Below are positions 1 to 64,000 of a stretch of DNA of 64,000 nucleotides, one piece after another. Made by a program: the position numbers and the translations under genes. The stretch spans positions 1 through 64,000 of the forward strand of contig VGCZ01000016.1 in the NCBI GenBank assembly GCA_016869975.1. The letters are read 5' to 3'. Source of the DNA: Alphaproteobacteria bacterium (GTDB lineage Bacteria > Pseudomonadota > Alphaproteobacteria > Reyranellales > Reyranellaceae). Every line of letters begins with the position of its first letter. The first letter of the stretch is position 1. A model generated the notes under the pieces. That model was not told where the DNA came from and did not search any database. It worked only from the letters and a program-made list of their open reading frames with translations.

Positions 1-113
1 GGTTCGTCCGGCTCAGTCTCGTTTGGAAGGAGCGGTCGATCCGCAGACAACTTCGAGGATCATTGGGGGAAGAAACATCAAACAAGGAATTTAGTAGCAA
101 AATCAATTATATA

Positions 114-203
114 TGGCGGACAGGGCGGGATTCGAACCCGCGGTGGCTGTTACACCACGCACGCTTTCCAAGCGTGTGCCTTAAACCACTCGGCCACCTG
201 TCC
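114..203 (-). tRNA. tRNA-Ser (GGA anticodon)
   Basis: On the minus strand the acceptor stem GGACAGG/CCTGTCC closes, followed by discriminator G and an encoded CCA at 114-116. The long variable arm is typical of a class II serine tRNA. The anticodon GGA lies at 167-169 in the loop CTTGGAAAG. The T loop reads GGTTCGAATC. No clear terminator hairpin was seen on its 3' side. Confidence 0.97.
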
Positions 204-258
204 GCAGGCGGGCGCAACCTACACATCGCGCCCCGGCCTGCCAAGCCGCCGGACGGGT

Positions 259-723
259 CTACTGGAACAGCAGCCGGGCGATGTATCCATCCAGCGGCGG
301 GCCGCTGTAGCCGCGGATCACGACGGTCTGCACGACGCGATCCGCGCCGTCGAGCCGCTGTTCGATCTGCAGGCTGGCGCGCGAATTGCCGGCGAAGCCG
401 ACGCCGCTGCCGCTCATCGTCGCGCAGCAGCCGCGCTTGACGGTTGCCGGCCGCAGGTTGATCGCGGTCGCGCGTGCCAGCTGCTTGTGCAGCGTGTCGA
501 ACAGGTCAGGCACATCCTGGGAGTCGCCCGCGCGCGCCACGTTGGTCACTACAAGCTCGCCTTCGCCGCTCCGCCACGTCACGGTCGTGTTGTGGATGCG
601 GCCCGTGGGCGTGAGCACGCTGAGTGGCACCGAGCCCGACCTGTTGGCCTGGGCCAATGCCTCCGTCGCGCCGAACGCGATGGTGGCCGCAAAGAGCAGG
701 GCCAATCGCCTGGTTCTACGCAT
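259..723 (-). CDS. exported protein of unknown function
   Basis: This 154-residue protein begins with a signal peptide: positive residues (MRRTRR), a hydrophobic core and an AlaXAla-type cleavage region near residue 25 (EALAQA). The mature part is beta-rich in appearance with no motif I recognise. It contains a Cys pair (RGCC) near its middle. The start is supported by GAGG about nine bases upstream of the ATG. It is transcribed away from the next gene and probably acts in the periplasm. I cannot assign a function. Confidence 0.7.
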   Translation of the reverse strand: MRRTRRLALLFAATIAFGATEALAQANRSGSVPLSVLTPTGRIHNTTVTWRSGEGELVVTNVARAGDSQDVPDLFDTLHKQLARATAINLRPATVKRGCCATMSGSGVGFAGNSRASLQIEQRLDGADRVVQTVVIRGYSGPPLDGYIARLLFQ

Positions 724-963
724 GGGCGACGCCTCGAACAGGGGTCGTCGGCATGCGCCGTGGCGACGCGACGAAACTGTCGCGGGGGACTGACGGCGGA
801 ACGCCGTGTGGGGTCAGCAATGGATCGGTCATGGCTCGCGGACAGAGGGGGTTGCCAGCGATTGTCTTTTGGGCGGATCGAGCCGCTTGTTGATTCTTCA
901 TAGAACGTTCGCAGATACAGTCAAGCCCTCATGGATAAGGTGAATGTTCTCCTCACGGCGAAC

Positions 964-992
964 TTTAACAGTCTCGCTGAATCCTTTATGCT
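964..992 (+). promoter_or_regulatory. possible sigma70-type promoter for the small exported protein
   Basis: TTTAAC (964-969) and TATGCT (987-992) are 17 bases apart, upstream of the gene starting at 1056. The match to consensus is moderate. The rest of the 724-1055 gap shows no gene I can support. Confidence 0.35.
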
Positions 993-1055
993 GCCGAACT
1001 GTCGCCACAGCTACCTACAAGCTTCCAACATCGTTTCGTTGGAAGGAGTAAGTTA

Positions 1056-1316
1056 ATGATTAAGCGCTCATTTTCAGCATCCGTTTTGTTTACTGGCATT
1101 GTTCTTTCCGGCGTATTCGCAGCACCAGCATTCGGCCAGAGTTACGGGGTGATGCCCCGCGGCGCCTGTGCGAAGTCGACTGCCAGGTCCTCGATGGCGC
1201 AGCCGCAGGTCGCGTACCAGCACGTCGCCCACGACGCCGCCTATTCGGCGCCGGCTGCGGCACCCGTCCGCGAGACCCAGCGGCCGCGCCGCCGCGGCTT
1301 CGGCTCGCCGTTCTGA
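1056..1316 (+). CDS. small exported protein of unknown function
   Basis: This 86-residue protein has a clear signal peptide (MIKRSFSASVLFTGIVLSGV, then APAFGQ as the cleavage region near residue 28). A short mature part rich in Ala, Pro and Arg follows, ending in a basic tail (RPRRRGFGSPF). A strong Shine-Dalgarno GGAAGGAG lies ten bases upstream of the ATG. It is convergent with, and one base away from, the flavin oxidoreductase gene. No family was recognised. The exported prediction and the ribosome site make it a credible gene. Confidence 0.7.
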   Translation: MIKRSFSASVLFTGIVLSGVFAAPAFGQSYGVMPRGACAKSTARSSMAQPQVAYQHVAHDAAYSAPAAAPVRETQRPRRRGFGSPF

Positions 1317-1317
1317 T

Positions 1318-2496
1318 CTAGCCGACCGCTCCACCCATCACGCCTTCGCTCGGCGCCGTCTCGGCGGTGCCCAGCGAATGGGCGTGCAGCGGCGTCGCCA
1401 TCGCCTGGACTTGCGGCAGCACCGCCTTGGCGAACAGCTCCAGGCTGGCGCGCGCTTCGGCCGCCGGCTTCGAGCCGTGCTGCGGGTGCAGGATCAGGTA
1501 CTCCAGGCTGATGCGCTCCTGCACACGCGCGATCTTCTCCAGGATCTCGTCGGGCGTGCCGATGAGGTGGGAATCCTCGCTGAGGATGCTCTCGTTCTCC
1601 TGCAACTCGCGGCCCTGTCGGAACGCCTTGGCGTAATCCTCGTAGTCCGGCACGTTCTCGAACGCCTCGGCGTTCCACACCGCGTAGTGATTGCGCGCCG
1701 CCCAGCCCTGCTCCGCGGCGTAGGTGCGCGCGCGGGCGATCTCGGCTTTGTCGGTCGAGCAGTGCAGGTACATCATCACCGTCGGCTGGTTGGGCGGCAG
1801 GCCGTTCTTGCGGCGAATCGCATTGAAGCGTGCGACGCCCTTGGCCATCACCTCCAGCGAGGTCGCGGTGACGAACATCTGGCCCAGCCCGAGCTCGGCC
1901 GCGACCTGCATCGAGGACGGCGTGTTGAAGGCGCCCCTGACATCGGAGAACAGCGAGCCGCGATGGCGCGCCGAGGGCCGCACCGTGGTCGGCGGCACAG
2001 TGTAGTGCTTGCCCTTGAACTCGAAGCGGTCGGTATCCGAGCGCTTGAGGATCTGGATCATCTCCGAGAACCGCTCGCGCGACTCTTCGCGCGCCACGTT
2101 GAAGCCGGCGTATTCGTGGCTGGAGATGCCGCGGCCGATGCCGATATGCAGGCGCCGTCCGCCGAGCAGCAAATCGAGCATGGCGATCTCGTGCGCCAGC
2201 TTCACCGGCTGCCACCAGGGCGCGACGATGACGGCGGTGCCCATGTCGACACGCTGCGTGCGGCCGGCCCAGTAGGCGAGCCACTGCAGCGGATTGCCCT
2301 GCATCGAATAGGGCGAGCCATAGTGCTCGGCGCACCAGATGGCGTCGAAGCCCAGCGGCTCGACCATGGCGCCGAGCTTCATCGTCTCCTCGTGGATCGC
2401 GATGTCGCTGGTCGCTGCGGGTTGGCTGTACTCGCCCGCGAGCATGCGATCCCAGTCACGGTGATTGTAGCTCGTGACCATCACGCCGACTTGCAT
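1318..2496 (-). CDS. LLM-class flavin-dependent oxidoreductase (luciferase-like)
   Basis: The 392-residue protein has the bacterial luciferase-like TIM-barrel pattern: a start-proximal beta strand, GFDAIWCAEHYGSPYS near residue 50, a region (MGTAVIVAPWWQPVKLAHE) typical of the flavin-binding face, and DLLLGGRRLHIGIGRG near 110. Family members are FMN-dependent monooxygenases or F420 enzymes acting on varied substrates. An AGGGAGAGGA ribosome site precedes the ATG. It is divergent from the hotdog hydratase gene next door, so it may oxidise a substrate feeding the same CoA pathway. The substrate is unknown. Confidence 0.9.
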   Translation of the reverse strand: MQVGVMVTSYNHRDWDRMLAGEYSQPAATSDIAIHEETMKLGAMVEPLGFDAIWCAEHYGSPYSMQGNPLQWLAYWAGRTQRVDMGTAVIVAPWWQPVKLAHEIAMLDLLLGGRRLHIGIGRGISSHEYAGFNVAREESRERFSEMIQILKRSDTDRFEFKGKHYTVPPTTVRPSARHRGSLFSDVRGAFNTPSSMQVAAELGLGQMFVTATSLEVMAKGVARFNAIRRKNGLPPNQPTVMMYLHCSTDKAEIARARTYAAEQGWAARNHYAVWNAEAFENVPDYEDYAKAFRQGRELQENESILSEDSHLIGTPDEILEKIARVQERISLEYLILHPQHGSKPAAEARASLELFAKAVLPQVQAMATPLHAHSLGTAETAPSEGVMGGAVG

Positions 2497-2627
2497 GAGT
2501 CCTCTCCCTCGGTGCCGACGCGAGATTCGGGCGAACGTGCAAGGCAGGCAACACCGTCGTCGGTGATGTTTCGCGTGCCGGGACGCCAGACAGTTTGCTA
2601 CGGTCGGCCGAGCAACGAGGGATGGGA

Positions 2628-3494
2628 ATGTCCGACGCGATTGAAGACGCCATGAAGACGCTGCGGCCGTGGATCGGCAGCGTGCGAGTGATCGAGGACG
2701 ATATCGCGCTGCCGATGGTGCGGCGCGTGGCGGCGACGTTCGATGTCGACCCGGACTCCATCAAGCAGGGCAGCGAGCTGCCGCCGCATTGGTTCACGAT
2801 GTTCTTCGCCGACATCGCGCGGCAGAACCAGTTGCGCGAGGACGGCCACGCGCAGGGCGGCGTGGTGCTGCCGCCGATCCCGATGCCGCGCCGCATGGGC
2901 GCGGGAAGGCGGCTGAAGCTGATGGCGCGGCTACGCGCGGGCGAGAAGGCGGCGCGCAAGTCGGAGGTGGTCGACATCGTCCCGAAGACAGGCCGCTCGG
3001 GCAGCATCTACGTGCTCACCCTGCGCAACACCTACGAGCAGGGCGGCCGCGTGCTGGGCGTCGACGAGTTCGACGCGATCTACCGCGAGGCGACGCCGCC
3101 GGGCCAGAAGACCACCGCGACCGTGCCGGTGAAGGCGCCGAACGACCAGGCCTGGGCCGACACGGTACTGCTGTCGGAGACGCTGAACTTCCGCTATTCG
3201 GCGATCACCTGGAACGCGCACCGCATCCACTACGATTCGATCTACTCGCGCGAGATCGAGGGCTATCCGCACACGGTGCAGAACGGTGGCCTGACCATGC
3301 ACCTGATGATCGACGCGGCGCTCAAGCGCGCGCCCGGCGAGTTGCGGGCGCTCTCCGCGCGATTGATGTCGCCGCTCTTCGTCGGCGACAGCGTGAGCAT
3401 CCGCGGCTACGCCGCCAAGGACGGCAAGATGCGCGTCTTCCTCGCCGACAAGAACGGCACCTTGTGCGGCGAGATGGATCTGGAGTTCGGCTGA
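2628..3494 (+). CDS. MaoC/hotdog-type acyl-CoA hydratase (mesaconyl-CoA hydratase-like)
   Basis: The 288-residue product has a double-hotdog layout: an N-terminal FAS1-like dehydratase half (PMVRRVAATFDVDP, PPHWFTMFFAD) and a C-terminal half with FRYSAITWNAHRIHYDS near residue 200, which matches the MaoC hydratase active-site pattern with Asn and His. Members hydrate enoyl-CoA or C5-dicarboxylyl-CoA esters. The ATG at 2628 is chosen because GAGG ends seven bases upstream; an ATG at 2622 is the alternative. It is followed by a CoA-transferase and a CitE-type lyase, which suggests a pathway resembling mesaconyl/citramalyl-CoA metabolism. The exact substrate is an inference. Confidence 0.85.
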   Translation: MSDAIEDAMKTLRPWIGSVRVIEDDIALPMVRRVAATFDVDPDSIKQGSELPPHWFTMFFADIARQNQLREDGHAQGGVVLPPIPMPRRMGAGRRLKLMARLRAGEKAARKSEVVDIVPKTGRSGSIYVLTLRNTYEQGGRVLGVDEFDAIYREATPPGQKTTATVPVKAPNDQAWADTVLLSETLNFRYSAITWNAHRIHYDSIYSREIEGYPHTVQNGGLTMHLMIDAALKRAPGELRALSARLMSPLFVGDSVSIRGYAAKDGKMRVFLADKNGTLCGEMDLEFG

Positions 3495-3517
3495 TGGGCT
3501 CCTCTGTCGTCTTCACT

Positions 3518-3631
3518 CCCTCTCCCCGCGAGCGGGGTGAGGGGGAGCTTCAGGTTGCGCAGAGCGTCGAGGCGCTACTTGCGGCAGCCCCTCACCCCAA
3601 CCCTCTCCCCTCAAGCGGGGAGAGGGAGGAA
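3518..3631. repeat. two copies of the CTCTCCCC...GGGGAGAG intergenic palindrome (family A)
   Basis: Two palindromic units, CTCTCCCCGCGAGCGGGG near 3520 and CTCTCCCCTCAAGCGGGGAG near 3605, sit in opposite contexts in the gap. Related units occur in at least ten other gaps of this window. The last arm (AGGGAGGA, 3623-3630) also forms the Shine-Dalgarno site of the next gene. Confidence 0.85.
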
Positions 3632-3636
3632 CGCAC

Positions 3637-4839
3637 ATGACCGGCGGGCCGCTCGACGGCGTGCGGGTGATCGATCTCACCACCGTCGTCGTCGGGCCGA
3701 TCTGCACGCGCACCCTCGCCGACCAGGGCGCCGACGTGATCAAGGTCGAGGCGCCGGGCGGCGATCTCCTGCGCACCATGGCGCAGGGCAGCCGCAATCC
3801 GGGCATGTCCGGCAAGTTCATGAACTTCAACCGCAACAAGCGTTCGATCTGCCTCGACCTCAAGCATCCCGACGGCATCGCCGCGATGCGTCGGCTGATC
3901 GCGGGCGCCGATGTCTTCGTCAGCAACGTGCGGCCGGAGGGCCTGACGCGCGCCGGGCTCGATCACGCGAGCCTGTCGAAGGACAATCCGCGCCTGATCC
4001 ATTGCTCGATCCTCGCCTTCGGTCGCGGCGGCCGCTACTTCAACCGGCCGGCCTACGATCCCATCGTGCAGTCGCTGTCGGGCGTCGCCGGCACCTTCGA
4101 GCGCGCCATCGGCGAGCCGCGCTTCGTGCCCATGGTGATGACCGACCACACCACCGGCCTGATCGCCGCGCAGTGCATCGGCTTCGCGCTCTATCGCCGG
4201 GAGAAGACCGGCGTGGGCGAGGCGATCGACGTGCCGATGTTCGAGAACATGGCCTCGTTCGTGATGAGCGAGCATCTCGGTGCGGCGACCTTCGATCCGC
4301 CGGTCGGCCCCACCGGCGACGGAAGGCTGCTTAGCCCCGACTACCGGCCGCTGCCGACCAGGGACGGCTACATCACCGTCGGTCCCAACACCAACCCGCA
4401 GGCCTTCGCCTTCTTCGACGCCATCGGCCGGCCCGAGCTCAAGACCGACCCGCGCTTCGACAGCGCGGCGTCGCGCACCGCCAACGCCGCGGCGTACTTC
4501 AAGGTGCGCATGGAAGGCCTGGCGCAGAAGACCACGGCTGAATGGCTGGAGATCTTCGAGAAGCTCGACGTGCCCGCGGCGCGCTACAATTCGATCGACG
4601 ATCTTCTTTCGGATCCGCATCTCGACGACGTCGGCTTTTTCCGGCGCGAGGAGCATCCCTCGCAGGGCAGGATTCGCCGCACCAAGGTGGCCAACACCTT
4701 CTCGGGCGGCGCGCGCAGCGACGAACGCCACGCGCCCACGATGGGCGAGCACACCGCCGCCGTGCTGGCCGAGATCGGCTACGCGCGCGACGAGATCGAC
4801 AAGATGATCGCATCGGGCGCGGCACACGCCGCCTCATGA
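3637..4839 (+). CDS. CaiB/BaiF family III CoA-transferase
   Basis: The 400-residue protein starts GPLDGVRVIDLTTVVVGPIC and contains the GADVIKVEAPGGD segment and NRNKRSICLDLKHPDG, hallmarks of class III CoA-transferases. The catalytic Asp region is near residue 170 (MVMTDHTTGLIAAQ). Family enzymes move CoA between carboxylic acids through an aspartyl-CoA anhydride. The ribosome site (AGGGAGGA, seven bases from the ATG) is provided by the 3' arm of a repeat palindrome. It sits between a hotdog hydratase and a CitE-like lyase on the same strand, so it likely activates or exchanges CoA on a C4-C5 diacid. Confidence 0.93.
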   Translation: MTGGPLDGVRVIDLTTVVVGPICTRTLADQGADVIKVEAPGGDLLRTMAQGSRNPGMSGKFMNFNRNKRSICLDLKHPDGIAAMRRLIAGADVFVSNVRPEGLTRAGLDHASLSKDNPRLIHCSILAFGRGGRYFNRPAYDPIVQSLSGVAGTFERAIGEPRFVPMVMTDHTTGLIAAQCIGFALYRREKTGVGEAIDVPMFENMASFVMSEHLGAATFDPPVGPTGDGRLLSPDYRPLPTRDGYITVGPNTNPQAFAFFDAIGRPELKTDPRFDSAASRTANAAAYFKVRMEGLAQKTTAEWLEIFEKLDVPAARYNSIDDLLSDPHLDDVGFFRREEHPSQGRIRRTKVANTFSGGARSDERHAPTMGEHTAAVLAEIGYARDEIDKMIASGAAHAAS

Positions 4840-4840
4840 A

Positions 4841-4870
4841 GATGCCGGCGGGACGCCGGCGGTCCCACAG
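4841..4870. repeat. GCCGGCGGGACGCCGGCGGTCCC intergenic repeat (family C)
   Basis: A GC-rich interrupted palindrome lies between the CoA-transferase and lyase genes. The same element recurs in two inverted copies at 31090-31152, where it carries GCCGGCGGGATGCCGGC. Confidence 0.75.
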
Positions 4871-4896
4871 GACATTACTCTATAGGAGTTCCCCGC

Positions 4897-5769
4897 ATGA
4901 CGCCCCGTGCCGATCTGCCGACCTGGCGCTCGTTGATGTTCGTGCCGGCGACCAAGCCGAACTTCATCGCCAAGGCGCATACGCGCGGCGCCGACGCGAT
5001 CATTCTCGACCTCGAGGACTCGGTGGCGCCCAACGAGAAGGAGGTCGCGCGGCGCGCGCTGCCCGAGGCGGCGAAGACCGTCTCGCAGGCCGGCGCCGAC
5101 GTGGTGGTGCGCGTCAACCGGCCGATGGAGATGTCGGTGCCCGACATCGCCGCGGCAATCATGCCCGGCGTGCGCGCGCTGATGCTGCCCAAGGTCATGG
5201 GCCCGGAGCATGTCAAGCTGCTGTCGGAAATCGTCGCCGTGCGCGAGGCGGCGCTTGGGCTGAAGGCGGGCCATACGCGCTTCATCGCCATAGTCGAGAC
5301 GCCGGAGTCGTTGCCGTCGCTGGGCGCGATAGCCTCGGCCGATCCGCGCGTCGTGGCCCTGGGCGTCGGCGCGGAGGATCTGTCGACCGAGCTGGGCGGC
5401 GCGCCGACCGGCGACGCGCTTTATGTCTACGCCATGATGGTGGTCGCCGCCGCGCGCGGCGCCGGCATCCTGCCGCTGGGCTCGGTCGGGCGTTTCGCGG
5501 ATTTCTCGGATCTCGAGGGCTATCGCGAGAGTCTGAAGCGCTCGCGCGGGCTGGGCTTCGCCTGCACCGCCTGCATCCATCCGCTGCACGTGCCGATCAT
5601 CAATGAGGAGTATGGCGTGAACGCCGCCGACGCCGATCGCGCGCGCCGGCTGCTCGCGGCATTTGACGAGGCGGTCAAGGCGGGGCAGGGCGCGGTGGCC
5701 TTCGAGGGCGCGATGATCGACCTGCCGGTCGCCGAGCGCGCGCGGCGCCTGCTGGCGCGGGTGCGGTGA
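4897..5769 (+). CDS. HpcH/HpaI (CitE-like) CoA-ester lyase
   Basis: The 290-residue TIM-barrel protein begins RSLMFVPATKPNFIAKAHTR and has DAIILDLEDSVAPNEK near residue 35, VVVRVNRP near 75, and ARFIAIVETP-type strand FIAIVETPES near 130. These supply the Arg, Glu and Asp that bind CoA ester and Mg2+ in citramalyl/malyl-CoA lyases. The length fits the family. AGGAG lies nine bases upstream of the ATG. As the last gene of the hydratase-transferase-lyase trio, it is a candidate citramalyl-CoA or malyl-CoA lyase; CitE proteins of other specificity cannot be excluded. Confidence 0.9.
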   Translation: MTPRADLPTWRSLMFVPATKPNFIAKAHTRGADAIILDLEDSVAPNEKEVARRALPEAAKTVSQAGADVVVRVNRPMEMSVPDIAAAIMPGVRALMLPKVMGPEHVKLLSEIVAVREAALGLKAGHTRFIAIVETPESLPSLGAIASADPRVVALGVGAEDLSTELGGAPTGDALYVYAMMVVAAARGAGILPLGSVGRFADFSDLEGYRESLKRSRGLGFACTACIHPLHVPIINEEYGVNAADADRARRLLAAFDEAVKAGQGAVAFEGAMIDLPVAERARRLLARVR

Positions 5770-5781
5770 GTCGCAACCCCC

Positions 5782-5859
5782 GTCATTCCGAGCGCAGCGA
5801 GGAATCTCCCACCAAGGAGTCTCCATTCGAGGAGATCCCTCGCTACGCTCGGGATGACG
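5782..5859. repeat. GTCATTCCGAGCG...CGCTCGGGATGAC inverted repeat (family B)
   Basis: Two inverted arms (GTCATTCCGAGCGCAGCGAG and CTCGCTACGCTCGGGATGAC) flank a short spacer. Related copies lie at 6261-6287, 44922-44950 and 46751-46820, always in gaps between genes. Confidence 0.8.
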
Positions 5860-5916
5860 GTGGTGATTCAACTCGCCCGGACATTGGTTTAGACTCCGCA
5901 CCGAGCGGAGGGCGCC

Positions 5917-6252
5917 ATGTGGTTCTGGCGGCTGCTTGGGCTCGCCTTCGTCGTCGTGGCGCTGGGCGGGCTGGGCGCTGATCTCTTCAACCGAGCGCAA
6001 AGCGGCGAGTTCAGGCTCTCGTCGCTCTCCGAGTCGTGGTTCGCGGTGAGCCCCGGCAGCTTCGCATGGGCCCAACATTTCCTGCGCGACCATCTGCCCG
6101 ACGAAGCGGTCGCCTGGGTGGTCGAGCCGGTCTTCATGGCGCCGAGCACGCTCTTGTTCACGATGGCGGCGCTATTCTGCCTGTGGATCGGCTTCCGCCG
6201 GCGCAAGCCTAAGGAAGGCCTGGCGCGCATCTTCTATCGCCGCAAGCGATAA
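5917..6252 (+). CDS. small inner-membrane protein of unknown function
   Basis: This 111-residue protein has two hydrophobic segments: residues about 2-22 (FWRLLGLAFVVVALGGLGAD) and about 78-98 (STLLFTMAALFCLWIGF). They are separated by a polar loop and followed by a strongly basic C-terminus (RRRKPKEGLARIFYRRKR), which suggests both ends in the cytoplasm. AGCGGAGG precedes the ATG by about seven bases. It lies between repeat elements and is convergent with lepA. No function can be assigned. Confidence 0.7.
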   Translation: MWFWRLLGLAFVVVALGGLGADLFNRAQSGEFRLSSLSESWFAVSPGSFAWAQHFLRDHLPDEAVAWVVEPVFMAPSTLLFTMAALFCLWIGFRRRKPKEGLARIFYRRKR

Positions 6253-6260
6253 GCCCACTT

Positions 6261-6287
6261 GTCGTCCTTCGCTTCGCTCAGGATGAC
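6261..6287. repeat. short family B palindrome
   Basis: GTCGTCCTTCGCTTCGCTCA followed by GGATGAC forms a short version of the family B element in the convergent gap between the small membrane protein and lepA. It could act as a transcription end hairpin, but has no T-run. Confidence 0.5.
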
Positions 6288-6295
6288 AGAGGGGT

Positions 6296-8095
6296 TCAGC
6301 TCCCCGTCTTCAGCGCCGCAAGGAACGCCGACTGTGGAATCTCCACGTCGCCGATCTGGCGCATGCGCTTCTTGCCCTTCTTCTGCTTGTCCAGGAGCTT
6401 GCGCTTACGCGATATATCGCCGCCGTAGCACTTGGCCAGCACGTCCTTGCGCAGCGCGCTGATCGTCTCGCGCGCCACGATGCGCCCGCCGATCGCCGCC
6501 TGGATGGCGATCTTGAACAGCTGCTTGGGGATCAGGTCCTTGAGCTTCTCGCACAGCACGCGGCCGCGGCTCTCGGCGTGGCTCTTGTGCACGATGATGG
6601 AGAGCGCGTCGACCGGCTCGCCATTGACGAGGATGCTGAGCTTCACCAGATCGCCCTCCTCGTAAGCGGCGATCTCGTAGTCGAAGCTGGCGTAGCCGCG
6701 CGTCACCGACTTCAGGCGATCGTAGAAATCGAACACCACCTCGTTGAGCGGCAGGCGGTAGACCACCATGGCGCGCGTGCCGGCATAGGTCAGGTCCTGC
6801 TGCACGCCGCGGCGCTCCTGGCAGAGCTGCAGCACCGAGCCGAGATGCTCGTCGGGCACGATGATCGTGGCCTTGATCCACGGCTCCTCGATGCGCTCGA
6901 TCTTCATCACGTCGGGATAGTCGGTCGGATTGTGCAGCTCCATGCTCGAGCCGTCGCGCAAGGCGATGCGATAGACCACCGAGGGCGCCGTGGTGATCAG
7001 GTCGAGATCGAACTCGCGCTCCAGCCGCTCCTGGATGATCTCCAGATGCAACAGGCCAAGGAAGCCGCATCGGAAGCCGAAGCCCAGCGCCGCGCTGGTC
7101 TCGGGCTCATAGTGGAAGCTGGCGTCGTTCAATCGCAGCTTCGCGAGAGAATCGCGCAGCTTCTCGTAATCGTCGGCGTCGACCGGGAAGAGGCCGCAGA
7201 ACACCACCGGCACCGAGGGCTTGAAGCCGGGCAGCGCTTCGGCGGCCGGCTTCTTCTCGTCGGTGATGGTGTCGCCGATCTTGCAGTCGGAGATGGTCTT
7301 GATGCCGGCAATGATAAAGCCGACCTCGCCCGGCCCGAGCTCGGCGGCGTCGACCGGCTTGGGCGTGAAGTGGCCGACCTTGTCGATGTCGTAGGCCGCG
7401 CCGGTCGACATCATGCGGATCTTCATGCCCTTGCGCAGCACGCCGTCCTTGACGCGCACCAGGGTGACGACGCCGAGATAGGAATCGTACCAGCTGTCGA
7501 CCAGCATGGCCTTGAGCGTCGTGTTGCGCTCGCCCTTGGGCGCGGGCAGGCGCGCGACCATCGCTTCCAGCACGTCGTCGATGCCGATACCGGTCTTGGC
7601 CGAGATCAGCACCGCCTCTGACGCGTCGAGGCCAATCACATCCTCGATCTCCTGGCGCACGCGGTCAGGCTCGGCCGCCGGCAGGTCGATCTTGTTGAGC
7701 ACCGGGATGATCTCGTGCCCGGCGTCGATCGCCTGATACGCGTTGGCCAAGGTCTGCGCCTCGACACCCTGCGAGGCGTCGACCACCAGCAGCGAGCCCT
7801 CGCAGGCGGCGAGCGAACGGCTGACCTCGTAGGCGAAGTCGACGTGGCCGGGCGTGTCCATCAGGTTGAGCACGTAGTCCTTGCCGTCCTTGGCCCGGTA
7901 GTTCAGGCGCACCGTCTGCGCCTTGATGGTGATGCCGCGCTCGCGCTCGATATCCATCGAATCGAGCAGCTGGTCGTGGAACTCACGGTCGGCGATGGCG
8001 CCGCAACGCTGGATCAGGCGATCGGCCAGGGTCGATTTGCCGTGGTCGATATGCGCGATGATCGAGAAATTGCGGATCTGCGAAAGCTCGGTCAT
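6296..8095 (-). CDS. lepA: translation elongation factor 4 (back-translocase GTPase)
   Basis: The 599-residue protein has the LepA order: G1 motif AHIDHGKST near residue 15, DTPGHVDF near 80, NKID near 135, an EF-Tu-like domain 2, EF-G-like domains and the LepA-specific basic C-terminus ([16 protein letters not shown]). It binds the ribosome and GTP and promotes back-translocation or helps ribosome biogenesis. The length equals the family norm. It is a stand-alone minus-strand gene whose 3' end faces repeats. Confidence 0.98.
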
Positions 8096-8261
8096 CGCGG
8101 GCTGGGGTTCCGTGGCCGTTGGTCGGGATCAAGGGGGCGGGCGGGGTGTAGCGGGATCGGGCCGCCACCGCAACCATATGCCCGGCCTGCAAGTGGGTCG
8201 GGGAGGCGGAAAACACAAGGTCTGGTAGGTCGCGGCCGGCCTGGTCGGCGATGGGCGCCGC

Positions 8262-10184
<1,923 letters not shown>

Positions 10185-10188
<4 letters not shown>

Positions 10189-11477
10189 GGGCTGATCGCG
10201 CGCACGCGGCGGTCGGCGACGATATCCGCGCGTGTCGATGGCACCACGCGATCGCCGTCCGCCAAGCCGTCGACGATCTCGATCAGCGACGATGACCGCG
10301 CGCCGATGCGCACCGGTATGCGCCGGGTGCGGCCGTCGTTGACCTTGAGGACCCAGGGCTGGGCGGTGTCGGCGTCGCGGACGCAATCGGCCGGCACGAC
10401 CAGCGCTCCGTCGCGGCGCGCCACCTCGATGTCGACCGAGACCGTCATGTCCTGCCGCAGGTAGTCTGGTGGCACAGGCACGCGCAGTCGGACCGCCACG
10501 GCGCCGCGTTGCGCGTCGATCGAGGGGTTGATGTAGCTGAGTTCGGCGTCGAAGGTCCGGCGTGGATAGGCGTCGGCCGACGCCAGGGCCCTCTGGCCAA
10601 TCGACAGGAGACCCAGATTCTTCTCGTCGATCTGGACCTCGATCCAGGTCTCGCCCGCCGGTGCCAGGACCATCAGCACCTTGCCGGGCTGCGCGATATC
10701 GCCACGCTCGACCGAGCGGCTGATCAGCGTGCCGGCCCTCGGCGCGCGGATCACGGTGTACTCGAGTCGTACCCGTGCGGAACGCAAGGCAGCCTGCGCC
10801 TGGGCGAGGGCGGCGCTGGCGACCAACTCGTCGCTGCCGCCGGGCCGCAGGTTGTCCGCCTGCAGCTTGGCGGCGCGCTCTTGCGCGGCGGCGACATCGA
10901 GCGCCTTGCGCGCCTCGTCGAGCTGGGCGCGCGCGACCACGCCGCGGGCGAACAGGCCTTCGACGCGCTCGAAACTCTGCTGCGCGCTGAGCAGCGTGGC
11001 GCGAGCCTGTGCCAGCGTCTCCTCGGCCACCGGGCGCGACATCTCGCGAAGCTGGCGCAGTTTCGCCTCGGCTTGCCGAACCGAGGCCGTCATCTGCTCG
11101 AAATTGGCGCGCGCGTCCTCGTCGTCGAGCTGCACCAGCACCTGTCCCGCGGTGACGACCTGGCCCTCGTCAACCGGCACGTCGAGCACCATCGCGGTGA
11201 CCTGGGTGGCGACATCGACGCGGAACAGCGTTTCGATGCGGCCGCTCGCCACGACCGACTGCACGATGTCGCGCCGCGCCGCGAGGTGAACGGGCGCGCT
11301 TGGTCCCAGAGCCAGCGTGGTTGCGAACCAGCCGACAACGCCGGTCAGCGGCATGACGAGCGCAAGCAGCCACACGTAGTGGCGCCAGCGTCCGATCACT
11401 ACGGTGTTCGCCAACGTGTTGCTTCCGTGCCTGTGCGCGGCGGACCCATGTCGGCCGCCGGGACGACGCTCGGCCAT
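10185..11477 (-). CDS. HlyD/RND-type periplasmic adaptor (membrane fusion protein)
   Basis: The product has one N-terminal transmembrane segment (HYVWLLALVMPLTGVVGWFA), a lipoyl half (MVLDVPVDEGQVVTAGQVLV), a long alpha-helical hairpin rich in Ala, Gln and Glu, the second lipoyl half (APRAGTLISRSVERGDIAQP) and beta-barrel domains. This matches MacA-like adaptors bridging an inner-membrane ABC transporter to an outer-membrane channel. The start is uncertain: ATGs at 11477 and 11495 and further upstream are open, and none has a good ribosome site. I choose 11477 (430 residues). It is the first gene of the three-gene exporter operon and is divergent from the glutaredoxin-DinB gene. Confidence 0.88.
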
Positions 11478-11595
11478 GCGGGGTAGGGCCGCCATGACCT
11501 GGGTCAAGCGGCGCACCGGGTGACTTGCCAGCAGCGGCGGGGCGGGCGAACCTCTGCTGCCGCCTCCCGGGGGCGGACCGCGTGCAAGGAAAGCC

Positions 11596-12357
11596 ATGAC
11601 AGCGCCGCTCCCGTTCAAGGTCTTCTGGCAGCCTGGTTGAACCAGCTGCCTGAGACTCAAGGAGTTTCTATCGGCCCGTGCGGTCGACTACGTATCCGTC
11701 AATGTGCTGGCCGAGCCCGAGGGTCTGGCCGAGTTGCAGGCCCTGGGCGCGCGCTCGGTGCCGGTGCTGTCGCGCGGTGACACGTACACCTACGCCCAGA
11801 GCCTGAAGGCGATCGTCGAGTTCGTCGGCCTGAACGAGAAGACCTCGCCTGACCTGACGCCGGCGGAGCTGTACGCGCGGCTCGACAAGTTCATGGACGC
11901 CGCCATCGCGCTCCTGCCGCTGATGCCGGCCGATCGCCTGGATGTCCACGTCCCCGGTCGTCCGCGCAGCTACCGCCACTTGTCGTTCCACATGTTCCGG
12001 GTGGTGGCGGCGTTCCTCGACGCGATCGACGGCATCACCCTGGTGCAGGACGCCTTCCGCGAGGTGCCGGCCGACGACGCCACGATGGCATGGGTGGCCG
12101 GCTACGGTGCGAAGGTGAAGCAACGCCTCGACGCGTGGTGGGCCAAGACCGCGGATCGCGACGGCACCGGTACGCTGGACACCTATTACGGCCCGCAGAG
12201 CATGCACGATCTGTTCGAGCGCACGACCTGGCACTGCGGCCAGCACGTCCGGCAATGGATGATGCTGCTCGAACGCGAGGGCGTGACGATCGTCCCACCG
12301 CTGGTCGACGCCGACTTCGCCAAGCTGCCGATGCCGCAGAACGTGTGGGATGGCTGA
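11596..12357 (+). CDS. glutaredoxin-DinB fusion, probable selenoprotein (Sec15, UxxC)
   Basis: From the ATG at 11596 (AAGGA five bases upstream) the frame reads MTAPLPFKVFWQPG, then TGA (11638-11640), then TSCLRLKEFLSARAVDYVSV and on without a stop to 12357. The first 75 or so residues form a glutaredoxin fold: the active site would be PG-x-TSC and the conserved cis-Pro is in ARSVPVLSRGD. TGA therefore replaces the first, catalytic Cys of CxxC, giving UxxC at residue 15. Residues about 85-253 are a DinB-like four-helix bundle with candidate metal-binding His (RHLSFHMFR; HCGQHVRQW). DinB/YfiT-type folds include thiol-dependent S-transferases, so a glutathione-linked role is plausible. A stem-loop follows the TGA. 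The alternative is a nonsense mutation. A conventional call would start at GTG 11704. Confidence 0.8.
11641..11668 (+). promoter_or_regulatory. candidate bacterial SECIS element after the TGA of the glutaredoxin-DinB gene
   Basis: GAGACTC (11652-11658) pairs fully with GAGTTTC (11662-11668), seven pairs including one G-U, closing a 3-nt loop AAG. Eighteen bases separate the TGA from the loop, as expected for SelB recognition. The loop lacks G in its first two positions, so the match to the published consensus is incomplete. Confidence 0.55.
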
Positions 12358-12366
12358 CTCTTCCTC

Positions 12367-12391
12367 CCTTCTCCCGCAAGGGGAGAGGGGG
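12367..12391. repeat. family A palindrome between the glutaredoxin-DinB gene and pheT
   Basis: CTTCTCCCGCAAGGGGAGAG sits between two convergent genes. It could form a hairpin in either transcript and so serve as a shared transcription end, although no T-run follows. Confidence 0.6.
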
Positions 12392-12398
12392 ACACGAG

Positions 12399-14798
12399 TC
12401 AGCCGCGCAGTGTCCCGCCGGTCTGCTTCGCCACCTGGGCCACGACCTTCTGGCTGATCGCCTCGATCTCGGCGTCGGTCAGCGTCTTGTCGGTCGGCTG
12501 GATGGTGACGGAGAGCGCCACCGACTTCTTTCCGTCGGGAACACCCGTGCCAGCATAGACGTCGAAGACCTGCGCACCGACGATCATCTGCCGGTCGGCG
12601 CCGCGCGCGGCGCGGGTCAGGGTCTCGGCCGCCACCGTCGCATCGACGATGAAGGCGAAGTCGCGTTCCAGCGGCTGCAACGCGGCGAGCTTCAGCATCG
12701 TGCGCGCCTTGTTGCCCCGCGCCTTGGGCGGCGGCGGTGCGTCGATGAAGACCTCGAAGGCGGCGGCCGATCCGCGCAGGTCGAGCGCGGCCAGGATCTC
12801 GGGATGGATTTCGCCGAAGATCGCGTACGGCCGATCGCCCAGGACCAAGGTGCCGCTGCGGCCGGGGTGATACCAGGCCGGCGCGGTCGCCTTGGTCTGC
12901 AGGTTCTCGACCGGCGCGCCGATCGCCGCCAGCGCCGCCAGCGCGTCGGCCTTGGCGTCGAAGGCGTCGGCGGCGCGCTCGGGCGCGGTCCAGCCGCGCG
13001 CGACCGTCTTGCCGTAGCGCACGCCCGTGGCGACGAAGCGCTGCCCCGTGGGCGTCGGGTTCTGGAAGGTCGGGCCGACCTCGAACAGCGCCGCGTCCTT
13101 CAGCCCGCGTGCCTCGTTGCGGGCGCAGGCCTGCAACAGGTTGGGCAGGATCGACGGACGCATCACGTCGAGATCCGAGGCGATCGGATTGAGCAGCTTC
13201 AAGCCATCGGGCACGCCGCCGAACTTCGCCGCCAGCGCCCCTGACATGAACGAGAAGCTCATCGCCTCCTCCATGCCGCGCATCGCCAGCGCGCGCTTGG
13301 CCTGCGGCACGCGGCGCTGCATGGCGTCACGCACCGGCTTCGGCATGGTCGAGACCTTGGGCATCGACACCGCCGGCAGATGGTCGAAGCCGTGGACGCG
13401 CGCGATCTCCTCGACGAGATCGGCCTCGCCCGCGACATCGCCGCGCCACGACGGCACCGCGACGCTCCACGGGCCGCTGCCGGTGGCCTCGAAACCCAGC
13501 TTGCGCAGGATCTCGACCTGCGCCGCCGGCTCGACCACCAGGCCACCGAGGCTGGTGATGCGATCGGGCCGCAAGGTGTAGCTGCGCTGCCATCCAGGCA
13601 TCGTGCCGCTCGACGTGAGCGCGCTGGCCTCGCCGCCGCACAGCTCGAGGATCAGCCGCGCCGCGACCTCGGCGCCCCACCACACCGACTCCGGATCGAT
13701 GCCGCGCTCGAAGCGATAGCGCGCGTCGGACATGATGCCGAGCTTGCGCCCGGTCGTGGCGACGCTCTTGGGATCGAAGTACGCGACCTCGAGGAACACG
13801 TCGGTGGTCGTCTCCGACACGCCGGAGTGCTCGCCGCCCATGATGCCGCCGATGCCGTGCACCGCTTTCGAGTCGGCGATCACCGCCATGCTCGAGTCGA
13901 GCGTGTAGGTCTTGCCGTCGAGTGCCACGATGCTCTCGCCGTCGCGCGCCTGGCGCATCACCAGATCGCCCGAGAGCTTGGCGACGTCGAAGACGTGCAG
14001 TGGGCGATTGAGGTCGAAGGTCACCAGATTGGTGATGTCGACCAGCGCCGAGATCGGGCGCAGCCCGATGTCGCGCAGCCGCTTCTGCAGCCAGGCGGGG
14101 CTCGGGCCGTTCTTCACGCCGCGGAAAGCGCGGCCGACGACGATCGGGCAGGGCGCGCCTGGCTTCACGTCGTAGCCGTGCGTCCACTTCACCGGGCTGG
14201 CGTAGCCCCCGGCGATCTTGCGCGTATCGGGCAGCTTGCGGCGGCCGAGGCCTGCGGCCTCCAGATCGCGCGCGATGCCGATCACGCCCAGCGCCTCGGC
14301 GTGGTTGGGCGTGGCCTTGATCTCGATCACCGGATCGTCGAGGCCCAGCACCTTAGCCGCCGGCAGGCCAACGGGCGTGTCGGCGGGCAGGTCGATGATG
14401 CCGTCGTGATTGTCGCTCAGCTCCAGCTCGCGCTCGGAGACGAGCATGCCGTTGCTCTCCTCGCCGCGGATCTTGCCGGGCTTCAGGTCGAGCTTGGTGC
14501 CGGGGATGTAGAGGCCCGGCGCGGCGAAGATGCCCTTCATGCCGGTGCGCGCGTTGGGCGCGCCGCAGACGACCTGCACGACGCCGTTGCCGGCATCAAC
14601 CTTGCAGACCCGTAGCTTGTCGGCGTTGGGATGTTGCACGGCCTCGACGACGTAGGCCGTGACGAAGCCCTTGAGCGTCGCGGCGCGGTCGATCACCTGC
14701 TCGACCTCGAGGCCGAGCATGGTGAGCGACTTGGTGATCTCGTCGAGCGAGGCCTGCGTGTCGAGATGCTCGCGCAGCCAGGAGAGCGTGAACTTCAT
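12399..14798 (-). CDS. pheT: phenylalanyl-tRNA synthetase beta subunit
   Basis: The 799-residue protein has the full bacterial PheT order: an N-terminal tRNA-binding (EMAP-like) domain (residues about 40-150, with QHPNADKLRVCKVDAGNG), B3/B4 editing domain, B5 (RDIGLRPISALVDITN lies in the B3/4 part), the catalytic-like core and the C-terminal anticodon-binding FDX-ACB domain (LERDFAFIVDATVAAETL). It pairs with PheS as an alpha2-beta2 enzyme charging tRNA-Phe in the cytoplasm. It lies 184 bases downstream of pheS with two palindromic repeats in between. Confidence 0.98.
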   Translation of the reverse strand: MKFTLSWLREHLDTQASLDEITKSLTMLGLEVEQVIDRAATLKGFVTAYVVEAVQHPNADKLRVCKVDAGNGVVQVVCGAPNARTGMKGIFAAPGLYIPGTKLDLKPGKIRGEESNGMLVSERELELSDNHDGIIDLPADTPVGLPAAKVLGLDDPVIEIKATPNHAEALGVIGIARDLEAAGLGRRKLPDTRKIAGGYASPVKWTHGYDVKPGAPCPIVVGRAFRGVKNGPSPAWLQKRLRDIGLRPISALVDITNLVTFDLNRPLHVFDVAKLSGDLVMRQARDGESIVALDGKTYTLDSSMAVIADSKAVHGIGGIMGGEHSGVSETTTDVFLEVAYFDPKSVATTGRKLGIMSDARYRFERGIDPESVWWGAEVAARLILELCGGEASALTSSGTMPGWQRSYTLRPDRITSLGGLVVEPAAQVEILRKLGFEATGSGPWSVAVPSWRGDVAGEADLVEEIARVHGFDHLPAVSMPKVSTMPKPVRDAMQRRVPQAKRALAMRGMEEAMSFSFMSGALAAKFGGVPDGLKLLNPIASDLDVMRPSILPNLLQACARNEARGLKDAALFEVGPTFQNPTPTGQRFVATGVRYGKTVARGWTAPERAADAFDAKADALAALAAIGAPVENLQTKATAPAWYHPGRSGTLVLGDRPYAIFGEIHPEILAALDLRGSAAAFEVFIDAPPPPKARGNKARTMLKLAALQPLERDFAFIVDATVAAETLTRAARGADRQMIVGAQVFDVYAGTGVPDGKKSVALSVTIQPTDKTLTDAEIEAISQKVVAQVAKQTGGTLRG

Positions 14799-14816
14799 GG
14801 CGCGTCTCCCGTTCTT

Positions 14817-14970
14817 GTCCCCTCTCCCCGCATGCGGGGAGAGGGAGGGACCCGTCGCGCGCAGCGCGATGGGAGGGCGAGGGGCTGAACCAGGTGACGC
14901 ACCGCCGTCGTGCGCAACCTGCGACTCCCCCTCACCCCGACCCTCTCCCCGCTTGCGGGGAGAGGGAGGA
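14817..14970. repeat. two family A palindromes in the pheS-pheT gap
   Basis: CTCTCCCCGCATGCGGGGAG (near 14822) and CTCTCCCCGCTTGCGGGGAG (near 14942) are near-perfect palindromes flanking a short unique stretch. They would lie within the pheST transcript as hairpins, so they may tune expression of pheT relative to pheS. Confidence 0.85.
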
Positions 14971-14982
14971 TTGCGTCGATCA

Positions 14983-16083
14983 TCATCGTCCCAGCCCTCC
15001 GGTGAGGCTCGGCACGTCGAGCGGGTTGAAGCCGTAGTGGCGCAGCCAGCGCAAATCGCTTTCGTAGAAGGTGCGCAGATCGGGGATGCCGTATTTCAGC
15101 ATCGCGATGCGCTCGATGCCCATGCCGAAGGCGAAGCCCTGGAACTCGTTGGGATCGACGCCGCAATTGGCGAGAACGTTGGGATGCACCATGCCGCAGC
15201 CCAGGATCTCGAGCCACGAATCGCCGGCGCCGATACGCAGCTCGCCGCCCTTCCACGAACAGCCGATATCGACCTCGGCCGACGGCTCGGTGAAGGGGAA
15301 GTAGGACGGGCGGAAGCGCAGCGGCAGATCGTCGATCTCGAAGAAGGCGCGGCAGAAATCGGTGAGGCAGCCCTTGAGGTGGCCCATATGCGTCACACGA
15401 TCGATCACCAGGCCCTCGACCTGGTGGAACATCGGCGAGTGCGTCTGGTCGCTGTCGACGCGATAGGTGCGGCCCGGCACGATCACGCGCAGCGAGCCGC
15501 CGGCCTTCAGCATCTTCTGGGTCGCGGGATCCAGCAGCGTGCGCGCCTGCACCGGCGAGGTGTGGGTGCGCAGCACCATCGGCATGCCGTCGGCGCGCGG
15601 CGGCAGGAAGAACGTGTCCTGCATCTGGCGCGCCGGATGATCGGGCGGGAAGTTCAGCGATTCGAAATTGTGCCAGTCGTCCTCGACGTCGGGACCCTCG
15701 GCCCAGACGAAGCCCATCTCGCCGAACACGGCGCAGACCTCGTCCATGGTCTGGCTTAGCGGATGGATATGGCCGACACGCTCGGGCCGCGCCGGCAGGC
15801 TGACATCGATGCGCTCGTTCTCGAGCCTGGCGGAGAGCGCCGCGCGATCGAGCTCGACCTTGCGCGCCGACAGGGCGCCTTCGATCTCGCCCTTCAAGGT
15901 GTTGATCAGCGCGCCGAACTCCTTGCGCTGATCCGGCGCCATCCCGCCGAGCGTCTTCATCTGGCCGGTGACGCGTCCGCTCTTGCCCAGGGCGGCGACT
16001 CGTACGGCGTCGAGCGCGCGCAGATCGCCGGCGGCGCCGATGGCGGCCAGCGTCTCCGCGCGGATGGTCTGGAGATCGTCCAT
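14983..16083 (-). CDS. pheS: phenylalanyl-tRNA synthetase alpha subunit
   Basis: The 366-residue class II synthetase subunit has an N-terminal coiled coil (residues about 1-80), motif 1 region, motif 2 ([17 protein letters not shown]) and motif 3 ([18 protein letters not shown] near residue 310). The ATG at 16083 is chosen because TTGAGGA lies about nine bases upstream; an upstream TTG would add five residues without support. It is the third gene of the rpmI-rplT-pheS-pheT run. Confidence 0.98.
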
Positions 16084-16189
16084 TGGATGATTCCTCAACG
16101 CGATGAGGTCAGGACAACAAAAGGGGAGGCCGGTCGCCCGGCGCTCCCCTTCGCTTCGGATGGTCCCGGCGCGATACCGGGAACGAGGT

Positions 16190-16543
16190 TTAGAGCGCGG
16201 CCCGGGCTTGTTCGACCAGGGCCTTAAACGCCTCGGGCTCCTGCGCGGCGATGTCGGACATCACCTTGCGGTCGAGCACGATGCCGGCCTTCTGCGCGCC
16301 GTGCATGAACTGCGAATAGGTCATGCCGTGCTCGCGCACCGCGGCGTTCAGGCGCTGGATCCACAGTGCGCGGAAATTGCGCTTCTTCGCGCGGCGATCG
16401 CGATAGGCGTATTGAAGGCCCTTCTCGACCTTCTCGACGGCGGCGCGGAAGACGTTCTTGGAGCGGCCCCGATAGCCCTTGGCGAGATCGAGAACCTTCT
16501 TGTGGGCGGCGCGGGCGGTGACGCCCCGTTTGACGCGTGCCAT
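16190..16543 (-). CDS. rplT: 50S ribosomal protein L20
   Basis: The 117-residue protein starts [20 protein letters not shown] and continues with the basic helix [19 protein letters not shown] and the globular C-terminus [20 protein letters not shown]. Length and sequence are typical. L20 is an early assembly protein that in other bacteria also represses its own operon by binding the rpmI leader. It follows rpmI by 16 bases. Confidence 0.98.
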
Positions 16544-16559
16544 ATCCGGTGTCCTCCGC

Positions 16560-16760
16560 TCAGCCGTTGGGCAGGAAGTTGCGCTTGATCTTGCGCGCGT
16601 CGCCTTCGAAGGCGATCACTGTGCCGCTGGCCTGGCGCAGGAAGCGGTTGCCCCGCTTGCGCATGCCGTGACGCTTGCCGGCGACGGGGATCTTCACCTT
16701 CCCGGACGCCGTCAGCGAGAAGCGCTTCTTGGCAGCGCTCTTCGTCTTCATTTTGGGCAT
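16560..16760 (-). CDS. rpmI: 50S ribosomal protein L35
   Basis: The 66-residue basic protein [20 protein letters not shown] continues into [16 protein letters not shown], the canonical L35 pattern. The ATG at 16760 is preferred to the one at 16766 because CGAGGA then lies seven to nine bases upstream. A decayed copy of this 5' end lies at 17236-17349. Confidence 0.97.
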
Positions 16761-16766
16761 TTGCAT

Positions 16767-16880
16767 CCTCGTTCAAATAGTTAGCGCCCCAGAGGGGCGC
16801 TGCCGACGTGTTCGCCGGCCGGATGTTTTCGGGACCGCCATGGCATGCCCTGTACGCCAGGCCGCCCGAAAGGACGCGGG
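16767..16880 (-). promoter_or_regulatory. structured rpmI-rplT leader RNA
   Basis: The leader between promoter and rpmI holds GCGCCCCTCTGGGGCGC (16784-16800), a 7-bp hairpin just upstream of the ribosome site. An outer stem pairs TTTCGGG (16865-16871) with CCCGAAA (16827-16833) around a self-complementary GGCATGCC. Such a leader would suit L20 autoregulation, known in other bacteria, but that is an inference. The whole arrangement is duplicated near 17370-17470. Confidence 0.55.
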
Positions 16881-16909
16881 GTTATACAGAGGCGGGGGGA
16901 GGGACGCAA
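16881..16909 (-). promoter_or_regulatory. rpmI-rplT promoter
   Basis: On the minus strand TTGCGT (16904-16909) and TATAAC (16881-16886) are spaced by 17 bases. Initiation would fall near 16874, leaving a leader of about 110 nt. A second copy of the same promoter is present at 17470-17500. Confidence 0.65.
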
Positions 16910-16928
16910 GACGCCCGGAATGGGCCTG

Positions 16929-17165
16929 TCAGCGTAGCTTGGGCTGGTCCTGGCCGGCCGGCTTGCCCTTGAAGTAGAAGATGCCTTCCTCCTCCATCAG
17001 GCCCCGGCCCGGGCTGGGGGTGCCGCGGGCTGGCGGCTGGCTGCCCGCCTTCGGGCTGCCGCGCGCGCCCTTGAGGGTGCCGCCCTCGTCGCCGCGCGCC
17101 TGGACCTCGTCGCCGGGCAGCGACAGCCCCAGCCCGGCCGCAAGGAGGACCACAATCAGTCGCAT
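16929..17165 (-). CDS. small exported protein of unknown function
   Basis: This 78-residue protein starts MRLIVVLLAAGLGLSLPGDE, a signal peptide with probable cleavage after VQA near residue 23. The mature part is Gly-, Pro- and Lys-rich (GARGSPKAGSQPPARGTPSP) and ends in a short hydrophilic tail. GGGAGGGGA lies about nine bases upstream of the ATG. It lies in the stretch separating infC from rpmI. No family was recognised; low complexity makes homology search difficult. Confidence 0.6.
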   Translation of the reverse strand: MRLIVVLLAAGLGLSLPGDEVQARGDEGGTLKGARGSPKAGSQPPARGTPSPGRGLMEEEGIFYFKGKPAGQDQPKLR

Positions 17166-17235
17166 GGGTGTCCCCTCCCTCGGGCCTGATGGCCACTGTA
17201 TGCGGCACAAACCCAAGCATCCCCGTGAAAAATGA

Positions 17236-17349
17236 TCACCTGCTGGCTTTGTTGTGCCGGTCACGCAGCCGGACGAGCAGGGCGGCCGCCGCAGTGACCG
17301 TCAGCGAGAGGTCATTCTTGGAAGCGTTCTCTGTCGTCCTCTTCGGCAT
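17236..17349 (-). pseudogene. decayed duplicate of rpmI 5' end
   Basis: The frame MPKRTTENASKNDLSLTVTA mirrors the L35 start [20 protein letters not shown] and then diverges, ending after 37 codons instead of 66. Upstream, the rpmI leader hairpin (GCGCCCC...GGGGCGT-like), the TTTCGGG/CCCGAAA stem and the TATAAC promoter element recur in the same order. It is therefore a segmental copy of the promoter, leader and start of rpmI that has lost the rest. Whether it is still transcribed is unknown. Confidence 0.75.
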
Positions 17350-17469
17350 TCGCATCCCGGCCAAATGGAGAACGCCCCCGGAGGGGCGCTGGCGACGTGG
17401 TCGTTGGCTGGGTGCTTTCGGGACCGCCATGGCATGCCCCGTACGCCAAACCGCCCGAAAGGACACGGG

Positions 17470-17500
17470 GTTATACAGATGCAGGGGGAGAGGGGCGCAA
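17470..17500 (-). promoter_or_regulatory. duplicated copy of the rpmI promoter
   Basis: TTGCGC (17495-17500) and TATAAC (17470-17475) on the minus strand match the rpmI promoter boxes, but the spacer is 19 rather than 17 bases, so it is likely weaker. Confidence 0.45.
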
Positions 17501-17859
17501 GGCGCCCCGCCCGCCCCGGCGTCTCAGCGCCTGCCGGTCGGCAGTCCGCTTGCGTCACGCGGACTTCACGCTGCCGCCGCTCTCGTACGTGTTGAAGAAC
17601 GGTGACTTGCCTGTCGGTGACCTGCCTTGACCGGCGCTCTTTGTCGTGCCGGGTTGCCCGTAGCCAGCACGGCCGGCGAGAGCATCAGCGCGCCCGCTCC
17701 GACGACGAAGCCCCGGCAATCGATCGATGTCACGCTTCTCTTCTGGTGCTATTTCGCGGGCACGCAACCGCCCTTGAGTAACTCGAACGACATCGATCTA
17801 CCCTCGGCTGAGGTGTAGCCGGGTGGACACTTCGTGGCTGGCGACTTCGTCGCCGTCGG
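17501..17859 (-). other. degraded stretch with fragments of small exported protein genes
   Basis: No intact gene is supported. Minus-strand frames contain a signal-peptide-like piece (RGFVVGAGALMLSPAVLATG) that breaks into another frame encoding GKSPFFNTYESGGSVKSA. Just downstream of the gene at 17860-18087, in the same frame, is a peptide ending FELLKGGCVPAK. The stretch looks like remains of one or more short secreted proteins. Confidence 0.4.
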
Positions 17860-18087
17860 TCACTTGTTATGCGTGACGATTCCCTTGGGGCCGGTCCCCT
17901 GTTCGGTCCGCCTGATATCTCGTTCTCCCTTATTATCCGTGACGATTCCCTTGGGGCCGGTCCCCTTGGCGGTGACGCCGGGCGGGTTGACGCGGCTGTC
18001 GGTGTCGATGTGCGGAATCTCGGCGCTGGCGAGGCCCGGCAGCGACAGGGCGGAAAGAACGGCGATGCAAATCAGTGTCTGGCGCAT
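17860..18087 (-). CDS. small exported protein with duplicated GTGPKGIVT motif
   Basis: The 75-residue protein has a signal peptide (MRQTLICIAVLSALSLPGLA, cleavage near ASA). Its mature part contains two copies of GTGPKGIVTxNK separated by GERDIRRTEQ. The duplication is visible in DNA as two copies of GACGATTCCCTTGGGGCC. AAGGGGGG precedes the ATG. The stop is TGA, after which the same frame continues for 39 codons to a TAG, encoding CPPGYTSA and GGCVPAK. The gene may be truncated by nonsense mutation or simply end here. Function unknown. Confidence 0.6.
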   Translation of the reverse strand: MRQTLICIAVLSALSLPGLASAEIPHIDTDSRVNPPGVTAKGTGPKGIVTDNKGERDIRRTEQGTGPKGIVTHNK

Positions 18088-18208
18088 CGAAAAGCCCCCC
18101 TTTGTTAGCTTCAATCTATCCTACGAGCGGCACCTCTGTCGCATCCCCAAGAAAATGATCAATCACTCAACAATGCCACGATAAACCTGACGAGAATCTG
18201 ACTTCTGG

Positions 18209-19189
18209 CTATTGGCAGGGCGCGGCGCCCGTCTCGACGAAGCTGAAGAGACATGCGCCAAACGTTCGGTCGAAGACAACGGCGGCCCCGGCGCCGTGGC
18301 CGGTGAAATTTTGCGGCTGGTCGATGACGAGGTGGCTCACCCCGTTGCGGGTCAGCACCGCCTTGGCGTCCGCGCCCCGGCCACCGACGTCATAGGTGTC
18401 ACCGGCGAACAGCACGACGGCGACGCGTGGGCCGGGCCTCACGCCGCCGATGATCTGTTGCCAGGCCGACCGCGCGATGCTCACGTCGTTCATCCGCTGC
18501 GTCTCGCCGTGATGCGCGGGCGCCACGGCGATCACGCCATCGACCGCCGCGCCACGCGCCAGGGCGGCGATCGAGACCCAGCCGCCGGCGGATTGGCCCG
18601 CCAGCACGATGCGCCGATAGCCCATCTGCCTGGCCTGATTGACCGCGGCCGCGAGCGATGTGGCGTCGCCCGCCCAGTCATTGATGTATTGCCGATCAAA
18701 GCGATACAGGTCGTAACCGGCGGCGACGAAGCGGCCGACATAGGGCTGCGCCGGCGATTGCGTGGAGTCCGAGCCCTGGCGGTAGCCGTGGCTCCAGACC
18801 ACGAGGCCGCTCGCCGATCGCGGCCCGCGCATCGCGACATAGGGGTGCGGCCGCAGCCGACCGATATCGGCCGCCGCGGGATCGCGCGACGGCACGGCGA
18901 CCTGCCAGTCGCGGCCGTTGAGCACCACGTTGTTGACGGCGTAGAGCGTGCAGGGCTTGTCGGCGTTGTTGCGGGCGCAGCCCCCCAGCGCATCGGCGAT
19001 CACCTTGTCGAGCGATGCCCCGCCGCTCAGCCAGCGAAAGGCGGCGCTGCCAGTGCCGACCGCGAAGGCGCGATGCGGCGTTGCGGCCTCATAGGCGCGA
19101 TAGCTTTCGGCTTGTCGGCCAGTCAGCGGCTGCTGCGCCAGGGCGGGACAGGAAAGCGCCAACCCCAGCGCGGCAACCAATCGCCCCAT
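18209..19189 (-). CDS. exported alpha/beta hydrolase
   Basis: The 326-residue protein has a signal peptide (MGRLVAALGLALSCPALAQQ) and an alpha/beta-hydrolase core: WSHGYRQGSDS as oxyanion region, GQSAGGW with the nucleophile Ser near residue 195, an acid candidate in FAGDTYDVGG and a His in FTGHGAG. It resembles dienelactone-hydrolase-type or prolyl-oligopeptidase-type esterases acting in the periplasm. It starts three bases after the infC stop and may be co-transcribed with infC, an unusual companion. Substrate unknown. Confidence 0.8.
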   Translation of the reverse strand: MGRLVAALGLALSCPALAQQPLTGRQAESYRAYEAATPHRAFAVGTGSAAFRWLSGGASLDKVIADALGGCARNNADKPCTLYAVNNVVLNGRDWQVAVPSRDPAAADIGRLRPHPYVAMRGPRSASGLVVWSHGYRQGSDSTQSPAQPYVGRFVAAGYDLYRFDRQYINDWAGDATSLAAAVNQARQMGYRRIVLAGQSAGGWVSIAALARGAAVDGVIAVAPAHHGETQRMNDVSIARSAWQQIIGGVRPGPRVAVVLFAGDTYDVGGRGADAKAVLTRNGVSHLVIDQPQNFTGHGAGAAVVFDRTFGACLFSFVETGAAPCQ

Positions 19190-19191
19190 GG

Positions 19192-19728
19192 CTATTTGGT
19201 GGTCAGCACCATCACCATCTGTCGTCCTTCGAGCCGGGGATAGGTCTCGATCTTCGACAGATCGGCGAGCTCGTCGCGCACGCGCTCGAGCACCTTCACG
19301 CCGAGATCCTGGTGCGCCATCTCGCGGCCGCGGAAGCGTAGCGTGACCTTGACCTTGTCGCCTTCCTCGAGGAAGCCGCGCATCTGGCGCATCTTGACGT
19401 CATAGTCGTGGTCGTCGATGCCGGGGCGGAGCTTGATCTCCTTGACCTCGATCACCTTCTGCTTCTTGCGCGCCTCGTTGGCCTTCTTCTGCGCTTCGTA
19501 CTTGTACTTGCCGTAGTCGCCGATCTTGCACACCGGCGGATCGGCGTTGGGCGAGATCTCGATCAGGTCGAGACCGGCTTCGACCGCCATCTCCTCGGCC
19601 TCGCGGACGTCGAGGACGCCCACCATCTCGCCGAGCTCGTTGATCAGGCGGACCCGCTGGGCCCGGATTTCGCGGTTCACGCGCGGCCCGTCACGGGTGG
19701 GCGCGGATTGTTGCATCGGCCTGGCTAT
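19192..19728 (-). CDS. infC: translation initiation factor IF-3, probable ATA start
   Basis: The protein carries the IF3 N-domain ([20 protein letters not shown]), the linker ([20 protein letters not shown]) and the C-domain ([18 protein letters not shown]). From ATA at 19728 it has 178 residues and starts (M)[14 protein letters not shown], like alphaproteobacterial IF3 proteins that begin MARP or similar. GGAG lies eight bases upstream of this ATA, whereas the ATG at 19716 has no ribosome site at usable distance. A rare start codon fits the known IF3 autocontrol (AUU in E. coli). It follows thrS by about 70 bases. Confidence 0.9.
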
Positions 19729-19797
19729 CGCTGCATCTCCATCGTTGGTCGCCGCCGGTGGTCGGTCACCGGCGGCTCATAGCATAGCACACGCCCG

Positions 19798-21741
19798 CTA
19801 CTGCGGCGCGCGCGCTTCCTCCTTCAATCTATGGACGGCATCCGCCAGCGCAAGGGTTTCCTGCCGATCGCTGCCCAGTCGGCGGATCGACACCGTGCGG
19901 CCCTCGACGTCGCGATTGCCGACGGCGAGCAGCACCGGCGTCTTGGCCAGGGAGTGCTCGCGGACCTTGTAGTTGATCTTCTCGTTGCGCAGATCGGTCT
20001 CGACCCGTAACCCGGCTTCCGCGAGCGCGGCTTCGACCTCCTTGGCATATCCATCGGCGTCGCTGACGATCGTGCATACCACCGCTTGCGTCGGCGCCAT
20101 CCAGAGGGGGAAGCGGCCGGCGTAGTTCTCGATCAGGATGCCGATCATGCGCTCCATCGAGCCGAAGATGGCGCGATGCAGCATGACGGGACGATGTCGG
20201 GCACCGTCCTCGCCGACATAGGACGCGTCGAGCCGCTCCGGCAGGACGAAATCGACCTGCAGGGTACCGCACTGCCAGTCACGGCCAATGGCATCGCGCA
20301 GCACGAACTCCAGCTTGGGGCCGTAGAACGCGCCTTCGCCAGGGTTGAGGATCAGTTCGATGCCGGCCGCCTTCGACGCCTCACGCAGCGCCGACTCGGC
20401 CTGGTCCCAGACCGCGTCGCTGCCGGCGCGCACCGGCGGGCGATCGGAGAACTTCACGAAGAAATCGGGGAAGCCGACGTCGCGATAGATGCCGCGCAGC
20501 AGGTCGCAGAAGCGGACTGTCTCTTCGGCGATCTGCTTCTCGGTGCAGAAGATGTGGGCGTCGTCCTGCGTGAAGTTGCGCACGCGCATGATGCCGTGCA
20601 GCGCGCCGGCCGGCTCGAAGCGATGGCACGAGCCGAACTCGGCCAGACGCAGCGGCAGGTCGCGATAGCTCTTCAGGCGCTGATTGAAGATCTGCACGTG
20701 GCACGGGCAGTTCATCGGCTTGAGCGCGAAAATGCGCTCGGCCGGGTTGGCCACGTAGTCGCGCAGACCCTCCTCGTTCTCCGAGATGTACATGTTCTCG
20801 CGGAACTTCTCCCAGTGGCCGGAGGCCTCCCAGAGACGGCGATCGACGAGCTGCGGAGTCTTGACCTCGACATAGCCGCCGGCGTCGAGACGACGGCGCA
20901 GGAAGGCTTCGAGCGTGCGCCACAGCTGCCAGCCCTTGGGATGCCAGAACACCATGCCGGCGGCCTCTTCCTGCTGATGGAATAGACTCATCTCCTTGCC
21001 GATGCGGCGATGGTCGCGCTTCTCGGCCTCCTCGAGTTGCGTCAGATACGCCTTCAGCTCCTTGTCGCTGAAGAAGATCGTGCCGTAGATGCGCTGCAGC
21101 TGGGCGTTCTTGGCATCGCCGCGCCAATAGGCGCCAGACACGCGCATCAGCTTGAAGGCCTTGCCGAGCTTGCCCGTCGAGGGCAGATGCGGGCCCTTGC
21201 ACATGTCCTGCCATGTGCCCTGGCGATAGACCGTGATCTCCTCGCCCGCCGGCAGCTCGTCGGACCACTGGGCCTTGAAGCTCTCGCCGTGGTCGATGAA
21301 GAACTTCTTCAGCTTGGCGCGGTCCCAGACCTCGCGCTCGATCGGCAGGTCGCGGTCGACGATCTCCGCCATCCGCTTCTCGATCTTCTCGAAGTCCTCG
21401 GGCGTGAACGGCTCGGCGCGCGCGAAGTCGTAATAGAAGCCGCTCTCCGTCGCCGGACCGAAGGTGATCTGCGTGCCGGGAAAGAGCTCCTGCACCGCCT
21501 GGGCCAGCACATGGGCGGCGTCGTGGCGCAGCAATTCCAGCGCGTCGGGGTCCTTGGCCGTGACGATGGCGACTTTGGCGTCACGCTCGATCGGGCGGGC
21601 GAGATCGCGCATCTCGCCATCGACCTTCACCGCCAGCGCCGCCTTGGCGAGGCCAGGTCCGATGCTGGTGGCGAATTCGGCGCCCGTAATGGGCTTGTCG
21701 AACGACCTGACACTGCCGTCAGGCAAAGAGAGATTGATCAT
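19798..21741 (-). CDS. thrS: threonyl-tRNA synthetase
   Basis: The 647-residue enzyme has a TGS domain (residues 1-62), the editing domain with [11 protein letters not shown] and [10 protein letters not shown] supplying the zinc-type ligands, class II motif 2 ([11 protein letters not shown] region) and motif 3 ([18 protein letters not shown]), and a C-terminal anticodon-binding domain. Length and order are complete. It charges tRNA-Thr and edits Ser-tRNA-Thr. It is followed by infC, the usual order. The 257 bases upstream (21742-21998) hold GC-rich inverted segments but no gene. Confidence 0.98.
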
Positions 21742-21998
21742 GGGATGAGACTCGGGAACGGGAGGCCAGGAGAGGGCGCGCCCGACGGCGCTGCCCCTGA
21801 TACGCGCGGCGCCCTCAAAGGCGCTCGCGCCAGGCCGGTAATCCTTTCGGACGTGCGAAAGGGCCCGGCCGCCTCAAGTTCGGACGGTCGACGTTCGACG
21901 GTGCGCACCCCTGAGGCGCGCGATCGGTCGGTCGTGGTCGATCATGGCCATGGAGGTACTGATGGGCCGTTGCGCTGTCAAGGTGTCGCGGGCCGGTC

Positions 21999-22652
21999 TC
22001 AGCGATAGATCAGGCAGCCGCGCGCCTCGAGATCGGCGAACCAGGCCGGCGGCTCGAGCGTCGTCACCCAGCGCAGGTCGAGCTTTTCCAGCCGCTCCAG
22101 ATCGGCGATCGCGGCCGGCAGACTGGTCAACGGATTGCCGCGCAGATCGAGTTGCCGCAATGCCCGCAGCCCGCCGATCGCGTCCGGCAACGACGTCAGC
22201 GCGTTGTTGCGCAGGTGCAGCTCGCGCAGCCGGGACAAGCGGTCGATCGATTCGGGCAACGATGTCAGGTGATTGTCGGTCGCCCGCAACTCGACCAGGC
22301 CGGCCATGCGTGTCACGGCTTCGGGCAGCGCGTCGAACGCGTTTTCGCCGATGTTGAGGTAGCGCAACCGGGTCAGGCGGCCGAGCGACGAGGGCAGGGC
22401 AATCAGGCGATTGTCGTGGAGGTAGAGGAAGTCGGCCAGGCCATCGAGATCGCCGAGCGTGTCCGGGACGGCGGTCAGCCTGTTGTGCCCGAGATCGAGC
22501 ATGCGCAGTCGCTTGAGACGGCCGATGCCGGCTGACACCTCGGACAGCTCGTTCTCCGACAGGACCAGGGTTTCGAGGTCGGTGCGGGTCCATACCGACG
22601 CAGGCACTTCGCGAAGACCCTGCTTGCGCAGCGACAGATGCGCGTCGGTCAT
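21999..22652 (-). CDS. leucine-rich repeat protein
   Basis: The 217-residue protein is almost entirely LRR units of 23 residues with the pattern LxxLxxLxLxxNxLxxLPxxI. About eight repeats are visible, for example LRMLDLGHNRLTAVPDTLGD and LRELHLRNNALTSLPDAIGG. There is no signal peptide or membrane segment, so a cytoplasmic binding scaffold is likely. It ends with a short cap (PPAWFADLEARGCLIYR). The stop of the upstream lipoprotein gene lies one base from its start. Partner unknown. Confidence 0.88.
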   Translation of the reverse strand: MTDAHLSLRKQGLREVPASVWTRTDLETLVLSENELSEVSAGIGRLKRLRMLDLGHNRLTAVPDTLGDLDGLADFLYLHDNRLIALPSSLGRLTRLRYLNIGENAFDALPEAVTRMAGLVELRATDNHLTSLPESIDRLSRLRELHLRNNALTSLPDAIGGLRALRQLDLRGNPLTSLPAAIADLERLEKLDLRWVTTLEPPAWFADLEARGCLIYR

Positions 22653-22653
22653 G

Positions 22654-23103
22654 TCACTCTATGGCAGGCCGCAAGCGTTTGCCGCCCAGCACCGACTTGC
22701 GTCCGACCGCGTCACCGGGAACGAACACCCGGCAGCGCGGCTGGATGAAGCCCATCTGGATCGCGACCTCGACAAAACGCACCTCGCCGGCTGCGACGTC
22801 GACCGACATCTTGCCGGTGTTCTCGGCGTGACAGGCGATCTCGTGGCTGCCGGGCGTCACTTCGAGTCTGTACCACGTGTCGCTGCCGAGCGAGCCGATC
22901 ATGCGGCCGTCGATCGAGGTCGGCAGGACCACGGCGAAGCCGAAAGGCGATTCGCGATAGACATAGAGGACACCGCGTTCGAGCACTGGCTCGAAACGCT
23001 TGCCCGCGGCGTTCTCCGCCTCGTCCATCCTCGGCAAGGTCGCGCAGGCGCTCAGCGCCAGAGCGATCAGGCTCACCCGCGTCAGCGCGGCGATCACTCT
23101 CAT
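22654..23103 (-). CDS. lipoprotein, DUF2846-like
   Basis: The 149-residue protein has a lipoprotein signal (SLIALALSACATL, lipobox LSAC with Cys20). The mature domain has VLYVYRESPFGFAVVLPTSI, DGRMIGSLGSDTWYRLEVTP and GSHEIACHAEN, which fits the DUF2846 beta-sandwich family of cell-envelope proteins. It probably sits on the periplasmic face of a membrane. It is immediately followed by the LRR gene and preceded 12 bases away by a glycosyltransferase gene. Function unknown. Confidence 0.78.
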   Translation of the reverse strand: MRVIAALTRVSLIALALSACATLPRMDEAENAAGKRFEPVLERGVLYVYRESPFGFAVVLPTSIDGRMIGSLGSDTWYRLEVTPGSHEIACHAENTGKMSVDVAAGEVRFVEVAIQMGFIQPRCRVFVPGDAVGRKSVLGGKRLRPAIE

Positions 23104-23115
23104 TTCTCGCCCTCT

Positions 23116-24312
23116 TCAGGCCGGTTTCGGTGCCGTTTGTGCCATCATCTCCGCGTAGAGCGCCAGCGTCTCGCGTGTCATGCGCTCGACGGTGAAGCGC
23201 TCCAGGATGTGGGCGCGGGCGCGGGTGCCCAACGCCACGCGATCGGCTTCGCTGAGCGATAGCGCCCGTTCGAGGCTGCGGGCGAGGGCGGCGGGCATGC
23301 CCGGCGGCGCGCTCCAGCCGGTGACGCTGGCGACCATCGCTTCGACGGCGCCGCCGGCGGCGTCGCAGACCGCCGGCCGGCCCATCGCCTGGGCCTCGGC
23401 GATGACGCGGCTGAAGCCTTCCCCGTCGCCGCCGGCGACCACGACATCGGCCAGCATGTAGGCCGCCGGCATGTCCTCGCAGTAGGGCGCGATCGCGGCG
23501 CGGCCGCCCAGGCCCTTGGCCTCGATCAGCGCCTGCAGGCGACGCTCATAGGCGGTGGCCGGCGTTTCGGCGCCGAGGAACAGGCAATGGACGTCGTCGC
23601 GATTGAGCTCGCTGAGCGCCTCGACCAGCCGCGCCTGGCCGCGATCCGCGGTCAGGCGCGCCGGAAACAGCACGATGCGGCGGTCGTCGGGCAGGCGCCA
23701 TTGCGTCGCCAGGCGGATGACGCGGTCGGGCCGCATCGTGGTCGGGTCGAAGCGGTCGAGATGGATGCCCGGGCGGATCAGCGTCAGCCGCGCCTCGGGC
23801 ACGTGGTGGCGCTGGCGCAGATCGTGCGCGACGTGGTCGGAGACGGCGATGACGCGATCGGCGGCCGCCTGCGCCGCCTCGAGCCAGCGCCGCGACCAGC
23901 CTCCGGTGCCGCCGGGCGCGTGTGCCGTGGCGACGAAGCGTTTGCCATGCTCGCGCGCCAGCCGCCGCGCCATCCAGGCCGTCGCCGGCGAGCGCGCGTG
24001 GACGATGTCGACGTCCTGGCTGGCGATCGCCTCGCGCAGGCGGCGCAGGCCGCCATAGGCGCCGACCAGGCCGTCGGCGCCGAGCGCCACGTCGAGATGG
24101 ACGATCTTCAATCGTCGCAATTCGCCGGCCATCGCCTGTCCGGAGCCGGCGATCAGCGCCTTGCCGCCCGACGCGACCAGCGCCGCGGCGGTGTCGATCG
24201 CCGCGCGCGCGACGCCGCCGCGGTCGAGCGCCGGCACGAGCTGCAACACGGCGGGCGGATGGCTCGCCGATCCGATAGGGGAGATGCTAGGAACGTCCTG
24301 CACGACCATCAC
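23116..24312 (-). CDS. glycosyltransferase family 4 protein
   Basis: The 398-residue GT-B protein has an N-terminal donor-side loop (VPALDRGGVARAAIDTA), SPATAWMARRLAREHGKRFV, then a C-terminal Rossmann domain with RIVLFPARLTADRGQ (the usual GR-x-x-x-KG region in altered form) and the nucleotide-sugar motif GGDGEGFSRVIAEAQAMGRP containing the E-x7-E signature. It likely transfers a sugar from an NDP-sugar in envelope polysaccharide synthesis. The start is GTG 24312 or the next ATG at 24309. Acceptor unknown. Confidence 0.88.
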   Translation of the reverse strand: MMVVQDVPSISPIGSASHPPAVLQLVPALDRGGVARAAIDTAAALVASGGKALIAGSGQAMAGELRRLKIVHLDVALGADGLVGAYGGLRRLREAIASQDVDIVHARSPATAWMARRLAREHGKRFVATAHAPGGTGGWSRRWLEAAQAAADRVIAVSDHVAHDLRQRHHVPEARLTLIRPGIHLDRFDPTTMRPDRVIRLATQWRLPDDRRIVLFPARLTADRGQARLVEALSELNRDDVHCLFLGAETPATAYERRLQALIEAKGLGGRAAIAPYCEDMPAAYMLADVVVAGGDGEGFSRVIAEAQAMGRPAVCDAAGGAVEAMVASVTGWSAPPGMPAALARSLERALSLSEADRVALGTRARAHILERFTVERMTRETLALYAEMMAQTAPKPA

Positions 24313-24328
24313 TTGAAAGAATGACGCC

Positions 24329-25096
24329 GTGACGACAGGTAGCGACCATGCGCGGACACTAACACGGGCCGACGGTGCGACAATCGCCTACCACGTCGTC
24401 GACGGTCGGTTGCCCACAGTGGTTTTCTTCGGCGGCTTCCGCTCCGACATGACCGGCACCAAGGCGATGGCGCTCGATTCCTGGGCGCGGCGCGTCGGCC
24501 AGTCCTATGTGCGCTTCGACTACTCCGGTCACGGCCAGTCGGGTGGCGCGTTCACCGATGGCACGATCGGCCTGTGGCTCGAGGACGCGCTGGCGGTGAT
24601 CGAGACGACGGCGCGCGACAAGCTCGTGCTGATCGGCTCGAGCATGGGCGGCTGGCTGTCGCTGCTGGCGGCCAAGCGCCTGGGCGCGCGCGTCGCGGGC
24701 TGGATCGGCATCGCCGCCGCGCCGGATTTCACCGAGAAGCTACTGCTGGCCAACCTCTCGCCCGCCGACCGCGCGACATTGGAGCGCGACGGCCGCCTGG
24801 TGCGCCCCAGCCAGTACTCGCCCGAACCCACCATCCTCACGCGCAAGCTGATCGAGGAGGGGCGTAACCATCTGGTACTCACCGTGCCGCTGAAGCTCGA
24901 CTGCCCGGTGCATCTCTTCCACGGCATGAAGGATCCCGACGTACCGTGGGCGCTCTCGCAGCGCCTGCTCGAGCACATCGAGTCACCCGACATCGCCTTC
25001 ACGTTGACCAAGGACGGCGACCACCGCCTCTCGACGCCGCCCGATATCGACCGCCTGCTCGCGGTCGTCGAGGCGATGTGCCGGCGGGTCTCATAA
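24329..25096 (+). CDS. alpha/beta hydrolase
   Basis: The 255-residue hydrolase has VVFFGGFRSDM as oxyanion strand, DYSGHGQSGGAF, the nucleophile elbow GSSMGGW (Ser near residue 110), the acid in HGMKDPDVPW and the catalytic His in KDGDHRLS near residue 235. No signal peptide was seen, so it acts in the cytoplasm. It resembles small serine hydrolases such as ABHD10/acyl esterases. The start is a GTG. It is divergent from the glycosyltransferase and convergent with the epimerase gene. Confidence 0.88.
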   Translation: MTTGSDHARTLTRADGATIAYHVVDGRLPTVVFFGGFRSDMTGTKAMALDSWARRVGQSYVRFDYSGHGQSGGAFTDGTIGLWLEDALAVIETTARDKLVLIGSSMGGWLSLLAAKRLGARVAGWIGIAAAPDFTEKLLLANLSPADRATLERDGRLVRPSQYSPEPTILTRKLIEEGRNHLVLTVPLKLDCPVHLFHGMKDPDVPWALSQRLLEHIESPDIAFTLTKDGDHRLSTPPDIDRLLAVVEAMCRRVS

Positions 25097-25100
25097 GGTC

Positions 25101-25126
25101 TTACCTTCCCCCGGAGGGGGAAGGTA
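25101..25126. terminator. perfect palindrome between convergent genes (family A variant)
   Basis: TTACCTTCCCCC, GGA, GGGGGAAGGTAA form a 12-arm near-perfect hairpin between two convergent stops at 25096 and 25130. It can fold in both transcripts. There is no T-run, so a terminator role is inferred from position only. Confidence 0.5.
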
Positions 25127-25129
25127 ACG

Positions 25130-26005
25130 CTACGTGGTCCACTTCAAAATCGCGCGCAGGCCTTCGCGGTAGGTGGGATAGGCCAGGCGCACGCCGAGCT
25201 CATCCTTGATCCGCGCGTTCCGCACGCGTCGGCTGTCGGCGTAGAACGAGCGCGCCATCGGGCTCATCGTGGAGGCGATCTGGTCGTAGGGAATCGTCGG
25301 CGGCACGGGCTGGCCGAGCAGCGCGAAGGCGTATGCGATCACGTCGGCGCTGGACGCCGGCTCGTCGTCGGCGACGTTGTAGATCGCGCCGCCGCGCGGC
25401 CGGTCGATCGAGGCCTGGAGCGTCGCGGCGATATCCTCGACATGGATGCGCGAGAAGACCTGGCCGGGCTTCTCGACGCGCCGCGCGGTGCCCGATCGCA
25501 CCTGCTCGATGGCGCTGCGGCCCGGGCCGTAGATACCGGGCAGGCGGAAGATGTGAACCGGCGCGCCGTGGCGCCGCCACAATCCCAGCCATTGTTGCTC
25601 GGCGAGCACGCGGCGCTGCGAGCGATCGTTGGATGGCGACAGGGGCGAGGTCTCGTCGACCCAGCCGCCGCCGGTGTCGCCGTAGACGCCGGTGGTCGAG
25701 AGGTAGCCGATCCAGGCGAGCGCGCCGGCATGGGCGTCGAACCAGTCGCGATGCAGGCGCCAGGCCGGATCGCCGTCGGCGTCAGGGGGAATCGAGGACA
25801 GCACATGGCTGACACCGGCGAACGATTCCGCGGCCAGAGGCCGTTGCCCGTCGAAGATCAGCGGCTCGACGCCGGCCTCGCGCAACACCGCCGCGCCTTC
25901 GGGCGTGCGGCATGTGCCGACGATGGCGAAGCCGGCTCGCCGCAGGCGCTCGGCGAGATAGCGCGCGCTGTAGCCCAGCCCGAAGCACAGGAGGCGATGC
26001 GTCAT
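25130..26005 (-). CDS. NAD(P)-dependent epimerase/reductase, YeeZ-like SDR
   Basis: The 291-residue protein has a degenerate N-terminal Rossmann motif (LLCFGLGYSARYLAERL), STTGVYGDTGGGWVDET with the short-chain Ser/Thr and Tyr, and an SDR substrate region (RLPGIYGPGRSAIEQVRSG) followed by FSRIHVEDIAATLQA. This is the atypical extended SDR group including YeeZ. It probably acts on a nucleotide-linked or small cytosolic substrate that has not been defined. It ends beside the palindrome shared with the convergent hydrolase gene. Confidence 0.85.
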   Translation of the reverse strand: MTHRLLCFGLGYSARYLAERLRRAGFAIVGTCRTPEGAAVLREAGVEPLIFDGQRPLAAESFAGVSHVLSSIPPDADGDPAWRLHRDWFDAHAGALAWIGYLSTTGVYGDTGGGWVDETSPLSPSNDRSQRRVLAEQQWLGLWRRHGAPVHIFRLPGIYGPGRSAIEQVRSGTARRVEKPGQVFSRIHVEDIAATLQASIDRPRGGAIYNVADDEPASSADVIAYAFALLGQPVPPTIPYDQIASTMSPMARSFYADSRRVRNARIKDELGVRLAYPTYREGLRAILKWTT

Positions 26006-26050
26006 GCCTCACCCTTGCCCGGCGCGTCGTCCTGGCGCAAGTGTGCGGCG

Positions 26051-26824
26051 ATGATCGTCCGAGCCCTCTCCTTGACCATCGCCCTGTCGCTCGCCGCGCC
26101 CGCTCTCGCGCAATCGCCAGGGACGGATCCGGCGCGGCGCTACAGCGCCTGCATGGCCCAGGCGCGCGCCGAGCCGGTCCGGGCGGTGAGCGCGGCGCAG
26201 CAATGGTACAAGGAGGGCGGCGGGCTGGCCGCCCGTCATTGCGCGGCGATCGCCTTCTATGGCCTGGGGCAATACGTCGAGGCCGGCACCGAGCTGGAGC
26301 GGCTGGGCCGCGAGATGACCGGCCAGAGCGCGCAGCTGCGCGCCGAGGTCTTCGCCCAGGCCGGCCAGGCCTATCAGGCGGCGCGGCTGGGCGAGAAGGC
26401 GCTGGCGATGCAGAACGCCGCCATCCTGCTCGACCCGCGCAACGCCGATATCTGGGTCGACCGCAGCATCACCTTCGCCGCCGTCTCGGCCTGGCGCGAG
26501 GCGGCCTCCGACCTGTCGCGCGCGCTCGAGCTGTCGCCCAACCGGACCGACGTGCTGGCGCTGCGCGCCGCCGCCTGGCGCAACGCGGGCGATGCGGCGA
26601 AGGCGCTCGCCGACGCCGAGGCGGCGCTGAAGCTGGAGAAGGACTATCCCGACGCGCTGCTTGAACGTGGGCTGGCGCGCCGCCTGCGCAACGACCGCGC
26701 CGGCTCCGACGCCGATCTCAGGCGGGTGATCGCGCTCGCCGGCGAGGCCAGCGAGCTGGGCAAACGCGCGAAGGACGCACTGCAGGGCACCGCGCCCGCC
26801 AAGCCGACACCGCCGAAGAGGTGA
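26051..26824 (+). CDS. exported TPR-repeat protein
   Basis: From ATG 26051 the 257-residue product has a signal peptide (MIVRALSLTIALSLAAPALA). Tetratricopeptide units follow from about residue 55 on, for example LGEKALAMQNAAILLDPRNA, WREAASDLSRALELSPNRTD and GDAAKALADAEAALKLEKDY. TPR proteins bind partner proteins; this one likely works in the periplasm. A much longer open frame extends upstream in phase but crosses the antisense epimerase gene and lacks a ribosome site, so it was rejected. Confidence 0.85.
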   Translation: MIVRALSLTIALSLAAPALAQSPGTDPARRYSACMAQARAEPVRAVSAAQQWYKEGGGLAARHCAAIAFYGLGQYVEAGTELERLGREMTGQSAQLRAEVFAQAGQAYQAARLGEKALAMQNAAILLDPRNADIWVDRSITFAAVSAWREAASDLSRALELSPNRTDVLALRAAAWRNAGDAAKALADAEAALKLEKDYPDALLERGLARRLRNDRAGSDADLRRVIALAGEASELGKRAKDALQGTAPAKPTPPKR

Positions 26825-26835
26825 CGAGCTTTCTT

Positions 26836-26867
26836 CCTCCCTCTCTCTGCGCGCGGGGAGAGGGAGT
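26836..26867. repeat. family A palindrome between convergent genes
   Basis: CCTCCCTCTCTCTGCGCGCG then GGGAGAGGGAG sits between the TPR and substrate-binding protein stops. It is an imperfect copy of the recurring palindrome. Confidence 0.55.
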
Positions 26868-26872
26868 AAGCG

Positions 26873-28465
26873 CTACCGATCCAGCCAGATGTCCTCGAAG
26901 CGCCAGCCGTTGTAGATGCTGTTGGTCATGATGGTCAGTCCCTTGACCGGGGGCTGCCAGCAGCCAGCGGCGACGCTGTGGGTCACGATCGGCCGGACGG
27001 TGTCCTCGACCAGCCGGCGCTCGATGTCGCGCACGATGGCGCGGCGCTTCTCGACGTCGCGCTCGCGCGACTGCGCGGCGATCAGCTCGGAAAGCCGCTG
27101 ATCGCAATAGCGATTGAAGTTGCGCGGCGCGCCGCAGCCGTAGTTCTCGGCGAAATGCTGATCGGGATCGTCGACCGAGCTGCCGGTGGCGTTGAGCGCC
27201 AGGGTGTAGTTCTTCTGGTACATGCGGTTGAAGTAGACGGCGGCGTCGATCGGCTCGAGCTCGCCGTCGACATAGATGGTGCGCAGCTGGTCGATCAGGA
27301 TCACCGCGAGGTCGCGATAGGCGGCGGTGTTGCGCGTGCTGACCTTGATCGCCAGCCGCTTGTCCGGGCCGTAGCCTGCCTCGCGCATCAGCGCGCGGCC
27401 CTTCTCGCGCGAGCCCTCGATGTCGTCGGCGTAGCCCGGCAGGTCCTTCAGCGCGTCGACGCCGACGCCCCAGACGCCGGCGGGCGGCGGCAGCATTGAG
27501 CCGCCCAGCAGGTCGGCGCCCTCGCTGACGATGGCGGCGAAGGATTTGCGGTCGAGCGCGTGGGCGAGCGCCGCGCGGGCGCGCGCATCGTTGAACGGCG
27601 GTGCGTCGCGGTTGATGATCAGGTTGTAGCTGGCGCCCAGCGGCCGCAGCGTGCATTGCGCCGTCGGCAGCTGCTTCTGCAGATCCTTGAGCAGCGGCAC
27701 GGTGACGTCGGTCGGGAAGGTCATGTCGAACTTGCCGGCGATGAACGACAGCATGCGCGTCGCGCGGTCGGCGATGATCGTGTACTCGATGGCGTCGAGA
27801 TAGGGACGGCCGGGCTTCCAGTAGTCGCGATTCTTCTCCAGCCGGATGCTCTCCTTGGTCTTGAACTCGACGAACTTGAACGGCCCGGTGCCGATGGGAT
27901 GCCGCCGCATCTGCGCCGGCGGCACGTGGCAGGGATACATCGCCGACCATCCGCCGGCGAGCAGCGCCAGCAGCGACGGTTGCGGCTGCTTGAGGTGGAA
28001 GGTGACCTCGAAGTCGCCCTCGGCAGTGACCTTCTCGACGTTCTCGTACCAGATGCCGCGCGGGTTACGCCGGAACTTCGCCTCGCCCTTCTCCATAAGC
28101 AAGTCGAAGGTGCAGCGCACGTCGGCCGCCGTGAACGGCTTGCCGTCGTGCCACTTCACGTCGCGGCGCAGGGTGAAGGTGAGTTGCCGGCCGTCGTCGC
28201 TGGTCTTCCAGGCGGTCGCCAGCTCCGGCCGGATGGTCTCGAAGGTGTTGCGGGCGATCGACTGGTCGTAGATCACCAGATTGTTGAACACCGCCATGAA
28301 CGGCACCGCGACCGCGACGGTGATCTCCTCGTGCGGCGACGGGCCGGGCGGCGTGTCGGCGATCTGGACCCGCAACGTACCGCCGGGCTTCTGCGCCGCC
28401 GCGTCTGTCGCCGACAGACCCGTGATCACGGCCACCAACGCTATGCCGAATCGCCATGCGCGCAT
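26873..28465 (-). CDS. ABC transporter substrate-binding protein, family 5 (peptide/nickel type)
   Basis: The 530-residue protein has a signal peptide (MRAWRFGIALVAVITGLSAT, cleavage near DAAAQ) and the SBP_bac_5 pattern: LATAWKTSDDGRQLTFTLRR, DVKWHDGKPFTAADV, and GTGPFKFVEF near residue 170. It would capture oligopeptides or similar solutes in the periplasm for a DppBCDF-like importer. AGGAG lies about nine bases upstream of the ATG at 28465. No permease or ATPase gene is adjacent, so it is an orphan component. Confidence 0.92.
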   Translation of the reverse strand: MRAWRFGIALVAVITGLSATDAAAQKPGGTLRVQIADTPPGPSPHEEITVAVAVPFMAVFNNLVIYDQSIARNTFETIRPELATAWKTSDDGRQLTFTLRRDVKWHDGKPFTAADVRCTFDLLMEKGEAKFRRNPRGIWYENVEKVTAEGDFEVTFHLKQPQPSLLALLAGGWSAMYPCHVPPAQMRRHPIGTGPFKFVEFKTKESIRLEKNRDYWKPGRPYLDAIEYTIIADRATRMLSFIAGKFDMTFPTDVTVPLLKDLQKQLPTAQCTLRPLGASYNLIINRDAPPFNDARARAALAHALDRKSFAAIVSEGADLLGGSMLPPPAGVWGVGVDALKDLPGYADDIEGSREKGRALMREAGYGPDKRLAIKVSTRNTAAYRDLAVILIDQLRTIYVDGELEPIDAAVYFNRMYQKNYTLALNATGSSVDDPDQHFAENYGCGAPRNFNRYCDQRLSELIAAQSRERDVEKRRAIVRDIERRLVEDTVRPIVTHSVAAGCWQPPVKGLTIMTNSIYNGWRFEDIWLDR

Positions 28466-28828
28466 GATCGCGTCTCCTGCGTCAGAGGTGACGATCATGG
28501 ACGCGCTGGGCGGCGTCGAACAGCGACGGACACCTGCGTCCCGGACGGGCCAGCGTTGTGCGCCCGACTGCAGAGGCTTTCGGCTTGCGGTCGTACGTTC
28601 CACTCCGACGGCGGCCATCGACCGCGCGGACCCGCCGCAGACATCGTCCGGGCACTATCACCCTCGCAAGAATCGCCGGGCGGTCGATGCGTCTGTCGCC
28701 CGGGGCGGATCCGCTAGCCATCCAGGGTATGTCGGTTCAAACTTAGTCATTCGCGAACGGCCGACTCGCGGTACTTGACGCGACGCGTGTCGGCAGTGTG
28801 TCGTGCGTGAGAGGATGGAGGACGCGAC
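28466..28828. other. gap between divergent genes, no gene supported
   Basis: The 363-base gap holds the upstream regions of the substrate-binding protein (minus) and the JAMM-like protein (plus). Open frames here lack ribosome sites and codon-usage support. No repeat or strong promoter was recognised. Confidence 0.4.
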
Positions 28829-29422
28829 ATGGCGGCACCCGGTGGCCAGCCGAAGGGATCGACAGCGAACGACATGGCGCTGGAAAACAAGGCCTTCGAA
28901 TTGTTGTCGGCTATTTTGCCAGGCTCGATCTTCACGCGCACCGAAATGGGTGCCGTGATCTGTCGAAACCGCGCCACTGGCGCTCTCATCACGACCGATC
29001 TGCGGACCTCCGGGGAAGGTCTCGCTGTCGATGTTGGTCTCGATCCCCGCACCAATCACGGATGTCCGTCAGGCACCGACGCCGTGGCCTACTACCATAC
29101 GCATCCGATCAAAGAGGTGGGGAAAGGCAGCGACGGCGAGATGCACGGCGATCCCGACTTCAGCACGAAGGACAAGCAGCTCGCCAACGAGCATCAGCTC
29201 GTCGCGTTCCTAGGGTCTTTCGACGGATTGTTCCGCCGCTATCGGCCCGTCGCGATTCCCACGACCCTGGTCAACGGCAAGCCCGTCCAGATGCTCAGCG
29301 ATGCCGAGGGCCGGTTGCTGCCCGAGACCTTCAATCCCACGGACATCCTGAACCGCAAGCTCCCGACCCAGATGCCGCGCGCGCCTTCCCAACAGCGCGT
29401 TAAGGTCGCGCCACCCAGGTGA
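28829..29422 (+). CDS. DUF4329/JAMM-like metalloprotease-fold protein
   Basis: The 197-residue protein has AYYHTHPIKEVGKGSD near residue 88 and DPDFSTKDKQLA near 110. Together with an upstream acidic position these resemble the JAMM metal site (HxH...SxxD) and the DUF4329 family. JAMM enzymes cleave isopeptide or peptide bonds; DUF4329 domains often occur at the C-termini of polymorphic toxins, but here the domain stands alone with no secretion signal. GGAGG lies about nine bases from the ATG. No immunity-like partner gene was seen, so its role is open. Confidence 0.72.
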   Translation: MAAPGGQPKGSTANDMALENKAFELLSAILPGSIFTRTEMGAVICRNRATGALITTDLRTSGEGLAVDVGLDPRTNHGCPSGTDAVAYYHTHPIKEVGKGSDGEMHGDPDFSTKDKQLANEHQLVAFLGSFDGLFRRYRPVAIPTTLVNGKPVQMLSDAEGRLLPETFNPTDILNRKLPTQMPRAPSQQRVKVAPPR

Positions 29423-29473
29423 TGGCGCGACGGGCGCATCCGTCCGCGCGACAGATTCATCGAATTCGGCGAT

Positions 29474-30001
29474 TCAAGCCTGGCGCACCAAGAAACCGCT
29501 GCCCTGCTTCAGCGCCGCGATGGCTCGCTCGCGCAGCGCCGCATCGCTCGCGCTGCTGACGGGGTGGTCGATGATGGCGAAGGCGTAGCCGGGCATACCC
29601 AGCACTTGGGCCATCAGCTCGGCGGCGCTGACGAAGTTCGTGGTCATCACGCCGAAGGCGGGCACGCCTTCGCGCTCGGCCGAGACAGCGTCGTGCAGAC
29701 TGCACGATGAGCAGGAGCCTCAATCGCCGATGCCGGAGATCACCGCGTCCCAGCTCTTGATCTCGCCCAGGATGCCGGCCGGCGCCGGCGCGCTGTAGTT
29801 CGGCTTGGTGCGCAGCACGACGTTAGCGACGCCGTACTGCGTGCGCAGCACGTCCTCCATGTGGGCGAAGAAGCCCTTGCTGCCTTCCTTGCCGTTGGAG
29901 ATCAGGCCCACGGTCTTGCCGCGCAAGGTGTCGAGGCGCGGCGCGGGATTGCCGATGGCTGCCACTTTCTCGGGCGTGGGATCGAGGACGCGGAAGATCA
30001 T
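29474..30001 (-). CDS. UGSC-family selenoprotein (Sec94)
   Basis: The frame starts at ATG 30001 (ATGA overlap with the upstream gene), reads VGLISNGKEGSKGFFAHMED and AVISGIGD, then TGA at 29722-29720, then GSCSSCSLHDAVSAEREGVP and on to a TGA at 29474. With TGA read as selenocysteine the product has 175 residues and the motif GD-U-GSCSSC. UGSC-containing proteins are a known selenoprotein family first noted in marine metagenomes. The Sec lies 94 residues in. A perfect SECIS-type hairpin follows. The protein is probably a cytoplasmic thiol/selenol redox protein; its reaction is not known to me. Read conventionally it would appear as two truncated frames. Confidence 0.92.
29691..29707 (-). promoter_or_regulatory. 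bacterial SECIS hairpin of the UGSC selenoprotein gene
   Basis: On the minus strand TCGTGCA, GTC, TGCACGA form a perfect 7-bp stem with loop GUC. The loop begins 19 bases after the UGA (29720) and has G first, satisfying the published bacterial SECIS rules. The sequence is close to the SelB-binding hairpin of E. coli fdhF (TGCAGGTCTGCAC). Confidence 0.9.
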
Positions 30002-31071
30002 GGGACGCTTCCCTTCACTGAAGGTGGTGGCTCGCAATCGACGCAGGCGCCGATCGGCAAGGTGACGGCGTGGCTCTTGTCGCCGAGCCAGGGCGGGATC
30101 ACGGCGCCGAAGCCGCCGGCCGGGCCGCCGGCGGCGATCACCAGCAGCTGGTCGGCCGACCGCATCGCCGGATAGACGCTGTCGCCGCGATCGCGCACCA
30201 CCGCGCCCTTGCCGACATCGGCCCACTCGCGGCGATGGATGCGCGCGCGCTCGTGGATGAAGGCGGCGATGTCGCGCGGCCCCCACTTCGCCGCCCTGAG
30301 GTGCTCGCGCAGCTGCCGGGGGATGATCAGCGCGTAGTTGCCGGGGTGGATCGAATAGTGGCGCAGGTTGGCGCGCATCTCGGCGGCGAAGGTCTCGAGG
30401 AACTCCTCGGGCCTGGTCGTCCACTCGTTCATGATCTGCCGCGGCGCGCCGGCGGCCATCACCGTCACCGCCGAGGCGTCGCGCGGCAGGCCGCGCTGCT
30501 CGGCCAAGGTCGGCCAGGCGGGATCGTCCTCGTCCTCGGCGACGCAGTAGCTGAACTTGCCGGGATGACCCAGGGTCGAGCGATCGATCGCGCCGGGGCG
30601 CACATCCATCAGGTTGATCAGGCAGAGGCGAATGGCGCGGCCGATCACCGCCGTGGCGCGATCGCTGTTGCCCAGCGCGTTGAAAGAGCCCAGCGCGCCG
30701 ATCTCCTCGCGGATCGGCCCGTTGATCACGACAAGCACGGCGCAGCCGCCGGTGCTCGCCGTGGCGCCATGCATCAGGAACTCCTCGCGCATCATCGCCA
30801 TCCAGGCGGTGACGACGACGGGGAAATGCATCGGCAGGCAGCCGGCCATCACGGCGTTGATGGCGAGCTTCTCGGCGAGGATCGGCAGGCCGCGCACCGG
30901 CTCGATGCCGATGAGCTGGTCGGGCGTCATCATCACGCGCTCGAGGCAGGCGCGCACTGCGTCCTCGGTCGGTGGCACGATGGGCAGGCCATCGGTCCAG
31001 CCGTTGCTGTGATAGAGCTCCTGCACCGCGGCGATATCGGTGGCTTCGTAGATGTGCGAGGCGAGCTGCAT
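29998..31071 (-). CDS. conserved protein coupled to the UGSC selenoprotein
   Basis: This 357-residue protein is joined to the selenoprotein gene by an ATGA overlap. It begins MQLASHIYEATDIAAVQELY, has conserved-looking blocks LPIVPPTEDAVRACLERVMM, INAVMAGCLPMHFPVVVTAW, STGGCAVLVVINGP and GNSDRATAVIGRAIRLCLIN, and ends with a CxxC (ACVDCEPPP). There is no signal peptide. GAGGA lies about eight bases upstream of the ATG. I do not recognise a catalytic family. The tight coupling suggests a complex or a shared pathway with the selenoprotein, and the Cys pair hints at a redox link. Confidence 0.85.
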   Translation of the reverse strand: MQLASHIYEATDIAAVQELYHSNGWTDGLPIVPPTEDAVRACLERVMMTPDQLIGIEPVRGLPILAEKLAINAVMAGCLPMHFPVVVTAWMAMMREEFLMHGATASTGGCAVLVVINGPIREEIGALGSFNALGNSDRATAVIGRAIRLCLINLMDVRPGAIDRSTLGHPGKFSYCVAEDEDDPAWPTLAEQRGLPRDASAVTVMAAGAPRQIMNEWTTRPEEFLETFAAEMRANLRHYSIHPGNYALIIPRQLREHLRAAKWGPRDIAAFIHERARIHRREWADVGKGAVVRDRGDSVYPAMRSADQLLVIAAGGPAGGFGAVIPPWLGDKSHAVTLPIGACVDCEPPPSVKGSVP

Positions 31072-31089
31072 GATGGTGTCCTCGCTTCT

Positions 31090-31152
31090 GGGACCGCCGG
31101 CGTCTCGCCGGCATCATAAGATGAAGAGCCGGCGGGATGCCGGCAGTCCCCA
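31090..31152. repeat. inverted pair of family C repeats
   Basis: GGGACCGCCGGCGTCTCGCC and GCCGGCGGGATGCCGGCAGT, in inverse orientation, flank CATCATAAGATGAAGA. The element matches the copy at 4841-4870 and lies between the enoyl-CoA hydratase and the UGSC pair. Confidence 0.75.
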
Positions 31153-31155
31153 AGA

Positions 31156-31968
31156 TTATGCCTCGTCGACGGCGCGGATGTCCTGGTTGCCCTCGACCAT
31201 GCGCGTCATCAGCGCGACGGCGCGATCCGATACCAGCAGGTCGAGGAACAAGGTACGCTCCAGCGCCAGCCCGTCGCTGAGCGGCGTGGCCTCGGCGCCG
31301 CGCACCAGGCGCTTGATGTGCCTGACCGCCAGCGGCGATTTGCGCGCGCATTCCCGGGCGATCACCAGCGCGCGCTCCAGCGCCGAGCCGTCGACCGCCT
31401 CGTGCACCATGCCGATCCGCGCAGCTTCGTCGGGGCTGACGGTACGTCCCCGCAGCGACATCTCCAGCGCGCGGGCGGTGCCGATCAGCCTGGCGAGGCG
31501 CTGCGTGCCGCCGGCGCCAGCGAGGATGCCGATATTGATCTCGGGCTGGCCCAGCGCGTAGGGGCCGCGCTGGGCGATGCGGATGTCGCAGCCCAGGCAG
31601 AGCTCGAAACCGCCGCCCATCGCCGTGCCGTTGATCGCCGCGATCACTACCTTGTCCATGGACTCGCAGCGCTCGATCACGGCGTCGATCTTGCGCGGCG
31701 GCGCCAGCTTCGCGTCGCTGAAGCTGCGGCCCTTGGCGCGTAGTGCCTCGGCCAGCGACAACAACTCGGCGACGTCGTAGTGGCGCACGAAGACATCGGG
31801 CAGCGCACCGGTCAGCACGATGGCGCGGACAGTCGCATCAGCGGCCAGCTCGCTCGTGGCGACGTCGAGCTGATCGACCATCGCGGCGTTCAGGTAGCCC
31901 AGCGGCGGATTGTCGAAGCGGATGATCGCGACCGGCCCGTCGCGCTCGACCGCGATGCGCCCGCTCAT
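31156..31968 (-). CDS. enoyl-CoA hydratase/isomerase family protein
   Basis: The 270-residue crotonase-fold protein has the oxyanion-hole segments VLTGALPDVFVRHYDVAEL (first half) and INGTAMGGGFELCLGCDIRI (second, GGGFEL near residue 118), then PEINIGILAGAGGTQRLARL with Glu as possible acid/base. It would hydrate, isomerise or hydrolyse an acyl-CoA in the cytoplasm. Its start overlaps the stop of the NAD(P)-binding protein gene by four bases (ATGA). The following gene pair encodes the UGSC proteins after an 84-base gap with a repeat. Confidence 0.92.
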   Translation of the reverse strand: MSGRIAVERDGPVAIIRFDNPPLGYLNAAMVDQLDVATSELAADATVRAIVLTGALPDVFVRHYDVAELLSLAEALRAKGRSFSDAKLAPPRKIDAVIERCESMDKVVIAAINGTAMGGGFELCLGCDIRIAQRGPYALGQPEINIGILAGAGGTQRLARLIGTARALEMSLRGRTVSPDEAARIGMVHEAVDGSALERALVIARECARKSPLAVRHIKRLVRGAEATPLSDGLALERTLFLDLLVSDRAVALMTRMVEGNQDIRAVDEA

Positions 31969-32918
31969 GCCGGCGCCGCGATGTCGTAACGGCCGCCGAC
32001 GCGATAGCGGTCGAGATACATCGGCAGGATCGCCTCGGCGGCGCGCGGCTGGATGCCAAGCTCGGCGAAGCCCTGGCTGCCAGGGCGCACGACGTTGTCG
32101 CGCAGCAAGAGGTCGAGCTGGTCGCGCGTGATCGGCGGCTTGGGCGCGAACTCGGCAAAGAAGGCGCCGATGCGCACCGGGAAGGCCGGCAGGCTGACGA
32201 TGCGACGCTTCAGCCCGGTCATGCGCAAGGTGAGTTCGACCAGCTCGCGGTAGGTGTAGACGCGCGGGCCGCCCAGCTCGAAGACGCCGAATTGCGTGCG
32301 CTCCTCGGCCAGGCAGCGCACCACCGCCTCGGCGATGTCGCCGGCATGCACCGGCTGGAAGCGCGCCGTGCCGCCGTTGAACACCGGCACGAGCGGCAGC
32401 ATGCGCGCCGAGAGCGCCAGGCGATTGAAGAACTTGTCCTCCGGGCAGAACACCACGCTGGGGCGCAGGATGGTCACGCTCGGGAAGGCGCGGTTCATCT
32501 GGTGCTCAGCCATCGCCTTGGACGCGACGAAGCGGTTGCCCGGCCGGTGATTGTCGGCGCCCAAGCCGGAGATATGGATCACCCGCGCGACGCCGGCGTC
32601 GCGCGCCGCCTCGGCGATGTGGCGTGCGCCCGCATCGTGCACTGCCTGGAACTTCTGCCTGCCGCTCTGGAAGTGGATGCCGCTGGCGTTGACCACGGCC
32701 TGGCTGCCGGCGATCGCCGCGCGCACCGATTCGGGATAGCGCACATTGGCCAGCACGGCCGTCACTTGGCCGACATCGCCCGCCAGCTTCGTGAAATCCG
32801 CCAGCCCGGGATGGCGCACCGCCACGCGCACGCGATAGCCGCGCGCGGCCAGCGCGCGCACGACGTAGCGGCCGACGACGCCCGTGCCGCCGAAGACCGT
32901 GACCTGCCGGATATCCAT
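31965..32918 (-). CDS. NAD(P)H-binding protein, NDUFA9-like atypical SDR
   Basis: The 317-residue protein has an N-terminal VTVFGGTGVVGRYVVRALAA nucleotide site, ILRPSVVFCPEDKFFNRLAL and FQPVHAGDIAEAVVRCL. This is the pattern of complex I 39-kDa-like atypical short-chain dehydrogenases, which often work in quinone or electron-transfer related processes or lipid modification. The length fits. It is co-translated with the enoyl-CoA hydratase and divergent from the OxyR-like regulator. Confidence 0.9.
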   Translation of the reverse strand: MDIRQVTVFGGTGVVGRYVVRALAARGYRVRVAVRHPGLADFTKLAGDVGQVTAVLANVRYPESVRAAIAGSQAVVNASGIHFQSGRQKFQAVHDAGARHIAEAARDAGVARVIHISGLGADNHRPGNRFVASKAMAEHQMNRAFPSVTILRPSVVFCPEDKFFNRLALSARMLPLVPVFNGGTARFQPVHAGDIAEAVVRCLAEERTQFGVFELGGPRVYTYRELVELTLRMTGLKRRIVSLPAFPVRIGAFFAEFAPKPPITRDQLDLLLRDNVVRPGSQGFAELGIQPRAAEAILPMYLDRYRVGGRYDIAAPA

Positions 32919-33064
32919 TGCAACGCCCCGCTGCCGAATGCCTCGCTGGTGGGCGTATAGTACAGGCGGGGCCGCGACGGAACAGGCGGGCGAGGGCTAT
33001 CCGCACATGAACTTTGACCTACCTTCCCCCGGGGGGAGGTAAGATCAGCTCCAGGACACCAGCC

Positions 33065-33991
33065 ATGCCGACCTTGCGCCAGCTCGAGTATCTTGTCGCG
33101 ATCGCCGATCTGGAGAACTTCCACCGCGCGGCGGACGCGTGTCGCGTGTCGCAGCCGTCGCTCAGCCAGCAGATCCGCGCGCTGGAGGAACGGCTGGGCG
33201 TCGTCCTGATCGAACGACGCGCGTCCGGCGCGACATTGACGCCCATCGGTCGCGACATCGCAGCGCGCGCCCGGCGCCTCGTCGTCGAGGTCGAGGACAT
33301 CCGCAGCCTCGCCCGCCGGGCCGGCGAGCGGCTCGTCGGCACGCTGCGCTTCGGCGTCACGCCCACCTTGGGCCCGTACCTGATGCCGGCGATCGTCGCG
33401 GCGCTGCACCGCGAGCAACCCGATCTTCGGCTGCACATCAAGGAGGGCATTCCCGGCGAGCAGGCACTCGCGCTCTCCCGGGGCGCGCTCGACATGCTGC
33501 TGGGCCCCTTGCCGATCGAGGCCAGCGACGCCGAGATCGAGCCTTTGTTCCGCGAGCGCCTGCTCGTCGTCGCGCCATCGGATCATCCCCTGGCGCGGCG
33601 GGCCAAGCTGTCGCTGGCCGATCTGCGCGGCACACCGGTCCTCAGCCTCGACCCGCGTCATCACCTGCACCGTCAGGTTGCGTCGATCTGCGCCGAGCTG
33701 GGGATGACGCTGTTGCGCGACTACGAAGGCACCAGCCTGGACAGCATCCATCAGATGACGGCGTCGGGCCTGGGCCTCGCGATCCTGCCGGAACTCTACA
33801 TCCGCTCGGAGGTCGGCGGCCTGGCGGGCGTGAAGGTCTTGCGGCCGGCGCGCTGGACGTACACGCGCAGCATCGCCGCGGCGTGGCGCGCCGGCGCCGC
33901 CTATGCGCCGGCGTACCGGATGATCGCCAAGCGAATCCAGACGGACGCGCGGCCGCTGCTCGGCAGCGACATAGCGCGGAAAACGGTCTGA
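33065..33991 (+). CDS. LysR-family regulator, OxyR-like but lacking the peroxidatic Cys
   Basis: The 308-residue protein has an N-terminal winged HTH (LRQLEYLVAIADLENFHRAA and PSLSQQIRALEERLG) and a LysR effector domain with GTLRFGVTPTLGPYLMP, as in OxyR. Aligning DPRHHLHRQVASIC with E. coli EDGHCLRDQAMGFC puts His where the peroxide-sensing Cys199 would be, while Cys208 is kept. It therefore probably does not sense peroxide by the OxyR disulfide. It is divergent from the NAD(P)-binding protein operon, which includes the UGSC genes downstream, and may regulate it. AGGA precedes ATG 33065. Confidence 0.9.
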   Translation: MPTLRQLEYLVAIADLENFHRAADACRVSQPSLSQQIRALEERLGVVLIERRASGATLTPIGRDIAARARRLVVEVEDIRSLARRAGERLVGTLRFGVTPTLGPYLMPAIVAALHREQPDLRLHIKEGIPGEQALALSRGALDMLLGPLPIEASDAEIEPLFRERLLVVAPSDHPLARRAKLSLADLRGTPVLSLDPRHHLHRQVASICAELGMTLLRDYEGTSLDSIHQMTASGLGLAILPELYIRSEVGGLAGVKVLRPARWTYTRSIAAAWRAGAAYAPAYRMIAKRIQTDARPLLGSDIARKTV

Positions 33992-34008
33992 TAGTTATAT
34001 CCTATCAG
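33988..34008. repeat. AT-rich inverted repeat at the end of the LysR gene
   Basis: CTGATAG, TTATATC, CTATCAG forms a 7-bp inverted repeat overlapping the stop codon, followed by an unusually AT-rich stretch. It could be a transcription end or a regulator binding site. Confidence 0.45.
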
Positions 34009-34178
34009 AAAATCACAAATTTAATATTAGAAGGCTATCACCATCGTCGTTAAGTTCCAGCTCGCGGATCGGGCTGCTCCGGCGATGTCTCGCTCTAGGT
34101 GGCCAAGCTGGATCCGCATCGGGCCAACGCGACCCATCGCTGATGCCCGATCGGCTGGACCATCGACGGAGAGAGGCG

Positions 34179-34361
34179 ATGTTTCCGTTTAGCTACCGAC
34201 TGACGCGTCTTCACAGCCGGCTGGACACGGCGATCCGCCGCGAGCAGGAGAGTTGGCGTCCGCTCAACCCCTGGCGATTGCTGCGGCTCAAGAAGCTGAA
34301 GTTGCTGGTCAAGGACCGGCTGCGCCGGGTTCACGAGCACCATCTGCACGGGATCGCCTGA
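34179..34361 (+). CDS. small DUF465 (YdcH-like) protein
   Basis: The 60-residue helical protein reads MFPFSYRLTRLHSRLDTAIR, then RLLRLKKLKLLVKDRLRRVH, the DUF465 pattern of an Arg/Leu-rich helical hairpin with the KKLKLxxKDRL motif. Function of the family is unknown. GGAGAGAGG precedes the ATG. It is followed two bases later by the zinc-ribbon gene, so the two likely form an operon. Confidence 0.8.
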   Translation: MFPFSYRLTRLHSRLDTAIRREQESWRPLNPWRLLRLKKLKLLVKDRLRRVHEHHLHGIA

Positions 34362-34363
34362 CG

Positions 34364-34660
34364 ATGCGCGACTCGGGAGCCGTCGCGGCGATGTTGTGCC
34401 CGATCTGCAAGACCGGGCTCACCCTGTCCGAACGCTCGGGCATCGAGATCGACTACTGCCCGACCTGTCGTGGCGTCTGGCTCGATCGCGGCGAGATCGA
34501 CAAGATCGTCGAACGCAGCGTCGCCGACATCAGGCCCGCGCAACCGCGCAACGAGCCGGCGCGGCAGGACTATCGGCAGGGCCGATATCGTGAAGACGAT
34601 GATGACGACTATCGCCACGGCAGGCGGAAGAAGTCGTTCTTCTCGGATCTGTTCGACTGA
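34364..34660 (+). CDS. zf-TFIIB-type zinc-ribbon protein
   Basis: The 98-residue protein has two Cys pairs, CPICK near residue 12 and CPTCRGVWLDRGEIDKI near 33, the hallmark of the zf-TFIIB (COG3809) family. A low-complexity Arg/Asp-rich linker (REDDDDDYRHGRRKK) and FFSDLFD follow. ATG 34364 overlaps the spacing after DUF465; an ATG at 34391 is an alternative start. The zinc is likely bound by the four Cys. Biological role unknown. Confidence 0.85.
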   Translation: MRDSGAVAAMLCPICKTGLTLSERSGIEIDYCPTCRGVWLDRGEIDKIVERSVADIRPAQPRNEPARQDYRQGRYREDDDDDYRHGRRKKSFFSDLFD

Positions 34661-34679
34661 CCCGCACGGGCGGGGCGAT

Positions 34680-34712
34680 CACGCAAACCTCCCTCCCGCA
34701 TGCGGAGAGAGC
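34680..34712. repeat. degenerate family A palindrome
   Basis: CCTCCCTCCCGCATGCGGAG followed by AGAGCGAG lies between the zinc-ribbon and stress protein genes. It is a weak copy of the recurring palindrome. Confidence 0.4.
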
Positions 34713-34877
34713 GAGCCGCCAAACGATCGCCCCGCCGCCACCGCTGATCGAGCGGCCGATCGGTGCGTCGGATCGGGACGAAGCGGCCCGGCCCGGCGCG
34801 TCTTCGCAGAATCGGACACACGGACCCGCATGACCCGGTCAGTGTGGCGCGGCGAGTCGATCGAGGAGATCAAGAGA

Positions 34878-35726
34878 ATGGCTTTCAAGGATGTCTTGCT
34901 CCAGATCAGCAGCTATCCGGACCCGACGCCGGTCGTGGCGATCGAGCAAGCGGTCGGCTTTACCGCGGCGTTGGGCGCGCACATCTCGGCCCTGACCTTC
35001 AACATCGAGATTCCGAGCACCAAGAACGTGCTTGCGAACGCGTTGCTTGACGTCCCCGGGATGGCAGCGGCCGCGCAGCAGAAGAGTGTGGTAAACGCCC
35101 GGAGCCTGGTCGATGTGTTCGAAAGCGTCGCGACAAAGCGCGGCGTTCCACACGGCCACTTCATCGAATCATCCACGACATCGCGGCTGGCGGCCATCGT
35201 GACCGAACACGCCAGGATGCACGATGTCACAATGATCCCGGTCAGCGAGGAAGTGGGCTTTCAGCAGTTTGTCGCCGAGTGCGTGCTGTTCGGCTCGGGC
35301 CGACCGGCGATCATCCTCCCGGAGGCACAGAAAAAGTGCCGCTCCCCGTCTCTCGATGTCGTCGGCGTGGCTTGGGATTTCAGCCGGTCGGCGGCGCGGG
35401 CCGTGGCGGATGCCATGCCGATCCTGGAGCGTGCCAAGACTGTGCGGGTGGTGACGATCACCCGGGAAAAGAAGATCGATACGAAGCGTTCGGGCGCCGA
35501 GCTGGCGAGGCATCTTGCGTTGCATGGCATCGAAGTTGTCGTGGAGGAGGAAGAGGCCGCCGAACGGTCGATCGGCCAGGCTCTCGGCGACTTCGCGACC
35601 GCGCACGACCTCGACCTGCTCGTCATGGGCGCTTATGGGCACTCCCGCCTGCGCGACTTCGTCCTGGGCGGCGCGACCAAGACCGTCATCTCCCACCCGC
35701 CGTTGCCAGTGATCTTGTCACATTGA
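34878..35726 (+). CDS. universal stress protein with tandem UspA domains
   Basis: The 282-residue protein has two Usp-like halves. The second ends with LDLLVMGAYGHSRLRDFVLG and GATKTVISHPPLPVILSH, the conserved ATP-loop pattern G-x2-G-x9-G(S/T). The first half is more degenerate. GAGGAG lies about nine bases before ATG 34878, which decides the start over longer upstream frames. Usp proteins are cytoplasmic nucleotide-binding stress factors. Its neighbours are TerC, zinc-ribbon and DUF465 genes, a stress-like set. Confidence 0.9.
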   Translation: MAFKDVLLQISSYPDPTPVVAIEQAVGFTAALGAHISALTFNIEIPSTKNVLANALLDVPGMAAAAQQKSVVNARSLVDVFESVATKRGVPHGHFIESSTTSRLAAIVTEHARMHDVTMIPVSEEVGFQQFVAECVLFGSGRPAIILPEAQKKCRSPSLDVVGVAWDFSRSAARAVADAMPILERAKTVRVVTITREKKIDTKRSGAELARHLALHGIEVVVEEEEAAERSIGQALGDFATAHDLDLLVMGAYGHSRLRDFVLGGATKTVISHPPLPVILSH

Positions 35727-35879
35727 GGCGCCGCGCCCGTCGCCGCGCGAAGGCGGGATCGGTACGGACGGCTCCCGAAAGGTCCGCGCTCCTCTCCGAC
35801 CTTCGGGCCGGGCGCGATGTCGGGCCTTTGACCCTTTCAACAAACGCTCCCGAACACCCGAGCATCAAGGAAGACAGAC

Positions 35880-36941
35880 ATGGACCTGCTCGCCGACTTC
35901 CTGACCAGCGATTTCATCGGCCAATCGGTCTGGCTCTGGCTCGTTTTCGCAGTCGTGGTCGGCGCCTTGCTCGCCTTCGACCTCGGCGTTCTTCACAAGC
36001 ATGACAGAGAGCTCGGTGTCGGCGAAAGCCTGGTGTTGTCCGCGTTCTACATCGCGATCGCGCTGGTGTTCGGCGCCTGGCTGTGGTGGTCGATGGGTCC
36101 GACCTCGGGCATGGAGTACTTTACGGGCTATGCCCTCGAGAAGGCGCTCTCGATCGACAACGTCTTCGTCATCTCGCTGATCTTCAGCTATTTCGCCATT
36201 CCCGCCAAGTACCAGTACCGGGCGCTGCTCTGGGGTATCATCGCGGTGCTGGTCTTGCGCGGCATCATGATCGGACTCGGCGCGGCGCTCGTGCAGCAGT
36301 ACGAGTGGGTGCTCTACATCTTCGGCGCGTTCCTGATCGCCACGGGCATCAAGATGCTCGTCATGGGAGAGAGCGAGCAGGACGTGTCGAAGAATCCGAT
36401 CGTGCGCTTCCTGTCCAAGCGCATGCGTGTCACGACCGAGTTGCATGGTTCGCGCTTCTTCGTTCGCAAGCCCGATCCGCAGACGGGCAAGCTCGCGCGC
36501 TTCGCGACGCCCCTGTTCCTCGCGCTCGTCGTGATCAACATCGCCGACCTTGTGTTCGCGGTCGACTCGGTGCCGGCGATCTTCGCTATCACGACCGATA
36601 CCTACATCGTGTTCACGGCCAATATCATGGCGATCCTCGGTCTGCGCGCCCTCTATTTCGCCTTGGCCGCCATGGTCCACCGATTCGAGTACTTGAAGTA
36701 CGCGCTCGCCATCGTGCTCGTCTTCATCGGCGCGAAGATCTTCTGGAACCAGATCGTCAGCAAGGTCGACCCCGCGATCTCACTCGGCGTGACCTTGTCC
36801 CTCATCGCGGGCGGCGTGCTGTTCTCGCTATGGAAAACCCGTGTGGCGGCGACACATGAAACCGCCAGCCACGGCCCGACAACGCCGCTCCCGGACGCCA
36901 TCGGTCCACGGCCCTCCGCTCGCCCGGCGGGAGACGATTGA
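35880..36941 (+). CDS. TerC family integral membrane protein
   Basis: The 353-residue protein has about eight or nine membrane segments and the TerC signature: conserved Asp/Glu in FDLGVLHKHDRELGVGESL and EKALSIDNVFVISLIFSYFA, and FAVDSVPAIFAITTDTYIVF. Members handle Mn2+ and metal stress, for example loading exoenzymes or exporting Mn, and some give tellurite resistance. AAGGAA precedes the ATG. The cytoplasmic tail is about 40 residues. No yybP-ykoY riboswitch could be confidently seen in the 150-base leader. Confidence 0.93.
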   Translation: MDLLADFLTSDFIGQSVWLWLVFAVVVGALLAFDLGVLHKHDRELGVGESLVLSAFYIAIALVFGAWLWWSMGPTSGMEYFTGYALEKALSIDNVFVISLIFSYFAIPAKYQYRALLWGIIAVLVLRGIMIGLGAALVQQYEWVLYIFGAFLIATGIKMLVMGESEQDVSKNPIVRFLSKRMRVTTELHGSRFFVRKPDPQTGKLARFATPLFLALVVINIADLVFAVDSVPAIFAITTDTYIVFTANIMAILGLRALYFALAAMVHRFEYLKYALAIVLVFIGAKIFWNQIVSKVDPAISLGVTLSLIAGGVLFSLWKTRVAATHETASHGPTTPLPDAIGPRPSARPAGDD

Positions 36942-37262
36942 TGGCCATTGACGCCCTGTTCGCCGCGTCGCGCGCATCATCGCATCGGCGCGTCAAAGCC
37001 GATACGCGTGGAACGTCATCGCCGGCCTCGACATACCGGGCCAGTTTGCGGCGACCGCGCTCGCCATTGGTGCCGATACTGCGGCCAAGACGGCTTGGCT
37101 CGACGATCTTGCCGATACGCTTGAACTTCATCCGGCCCATGCGGCCGCCTGTCGCGATCGGATCCGGCGTATCTCGCCCGACAATTCCAGGCTCGATCGG
37201 CGATCCGCGGAATCATGGAGCCGTGACCCTGGCGATTGTTCGCGGGCGCCGCAGGCGATTCG
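36942..37262 (+). pseudogene. possible coding remnant between terC and the SbtA-like gene
   Basis: A plus-strand frame without start reads RRVARIIASARQSRYAWNVI, AGLDIPGQFAATALAIGADT, and TAWLDDLADTLELHPAHAAA. It has protein-like periodicity and resembles the end of a DUF533-type helical protein, but has no ATG, no ribosome site and an in-frame stop just upstream. I treat it as a decayed gene fragment; coincidental open frame is possible. Confidence 0.3.
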
Positions 37263-38246
37263 ATGCCGGCTGACATCCTGTCGCTCGCCGGCGCCAATCT
37301 GCTGTCGCCGATGACGCTGTGCTTCGCGCTGGGCGCGTTGGCGGCGTTCGTGCGATCCGACCTCGAGTTTCCCGACGCGATCGCCAAGGGCCTGGCGATC
37401 TACCTGATGCTGGCGATCGGCATGAAGGGCGGCGTCGCGCTGGCTGGTGGCGCCTCGACCGATGCGATCCTGGCCATCGTCGTGGCGGGCTTCGTGAGCT
37501 TCCTGCTGCCGGTCGTCGCCTACGCGCTGCTGCGGGCGGCGACCCGCGCGGCCGCGGTGGACGCCGCGGCGATCGGCGCGCATTACGGCTCGGTCAGCGT
37601 CGTGACCTTCGTCACCGCCAGCGAGTTCCTCGCCGCGCGCGGCATGACGTTCGAGGGATATCTGGTGGCGATGATGGCGGTGATGGAGACGCCGGCGATC
37701 GTCATGGGCCTGCTGCTCGCGCGCCGGGCCGGCTTCGCCGGCCCGCGCAGCGCGGCGGCCACGCGTCATCTGTGGCGGGAGGTGCTGTTCAACGGCAGCA
37801 TCGTGCTGCTGGTCGGCGGCTTCCTGATCGGCTGGATCGTCGGTGCGCCGGGCTACGCCAAGGTCAAGCCTTTCCTGGGCGACCTGTTCAACGGGCTGCT
37901 GTGCCTGTTCCTGCTCGACATGGGCGTCGTCGCGATGCGCCAGCTGCGCGCCGCGCCGGCCCTGTCACCGGCGTTGGTGGGCTTCGCGCTGGTCCAGCCG
38001 CTGATCGGCGCGGCGGTCGGTCTCGGGCTCGGATCGGCCCTGGGTCTTTCGGTCGGCGGTGTGGCGCTGTTCGCCACGCTGTGCGCGTCCGCCTCGTACA
38101 TCGCCGTGCCGGCGGCCATGCGATTGGCGCTGCCCAAGGCCAATCCCGCGCTGTACTTGACCTTGTCGCTGGGCGTGACCTTCCCGTTCAATGTCGCGAT
38201 CGGCATCCCGCTCTACACCGCCATCGCCACCGCGCTCCGTCCCTGA
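37263..38246 (+). CDS. SbtA-like sodium-dependent bicarbonate transporter
   Basis: The 327-residue membrane protein has about ten hydrophobic helices arranged as two inverted halves, matching the SbtA/DUF897 family: KGLAIYLMLAIGMKGGVALA, GAHYGSVSVVTFVTASEFLA (helix-breaking substrate region), ETPAIVMGLLLARR and CASASYIAVPAAMRLALPKA. SbtA imports bicarbonate with Na+ in the inner membrane of cyanobacteria and some proteobacteria. The next gene encodes a PII-like SbtB regulator, strengthening the call. Confidence 0.88.
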   Translation: MPADILSLAGANLLSPMTLCFALGALAAFVRSDLEFPDAIAKGLAIYLMLAIGMKGGVALAGGASTDAILAIVVAGFVSFLLPVVAYALLRAATRAAAVDAAAIGAHYGSVSVVTFVTASEFLAARGMTFEGYLVAMMAVMETPAIVMGLLLARRAGFAGPRSAAATRHLWREVLFNGSIVLLVGGFLIGWIVGAPGYAKVKPFLGDLFNGLLCLFLLDMGVVAMRQLRAAPALSPALVGFALVQPLIGAAVGLGLGSALGLSVGGVALFATLCASASYIAVPAAMRLALPKANPALYLTLSLGVTFPFNVAIGIPLYTAIATALRP

Positions 38247-38256
38247 GGCCGCCACC

Positions 38257-38574
38257 ATGAGCGACGCGCCCGTCCATCGCCGCAAGAAGATCGAGATCGT
38301 CTGCGAGCGCGCTATCCTCGATGACGTCCTGGAGTGGCTGCGCGAGGCGGGCGTGACCGGCCATACCGTGATCCCGCATGTCGCGGGGCATGGCCGCCAG
38401 GGGCGGCGCGACGGCGACGAGGCCAGCAGGATCCTCGAGAACGCGCTGGTGATCGCCATCACGCGCGAGGATGTCGCGCGCCGGCTGTTGCGCGATAGTG
38501 TCGAGCGACTGCGCGACTTCGCCGCGATCGTCTATCTCTGCGATGTCGAGGTCGCCAGGCCAGATCATTTCTGA
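38257..38574 (+). CDS. PII-like regulator, SbtB type
   Basis: The 105-residue protein has the ferredoxin-like PII fold pattern: RKKIEIVCERAILDDVLEWL, VTGHTVIPHVAGHGRQGRRD in the T-loop region, and ALVIAITREDVARRLL. GAGG lies about nine bases upstream. SbtB binds adenine nucleotides and blocks SbtA. Its start is ten bases after the sbtA stop, so the two are an operon. Confidence 0.8.
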   Translation: MSDAPVHRRKKIEIVCERAILDDVLEWLREAGVTGHTVIPHVAGHGRQGRRDGDEASRILENALVIAITREDVARRLLRDSVERLRDFAAIVYLCDVEVARPDHF

Positions 38575-38601
38575 GCGCGGACTGTGCCGGGAGGCGCGAC
38601 C

Positions 38602-38961
38602 ATGCTGAAGTTCGATCACCTCACCCTGGCGGTCAGCGACTGGCGGGCCTCACGACGCTGGTACGTCGAGGTGCTGGGGCTCAAGGTCGAGTTCGAGATG
38701 CCCGACCGCCGCTCGGTGGCGGTGCGCGACGATCACGACTTCACGCTCTTCCTGGCCGAGGGGCCGGTGCCCGATCATCCCGAAGCCTTCGCGCTCTATT
38801 TCCGGGTCGACGACGTGCATGTCTCGTATCCCGACATGTCGGCGAAGGGAGCGCGCGACGGCCATCCGCCGAAGACGGTTTTCTGGGGCTTCGGCGCCGA
38901 GCTGCGCGACCCCGACGGCTACCTCATTCGTCTATGGGACGAGAAGTCGATGAATGGTTGA
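38602..38961 (+). CDS. VOC-superfamily (glyoxalase-like) protein
   Basis: The 119-residue protein has the vicinal-oxygen-chelate repeat: FDHLTLAVSDWRASRRWYVE at the start (metal His), FALYFRVDDVHVSYPDM in the middle, and ELRDPDGYLIRLWDEK at the end with the second metal Glu-type ligand position replaced or shifted. These small proteins bind metal and act as lyases, isomerases, dioxygenases or antibiotic-binding proteins. GGGAGG precedes the ATG at 38602. Substrate unknown. Confidence 0.87.
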   Translation: MLKFDHLTLAVSDWRASRRWYVEVLGLKVEFEMPDRRSVAVRDDHDFTLFLAEGPVPDHPEAFALYFRVDDVHVSYPDMSAKGARDGHPPKTVFWGFGAELRDPDGYLIRLWDEKSMNG

Positions 38962-39009
38962 CATCGCGCGGCCCGGCCATTAACCGAGGCGCCTTGGTCG
39001 GCGGTTCGT

Positions 39010-39094
39010 GCCCTGGTGGCGGAATTGGTAGACGCGCTAGTTTCAGGTACTAGTGCCGCGAGGCGTGGAAGTTCGAGTCTTCTCCAGGGCACCA
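39010..39094 (+). tRNA. tRNA-Leu (CAG anticodon)
   Basis: Acceptor stem GCCCTGG pairs with CCAGGGC, followed by A and encoded CCA (39092-39094). The anticodon stem CTAGT/ACTAG holds loop TTCAGGT with anticodon CAG at 39044-39046. A long variable arm and T loop TTCGAGT are present. The nrnC start codon lies only nine bases downstream. Confidence 0.97.
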
Positions 39095-39103
39095 CCGACC
39101 GCC

Positions 39104-39715
39104 ATGACAAACCATCTGCATCAGGGTGACCTGCCGCCCGGCCTCGATCTCGGGCCGGTCGTGGCGATCGATTCCGAGACCATGGGGTTGAACCCCCACC
39201 GGGACAGGCTGTGCGTGGTGCAGCTCTCGGCTGGGGATGGCGACGCCCACCTCGTGCAGTTCGCGCGCGGCCGCTACGACGCGCCCAATCTCTGCGCCCT
39301 GCTCGCCGATCCGAACCGGCTGAAGCTTTTCCACTTCGCGCGCTTCGATATCGCGGTCATGCGCCATTATCTCGGCGTCGTCACCCAGCCAGTCTATTGT
39401 ACCAAGATCGCCGCCCGCCTGGTGCGCACCTACACCGATCGCTTTGGCCTGAAGGATCTGTGCAAGGAGCTGGTGGGCGTCGAGCTCAGCAAACAGCAGC
39501 AATCCTCCGACTGGGGCGCCGAGACGCTCTCAGAGGAGCAGATCGCCTACGCCGCGTCCGATGTGCTGCACCTGCACAGGCTGAAGGAAAAGCTCGACCT
39601 TATGCTGCGGCGCGAAGGGCGGGTGGCGCTGGCCGAGGCCGCCTTCCGCTTCCTGCCCGCCCGCGCCCAGCTCGACCTCGATGGCTGGGCGGAAACTGAT
39701 ATTTTCGCACACTAA
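39104..39715 (+). CDS. nrnC: nanoRNase C (RNase D-like DEDDy exonuclease)
   Basis: The 203-residue protein is a stand-alone DEDDy 3'-5' exonuclease domain: VVAIDSETMGLNPHRDRLCV (DxE, residues about 22-24), FHFARFDIAVM (second Asp) and YAASDVLHLHRLKEKL (YxxxD). It lacks the HRDC domains of full RNase D, matching alphaproteobacterial NrnC, which degrades RNA dinucleotides in the cytoplasm. The start at 39104 matches the NrnC N-terminus (HQGDLP). It begins nine bases after the tRNA-Leu CCA end, with no clear Shine-Dalgarno outside the tRNA. Confidence 0.95.
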   Translation: MTNHLHQGDLPPGLDLGPVVAIDSETMGLNPHRDRLCVVQLSAGDGDAHLVQFARGRYDAPNLCALLADPNRLKLFHFARFDIAVMRHYLGVVTQPVYCTKIAARLVRTYTDRFGLKDLCKELVGVELSKQQQSSDWGAETLSEEQIAYAASDVLHLHRLKEKLDLMLRREGRVALAEAAFRFLPARAQLDLDGWAETDIFAH

Positions 39716-39744
39716 CTGTATATAAACTTGGCGCGAAAATTGCA

Positions 39745-39773
39745 TTGACATCAACCTGACACGGCCCGCTAGA
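39745..39773 (+). promoter_or_regulatory. promoter of the lptC-lptA-lptB-rpoN operon, probably giving a leaderless mRNA
   Basis: TTGACA (39745-39750) and GCTAGA (39768-39773) are 17 bases apart. Initiation six to eight bases later would coincide with the lptC ATG at 39781. No Shine-Dalgarno precedes that ATG. A TATAAA upstream near 39721 could mark a second promoter. Confidence 0.6.
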
Positions 39774-39780
39774 TGCCCGC

Positions 39781-40455
39781 ATGAGCGGGGATGTCGCAAA
39801 AATCCGGGTCGATCGCCGGGCCGTCCGGCGCCGGCTGTTGGCCGCCCGGCCGACCGGTTCGCTGCCCGTCCTGGTGCGCTACAGCGCCCATATCCAGATC
39901 GCGCTGCCCTTCCTCGCCCTGGTCATTGTCATGGCCGGGCTGGTCTGGCCGCTGCTGACCGGCGAGGTGGTGCGCATGCCGGTGGGCCGCGCGCCGCTGA
40001 GCGCCGATCGCACGGACTATGCCAGCCTCGACCGTCCCCGGCTGAGCGGCCTGGATCGGACCGACCGGCCCTATTCGCTGGCCGCCGAGCGCGCCACCCA
40101 GCGCGGCCGGGACGACACGGTGATCGAGCTCACCGCACCGCGCATCGAGCTGACGGCGCGCAACGGGCGGCGCATCCAGGTCTGGTCCGACACTGGCCGC
40201 TTCGACCGCACCGAGAGCCACATGGACTTCGCCGGCCACGTCACGGCGCGCGACGACCGCGGCAACACCGTGGTCGCCGAGCGCCTGCGGGTCGATCCGC
40301 GCGCCGGCAGCCTGCTGAGCGATCGGCCGATCCGCGGCGACGGGCCGGATGGCGAGGTCGACGCCGAGGGCATCGAGGTACGCGGCCATGGCGAGCGCGT
40401 GATTTTCACCGGCCGTGTGCGCCTGCTGCTGCGCCCGGACGAGGAGGCGCGCTGA
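39781..40455 (+). CDS. lptC: LPS export periplasmic protein LptC
   Basis: The 224-residue protein has a single N-terminal membrane anchor (IALPFLALVIVMAGLVWPLL, residues about 40-60) and a periplasmic beta-jellyroll with DTVIELTAPRIELTARNGRR and SHMDFAGHVTARDDRGNTVV, as in alphaproteobacterial LptC. It bridges LptBFG to LptA in lipopolysaccharide transport. It is first in lptC-lptA-lptB-rpoN-hpf-ptsN; LptF and LptG are not in this window. Confidence 0.9.
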   Translation: MSGDVAKIRVDRRAVRRRLLAARPTGSLPVLVRYSAHIQIALPFLALVIVMAGLVWPLLTGEVVRMPVGRAPLSADRTDYASLDRPRLSGLDRTDRPYSLAAERATQRGRDDTVIELTAPRIELTARNGRRIQVWSDTGRFDRTESHMDFAGHVTARDDRGNTVVAERLRVDPRAGSLLSDRPIRGDGPDGEVDAEGIEVRGHGERVIFTGRVRLLLRPDEEAR

Positions 40456-40456
40456 G

Positions 40457-41251
40457 ATGCGCGCTGCGGCCCTCGTTCTGCTCACCGCCCTGACGTCCGG
40501 CGCCGCCGTTGCGCAGATCGCCGATCGCGCCATCGAGGTCACCGCCGACCAGGGCCTCGAATGGGACAAGACGCAGAAGCTCTACATCGCCCGCGGCAAC
40601 GCCAAGCTGACGCGCGGCCAGACTGCGATCGCCGCCGGCGTCCTGCGCGCCTGGTACCGCGACGACGATACGCGGCGCGGCGAGGTGTTCCGCGTCGAGG
40701 CCGAGGGCGACGTGCGCATCACGCGCGGCGATCTGGTGGCGACGGGCGGGCGCGCCGTCTACGATATCGACAAGCGCGTCGGCAGGCTGACCGGCGCCGG
40801 CCTCGCCGCCAGCAGCGGCGACGCGCGGCTGAGCGCGAGCGACTTCATCGAGCTGCACGACGATCGCAGGGTCGTGGTGGCGCAGGGTGGCGTGCGCCTG
40901 ATGCGCCCCGGCGAGGAGCTGCGCGCGGCGACGCTCAGCCTGCATTTCGAGCCGGTCGAGATCGGCGCGCGCGGCCGCACGCGGTTGGTGCGGGTCGAGG
41001 CGGACGGCGACGTGCGGGTCACCTCCTGCGCCGGCACGGTGCAGGCGAACCGCGTCGTCTACGACCCGCAGAGCGGCGACGCGCAGCTCTCGGGCGAGGT
41101 GAAGCTGACGCGCGGCAACGATCGGCTCGAAGGCGCGGCGGCGGAGATCAACACCAAAGACGGCTCGATGCGCGTGACCTCTGCGCCGCGTGGACGCGTC
41201 TCGGTGGTGCTGGACAAGGGCGGCGCGGCCAAGGGTGCGCCATGCCGGTGA
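40457..41251 (+). CDS. lptA: LPS transport periplasmic protein LptA
   Basis: The 264-residue protein has a signal peptide (MRAAALVLLTALTSGAAVAQ) and tandem OstA-type beta repeats such as IEVTADQGLEWDKTQKLYIA, GRAVYDIDKRVGRLTGAGLA and ANRVVYDPQSGDAQLSGEVK. LptA forms the periplasmic bridge carrying lipopolysaccharide to the outer membrane. It is longer than E. coli LptA (185 residues) by an extra repeat block. It starts two bases after the lptC stop. Confidence 0.9.
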   Translation: MRAAALVLLTALTSGAAVAQIADRAIEVTADQGLEWDKTQKLYIARGNAKLTRGQTAIAAGVLRAWYRDDDTRRGEVFRVEAEGDVRITRGDLVATGGRAVYDIDKRVGRLTGAGLAASSGDARLSASDFIELHDDRRVVVAQGGVRLMRPGEELRAATLSLHFEPVEIGARGRTRLVRVEADGDVRVTSCAGTVQANRVVYDPQSGDAQLSGEVKLTRGNDRLEGAAAEINTKDGSMRVTSAPRGRVSVVLDKGGAAKGAPCR

Positions 41252-41276
41252 CGACGGCGATGACAGGGGCGTGGTG

Positions 41277-42065
41277 ATGTGGTGGCGTAAGCGGGCCGCG
41301 GCGGAGTCCTCGGGCGAGCCGCCGCTGCGCGCGGTGTCGAGCGATAGCGGGCTCGAGGCGGTGCGCCTCGACAAGCGCTACAACCGCCGCCCCGTGGTGC
41401 GTGACCTGTCGCTCAGTCTGCGCCGCGGCGAGGTGGTCGGCCTGCTCGGCCCCAATGGCGCCGGCAAGACCACGACGTTCCATATCCTCTGCGGCCTGAT
41501 CTCCGCCGATTCCGGCGCCGTGCTGCTCGACGGGCGTGACATCACCAAGCTGCCGATGTTTCGCCGCGCGCGTCTGGGTATCGGTTACCTGCCGCAGGAA
41601 TCATCGGTGTTCCGCGGCTTGAGCGTCGCCGACAATCTGCGCGCCGTGCTCGAGCTCACCGAGCCCGATCGCGGCCAGCGCGAGGCGATGATCGCCGCAT
41701 TGCTCGAGGAATTCGACCTCGAGCGCCTGGGCGATACGCCGGCAGCGGCGCTGTCGGGCGGCGAGCGCCGCCGCGTCGAGATCGCGCGCGCGCTGGCGGC
41801 ACGGCCGCGTTTCATCCTGCTCGACGAACCGCTGGCCGGTGTCGATCCGATCGCCGTCGCCGAGATGCGCGGCTTGATCGGCGCGCTGAGCGAGCGCGGC
41901 ATCGGCGTGCTGATCACCGACCACAAGGTGCGCGAGACCTTGGAGCTGGTCGATCGCGCCTATGTCCTGCACGAGGGCGCGGTGCTGGCGGCTGGACCGC
42001 CCGCCGCGCTGGTCGCCGACGAACGCGTCATCGAGACCTATCTGGGCAAAGGCTTTCGGCTATGA
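41277..42065 (+). CDS. lptB: LPS export ABC ATPase LptB
   Basis: The 262-residue ATPase has Walker A GLLGPNGAGKTTTFHI, Q-loop GYLPQESSVFRGL, signature LSGGERRRVEIARAL, Walker B ILLDEPLAGVDPIAV and switch His in ITDHKVRETLE. It powers LptBFGC lipopolysaccharide extraction. A short Ser/Arg-rich N-terminal extension (about 25 residues) precedes the ABC fold. AGGGG lies eight bases before the ATG. Its stop overlaps the rpoN start (ATGA). Confidence 0.95.
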   Translation: MWWRKRAAAESSGEPPLRAVSSDSGLEAVRLDKRYNRRPVVRDLSLSLRRGEVVGLLGPNGAGKTTTFHILCGLISADSGAVLLDGRDITKLPMFRRARLGIGYLPQESSVFRGLSVADNLRAVLELTEPDRGQREAMIAALLEEFDLERLGDTPAAALSGGERRRVEIARALAARPRFILLDEPLAGVDPIAVAEMRGLIGALSERGIGVLITDHKVRETLELVDRAYVLHEGAVLAAGPPAALVADERVIETYLGKGFRL

Positions 42066-43618
42066 GCGGCATGGGACGCATGTCGCTTGGCCCACGGCTG
42101 GAGATGGGCCAGCGCCAGTCGCTGGTGATGACGCCGCAGCTGCAGCAGGCGATCAAGCTGCTGCAGCTCTCGCAGGTCGAGCTCGCGACCTATGTCGAGG
42201 GCGAGCTCGAGCGCAATCCGCTGCTCACCGAGATGAACGGCTCGGCACCGTCGGACGCGCCCGATCAAGAGGCGCCGGCGCCGGTCGATCCGGTACCCTC
42301 GGCCGACTCCGCGACCATGCTGCGCGACGGCAACGCGGCGCTGACCGACGGTCCGGTGGCGCATGACGGCGAGGAGTATCGCGACCTCGGCGGCGACGGC
42401 TCGATGTGGACCGGCGTCGGCGCCGGCGGCGGCCATGGCGGCGGCGAGGACTGGACCGATCCGCTGGCGCGCCTGCCCGACGAGGAGGATTCGCTGGCGC
42501 GCCACGCGCTGCGCCAGATCTCGTTGGAGTTCACCGATCCCGCCGAACGCCTGGTCGCGGCGCGACTGACCGATCTGCTCGAGCCGTCGGGCTGGCTGGG
42601 CGCCGACGACGCGGAGGCGGTGCGGCTGGCGTTGGGCGTGGAGCGCGCGGGCTTCGAGGCGATCCTGGCGCGGCTGCGGCGGCTCGACCCGCCCGGCCTG
42701 TTCAGCCGCACCTTGGCCGAGTGTCTGGGCGCGCAGCTCGTCGATCGCGACCGGCTCGATCCGGCGATGGCGGTGCTGCTCGACAATCTCGAGCTGCTGG
42801 GCCGGCGCGACCTCGCCGGCCTGCAGCGGCGTTGCGGCGTCGACGCCGAGGATCTCGCCGACATGATCGCCGAGTTGCGCGCGCTCGATCCCAAGCCGGG
42901 TCTCAAGTTCGACTCGGCTGAGAGCGCGACGGTGATCCCCGATCTCTTCCTGCGACCGGCGCGCCACCCCGAGCAGGGCGAGATCTGGGAGATCGAGCTC
43001 AACAGCGACATGCTGCCCAGGCTACTGGTCGATCGGCGCTACGCCACCACGCTCACGCGCTCGGCGCGCGACAAGCGGGCCAAGGAATTCGTCGCCGAGC
43101 GGCTGCAGTCGGCCAACTGGCTGGTTAAAGCGCTCGACCAGCGCGCTACGACGATCCTGAAAGTGGCGAAGGAGATCGTGCGCCAGCAGGAAGGCTTTTT
43201 CCGCAAGGGCGTCTCGGCGCTGCGGCCGCTGGTGTTGCGCGACATCGCCATCGCCGTCGAGATGCACGAGAGCACGGTGAGCCGCGTGACCTCGAACAAG
43301 TATATGGCCACGCCCCGCGGCACCTTCGAGCTCAAATACTTCTTCACCGCCGCGATTGCCGCGCGTGGCGGCGCCGAATCGGTCTCGGCGGAATCCGTGC
43401 GCTCGCGCATCCGCGGCCTGATCGCTGCCGAACCGGCGAACGAGACCCTGTCCGACGATCGCATCGTCGAGCTGCTAAACGGCGAAGGCGTCGATATCGC
43501 CCGCCGTACGGTGGCGAAGTACCGCGAGGCCATGCGCATTCCGTCCTCGGTGCAGCGGCGGCGCGAGAAATCATTTCAGATTCCGGCGGCGGCTCATATC
43601 CACATGAACGGAAGGTGA
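42062..43618 (+). CDS. rpoN: RNA polymerase sigma-54 factor
   Basis: The 518-residue protein has region I (LGPRLEMGQRQSLVMTPQLQ, QAIKLLQLSQVELATYV), an acidic region II (residues about 55-140), the core-binding region III and the C-terminal RpoN box ARRTVAKYREAMRIPSSVQR. It directs RNA polymerase to -24/-12 promoters with activator ATPases and controls nitrogen and related functions. It overlaps the lptB stop and is followed by hpf and ptsN, the standard order. Confidence 0.98.
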   Translation: MSGMGRMSLGPRLEMGQRQSLVMTPQLQQAIKLLQLSQVELATYVEGELERNPLLTEMNGSAPSDAPDQEAPAPVDPVPSADSATMLRDGNAALTDGPVAHDGEEYRDLGGDGSMWTGVGAGGGHGGGEDWTDPLARLPDEEDSLARHALRQISLEFTDPAERLVAARLTDLLEPSGWLGADDAEAVRLALGVERAGFEAILARLRRLDPPGLFSRTLAECLGAQLVDRDRLDPAMAVLLDNLELLGRRDLAGLQRRCGVDAEDLADMIAELRALDPKPGLKFDSAESATVIPDLFLRPARHPEQGEIWEIELNSDMLPRLLVDRRYATTLTRSARDKRAKEFVAERLQSANWLVKALDQRATTILKVAKEIVRQQEGFFRKGVSALRPLVLRDIAIAVEMHESTVSRVTSNKYMATPRGTFELKYFFTAAIAARGGAESVSAESVRSRIRGLIAAEPANETLSDDRIVELLNGEGVDIARRTVAKYREAMRIPSSVQRRREKSFQIPAAAHIHMNGR

Positions 43619-43681
43619 AACAGGAATGTGAAGCGCGCATCGGGGCTTGAATATCCGTGCGCCAGCGCCAGATCGCGTTTC

Positions 43682-43710
43682 TTGACTTGGTGGGGTGCCC
43701 TCCCTAAGGT
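43682..43710 (+). promoter_or_regulatory. hpf-ptsN promoter
   Basis: TTGACT (43682-43687) and TAAGGT (43705-43710), spaced by 17 bases, lie 50 bases upstream of hpf. This lets hpf and ptsN be transcribed apart from rpoN. Confidence 0.55.
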
Positions 43711-43759
43711 CCGCCGCCTTTCGGCTGGGGCGTCCCCTATTAGCGTCGCCGGGTGTGGC

Positions 43760-44341
43760 ATGCATTTAACCGTCAGCGGCAAGCAGATCGACGTCGGCGA
43801 CTCATTGCGCGCCCATGTCGAGCGTGAACTCGTATCGTCGGTCGGCAAGTACTTCGGCGATGCCGTCGACGGCTCCGTCGTGTTCTCGCGTGACGGCTAT
43901 CAATTCCGCGCCGACGTCAGTGTCCATATCGGGCGCAACATCCTCGTCCAGGGTCAAGGCGCGGCGACCGACGCCTACGCCGCCTATGAGATCGCCGGCG
44001 GGCATGTCGCCAAGCGCCTGCGTCGCTACAAGCGCCGCCTGCGCGACCATCATCAGCGCGTCGGGCGCGACGGCCAGGACGTGTCGGCACGCCACGTCGT
44101 GCTGGCGGCCGAGCCCGACGACGTGCCGGAGCGCGAACCGGCCGAACCGGGCGCGGCGGTGGTCGCCGAGATGCGCGTGGATATCCCCACATTGACGGTG
44201 GGCGAGGCGGTGATGCGGCTTGATTTGGTGCACGAACCGGCGCTGATGTTCCGCAACAGTGCCAACGGCCTTATGAACATGGTCTATCGCCGCCGCGACG
44301 GAAACATTGGCTGGGTCGATCCCGCCAACGCCACGCATTGA
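43760..44341 (+). CDS. hpf: long-form ribosome hibernation promoting factor
   Basis: The 193-residue protein has an N-terminal ribosome-binding beta-alpha domain (LTVSGKQIDVGDSLRAHVER) ending in the basic helix KRLRRYKRRLRDHH, a linker, and the C-terminal dimerisation domain EMRVDIPTLTVGEAVMRLDL with ALMFRNSANGLMNMVYRRRD. Long HPF joins 70S ribosomes into inactive 100S dimers in stationary phase. The start ATG 43760 gives the normal N-terminus; longer upstream frames lack ribosome sites. The ribosome site here is weak. Confidence 0.95.
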   Translation: MHLTVSGKQIDVGDSLRAHVERELVSSVGKYFGDAVDGSVVFSRDGYQFRADVSVHIGRNILVQGQGAATDAYAAYEIAGGHVAKRLRRYKRRLRDHHQRVGRDGQDVSARHVVLAAEPDDVPEREPAEPGAAVVAEMRVDIPTLTVGEAVMRLDLVHEPALMFRNSANGLMNMVYRRRDGNIGWVDPANATH

Positions 44342-44428
44342 GTTCAGGGTTCTCGGCTCATGGCCTCCGACGATAAAAGCAAGACGGACTCGGCCGCCCT
44401 GCCCCCGGGCGAGAAGGAATGCAAGCGG

Positions 44429-44893
44429 ATGGACATCTCGACGCTGCTCAGCCCGCGCTCGGTGATCGCCGAACTGCGCGCCACCGCCAAGAAGCAGGCC
44501 TTGCAGGAGCTGGCCTACCGCGCCGCCGCCGCCAGCGGCGTGCACGAGCGAACCATCGTCGACGCGGTATGGGAGCGCGAGAAGCTGGGCTCAACCGGCC
44601 TGGGTGGCGGCATTGCCATCCCGCATGCGCGGCTGCCCGGCCTGACGTCGCTGCACGGCGCTTTCGCGCGCCTGGTGACGCCGATCGATTTCGACGCCGT
44701 CGACGACCGTCCGGTCGATCTGATCTTCATGCTGATCGCGCCGGAAGGCGCGGGCGCCGATCACCTCACGGCGTTGGCGCGGGTATCGCGGGCGATGCGT
44801 GACCGGACGCTGGTCGAGAAGATCCGCGCCTCGTCGAATGCCGATGCGATCTACGCGCTGCTGACCGGCTTCGCCCGCCCGCAGGCGGCGTAG
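44429..44893 (+). CDS. ptsN: PTS IIA-like nitrogen regulatory protein
   Basis: The 154-residue protein has the IIA-Ntr fold with the phosphorylated His in GGGIAIPHARLPGLTSLHGA near residue 66 and a preceding HERTIVDAVWEREKLGSTG. It receives phosphate from a nitrogen PTS and controls potassium, carbon and sigma-54-linked processes. ATG 44429 is chosen because AAGGA lies ten bases upstream; an in-frame ATG at 44360 would add 23 charged residues without ribosome site. It closes the rpoN-hpf-ptsN segment. Confidence 0.95.
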   Translation: MDISTLLSPRSVIAELRATAKKQALQELAYRAAAASGVHERTIVDAVWEREKLGSTGLGGGIAIPHARLPGLTSLHGAFARLVTPIDFDAVDDRPVDLIFMLIAPEGAGADHLTALARVSRAMRDRTLVEKIRASSNADAIYALLTGFARPQAA

Positions 44894-44921
44894 AGCGTCG
44901 AGCGGTTGGTCGGACGCATCT

Positions 44922-45013
44922 GTCATCCCGAGCGCAGCGAGGGATGACAGTGCGATGCTGATTGCGGCCACGTCGCTCTGGAAGCCTTCTCCCCGCTTTG
45001 GCGGGGAGAAGGG
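44922..45013. repeat. family B palindrome followed by a family A palindrome
   Basis: GTCATCCCGAGCGCAGCGAG GGATGAC (about 44923-44949) and CTTCTCCCCGCTTTGGCGGG GAGAAGG (about 44986-45012) occupy the convergent gap between ptsN and the DUF1150 gene. Two families adjoin here, so both may mark transcription ends. Confidence 0.75.
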
Positions 45014-45027
45014 CACAACGCGTCTCC

Positions 45028-45246
45028 TTAGTGAACCAGAGCCGGTTCGAGATCGTTCTGGCGCACCAGCGCCTGGGCGAGCTCGGTCGACGGCGCGGTC
45101 GCCAGCGGACGGCCGTCGGCGGCGAAGACGCCGATCGCGTGCATGCCGTCAGGCATCTGGACTGGGCGGAGATAGGCGACCTGCTCGAGGCCGAAGGCCG
45201 CGAACTCGGCGGGGGTGAAGGTCTTGGGGGCGACTGTCGTGATCAT
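45028..45246 (-). CDS. DUF1150 family protein
   Basis: The 72-residue protein starts MITTVAPKTFTPAEFAAFGL and has VAYLRPVQMPDGMHAIGVFA and ADGRPLATAPSTELAQALVR, the DUF1150 pattern restricted to alphaproteobacteria and typically encoded beside Hsp20. It is likely a small cytoplasmic stress-linked protein. It lies 53 bases downstream of hsp20 on the same strand, so co-transcription is likely. Confidence 0.85.
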   Translation of the reverse strand: MITTVAPKTFTPAEFAAFGLEQVAYLRPVQMPDGMHAIGVFAADGRPLATAPSTELAQALVRQNDLEPALVH

Positions 45247-45299
45247 GGTTGGAGCCCTCCTCAGGCGCTCGCTCTTACGCTACGCAACTCGGGGACCGA

Positions 45300-45797
45300 C
45301 TACTTGGTGTTCTCCGGACCGACATCAATGGTCTGCACGCTTGGTGCACGCGCTGTTGATGCACGACCCGTGCCGGCGGATCTCGACGCGGTCTCGATCG
45401 GAATCGAACGGACCTTCGGCTCGATCTTCGGTCGCACCAGGTCGATCGACAGCAGCCCGTTGTCGAGCCGCGCGCTGGCGATTTCGATTCCCTCGGCCAG
45501 CATGAAGCTGCGCTGGAACTGACGCGCCGCGATGCCGCGATGCAGGTAGACCCGGTCTGGGTCCTCCTGCTGCTTGCCGCGCACCATCAGCTGGTTCTCG
45601 GCCAGCTCGATCGTCAGATCGTCCGAGGTGAACCCGGCCACGGCCAGCGTGATGCGCAAGCCGTTATCGCCGATCCGCTCGATGTTGTAGGGCGGGTAGC
45701 CGTCGGCCGGATGCTTGGTCAGACGGTCAAGCGTACGCTCGAGCTGGTCGAAACCCAGGAGCAACGGCGAACTGAACAGTGATACTCGTGTCGTCAC
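45300..45797 (-). CDS. Hsp20/alpha-crystallin small heat-shock protein
   Basis: The 165-residue protein has the IbpA-like N-terminus (FSSPLLLGFDQLERTLDRLT), the alpha-crystallin domain (IERIGDNGLRITLAVAGFTS through RQFQRSFMLAEGIEIASARL) and a tail (GLLSIDLVRP, IPI-type motif in RSIPIETA). It holds unfolding proteins in the cytoplasm. The start is GTG 45797 with a strong AAGGAGGGG site. Its tail of about 30 residues (STARAPSVQTIDVGPENTK) is longer than in E. coli IbpA. Confidence 0.93.
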   Translation of the reverse strand: MTTRVSLFSSPLLLGFDQLERTLDRLTKHPADGYPPYNIERIGDNGLRITLAVAGFTSDDLTIELAENQLMVRGKQQEDPDRVYLHRGIAARQFQRSFMLAEGIEIASARLDNGLLSIDLVRPKIEPKVRSIPIETASRSAGTGRASTARAPSVQTIDVGPENTK

Positions 45798-45860
45798 GAC
45801 ACCCCTCCTTGTCCGAGCGGGCAGTCAGCGAGGACCCAAGTCTGGCATCCCCGCGTGGAG

Positions 45861-45889
45861 AATGTGGCCCCGCATGATGGCTAATCAAG
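45861..45889 (-). promoter_or_regulatory. possible heat-shock (RpoH-type) promoter of hsp20
   Basis: On the minus strand CTTGAT (45884-45889) is followed after about 17 bases by CCACATT (45861-45867), resembling the alphaproteobacterial RpoH pattern. The leader between it and the start can also pair GTCC with GGAC next to the ribosome site, so thermosensor control is conceivable. Confidence 0.35.
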
Positions 45890-45973
45890 GGTAATGACAG
45901 GGCCATGCGGCCATGAAGCGTGAAACATTATTGTGATACAAGGGCTTAATCCCACATCCACCGGAGCCCTTTC

Positions 45974-46744
45974 GTGTCCATCACCGCCGTTACCACCACG
46001 CTCGACGCCGGCGTGCTGTCGATCGTCTTGAACCGTCCCGAAAAGAAGAACGCGCTGACCCACGCCATGTACGCCGCGATGGCCGACGCGCTGGAGCGGG
46101 CCGAGCAGGAGGCGGGCATCCGTGTCTCGCTGATCACCGGCACCGGCGACGCTTTCACGTCGGGCAATGACCTCGGTGACTTCATGTCGGCGCCGCCGCA
46201 GGGCGCTGAGGCGCCGGTGTTCCGCTTCCTGAGGGCGATCTCCTCGGCGGCCAAGCCGGTGGTCGCCGCGGTCAACGGCCTCGCGGTGGGCGTCGGCACG
46301 ACCATGCTGCTGCATTGCGACCTGGTCTACGCCGCGCGCTCGGCGACCTTCACCGCACCCTTTGTCAATCTGGCGCTGGTGCCGGAGGCGGCCTCCTCGC
46401 TGCTGCTGCCGCAGCGGATCGGCCACGCCAAGGCGGCCGAGCTGTTCCTGCTCGGCGCCAGGCTGGACGCGGCGCAGGCCGAGGCCGCGGGCCTGGTCGC
46501 CGCCGTGTTCGACGATGCCGCGCTGCTTTCGGAAGCTGCGACGCGCGCCAAGGCGCTGGCGGCCAAGGCGCCCAACGCCGTGCGCCTGACCAAGGCGTTG
46601 ATGAAGCGCCAGCCGGAGCCGGTGGCCGCGCGCATGGCCGAGGAGGCACGCCATTTTGGCGCCCAGCTCGCCTCGCCTGAAGTCCGCGAGGCGATCACCG
46701 CCTTCATGCAGAAGCGGGCGCCGGACTTCTCGAAGATCGCGTGA
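45974..46744 (+). CDS. enoyl-CoA hydratase/isomerase family protein
   Basis: The 256-residue crotonase-fold protein has LNRPEKKNALTHAMYAAMAD, the oxyanion segments ITGTGDAFTSGNDLGDF and VNGLAVGVGTTMLLHCDLVY, and the PFVNLALVPEAASSLLLPQR segment lacking one of the two hydratase Glu residues, so isomerase or other activity is possible. It ends with a PECI-like tail (EARHFGAQLASPEVREAITA). Start GTG 45974 with GGAG eight bases upstream. It is divergent from hsp20. Confidence 0.9.
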   Translation: MSITAVTTTLDAGVLSIVLNRPEKKNALTHAMYAAMADALERAEQEAGIRVSLITGTGDAFTSGNDLGDFMSAPPQGAEAPVFRFLRAISSAAKPVVAAVNGLAVGVGTTMLLHCDLVYAARSATFTAPFVNLALVPEAASSLLLPQRIGHAKAAELFLLGARLDAAQAEAAGLVAAVFDDAALLSEAATRAKALAAKAPNAVRLTKALMKRQPEPVAARMAEEARHFGAQLASPEVREAITAFMQKRAPDFSKIA

Positions 46745-46750
46745 GCCTTC

Positions 46751-46820
46751 TCGTCATCCCGAGCGTGGCGAGGAGGATCTTGAGTCGACGGAAGGATTCC
46801 TCGCTGCGCTCGGAATGACA
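46751..46820. repeat. inverted family B repeats
   Basis: GTCATCCCGAGCGTGGCGAG and CTCGCTGCGCTCGGAATGAC flank AGGATCTTGAGTCGACGG. The element lies between the convergent enoyl-CoA hydratase and Na/Pi cotransporter genes. Confidence 0.75.
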
Positions 46821-46825
46821 GGCGT

Positions 46826-48526
46826 CTACGGCTGCGTCGCGGGCCGGCTCGCCTGGGGCGACGGCGTGGCCGCTTCCTCGCGGTCGCGCAGGCGCGACGC
46901 GGCGAGCTCGCCGGCTTCCTCGAGGATCGGATAGGCGACGGAGGTGAGGTGGCCGTTGATGCGCTTCAGATCGCGCACGATGTCCATGTGGATCGAGCTG
47001 GTCTCCAGCGACTCCGGCCGGCCCTCGCGCAGGCGCGCGAAGTGGCTCTCGGCGGCGCGCTGCTCGGCCTCGCGGATCGTCGACTTGCTGGCCAGCAGGC
47101 GACGCGCCAGCACGATGTCGCGCGTGGCGAAGACGTTGTAGGCCAGCCGCAGATTGTCCATCACCAGCTGATGGAAGGCGCGCAATTCGGCCAGTCCCTG
47201 GGCCGAGAATGACAGACGGTTCTTGGCCTTCTTGGCCGCCAGCTCCATGAGGTTCTTGTCGATGATGTCGCCGACATGCTCGAGGTTGGTGACGAAGGTC
47301 AGGATCTCGGCGGCGCGCCGGCTCTCCTCCAGCGACAGCTCGGCGCGCGACGCGCCGATCAGGTAGAGCTTGATCGACTCGTAGAGCTTGTCGACCGAAT
47401 CGTCGGCGTTCTCGATCTCCTTGGTCAGCTTAAGGTCGGAGCGCTCGATCGCCTCCATGGTCTGGCGCAGCATGCGCTCGACGTTGTCGCCCAGATGCAG
47501 CGTCTCGCGCATGGCGCAGGCCAGCGCCTCGCTCGGCGTATCGAGCACCGTGGCGTCGAGGTAGCGCGGCGCGCTGGCATCTTCCGGCGTCGGCTTGTCC
47601 GGCAGCAGCCGCGATACCAGCAGCGCGATCAGGCCGGTGAGGGGCAGGAAGATCAGCGCCGTAGCCAGATTGAAGCCGGTGTGGAAGTTGATCACCACGC
47701 GCGCCGCTTCAGGCTCGAGCTGCTGGAGGTAGCGCGCCGCCAGTGACAGGAACGGCAGCGCGATCAGCGCGGCGATGGCGCGCATCGCGACGTTGCCCAG
47801 CGGTACGCGCCGCGCCTTGGCGGTCTGGCCGGCCTGGTCAAGGAAGGGCGCGATGGCGCCGCCGAGATTGGCGCCGAGCACCATCGCCAGCGCCGTCGGC
47901 AGCTGGATCAGCCCGGTGGCGGCGAAGGACATCACCAGCAGCACGATCGACAGGCTGGAGTGAGCCAGCCAGGTGACGATCGCCGCCAGGAGCAGGGCCA
48001 GCGCCAACTCGTCGGCCAGGGCGCCGGCGACGACCGAGAAGGCCTGGGATTGCTTGAGCGGCTCGGCGGCGACGCCCAGTAGACGCAGCGACAGCAGGAT
48101 GAGGCCCAAGCCGATGACGATGCGCGCCATGTGCCTGTTACGCTCGGACTCCGAACCGAGGAAGGCGAAGACGCCGGCGGCGATCAGCAGCGGTGAGACC
48201 CAGCCGATGTCGAAGGAGAAGACCTGCGCGGCGATCGTCGAGCCGACATCGGCGCCCAGCATGACCGCCAGCGCCACCGGCAGGGCGATCAGGCCGCGGC
48301 CGGCGAAGGAGGACAGCAGCAGGGCGGTGGCGGTCGAGCTCTGCAGCAGGCCGGTGACGAACAGGCCGGCGCCGAAGGCGCTGAAGCGGTTGCGGCCACA
48401 GGCGGAGATCGCCTTGCGCAGCCAGGCGCCGAAGGCGCGCGTCATGCCCGTGCGCACCATGCGCACGCCCCAGAGCAGCAGCGCCACCGCGCCGATCAGG
48501 TCGATCACCAGACGAAGGCCGTGCAT
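46826..48526 (-). CDS. Na/Pi cotransporter family protein with PhoU-like domain
   Basis: The 566-residue protein has two NptA-type transporter repeats with the characteristic QSST motif (LFVTGLLQSSTATALLLSSF, near residue 60) and its partner in the second half (GANLGGAIAPF), roughly ten membrane helices, then a cytoplasmic PhoU-like helical domain (residues about 330-550). It probably moves phosphate with sodium; the PhoU part may gate it. The C-terminus is rich in Ala, Ser and Pro. It lies apart from other phosphate genes. Confidence 0.9.
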   Translation of the reverse strand: MHGLRLVIDLIGAVALLLWGVRMVRTGMTRAFGAWLRKAISACGRNRFSAFGAGLFVTGLLQSSTATALLLSSFAGRGLIALPVALAVMLGADVGSTIAAQVFSFDIGWVSPLLIAAGVFAFLGSESERNRHMARIVIGLGLILLSLRLLGVAAEPLKQSQAFSVVAGALADELALALLLAAIVTWLAHSSLSIVLLVMSFAATGLIQLPTALAMVLGANLGGAIAPFLDQAGQTAKARRVPLGNVAMRAIAALIALPFLSLAARYLQQLEPEAARVVINFHTGFNLATALIFLPLTGLIALLVSRLLPDKPTPEDASAPRYLDATVLDTPSEALACAMRETLHLGDNVERMLRQTMEAIERSDLKLTKEIENADDSVDKLYESIKLYLIGASRAELSLEESRRAAEILTFVTNLEHVGDIIDKNLMELAAKKAKNRLSFSAQGLAELRAFHQLVMDNLRLAYNVFATRDIVLARRLLASKSTIREAEQRAAESHFARLREGRPESLETSSIHMDIVRDLKRINGHLTSVAYPILEEAGELAASRLRDREEAATPSPQASRPATQP

Positions 48527-48661
48527 GATGCCTGCCGAAGCCCCCCTCCTGGTACGGTATACGCCCGCGACTCCTTGGTTACAATTTTGTTACGACAAAA
48601 AAGTGGCGATGGCGCGGGATTCGTAGCGGAAGGCGGGGCGGCACATCAGGCGCGAGGTTTC

Positions 48662-49027
48662 ATGTCGTTCGCTTCGGTCTCCTGGGCGCATGTCGCGCCC
48701 ATCGTCCTGTTGCTGATCTCCAACGTGTTCATGACCTTCGCCTGGTACGGCCATCTGAAGTTCACTGACAAGCCGCTGTGGCTGGTGGTGATGGCGAGCT
48801 GGGGCATCGCCTTCATCGAGTATTGCTTCGCCGTGCCGGCCAACCGCGTCGGCCACGCAGCCTACAGCGCCGCCGAGCTGAAGACGATGCAGGAGGTTAT
48901 TACCCTGCTGGTCTTCGCCGCCTTCTCGGTGCTCTACCTCAAGGAGGCGCTGACCTGGAACCACGCCATCGGCTTCGCCTTCATCGCGCTCGGCGCGTTC
49001 TTCGTCTTCAAGGGGCCGATCGGGTGA
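48662..49027 (+). CDS. DMT/DUF486 family membrane protein
   Basis: The 121-residue protein has four hydrophobic helices: VAPIVLLLISNVFMTFAWYG, LWLVVMASWGIAFIEYCFAV, VITLLVFAAFSVLYL and AIGFAFIALGAFFVFK. This is the DUF486 (small multidrug/DMT-like) pattern with YGHLKF and CFAVPANRVG conserved loops. GAGG precedes the ATG. Substrate unknown. Confidence 0.88.
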   Translation: MSFASVSWAHVAPIVLLLISNVFMTFAWYGHLKFTDKPLWLVVMASWGIAFIEYCFAVPANRVGHAAYSAAELKTMQEVITLLVFAAFSVLYLKEALTWNHAIGFAFIALGAFFVFKGPIG

Positions 49028-49031
49028 AGCC

Positions 49032-49166
49032 TCTCTCCCCTCGCGGGCGAGCGTTTGGGGTGAGGGGGTGCTGATTCGGACTCAGGCGGATCTCTGTGAG
49101 CCGCATCGCGTCCGGAATGTCCGCCCCTCACCCCCGACCCCTCTCCCGCGAGGGGAGAGGGGAGGA
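49032..49166. repeat. two family A palindromes at the end of the nitronate monooxygenase gene
   Basis: TCTCTCCCCTCGCGGGCGAG (near 49032) and CCCCTCTCCCGCGAGGGGAG (near 49137) are inverse copies about 80 bases apart. The second overlaps the 3' end of the nitronate monooxygenase gene and encodes its last dozen residues. Confidence 0.8.
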
Positions 49167-50123
49167 GAGGGATTGGGTGAAGGCGGCGCGCGCGTCGGTG
49201 TATTCGCGTTTCAGGCGGCGGCACAGCTCCGCCGTCGCCGGTACGTCATCGATGTTTCCGACGCCGTGGCCGGCGGTCCAGATGTCTTTCCAACGTTTGC
49301 GGCTCTCGCCGGCGGCGATGATCTTGCCGGGCAGGGTGGTGCGCAGAACGTCGAGATCGACGCCGGCGGCGAGCAGGCTCTTGGTCAACCAGTTCGCCGG
49401 CGCGCCGTCGATCGCGGCGCTGAAGAAAACGTCGGTGGCGCGCGAGTCGACGATCATCGCCTTGTGGGCGTCGGCTGCGCTCGCTTCGCGCGTGGCGATG
49501 AAGCGCGTGCCGAGATAGACGAGGTCGGCGCCCATGGCCTGTGCCGCCAGCACGTCGCGGCCGGTGGTCATGCCGCCGGCGAGCACGACGATCCCATCGA
49601 AGATGCGGCGGATCTCATTGAGCAGCGCGAAGGGGTTGATCGTGCCGGTGTGGCCGCCGGCGCCGCCGGCCACAGCGATCACGCCGTCGGCGCCGGCCTC
49701 GATCGCCTTCTCCGCGTGTCGTTGGCTGGCGACATCGTGGAGAGTCACGCCGCCATAGTCGTGGATTTGCTTGAAGACATCGCCCGGCGCGCCCTTCGAG
49801 GTCAGGATCACCGGCACCTTGTGCTCGATGCACAGCTCGAGGTCGCCGGCCATGCGCGGGTTGGAGGGATGCACGACGAGGTTCACCGCCCAGGGTGCCA
49901 CGCGCGCGCCGCCAGGCGCGTCGCGCAGACGCTTCATGCCCTCGCGCATCTCGATCAGCCATGCGGCGAAGGTCTCGCGGTCGCGCGTGCCATGCGCCGG
50001 GAAGCTGCCCATGACGCCCTCGGCGCAACAGGCCAAGGCCATGGCCGGGTTCGACACCAGGAACATCGGCGCAGCGATCACCGGGATTTCGAGTGCGGCG
50101 ACGATCTCGCGGATGCGCGACAT
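49128..50123 (-). CDS. nitronate monooxygenase family flavoprotein with repeat-derived tail
   Basis: The 331-residue FMN-dependent TIM-barrel protein has IPVIAAPMFLVSNPAMALAC, GADGVIAVAGGAGGHTGTIN (phosphate/flavin and catalytic His segment), FDGIVVLAGGMTTGRDVLAA, and DLVYLGTRFIATREASAADA. It oxidises alkyl nitronates or a related substrate. GAGGAG lies upstream of ATG 50123. The last residues SSPLPSRERGRG are encoded by a family A repeat, so the native C-terminus has been altered by repeat insertion. It is last in the CoA-transferase operon. Confidence 0.9.
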   Translation of the reverse strand: MSRIREIVAALEIPVIAAPMFLVSNPAMALACCAEGVMGSFPAHGTRDRETFAAWLIEMREGMKRLRDAPGGARVAPWAVNLVVHPSNPRMAGDLELCIEHKVPVILTSKGAPGDVFKQIHDYGGVTLHDVASQRHAEKAIEAGADGVIAVAGGAGGHTGTINPFALLNEIRRIFDGIVVLAGGMTTGRDVLAAQAMGADLVYLGTRFIATREASAADAHKAMIVDSRATDVFFSAAIDGAPANWLTKSLLAAGVDLDVLRTTLPGKIIAAGESRKRWKDIWTAGHGVGNIDDVPATAELCRRLKREYTDARAAFTQSLSSPLPSRERGRG

Positions 50124-50133
50124 GATGCTCTCC

Positions 50134-51288
50134 TCAGATCCTCTCGGGCTCGGCCGACGTGACGCCCAGCTCGGCCAGTCGCGCCAGCGCCTGGTCGTCA
50201 AGGCCCAGCAGCTCACGCAAGGTCTCGCCGGTGTGCTCGCCGAGATCCGGTGCGCGACGCTCGATGACCAGCGGCATGCCGGCGAAGCGATAGGGCATGC
50301 CCTTGACCAGCCCGCCATCGGGCAGCCACGCCAGTGTGTCGCCGGCTAGCGCGCGGTCGCGAATCAGGTCCATGCCGTTCTTCACGACCGCGGCCGCAAT
50401 CCCTGCATCGTTCAAGACGCGGGCCGCCGCCTCCGCATCCTGCGACGCCGCCCATTGATCGATCGATACGTCGTCAATGACGGTGGCCCACGCAACTTCA
50501 TCCTTCTCGTCCTGCAGCGTGATCGCCAGCCAGCGGCCATCGGCACAGCGCAGGCAGCGTTGCAGCGCGACGCCGTCCTGCGCGTTGCCTTGTCGCGACG
50601 GCGTTCGCCGCGCGGGGTCGGCGGCGGCGGCGACGATCTCCTCGCCGATCATGAAGCTCGCGATCTCGCGCTGGGAGATGTCAAGCAATGCGCCTCTGCC
50701 CGTGCGCCGCGCGTTCATCACGGCGGCGATGACGAGGCCCGCAGCAAGCAACGAGACCACCTGGTCCGGATAGTTCACGTCCATCCCTGAAATGCGCGGC
50801 AGGCCGTCATCGGCGTAACCGGTGAGGGCGGCCATGCCGCCGGTAGCGTCGAGCGTCGAGCCGTAGGAGGCGTGCAGGCGATTGGGCCCGGTGTCGCCCT
50901 GGCTGGAGATCGAGGCCAGCACGATACGGGGGTTGGCCGCCTTCAGCGCCGCGTAGTCGAGACCGAAGCGTTCGAGCACGCCACGGCGGAAATTCTCGAC
51001 CACGACGTCGCAGCCCTTCGCCAATTCGAGGATCAGGCGGCGCCCTTCGGCATGCTTGAGGTTCAGCGCCACGCCGCGCTTGTTGCGATTGGTGAAGTGG
51101 AACGGCGGCGAGCGGTTCCACCAGCCCGGCGACGTGTCGCGCTGGCCGACGGCGCGGAACGGATCCATGTAGGCACCGGACTCGATCTTCACCACCTCGG
51201 CGCCGAGATCGCCGAGCATGGCCGAGGTGTTGGCGCCGGCCGTCAGCAGGCCGAAATCGAGCACGCGGATTCCCGCCAGCGGCTTCAT
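50134..51288 (-). CDS. CaiB/BaiF CoA-transferase
   Basis: The 384-residue family III CoA-transferase has KPLAGIRVLDFGLLTAGANT, LGAEVVKIESGAYMDPFRAV, NRNKRGVALNLKHAEGR, and the catalytic Asp region MDVNYPDQVVSLLAAGLVIA near residue 170. Its ATG at 51288 overlaps the stop of the next upstream CoA-transferase gene. The two tandem paralogues may form a hetero-oligomer, as in some BaiF-type enzymes, and feed the nitronate monooxygenase gene downstream. Confidence 0.92.
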   Translation of the reverse strand: MKPLAGIRVLDFGLLTAGANTSAMLGDLGAEVVKIESGAYMDPFRAVGQRDTSPGWWNRSPPFHFTNRNKRGVALNLKHAEGRRLILELAKGCDVVVENFRRGVLERFGLDYAALKAANPRIVLASISSQGDTGPNRLHASYGSTLDATGGMAALTGYADDGLPRISGMDVNYPDQVVSLLAAGLVIAAVMNARRTGRGALLDISQREIASFMIGEEIVAAAADPARRTPSRQGNAQDGVALQRCLRCADGRWLAITLQDEKDEVAWATVIDDVSIDQWAASQDAEAAARVLNDAGIAAAVVKNGMDLIRDRALAGDTLAWLPDGGLVKGMPYRFAGMPLVIERRAPDLGEHTGETLRELLGLDDQALARLAELGVTSAEPERI

Positions 51289-52343
51289 GGCGCGCGCTCC
51301 TCGAGAAGCGGCGATGGCGCGAAGCCCGATCCGTTCCACAGCACCGGCAGGCGCGGCATCTTCAGACCGGCCATGTCGACGATGAAGCCGCGATCGATCA
51401 TCTGCGGATCACCGAGCAGCTCGAAGGGCGTGACCACCGTGCCGAATGGAATGCCGCGCCCCTGCGCCGCCGCGTAGATCTCGGCGCGCGTGCGGGTGGC
51501 GCACCACGGTCTCATCACGGCGTAGATGTCGCCGATCAGGCGGCGGCGTTCAGGGCGCGTGGCGAAGCGCGGATCGTTCAGGCGCGCATCGCCGACCAGC
51601 GCGGCCACGGCGTCGAACTGGGTCACGCCGTAGACCAGCGCGACGTGGCCGTCGGCGCAGGGTACGACCTGGAATTCCGAGCGTGCGCCGTCGCGCGTCG
51701 GCGCTTTGCCGTCGGCGTGCGCACCGGAGGCCGCCTTCCAGTTCACCCACAGCAGCGCTTCGACCAGCGAGACCCGCGCCGGCGGCACGCCCTTGGCGGC
51801 GAGCTGCGCCATCAGCGCGGTGAAGGCGGCGAGGCCGCCGGGATAGGAGCCCTGATGGCCGCCCAGGCGCAGCGGTTCGCGCTCGGCGTCGCCCACCATG
51901 TCGAGCAGGCCGCCCAGCGCCAGTACGGTGAAGCCGCTCAAAGGCGCATGCGGCCGCGGCATGCTCTCGGGCCAGCCGGCGATCTCGACGCGTGCGATGT
52001 TGCGTGCCGCGAGCAGGGCGGCGGCGTCTGAGTCGCCTTCCTCATAGAGCGCCGCGTCGATGCGGCCGCCCAGCAGCGCATCGAGCGCTGAGCGTCGGTC
52101 GGCGGGCAGGGCGATGGCGCGCTTCGAGGTGTTGAGGAACTGAAACAGCGCGCTGCTTCCGTCGGCGGGCAGCAAGGGCGGCGCGGCGCGCACCTCGTCG
52201 CCGCCCGGCGGCTCGAGCTTCAGCACGCGCGCGCCGAGATCGGCGGCGATCTTGGCCGCCATCGAGGTGGCGAGGCGTATGCACAGCGGCGTATTCGGTC
52301 CGTCGATCTCGAGGATCGTCGTGCCGTCGAGTGGGCGGGTCAT
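51285..52343 (-). CDS. CaiB/BaiF-like CoA-transferase, divergent paralogue
   Basis: The 352-residue protein has the family III N-terminus in altered form (MTRPLDGTTILEIDGPNTPL, AADLGARVLKLEPPGGDE) and conserved blocks LGGHQGSYPGGLAAFTALMA near residue 165 and VPCADGHVALVYGV. The position of the catalytic Asp of this family reads Gly/Gln here, so it may be a non-catalytic subunit partnering the next gene. ATGA overlaps join it on both sides, to VanZ upstream and CoA-transferase downstream. Confidence 0.85.
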   Translation of the reverse strand: MTRPLDGTTILEIDGPNTPLCIRLATSMAAKIAADLGARVLKLEPPGGDEVRAAPPLLPADGSSALFQFLNTSKRAIALPADRRSALDALLGGRIDAALYEEGDSDAAALLAARNIARVEIAGWPESMPRPHAPLSGFTVLALGGLLDMVGDAEREPLRLGGHQGSYPGGLAAFTALMAQLAAKGVPPARVSLVEALLWVNWKAASGAHADGKAPTRDGARSEFQVVPCADGHVALVYGVTQFDAVAALVGDARLNDPRFATRPERRRLIGDIYAVMRPWCATRTRAEIYAAAQGRGIPFGTVVTPFELLGDPQMIDRGFIVDMAGLKMPRLPVLWNGSGFAPSPLLEERAP

Positions 52344-52690
52344 GTCGGTCGTGGCGCGACGAGGCGCAGCAGGAGGGCGGCGGTGACGACGCCAACGGCG
52401 CCGGCGATGAAATCCAGGATCGATGCGTGACGGCCTGGCGCCACGAGCTGACCGAGCTCCATCAGCGCGGCGTAGGCGGTGAGGCCGCCGGTCAATCTCA
52501 CGGCGTGCCGGCGCGATGGCCAGGCGAGGCCGCCGACCAGCATGGTGCCGGCGTAGGCGACGACATGCTCGACCTTGCCGCTCAGGCCGGAGCGCGGCAG
52601 GTCCTCGCCCGGCAGCCACGACAGCACCGCCAGCAGCAGCAGGCAGCAGCCGAAGGCGTAGGGCGATGCGCGACGCAGCGCTGTGATCAT
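52340..52690 (-). CDS. VanZ-like small membrane protein
   Basis: The 116-residue protein has about four hydrophobic helices, with LLLLAVLSWLPGEDLPRSGL (VanZ-type S-x-x-P), KVEHVVAYAGTMLVGGLAWP (conserved KxxH helix) and ILDFIAGAVGVVTAALLLRL. VanZ proteins are linked to envelope and glycopeptide effects, but their action is unclear. It overlaps the truncated hydratase stop (ATGA) and the following CoA-transferase start (ATGA), so it is fully inside the operon. Confidence 0.85.
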   Translation of the reverse strand: MITALRRASPYAFGCCLLLLAVLSWLPGEDLPRSGLSGKVEHVVAYAGTMLVGGLAWPSRRHAVRLTGGLTAYAALMELGQLVAPGRHASILDFIAGAVGVVTAALLLRLVAPRPT

Positions 52691-52977
52691 CCGCCCGACC
52701 ACTTGGGCGCGCGCTTGTTGAGGTGAGCGTCGACGCCTGCGGCGAAGTCCGGCGTATCGGCGAGACGCTCCACGGCTTCGAGCTCCATCGCCATGCTCTC
52801 TTCGAAGCGCATGACGCCGCCCAAGGTGATGGCGCAGCGGATGGCGGCGAGCGTGGCGGCGATGCCGGCGCGCACCTCCTCGACCATCGGCCGGGTGAAG
52901 GCGTTGACCGGCGGGCGGTTGAACTCGAGCCAGGCGACCCGGTTTTCGGTGCGCCGGAGGATCGCGGAGACGGCCAC
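52687..52977 (-). pseudogene. internally deleted enoyl-CoA hydratase
   Basis: The 96-codon frame joins a normal crotonase N-terminus (RVAWLEFNRPPVNAFTRPMV) directly to a normal C-terminus (FEESMAMELEAVERLADTPD, LNKRAPKWSGG). The central 150 or so residues with both oxyanion-hole segments and catalytic Glu are missing, so it cannot be an active hydratase. The join is in frame, leaving the VanZ ATGA overlap intact. Start GTG 52977 lies just after the MetE-like gene stop. It could survive as a linker for translational coupling. Confidence 0.85.
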
Positions 52978-52979
52978 GG

Positions 52980-54026
52980 TCAGCGGCCCTGCACTTCCAT
53001 GGCCTGGCGATGCGCGGCGATCAGACCGGGCACACGTTCGGGATCTGCGCGACCCCAGCCGCACTCGCTCGACAGGCCGAACTCACCGACGACCTTATGT
53101 GCGGTGGCGGCGCGCTGCATGTCGCCGCGGTGATCGTCGTAGTGGATCAGGCCGAGATAGAGCGTGGTCTCCTTGGGCAGCTTCAGGTTCTTCAGCGGGG
53201 CGAAATAGGCGTCGTCGCTGCGATCCTTCGGAACGGGCAGATGCAGGTAGTCGAGCCCGCGCGTAAGGCGAGGGATGAAGCCGTTCGACATCTCCACCAG
53301 GATCGCCATGTCCTTGGGCATCACCAGATGCTCGTCGCGCGGCGAGCCGTAGCAGAGGTGCACGCCCATCTCGACATCGGCGGGCACCGCGTTGCCCAGC
53401 CGCGCAAGCTCGGCGTCGATCTGCGCCTTGTAGTCAGCGGGCCGGTGCTTGAAGTAGTTCTCGAACACCAGGACTTCCTGGCAGACGTCCCACTGGATTG
53501 ACAGGTCCTGGTGCGGGATCGCGGCGCAGATCTGGTTCAGCGCCTTGAGCAGCGAGCGTTCGTAGGCCGGCAGGTAATCGGTCAGCGCGGCGGGGCTGAC
53601 ATACATGTAGCCCGAGGCCATCGGCGTGGGCAGCGCCACCTGGAAGCGCACGCCCGCAGGAATCGCGCCGGCGTCGCGAAGGCGCTTGAACACAGCGTAG
53701 GATTCGATCGCCGCCGGCGCGTAGCCGGTCTCGTACTCGACCGTCTTGGGATCGATTCCGGGCTTGAAGCCGATGCGCTCGCTCTCGCGGATCAGCTGGC
53801 CGTCCCACTGGTAGAGCTTGAGCGTCTCCGCGTCCTTGTCGATTTGCATCGCGGGGTGGTCGAGCAGCATCTGCTGCTGCCAGAAGATCCAGCGATGGCG
53901 CTTGCCGGTCTCGCCGTCGGGAATGCGCTTCAACCATGGTCCGAGCGCGCCGGCGACGGCGCGGAAGACGCTTTCGGCGTCCGCCATGGCGACGCTGCCG
54001 ATCAGATGCACACCCGGATGGGTCAT
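52980..54026 (-). CDS. cobalamin-independent methionine synthase II-like protein
   Basis: The 348-residue protein resembles the MetE C-terminal/UROD-like TIM barrel: LKRIPDGETGKRHRWIFWQQ near residue 33, LPTPMASGYMYV, DLSIQWDVCQEVLVFENYF, EMGVHLCYGSPRDEH (candidate zinc His/Cys) and FGLSSECGWGRADPER at the end. These residues match the zinc-thiol methyltransferase ligands (His, Cys, Cys). Such short MetE homologues are usually methyltransferases or lyases of unknown substrates. GGGGGAA precedes ATG 54026. First gene of the CoA-transferase operon. Confidence 0.85.
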   Translation of the reverse strand: MTHPGVHLIGSVAMADAESVFRAVAGALGPWLKRIPDGETGKRHRWIFWQQQMLLDHPAMQIDKDAETLKLYQWDGQLIRESERIGFKPGIDPKTVEYETGYAPAAIESYAVFKRLRDAGAIPAGVRFQVALPTPMASGYMYVSPAALTDYLPAYERSLLKALNQICAAIPHQDLSIQWDVCQEVLVFENYFKHRPADYKAQIDAELARLGNAVPADVEMGVHLCYGSPRDEHLVMPKDMAILVEMSNGFIPRLTRGLDYLHLPVPKDRSDDAYFAPLKNLKLPKETTLYLGLIHYDDHRGDMQRAATAHKVVGEFGLSSECGWGRADPERVPGLIAAHRQAMEVQGR

Positions 54027-54211
54027 GACGTTCCCCCTCTTCGGGCGACAGCATAGGACCCCTGGACGGCTCGAAGCTACGCTGAACCGGGCATCGCCGC
54101 CGGCTCGATTGAGTCGGCAAAACGGCGATTCATGCCGCAATTCCGACGCCGCGCCACGCGAGGATTCGGTTCGTTCCGCACACAGACTGGTTGTGCCTGA
54201 AGGGGGCACCG

Positions 54212-54475
54212 ATGCCACTCGACTCCGCGATCCTCACCCGTGTGACCCATTTGCGTATCAGCGATCGTCTTTATCCGATCGATAGCTACGAACAGGCTTC
54301 GGTCATGTTCCGCGCCGCGCTCGGCGCCTGGGACGGGCCACTGGACGCGGTGGTCGACGCCGCGCTGTGCGACGCGGACGGCCACGAGCTGGGCTATGTC
54401 AGCCGCAGCGGCCATTGCTGGATCGGAAGGCGCGCGGCCTCTCACGGCATCTGCGTCTACGCGCCAGAAACCTGA
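54212..54475 (+). CDS. small protein of unknown function
   Basis: The 87-residue protein (MPLDSAILTRVTHLRISDRL, then DAALCDADGHELGYVSRSGH) has no signal peptide or known motif. It is supported by GAAGGGGG six bases upstream of the ATG and coding-like composition. It is divergent from the MetE-like gene. Function unknown. Confidence 0.6.
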   Translation: MPLDSAILTRVTHLRISDRLYPIDSYEQASVMFRAALGAWDGPLDAVVDAALCDADGHELGYVSRSGHCWIGRRAASHGICVYAPET

Positions 54476-54641
54476 CGAAGTTCCTGCTGTGGTGGCGCAC
54501 GGCCTCGGCGGATGGGCGCTTGACTTGCCGCCAGCGTCGATCGCCGCTCGACTCGCGTCGCTGGTTGTGGAACGCTGATAGAGCGCGCCTGCCGGGCGCA
54601 CGTCGTCGGAGCGGTGGGCCTCGCGGCCACCGGACTAAGCC

Positions 54642-55454
54642 ATGGGGGATCGCCTCGGCGTCGCTCTTGTCGCGATGGCGCTTTGCTTGGGCGCGCCGGC
54701 GATAGCGGGGCCGTTCGAGGACGCCGACGCTGCGGCGCATCGCAAGGACTACGCCACCGCGCTACGCCTGTGGCGTTCGCTCGCCGAGCGCGGCGACACC
54801 TACGCCCAGTTCAATATCGGCCTGATGTACTACAACGGCCACGGCGTGAAGCAGGACTACGCCGAGGCTATGCGGCTGTGGCGGCCGATCGCGGCGCGTG
54901 GCGACGCGCTGGCGCAGTACAGCGTTGGCTTCCTGTACGACAATGGCCACGGCGTGGCCGAGGACGTCGAGGAGGCGCTGAGCTGGTATCGAATGGCGGC
55001 GGAGCAGCAGCAGGCCGCCGCGCAGACCGCGCTGGGCGATTTCTTCGCCGAAGGTCGCGGCGTGAAGCAGGATTACGTCGAAGCCCTGCGCTGGTATCGA
55101 TTGGCGGCGGTGCAGGGCGAGGCTGGCGCGCAGTTCGCGCTGGGCTATGCTTTTGCCAATGGCATTGGCGTGCCCCGCAACGAGGTCGAAGCGGCGCGCT
55201 GGTATCGCCTGGCCGCCGACCAGGGTGACAACGGCGCCCAGGTCAATCTCGGCCTGATGTACTACAACGGCCGCGGCGTGGCGCGCAGCTATGAGCTCGC
55301 CTACCGCTGGTTCGCGCTGGCGGCGGCGCACGGCGACGACGTTGCCGACGGCTTGCGTGGCATGGCCGCGGCGAAGCTGACGCCGGAGCTGATCGCCGAG
55401 ATCGAGCAATCGGTGCGTGACGCGCGCAACCTGGTCGCGCGTCGCCGTCCGTAG
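54642..55454 (+). CDS. exported Sel1-repeat (SLR) protein
   Basis: The 270-residue protein has a signal peptide (RLGVALVAMALCLGAPAIAG) and about six Sel1-like repeats of 36 residues with the pattern A-x2-G-x2-YAQxxLGxxYxxGxGVxxDxxxA, for example AQFNIGLMYYNGHGVKQDYA and AQVNLGLMYYNGRGVARSYE. SLR proteins are periplasmic or surface adaptors for protein interactions. Followed closely by a cupin gene. Confidence 0.9.
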   Translation: MGDRLGVALVAMALCLGAPAIAGPFEDADAAAHRKDYATALRLWRSLAERGDTYAQFNIGLMYYNGHGVKQDYAEAMRLWRPIAARGDALAQYSVGFLYDNGHGVAEDVEEALSWYRMAAEQQQAAAQTALGDFFAEGRGVKQDYVEALRWYRLAAVQGEAGAQFALGYAFANGIGVPRNEVEAARWYRLAADQGDNGAQVNLGLMYYNGRGVARSYELAYRWFALAAAHGDDVADGLRGMAAAKLTPELIAEIEQSVRDARNLVARRRP

Positions 55455-55492
55455 GGCGTACCATAGGACCCTTCCCGCGGGCGGAGAGGATC

Positions 55493-56044
55493 ATGCGCTT
55501 CGACAAGGACGGATTCATCGAGGCCTGCCGCAGGGCGGTGGAAGCCGACGACAGCCACATGGCGGTGCGCGAGATCGTCGCCCGCGCGGTGTCGGAACCG
55601 GGCGACGTGATCGCCGCGCTCGGCGAGCCGACGAGGAGCGGCATCACCCCGCTCTATCGCTCCGACACGCTCACCATCCTCAACATCGCCTGGCCGCCGT
55701 TCATGACGGTCACGCCGCACAATCACAACATGTGGGCGGTGATCGGCGTCTACTCGGGCTGCGAGGACAACATCTTCTGGCGCCGGCGCGGCGACGTGAT
55801 CGAGGCGGCGGGCGCCAAGGCGCTGCGCGTGGGCGACGCCCATCCGCTGGGCCGCGACATCATCCATACCGTCACCAATCCGCTGGGCCGCATGACCTTG
55901 GCGCTGCAGCTCTACGGCGGCGATTTCTTCGGCGCACCACGCAGCCAGAGGGATCCCGAGACCTTGCGTGAGGAGCCCTACGACGTGGCGCGCCGAGCCC
56001 AGGCGTTCCGCGACGCCGGCGCGCGCTTCGGGTTGGTCGACTAG
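55493..56044 (+). CDS. cupin protein, cysteine-dioxygenase-like
   Basis: The 183-residue protein has TVTPHNHNMWAVIGVYSGCE near residue 72 (metal-binding HxH and a following acidic residue) and HPLGRDIIHTVTNPLGRMTL with a third His. This resembles the metal site of the predicted cysteine-dioxygenase-like cupins, which oxidise thiols or act on small alcohols. GGAGAGGA lies upstream of ATG 55493. Substrate unknown. Confidence 0.82.
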   Translation: MRFDKDGFIEACRRAVEADDSHMAVREIVARAVSEPGDVIAALGEPTRSGITPLYRSDTLTILNIAWPPFMTVTPHNHNMWAVIGVYSGCEDNIFWRRRGDVIEAAGAKALRVGDAHPLGRDIIHTVTNPLGRMTLALQLYGGDFFGAPRSQRDPETLREEPYDVARRAQAFRDAGARFGLVD

Positions 56045-56080
56045 CAGCACTCGGCGTCGCCGCCCTACGCTGGCGGTGTC

Positions 56081-56236
56081 ATGCCAGCCGAGCTGCGCGC
56101 CCATGTCCGCGACCGGATACGCGACGCCGGCCTGCGACAAGAGGAATTCGCCGCCGGCGTCGGGATCAGCCGGCCGCAGATCGACAACGCCCTCGCCGGC
56201 CGCTTCGGCTTGTCGCCGGATGTGGCCGCGCGTCGC
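56081..56236 (+). pseudogene. truncated helix-turn-helix (XRE-like) gene
   Basis: The frame starts with an XRE-type DNA-binding unit (MPAELRAHVRDRIRDAGLRQ, EEFAAGVGISRPQIDNALAG, RFGLSPDVAA). It then runs antisense into the convergent DUF5675 gene, where it no longer looks protein-like. The regulator has therefore lost its end or been overwritten at this junction. An intact short HTH protein cannot be excluded. Confidence 0.5.
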
Positions 56237-56761
56237 TCAGCCGGCATACTTCCGGCAGCTCGTGAGCGCCGGCATCTCGCCGCTGACCCGCAGGGTGACA
56301 ATGATGCTCTTCTTCCGATCCTTGCCGCCGCACTGGTCCCAGATGATCTCCATCGATTCCTTGGAGTAGGTCAGCTGGTTGGCTTCCAGGAAACCCGGGC
56401 CGATGCAGCCCTCGAAATGCGAGGGTACCGAGCCCTTGTGGATCAGGATATTGCGTAGCTGCTTATTGACTTCGGCCGTCTTGCCCAGCCACGGATTGAC
56501 GACGAGGCCGTGCGTGCCCCCGGTTTCCGCCTCGTCGTACATCGAGGACATTGTGTATTCGCCCGGCTTCAGGTGGACATAGCCGTCCATGCGCTCCAGG
56601 GTGTCGAAGGCGTAGCCGCCGACCCACAGCGTACCGACCAGGCCGTGCGCGGTCTTGGCGGTCTTGATCTCCTTGCCGGACTTCGGATCCTTGGTGACGG
56701 CGTTGTAGACGTTCTCGACGTATTCGTCGCCGCGTTCGTACCGGATCACCGTGGCTGCCAT
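56237..56761 (-). CDS. DUF5675 family protein
   Basis: The 174-residue protein has GYVHLKPGEYTMSSMYDEAE, NPWLGKTAEVNKQLRNILIH and GSVPSHFEGCIGPGF, a pattern shared with DUF5675 proteins found in phages and bacteria (LIHxG...EGCI). Cys in GCIGPG and His in the repeats suggest a possible hydrolase-like site, but the family is not characterised. GGGGGGAG precedes ATG 56761, favoured over the ATG four codons upstream. Confidence 0.72.
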   Translation of the reverse strand: MAATVIRYERGDEYVENVYNAVTKDPKSGKEIKTAKTAHGLVGTLWVGGYAFDTLERMDGYVHLKPGEYTMSSMYDEAETGGTHGLVVNPWLGKTAEVNKQLRNILIHKGSVPSHFEGCIGPGFLEANQLTYSKESMEIIWDQCGGKDRKKSIIVTLRVSGEMPALTSCRKYAG

Positions 56762-57098
56762 GGCTCCCCCCATCGAAGATGATGGCAGCATGTTGCACCG
56801 GAGCGTCATTGGGCGCTGTTCCCCGCGTAACAGGGCTACCAATCAGCCTCGCCGAGCTTTCCCGATAGGATGTCCCCATGGCCATGCGCCATGACACCGC
56901 CGCCCGACCAAGCCGCTTTGCGCTTCTCGCCGCGGGACCCGCCGGCGTGTGGCCGCCTAGCCCGACCCGCCATGCGGAGTTCTTAGGCACGCAGGCGCGT
57001 GCGCGCGCTTCTATAGGCGCGAGGGAAAGCCGGTCGTCGCGCACGGCCGATAGCTGAAAATCGGCCGATTGCTTACCCGCTGCTTACCGGCCAAGACA
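56762..57098. other. gap with no gene supported
   Basis: No open frame with ribosome site or coding-like composition was found. The stretch holds the upstream region of the DUF5675 gene. Near its right end a terminator hairpin for the tRNA-Ala gene begins. Confidence 0.4.
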
Positions 57099-57128
57099 AA
57101 GGGCCTAGCGGTCGCCCGCTAAGCCCTT
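57099..57128 (-). terminator. terminator downstream of tRNA-Ala
   Basis: On the minus strand AAGGGCTTAGCGG pairs with CCGCTAGGCCCTT over 13 positions (one G-U) closing a GCGA tetraloop, followed by TTTGTCTT. It lies eight bases past the tRNA CCA end. Confidence 0.8.
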
Positions 57129-57136
57129 GCTTCTAT

Positions 57137-57212
<76 letters not shown>

Positions 57213-57299
57213 GGAACTCGCCGCACCGCGCTGGGGCGCGGGCGATGCGCGACTAAATATGAAGCGTGCGCGCGCTAGGCAAGCGGATTCGGCGACCGA

Positions 57300-57668
57300 T
57301 CAGGTCTCCTCGTCGCCGCCCTTCTCCTCGATATCGACGTCGAGCGCGGCATCCTCCTCCGCTAGATCGTCGGTATCCTCCAACGCCGCGTCGTCGACCG
57401 CCTCGTCGCCCTCGACCTCCGGCAGCTCGCCGCCGTCGAGCGCGACACCCTCCACGACTTCCTTGGCCTTGCTCTTGGCGGCGGCGGCCTTGGCCGCGGC
57501 GGCGGCGGCGGCGCCGGCCGCGGCGCGGCTGCGGCGGGTCTTCAGGAAGTCCTCCGGATCGTGCGCGTGATGGCACTTCGGGCAGGTGATCGGTGAACTG
57601 TTCAGGTCGTAGAACCGCGCGCCGCAGCTTTGGCAGGTGCGCTTGGTTCCCCACGCGGCTTTGACCAT
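57300..57668 (-). CDS. TIGR02300 family zinc-ribbon protein
   Basis: The 122-residue protein begins with a zinc ribbon: KRTCQSCGARFYDL and PITCPKCHHAHDPEDF provide two Cys pairs. A long acidic Ala-rich tail follows (AAAAAKAAAAKSKAKEV; EGDEAVDDAALEDTDDL). TIGR02300 proteins are alphaproteobacteria-specific, of unknown role, and typically adjoin aroA, as here. It is divergent from aroA. Start ATG is close to VKAAWGTKRTCQ. Confidence 0.88.
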   Translation of the reverse strand: MVKAAWGTKRTCQSCGARFYDLNSSPITCPKCHHAHDPEDFLKTRRSRAAAGAAAAAAAKAAAAKSKAKEVVEGVALDGGELPEVEGDEAVDDAALEDTDDLAEEDAALDVDIEEKGGDEET

Positions 57669-57841
57669 CTCGGCCTCTTGCTCGATCCGGAAATAGATGC
57701 CTCACCCGGAGCGCAGATATCGCTCCCGGTAGCAGGCTCGCGCGTTTGCCATGCGTGCCGGTCCCTGTCAAAAGCAAATTGCCGCGCCCCTTCGCCCGCC
57801 CGGGCGGGCGGGCCGCCTCAGTGAGGGGAGTAGTCGACGCG

Positions 57842-59182
57842 ATGCGTGCCCATTCCGCGCACCAGTTGAAGTCCTCTCCCGTGACCCGTCTCGAGGGTCG
57901 CGCGCGATTGCCGGGCGACAAGGCGATCTCGCACCGCGCCCTGATGCTGGGGGCACTGGCGGTGGGCGAAACCACCATCCAGGGCGCCCGCGAGGGTACC
58001 GATATGGTCTCGACCGCGACGGCGCTGCGTCAACTCGGCGCCACCCTGGACCATCGCGGCGGCGGCGAGTGGCGCATCCACGGCGTGGGCGTCGGCGGCC
58101 TGCGCGAGCCCGACGATATCGTCCATCTCGGCGATTCGGGCGCACCCGCCCGCATGCTGGTCGGGATGCTGGCCAGTCACGACCTCACCAGCTTCGTCAC
58201 CGGCGGGTTCAATTTGCGGTCGCGCTCGATGATCCGCGTGATCGAGCCGCTATCGCGTATGGGCGCGCGCTTCGTCAGCCGCGACGGCGGACATCTACCC
58301 CTGGCGATCACCGGGCCGCGCACGGCGATGCCCATCGAGCACCGCATGTCGACTCGCTCCTCGCAGGTGAAGTCGGCGATCCTGATGGCCGCGCTCAACA
58401 CGCCGGGCGAGACCACCGTGATCGAGCCGGAGGCGACGCCCGATCACACCGAGCTGCTGATGGAGAGTTTCGGCGCCACCCTGCGTCGCCAGCGCCTCGA
58501 CGATGGCGCGCTCGCTATCACCGTGGTCGGTCAGCCCGAGCTCGCGGGCCGCGCGCTGGTCATCCCCGGCGATCCCTCGATCGCCGCCTTCGCAGTGGTC
58601 GCGGCGGCCGCCGTCAAAGGTGCCGACGTCACGGTCATGAATGTCGGCCTCAACCCGCTACGCGCCGGTTTGTTCGAGACCTTGCGCGAGATGGGCGCCG
58701 ACCTGTCTTTTGGCAATCGCCGCGGCATGGGCGGCGAGCCGGTCGCCGATATCCGCGTCAAGGGCGGCGAATTGCGTTGCGTTGACGTGCCGACGAGCCG
58801 CGCGCCGACCATGATCGACGAGTACCCCGTGCTGGCGGTCGCCGCCGCTTGTGCCGCCGGCACCAGCCGGATGACCGGCCTGGCCGAATTGCGCGGCGAT
58901 GAGGGCGACAAGCTCGCCCTCATCGCGGCCGGCCTGTCCGCCAACGGCGTGAAGTGCGAGCTGGGCGCCGACTTCCTGCATGTCCACGGCATGGCGGGCA
59001 TGGTGCCCGGTGGCGGCGTCGCCGAAACCGGCTCGGACCACCTCGTAGCGCTCGCCTTCCTCGTGCTCGGCATGGCGGCGCGGGCGCCCGTGGCGATCGA
59101 CGACGCCACGCCGATCGACACGAGCGCCCCCGGTTTCATCACCATGATGAACGTGCTCGGCGCTCGGATCGGCGACGTGTAA
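57842..59182 (+). CDS. aroA: EPSP synthase homologue with altered active site
   Basis: The 446-residue protein is a full-length AroA-fold enzyme at the standard aroA-cmk-rpsA locus. Compared with E. coli numbering, Lys22 and Arg27 are kept (GDKAISHR), SSQVKSA and MIDEYP (Asp313) are intact, but Ser23 is Ala, Asn94 is Asp, Lys340 is Asp, Arg344 is Lys (RGDEGDKL) and the PEP-binding Arg386 is Leu (SDHLVALAF). These changes would weaken PEP binding, so activity or specificity may differ. Gly is present where the glyphosate-tolerant CP4 enzyme has Ala100. ATG 57842 has GAGGGGAG at about 12 bases; a longer frame exists upstream. Confidence 0.85.
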   Translation: MRAHSAHQLKSSPVTRLEGRARLPGDKAISHRALMLGALAVGETTIQGAREGTDMVSTATALRQLGATLDHRGGGEWRIHGVGVGGLREPDDIVHLGDSGAPARMLVGMLASHDLTSFVTGGFNLRSRSMIRVIEPLSRMGARFVSRDGGHLPLAITGPRTAMPIEHRMSTRSSQVKSAILMAALNTPGETTVIEPEATPDHTELLMESFGATLRRQRLDDGALAITVVGQPELAGRALVIPGDPSIAAFAVVAAAAVKGADVTVMNVGLNPLRAGLFETLREMGADLSFGNRRGMGGEPVADIRVKGGELRCVDVPTSRAPTMIDEYPVLAVAAACAAGTSRMTGLAELRGDEGDKLALIAAGLSANGVKCELGADFLHVHGMAGMVPGGGVAETGSDHLVALAFLVLGMAARAPVAIDDATPIDTSAPGFITMMNVLGARIGDV

Positions 59183-59265
59183 CGGCTGCCGCGTGATCTT
59201 CCCGGGGAGAAGGGAAGAGTCGGGCTGGTGGACATGAATCGGCGCGCGATGCCAACATCCCGGTC

Positions 59266-59976
59266 ATGTCGCCCCTGAGCCCCGCCGATCGCCGCCGCTT
59301 CGTCGCCGGCACCGACCTGTTCCGCGGCTGCGCGCCGCCCGAGCTGGATCGTATCGCCGCGCTGTTGCGCGAGAAGCGTTACGCCGCCGGCCAGACCATT
59401 TTTCAGCGTGGCGACGAAGGCTCCGGCATGCTGTTCGTGGTCTCGGGCCAGGTGCACATCGTGGTGTCTTCGGCCGAAGGCCGCGAGATCATCCTCAACA
59501 TCATCGAACCCGGCCAAGAGTTCGGCGAACTGGCGTTGCTCGATGGCGAGCCACGCAGCGCCGACGCCGTGGCTCACACCGACTGCGTGACCCTGTCGAT
59601 CTCGCACGCCGAGTTCATGCCGCTCCTGGCGCGCAACCCCGATCTCTCGGCGGCGATCATGCGCGTGCTGTGCGGCCGACTGCGGCGCACCAGCACGCAG
59701 CTCGAATCGGTGGCGCTGCTCGAGCTCGGCGCGCGCCTGGCGCGGCTGCTGCTGTCGCTCGCCGACACGGTGGGCGAGCCGACGAAAACCGGCACCCGTT
59801 TGCGTCTGCGCCTCTCGCAAAGCGAGTTGGGTCAGCTGGTCGCCGGTAGCCGCTCCAAGGTCAACCGGCATCTGATGGATTGGCAGGCCAGCGGCGTACT
59901 CGGGCGCGACGGCAACTTCATCGTGGTGCGCGACCGCGACGCGCTGGAGGACATCGCCGCGGCGCTGAAGGACTGA
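59266..59976 (+). CDS. Crp/Fnr family transcription regulator
   Basis: The 236-residue protein has a cyclic-nucleotide-binding beta-roll with the phosphate-binding cassette GQEFGELALLDGEPRSADAV, including the Glu, Arg and Ser that bind cAMP in CRP. A dimer helix and a C-terminal winged HTH (LSQSELGQLVAGSRSKVNRH, LMDWQASGVLG) follow. No Fe-S Cys are present. It is four bases upstream of the CHASE2 cyclase gene, so it is a likely direct cAMP (or cGMP) effector. Confidence 0.92.
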   Translation: MSPLSPADRRRFVAGTDLFRGCAPPELDRIAALLREKRYAAGQTIFQRGDEGSGMLFVVSGQVHIVVSSAEGREIILNIIEPGQEFGELALLDGEPRSADAVAHTDCVTLSISHAEFMPLLARNPDLSAAIMRVLCGRLRRTSTQLESVALLELGARLARLLLSLADTVGEPTKTGTRLRLRLSQSELGQLVAGSRSKVNRHLMDWQASGVLGRDGNFIVVRDRDALEDIAAALKD

Positions 59977-59979
59977 GGT

Positions 59980-62151
59980 ATGGACTGGCGCTCCAGGCTG
60001 CTTCGGCTGCCGCCGCTGGCGCTGGGTATCGCCGTCGTCCTGGCGCTGGCCGCAGCGCGCCTGCTCGATCCCGCGCCGGTGCGCGATTTGCGCCTGGCGC
60101 AGTTCGATGCCGCGCAGCGGCTGATGCCGAGGCCCTTGGCCGACCTGCCGGTGCGCGTCGTCGACATCGACGACGATGCGCTGGCGCGCGTCGGCCAATG
60201 GCCCTGGCCGCGCGATCGGCTGGCCACGCTGGTACGCCGGCTGCACGAGGCGGGCGCCGCCGCGATCGCGCTCGACATCGTCTTCTCCGAGGCCGATCGG
60301 CTGTCGCCGGCGCGCATCGTCGGCGAGGTGGCGCGGCGCGGCGGCGATCCGTCGCTGCTCGAGGCGATGGATCGCCTGCCGGACAACGATGCGCTGTTCG
60401 CCGCGGCGATCCGCGAGGCGCCGGTCGTGCTGGGCCTGCTGATGACCGCCGGTCAGGGCACGCCGGTTCAGCCCAAGGCGTCGCTGGCGGTGATCGGCCC
60501 GCCGCTGGCGGGGCATGTCGATCGTTTCGGCGGTGCTCTGCCGCCGGTGCCGGTGCTGCTGGGCGCCGCGCGCGGTCTTGGCAGCATCAGCATCGGCGAG
60601 TCCGACACCGCGATCGTGCGCCAAGTGCCGTTGTTGCAGATGGCCGGTGACACGGCGGTCCCGGGGTTCGCCGTCGAGGCGCTACGCGTCGCGTTGGGGG
60701 AGACGACGATCGGCGTGCGCGTTGGACCCGTCGGTGGCGGTCGCGACGGCATGCGCGCGCTGCGCATCGGCCAGCTCGTGGTGCCGACCGCGCCCGATGG
60801 GCAGATTTGGCTGCATGGCGCCGATCCCGCCGCCGATCGGGCGCGCTGGCTGTCGGCCTGGCGCGTGCTGGCGGGCGACACGCTGGATGATCGCACGCGC
60901 GCGGAGCTGGCCGCGCTGGTCAAGGGCCGTATCGTGCTGGTCGGCGCCAGCGCCGCCGGTCTGGGCGATCTGCGCGCGACGGCGATGACGCCCTATCTGC
61001 CGGGTGTGTCGATCCATGCCCAGGCGATCGAGCAGATGCTCGCGGGCTGGCATCTCGAGCGGCCGTTCTGGGCCGATGGCGCGGAGCTCGCCGCGCTGCT
61101 GCTGATCGGCCTGCTGGCGACATGGGCGGCGGCGCGGTTGCGCGCGGTGTGGGCGCTGCTGGCTGCCGTCGCGCTGGACGCCGCGCTGATCGGCGTGGCG
61201 TGGTGGGCCTTCGCTGGTCCCCGCCTGTTGCTCGACGCGACGGCGCCGTTGCTGGCGGCGGTGGTCGGCTTCTCGGTGGCGGCGCTGGGCCGCTATGTCG
61301 GCGTCGAGACGCAGCAGCGCCGGCTGCGCGCGCGCTTCAGCCAGTATCTCTCGCCCGACGTGGTGCGTCGCCTGGTGGCGCAGCCCGGACTACTTCGCCT
61401 GGATGGCGAACAACGCGACATGTCCTTCGTCTTCACCGACATCGCCGGCTTCACCTCGCTCACCGAACGCGTCGGTCCGCGCAAGCTGATCGCGCTGCTC
61501 GACCGCTATCTCGACACGCTGTGCGAGATCGGCGTGCGCCATGGCGGCACGATCGACAAGATCGTCGGCGACGCCGTGCACGTGATGTTCAACGCGCCGC
61601 TCGACCAGCCCGACCACGCCGCGCGCGCGCTGGCCTGCGCACGCGAGATGGACACGGTGGCGCGGGCTTTTGCGCGCGACATGGAACAGCAAGGCGAGAT
61701 CTTTGGCGCCACGCGCATCGGCGTCAGCAGCGGGTCCGCGGTGGTCGGCGATGTCGGCGGCCGGCGCCGCCTCGACTACACCGCGCACGGCACGGCGGTG
61801 AACCTCGCGGCGCGGCTGGAGGCGGCCAACAAGGCTCTGGGCACGACGATCTGCGTCTCCGGCGCGACACGCGAGCGTGTCGAAGGCACGACGCTGCGGC
61901 CGGCGGCGCGGCTGATGGTGCGTGGCCACGCCGAGCCGGTCGATGTCTTCACGACCCTGCCCGCCGGCGCTGCGGACGCACAGGCCGAGGCGTGGAGCGC
62001 GGCCTATGTCGCGGTCGCGACCGGCGCGCCCGAGGCGCACGCCATGCTGATCGAGCTGCGAGCGAAGTGGCCCGACGACCCGCTGGTCGCGCTGCACCTC
62101 GAGCGCCTTGAGGCCGGCGCCCGCGACGCCGTGATGGATCTGCGCGGTTGA
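59980..62151 (+). CDS. CHASE2-domain class III adenylate/guanylate cyclase
   Basis: The 723-residue protein has an N-terminal membrane helix, an extracytoplasmic CHASE2 sensor (residues about 25-345, PVRVVDIDDDALARVGQWPW, APVVLGLLMTAG), three membrane helices (residues about 350-440) and a C-terminal cyclase domain. The cyclase has both metal Asp (FVFTDIAGFTSLTERVG; IDKIVGDAVHVMF) and the Asn/Arg pair (GTAVNLAARLEAAN), so it looks catalytically intact. It makes cAMP or cGMP on the cytoplasmic side in response to an external signal. Immediately downstream of crp; faces fecR-like gene. Confidence 0.95.
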   Translation: MDWRSRLLRLPPLALGIAVVLALAAARLLDPAPVRDLRLAQFDAAQRLMPRPLADLPVRVVDIDDDALARVGQWPWPRDRLATLVRRLHEAGAAAIALDIVFSEADRLSPARIVGEVARRGGDPSLLEAMDRLPDNDALFAAAIREAPVVLGLLMTAGQGTPVQPKASLAVIGPPLAGHVDRFGGALPPVPVLLGAARGLGSISIGESDTAIVRQVPLLQMAGDTAVPGFAVEALRVALGETTIGVRVGPVGGGRDGMRALRIGQLVVPTAPDGQIWLHGADPAADRARWLSAWRVLAGDTLDDRTRAELAALVKGRIVLVGASAAGLGDLRATAMTPYLPGVSIHAQAIEQMLAGWHLERPFWADGAELAALLLIGLLATWAAARLRAVWALLAAVALDAALIGVAWWAFAGPRLLLDATAPLLAAVVGFSVAALGRYVGVETQQRRLRARFSQYLSPDVVRRLVAQPGLLRLDGEQRDMSFVFTDIAGFTSLTERVGPRKLIALLDRYLDTLCEIGVRHGGTIDKIVGDAVHVMFNAPLDQPDHAARALACAREMDTVARAFARDMEQQGEIFGATRIGVSSGSAVVGDVGGRRRLDYTAHGTAVNLAARLEAANKALGTTICVSGATRERVEGTTLRPAARLMVRGHAEPVDVFTTLPAGAADAQAEAWSAAYVAVATGAPEAHAMLIELRAKWPDDPLVALHLERLEAGARDAVMDLRG

Positions 62152-62191
62152 CGCGCCCGCTCACCTGCGAGGGGAGAGGGGAGGAAGATGC

Positions 62192-62827
62192 TTAGCGCGC
62201 GCCGACGCTCGCCAGAGCGCGATCAATCTTCTCGCGGCCCCAGGCACGCTTGGGTTGGGGTTTGTCGCCGGGCGCCTTGATCGTTGTTCCCTCGGTCGCC
62301 GACAGTGGCAGCGTCTCGCCACCCGCCGTCACGGCCACACGGCCTTCGCGCACGAAGACGCCGTACTCGCCGTCGATCGGGCCGGCGAAGAAAGCGGTGC
62401 CGCGCACGCCCAGGAGCGCGTGTGGTGAGCGGATCTCGACCTTGGCGCCCGGCATCGATTCGGTGCGCCCGCCGACGAAGAAGAAGCCGCCCTGCAGGGC
62501 GCGACCGACGAACTCGCCCTTGCGCGCCGCCGGGTCGAAGGCGAACTGGTCGACGGCGAAGCGCGCACCGGGCCCGAGGTTCAGCGCCGTGCCGTCGTTG
62601 AGACGGACCGCCAGCTTGGCGTCGCCCGCCGTCTCGATCACGTCGCCCATGCGGATCACCGCGCCGGTACCGAGCGCCAGCCTGGCGCCGCCGGACTCCA
62701 CCGTCGCCTTGCCCGCCAATGCCTCGACCGTGCCGACGATCTGCTGCTGTGCAGCCGCCGACAGGCCCGTCAGGGCCAGGAACGCCGCGATCCCCGCCGC
62801 GGCTGCCATGTTGATCCAGCGGGCCAT
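62192..62827 (-). CDS. exported FecR-domain protein
   Basis: The 211-residue protein has a signal peptide ([20 protein letters not shown], cleavage near SAAAQ) and a FecR domain ([60 protein letters not shown]). FecR proteins and CHASE2 cyclases often occur together; the periplasmic FecR domain may bind or tune the CHASE2 sensor. AAGGGGG precedes ATG 62827. It is convergent with the cyclase gene. Confidence 0.88.
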
Positions 62828-62909
62828 GCTTTCCCCCTTGTCAGAAATGAGCAAACGCTCGCCGCGTTTCGTTGACTTATGCGCCGACCGTGACCAAAGG
62901 ATGGCACGG

Positions 62910-63557
62910 ATGATCATAGCACTCGACGGGCCGTCGGCGGCCGGCAAGGGCACGTTGGCCCGTCGCCTGGCGGCACATTACGGCTTGGCCCATCTCGACA
63001 CCGGCTCGCTCTACCGCGCCGTCGGTGGTCGGGTCCTGCGGGAAGGGGGCGATCCCGGCGACGCGGCCCACGCGGTGGCCGCTGCGGCAGCGCTGACAGA
63101 GGAGGACCGCCTGGCGGGCGATTTGCGCAGCGAAGCCGTCGGTCAGGCCGCCTCGAAGGTCGCGGCGATCCCGCAGGTAAGGGCCAAGCTATTGGAGTTT
63201 CAACGCGATTTTGCGCGAAACCCGCCCGGCGGAGCGGCCGGCGCCATCCTCGACGGGCGCGATATCGGCACGGTGATTTGCCCAGAAGCCGATGTGAAAT
63301 TGTTTCTCACGGCCAGCCTCGAGGCGCGTGCCGAGCGGCGATTCCGTGAGTTGCAAGCGGCCGGTGCGGCGCCTATAAAGCGCGCCGTTCTGGAAGAGAT
63401 GACGTTGCGGGACCGCCGCGACAGCGAACGCCAAACGGCGCCGCTGATGCCGGCCCACGACGCGTTTGTGCTTGATACGAGTGCGCTCGACGCCGATCAG
63501 GTGTTCGCCGCCGCCGTCGAGCATGTCTCCGAGAGGATGCGTTCGCGCCGGGCCTGA
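62910..63557 (+). CDS. cmk: cytidylate kinase
   Basis: The 215-residue protein has the Walker [30 protein letters not shown] near residue 35, the CMP-binding [20 protein letters not shown] near 125 and [20 protein letters not shown] (lid region). It phosphorylates CMP and dCMP. ATG 62910 has AAAGG nine bases upstream; an in-frame ATG at 62901 would add three residues. It lies 166 bases upstream of rpsA, the normal neighbour. Confidence 0.97.
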
Positions 63558-63723
63558 AGCCTTCGGCAGCGCGAGCGGGAGAGGTACCGAGGGCTGCGGC
63601 CGGATGCGCGTGGAGAGAGCGCGGATCATGGGCCGGTGGCGTCATCAGGCAGTGGATCCGCCGAATCAATCGGTTGGCCGACGGACAGCAACCTGGTCCG
63701 GGATCGTCTGTGAAGGAGATGAA

Positions 63724-64000
63724 ATGGCCAAACGTACCGCTTTGCGGGAAGCCGATCCCGCGACCGCCGATTTCGCGGCGATGCTCAATGATGCCCTCGG
63801 CGAGTCCTCCGGATTCGAAGGCCAGGTCGTTCGCGGCCAGGTCGTCAACATCGTGGGCGATTTCGCCATCGTCGACGTCGGCCTTAAGTCGGAAGGCCGC
63901 ATCGCGTTGCGCGAGTTCGCCAACGGCAACGGCGTGCCGGAGATCAAGGCCGGCGATTTCGTCGACGTCTTCGTCGACCGCATGGAGAACAAGGAAGGCG
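63724..64000 (+). CDS. rpsA: 30S ribosomal protein S1 (5' part, cut by the window end)
   Basis: The first 92 residues are present: MAKRTALREADPATADFAAM then the first S1/OB domain (GQVVRGQVVNIVGDFAIVDV, GLKSEGRIALREF). AAGGAG lies seven bases before the ATG. The remainder of the six S1 domains lies beyond 64000. S1 binds mRNA and delivers it to the ribosome. Confidence 0.97.
   Translation, partial: MAKRTALREADPATADFAAMLNDALGESSGFEGQVVRGQVVNIVGDFAIVDVGLKSEGRIALREFANGNGVPEIKAGDFVDVFVDRMENKEG

Follow-up and report, generated by a model that had tools for sequence, protein, structure and literature searches.

A selenocysteine glutaredoxin (Grx, PF00462, UxxC) has been experimentally verified and is listed in earlier compilations (PMC13188914, PMC9312934). 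Selenocysteine (Sec, U) also occurs in the glutaredoxin-like domain of the UXX-star selenoproteins (NF041212, NF041211, NF047338), a feature they share with the gene described here. The second half of this gene resembles the bacillithiol transferases BstA-H (PMC5815605) and the mycothiol S-transferase (PDB 8f5v), which have a DinB fold with an H...HxxxH metal triad; we found no report of a glutaredoxin domain or of selenium in either. In the Alpha- and Betaproteobacteria, a 2006 survey recorded FdhA as the only selenoprotein (PMC1794560).

The window (the whole 64,000-nucleotide stretch of DNA that was analyzed, from a genome of the family Reyranellaceae) contains a gene, here called Grx-DinB, in which these two kinds of domain are joined and a TGA stands at the glutaredoxin active site. 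Its features are as follows.

11586..11590, + strand: AAGGA, a ribosome-binding-site-like sequence 5 nt upstream of the ATG (direct reading)
11596..12357, + strand: the putative Grx-DinB selenoprotein gene, 253 residues, with Sec as residue 15 (direct reading)
11638..11640, + strand: in-frame TGA, codon 15, read as selenocysteine, the U of UxxC (the homologues read have TGA or a Cys codon)
11620..11769, + strand: glutaredoxin domain, residues 9 to 58, motif FWQPG-U-TSC, with an invariant cis-Pro-like P56 (Pfam PF00462; predicted fold)
11896..12255, + strand: DinB-fold domain, residues 101 to 220, with invariant His132, His213, and His217 (PF12867, Foldseek)

The frame runs from an ATG (11596-11598) to a terminal stop TGA (12355-12357), and the TGA at 11638-11640 is the only other in-frame TGA between them. 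This codon, the 15th, occupies the first position of the glutaredoxin CxxC. The gene is solitary, flanked by an HlyD-type transporter operon on one side and pheT on the other, and comparison of gene neighborhoods across the Grx-DinB loci found no conserved neighbor except open reading frames overlapping the gene itself. A search of a defense-system library with Grx-DinB gave no matches. An ordinary gene caller would truncate the protein at the TGA or predict a shorter DinB protein.

The glutaredoxin family PF00462 matched the window protein with an E value of 2.7e-9 (37.5 bits; gathering score, 22.9), while the match to DinB_2 (PF12867), at 21.1 bits, fell slightly under the cut-off of 24.8. 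Both domains were matched in 21 of 21 aligned homologues. The model predicted from this alignment (mean pLDDT, 87) was compared with solved structures using Foldseek: the glutaredoxin part resembled 3zij and 7c10, and the DinB part resembled 2f22, 2p1a, and 6iz2 (TM score of ~0.7 by target), with the mycothiol S-transferase 8f5v among its matches. By sequence, the nearest solved proteins were the glutaredoxins 7c10 ("Dithiol cGrx1") and 7c12. U15 (or C15), C18, P56, H132, H213, and H217 were invariant across the aligned homologues, and the three histidines resemble the three-histidine metal site of the bacillithiol transferases (PMC5815605). An initial annotation of this DNA had proposed a glutaredoxin-DinB fusion that begins at ATG 11596 behind an AAGGA site, stays open through TGA 11638 to 12357, and has the TGA in place of the first Cys of the CxxC. 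Direct reading and the domain matches bear out the frame and the fusion, and the Cys codons of the homologues that lack the TGA bear out the replaced Cys.

A homologue with exactly one stop, a TGA, was present in 55 of the 101 genomes searched, and 54 of these were among the 61 genomes of the Reyranellaceae family. The TGA had the identical position in every locus spanning it, in the context FWQPG-U-TSCLRLKEFL when the codons were read, and the betaproteobacterial copies (L075 to L077), with 43% identity, carried it as well. The cultured species R. aquatilis (Reyranella) also has the TGA gene (L046). Ahead of the active site, PHU or PAU replaces PGU in the Sec forms L103, L104, L106, L107, L113, and L140. 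A wider alphaproteobacterial sample yielded the gene in 32 of 385 genomes, 19 with the TGA and 13 without a stop, and in the alphaproteobacterial order that includes genome G423, all 14 genomes searched had the TGA form. Of 398 genomes sampled from across the phylum, just two had the gene, both belonging to the same family as the window. Downstream of the TGA, dN was lower than dS in both domains for each tested pair (~0.045 to 0.33 versus 0.30 to 0.87).

Wherever a homologue lacking the TGA was read, codon 15 was TGC or TGT. These Cys forms include plasmid-borne copies of Variovorax, Roseomonas, Caballeronia, and Rhizobium, annotated as "glutaredoxin domain-containing protein" or "DinB family protein." The copy on the Variovorax sp. 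SRS16 plasmid lies near dioxygenase, thiamine-pyrophosphate-enzyme, and CoA genes, and the copy on a Roseomonas marmotae plasmid is flanked by an isochorismatase-family gene on one side and an AtzG/amidase pair on the other (loci L143 and L144). Genome G364 has two copies, one of the Sec form and one of the Cys form (L111 and L138). Genome G053, which has a TGA copy, also contains a distant Cys paralogue on a short contig (L089, on G053:C372; 38 to 39% identical), although this copy could be either genuine or a contaminant.

Synonymous constraint was strongest just after the TGA. Synonymous conservation peaked at codons +1 to +13, where mean homozygosity was 0.89 (0.47 expected), compared with 0.64 (0.51 expected) for the remainder of the gene (P = 6e-4). 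The rare synonymous codons AGA, TTT, CTA, and CGT in this stretch are 94 to 100% fixed in the family but make up only 4 to 12% of their amino acid's codons gene-wide. Two hairpins lie here.

11652..11668, + strand: hairpin 1, 7 bp, stem 11652-11658 with 11662-11668, loop AAG at 11659-11661, 18 nt past the TGA
11671..11687, + strand: hairpin 2, the proposed SECIS element, stem 11671-11676 with 11682-11687, apical loop CGUGC at 11677-11681, 36 nt past the TGA

Bacterial SECIS (bSECIS) rules call for an upper stem of 4 to 16 bp, an apical loop of 3 to 9 nt with a G within its first two positions, a spacing of 16 to 37 nt from the UGA, and a minimum free energy of ≤ -7.5 kcal/mol (PMC13188914). 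The stem (6 bp), loop, loop G, and spacing of hairpin 2 lie within these rules, its 36 nt being at the far edge of the range, and its energy when folded alone is -7.0 kcal/mol in the window and -4.9 to -10.1 kcal/mol across homologues, the window value lying at the limit set by the threshold of -7.5. Energies are weak, about -5 kcal/mol, where the loop is CGUGA; hairpins 1 and 2 together reach -14.4 kcal/mol. Across the Sec forms, the loop of hairpin 2 reads CGUGN and 92.9% of cells are paired, with compensatory changes at 3 pairs, whereas 44% of cells are paired in the Cys forms. An unguided consensus structure prediction also returned hairpin 2. When the bSECIS rules were used to scan for qualifying hairpins at ≤ -5 kcal/mol, 63 of 67 distinct Sec sequences had one, versus 1 of 11 Cys sequences. 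In the betaproteobacterial copies another hairpin, CCAAGG-AGUU-CCUUGG, lies 22 nt past the TGA; it has 6 bp and falls within the stem, loop, G, and spacing rules. Since the single-sequence folding energy of the RNA downstream of the TGA was ordinary (z of about 0 to -1), it does not by itself support an RNA signal.

Hairpin 1, which the initial annotation had pointed out as a 7-bp stem with a 3-nt loop 18 nt downstream, does exist, but it is conserved mainly within the Reyranellaceae and weakly elsewhere. Its pairing across the Sec forms is lower than that of hairpin 2 (75% of cells) with no compensatory pairs, and its loop, AAG or AAA, is without the G of the bacterial SECIS model, so it is a weaker candidate than hairpin 2 for the main SECIS element. 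It may act as a helper in the Reyranellaceae, perhaps as a compact spacer. Covariation and loop sequence suggest that hairpin 2 is probably the main SECIS element of Grx-DinB.

The window's genome also has the genes for selenocysteine insertion. selA, selB, the SelD fusion, and tRNA-Sec are all on contig C16, the contig that carries Grx-DinB, ~73 to 82 kb away from it.

C16:93671-93762: tRNA-Sec of the window's genome
C16:90092-91975: selB of the window's genome
L093:3409-5634 (G000:C16): SelD fusion, with a pyridine nucleotide-disulfide oxidoreductase domain in front of SelD
L134 (G000:C13:64033-67077): alpha subunit of a formate dehydrogenase, its frame containing a TGA before HGP, at locus position 2080

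The active site of this SelD is the Cys form, CAGCGAKI. Given that the formate dehydrogenase on C13 has its own in-frame TGA in addition to the sel set, Sec is very likely used in the window's genome. A hairpin directly follows the TGA of this formate dehydrogenase, a second selenoprotein of the genome.

Of the alphaproteobacterial genomes sampled, 32 have the gene; selB was present in 18 of the 19 TGA carriers among them and in 3 of the 13 Cys-only carriers (P = 4e-5, Fisher test), and tRNA-Sec followed the same pattern. The one exception among these TGA carriers is G072, a TGA carrier with a 77% complete genome, in which neither selB nor a strong tRNA-Sec match was found. No strong match to selB or tRNA-Sec was found in G033 (89% complete), and selB was not found in G803, the source of the betaproteobacterial copy L075; the genomes of the other betaproteobacterial Sec copies, G804 and G805, do have selB. 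The computational checks that the initial annotation had proposed came out in its favor. The sel genes, tRNA-Sec included, are present in the window's genome, Cys homologues with an intact CxxC were found outside the TGA group, and no homologue checked had decayed sequence downstream of codon 15. Its argument that chance would hardly place a nonsense codon at the catalytic position agrees with the recurrence of the TGA at this same codon in 55 of 101 genomes.

A sequencing error or a recent nonsense mutation, leaving a Grx-DinB pseudogene in the source strain, would look alike if one in-frame TGA had been seen in a lone genome. However, dozens of genomes, each assembled independently, share this TGA, the frame beyond it is intact and under purifying selection, and conservation of the TGA across genera and orders rules this explanation out, leaving it a negligible probability. 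The TGA might instead be a true stop, with the DinB protein restarting downstream (e.g., at GTG 11704) and the upstream part forming a short leader. Such an open reading frame does exist (11704-12357, 217 amino acids), but a start at 11704 would delete the first strand and helix. The codons that immediately follow the TGA specify TSCLRxKEFL, the active-site helix of the glutaredoxin; they are in frame with the stop-free Cys homologues and are kept at the protein level down to 43% identity, with other codons used in the Betaproteobacteria. Given this conserved helix and the continuous frame in the Cys homologues, we rejected a stop with restart as very improbable. Less probable still is readthrough of the UGA by a normal tRNA (Trp or Cys) with no selenium involved: although the Cys homologues show that Cys works at codon 15, the TGA forms co-occur with the selenocysteine machinery, and it is these forms, not the Cys forms, that have the SECIS-like hairpin.

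Taken together, the conservation of the TGA, the Cys homologues, the co-occurrence with selB, and hairpin 2 make it almost certain, on comparative genomic grounds, that 11596-12357 is a genuine selenoprotein gene in which UGA 11638 is decoded as selenocysteine. SelB and tRNA-Sec would do the decoding, directed by a hairpin in the RNA shortly downstream, most likely that at 11671-11687.

In a tree built without the Sec column, the distribution of Sec and Cys states needs 5 changes, of which strongly supported branches force at least 2. Since the betaproteobacterial Sec copies L075, L076, and L077 are nested in a Cys group with strong support and have an unrelated hairpin, they suggest a separate gain of Sec in betaproteobacterial Grx-DinB. 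The Cys pair L121/L123 groups with the Sec forms with moderate support, which suggests that Sec was lost in this pair.

TIGR01553 formate dehydrogenase was not found in 19 of the 37 TGA-carrying genomes searched, including the single-contig genomes G005 and G022; G005 has TIGR01591 matches without a TGA.

selB and the TGA gene, no TIGR01553 match: G004, G005, G006, G019, G022, G114, G127, G140, G155, G246, G254, G264, G339, G346, G364, G416, G423, G804, G805

It is conceivable, albeit rather doubtful, that Grx-DinB is a new selenoprotein family on whose account, mainly or solely, some lineages retain the Sec machinery. On this reading it would also have acquired Sec repeatedly, the SECIS hairpins of the alphaproteobacterial and betaproteobacterial forms being unrelated. 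The report that FdhA or SelD occurs in every selenoproteome (PMC1794560) runs against Grx-DinB as a sole selenoprotein. With this family one can ask what makes bacteria retain the Sec machinery when they have no Sec formate dehydrogenase.

The domain architecture suggests a Sec-glutaredoxin feeding a DinB-type enzyme. The Sec selenolate of the Grx domain would attack disulfides, oxidized thiols, or an electrophile, and the attacked Sec would be resolved by Cys18 and glutathione. The DinB domain would bind a divalent metal through His132, His213, and His217 and activate a thiol cofactor (glutathione in Proteobacteria), which would be transferred to a small substrate, unless the substrate is isomerized instead; the Grx half would then recycle or release the thiol adduct formed by the DinB half. 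We tentatively propose, from the domains and their invariant residues, that Grx-DinB could be a coupled metal-dependent thiol transferase or isomerase with a built-in selenol reductase. Because Cys homologues lie within catabolic clusters on two plasmids, there are hints of a role in small-molecule detoxification or catabolism.

The Grx half might alternatively play the part that the N-terminal domain has in a glutathione S-transferase (GST), holding or activating glutathione or forming an adduct through Sec, with no disulfide relay. Weak GST_N_3 matches in some members and the presence of whole GSTs among the Foldseek matches, albeit with poor superposition, are consistent with this arrangement, but the resolving Cys18 is invariant and would be superfluous in a one-thiol GST. 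We regard it as possible but not likely. We consider it unlikely that the protein is a thiol-dependent cis-trans isomerase or dehalogenase for ring-cleavage products, like the DinB-fold maleylpyruvate isomerases. One member matched MDMPI_N (E value of 0.0084) and the Variovorax and Roseomonas plasmid copies fall in catabolic clusters, whereas the Grx-DinB loci have no conserved neighbor in common and the gene in the window is solitary.

Grx-DinB differs from the described systems in several respects. It shares with the selenocysteine glutaredoxin the Grx fold, Sec as the first residue of the CxxC, and the resolving Cys. In contrast, that protein is listed as plain PF00462, whereas Grx makes up only the N-terminal third of Grx-DinB, a protein of Alpha- and Betaproteobacteria whose gene has a SECIS-like hairpin of its own. 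Unlike the UXX-star proteins, Grx-DinB still has its resolving Cys and continues into a DinB domain, and its scores fall far below the cut-offs of all three UXX-star models (30 versus 66 bits, 23 versus 100, and 27 versus 97). Its sequence is very divergent from those of BstA-H and the mycothiol S-transferase, with DinB_2 under the Pfam cut-off. The Cys homologues (e.g., WP_162571355.1 of Variovorax sp. SRS16) have the same two domains, are about 32 to 47% identical, and carry Cys at the Sec position, but they have no UGA and no hairpin 2, and their genomes usually have no selB; we found no functional study of them.

The 119 prokaryotic selenoprotein families tabulated in 2026 include Grx and UXX-star but neither Grx-DinB nor DinB, and NCBIfam has no model specific to Grx-DinB. 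A search of the freely accessible full-text literature found no earlier description, in agreement with the initial suggestion of an undescribed selenoprotein. Grx-DinB is thus apparently a known selenocysteine domain within a new, uncatalogued selenoprotein family. It brings a new domain architecture to selenoproteins and links selenium to the DinB/S-transferase-like superfamily, the natural substrates of which are mostly unknown.
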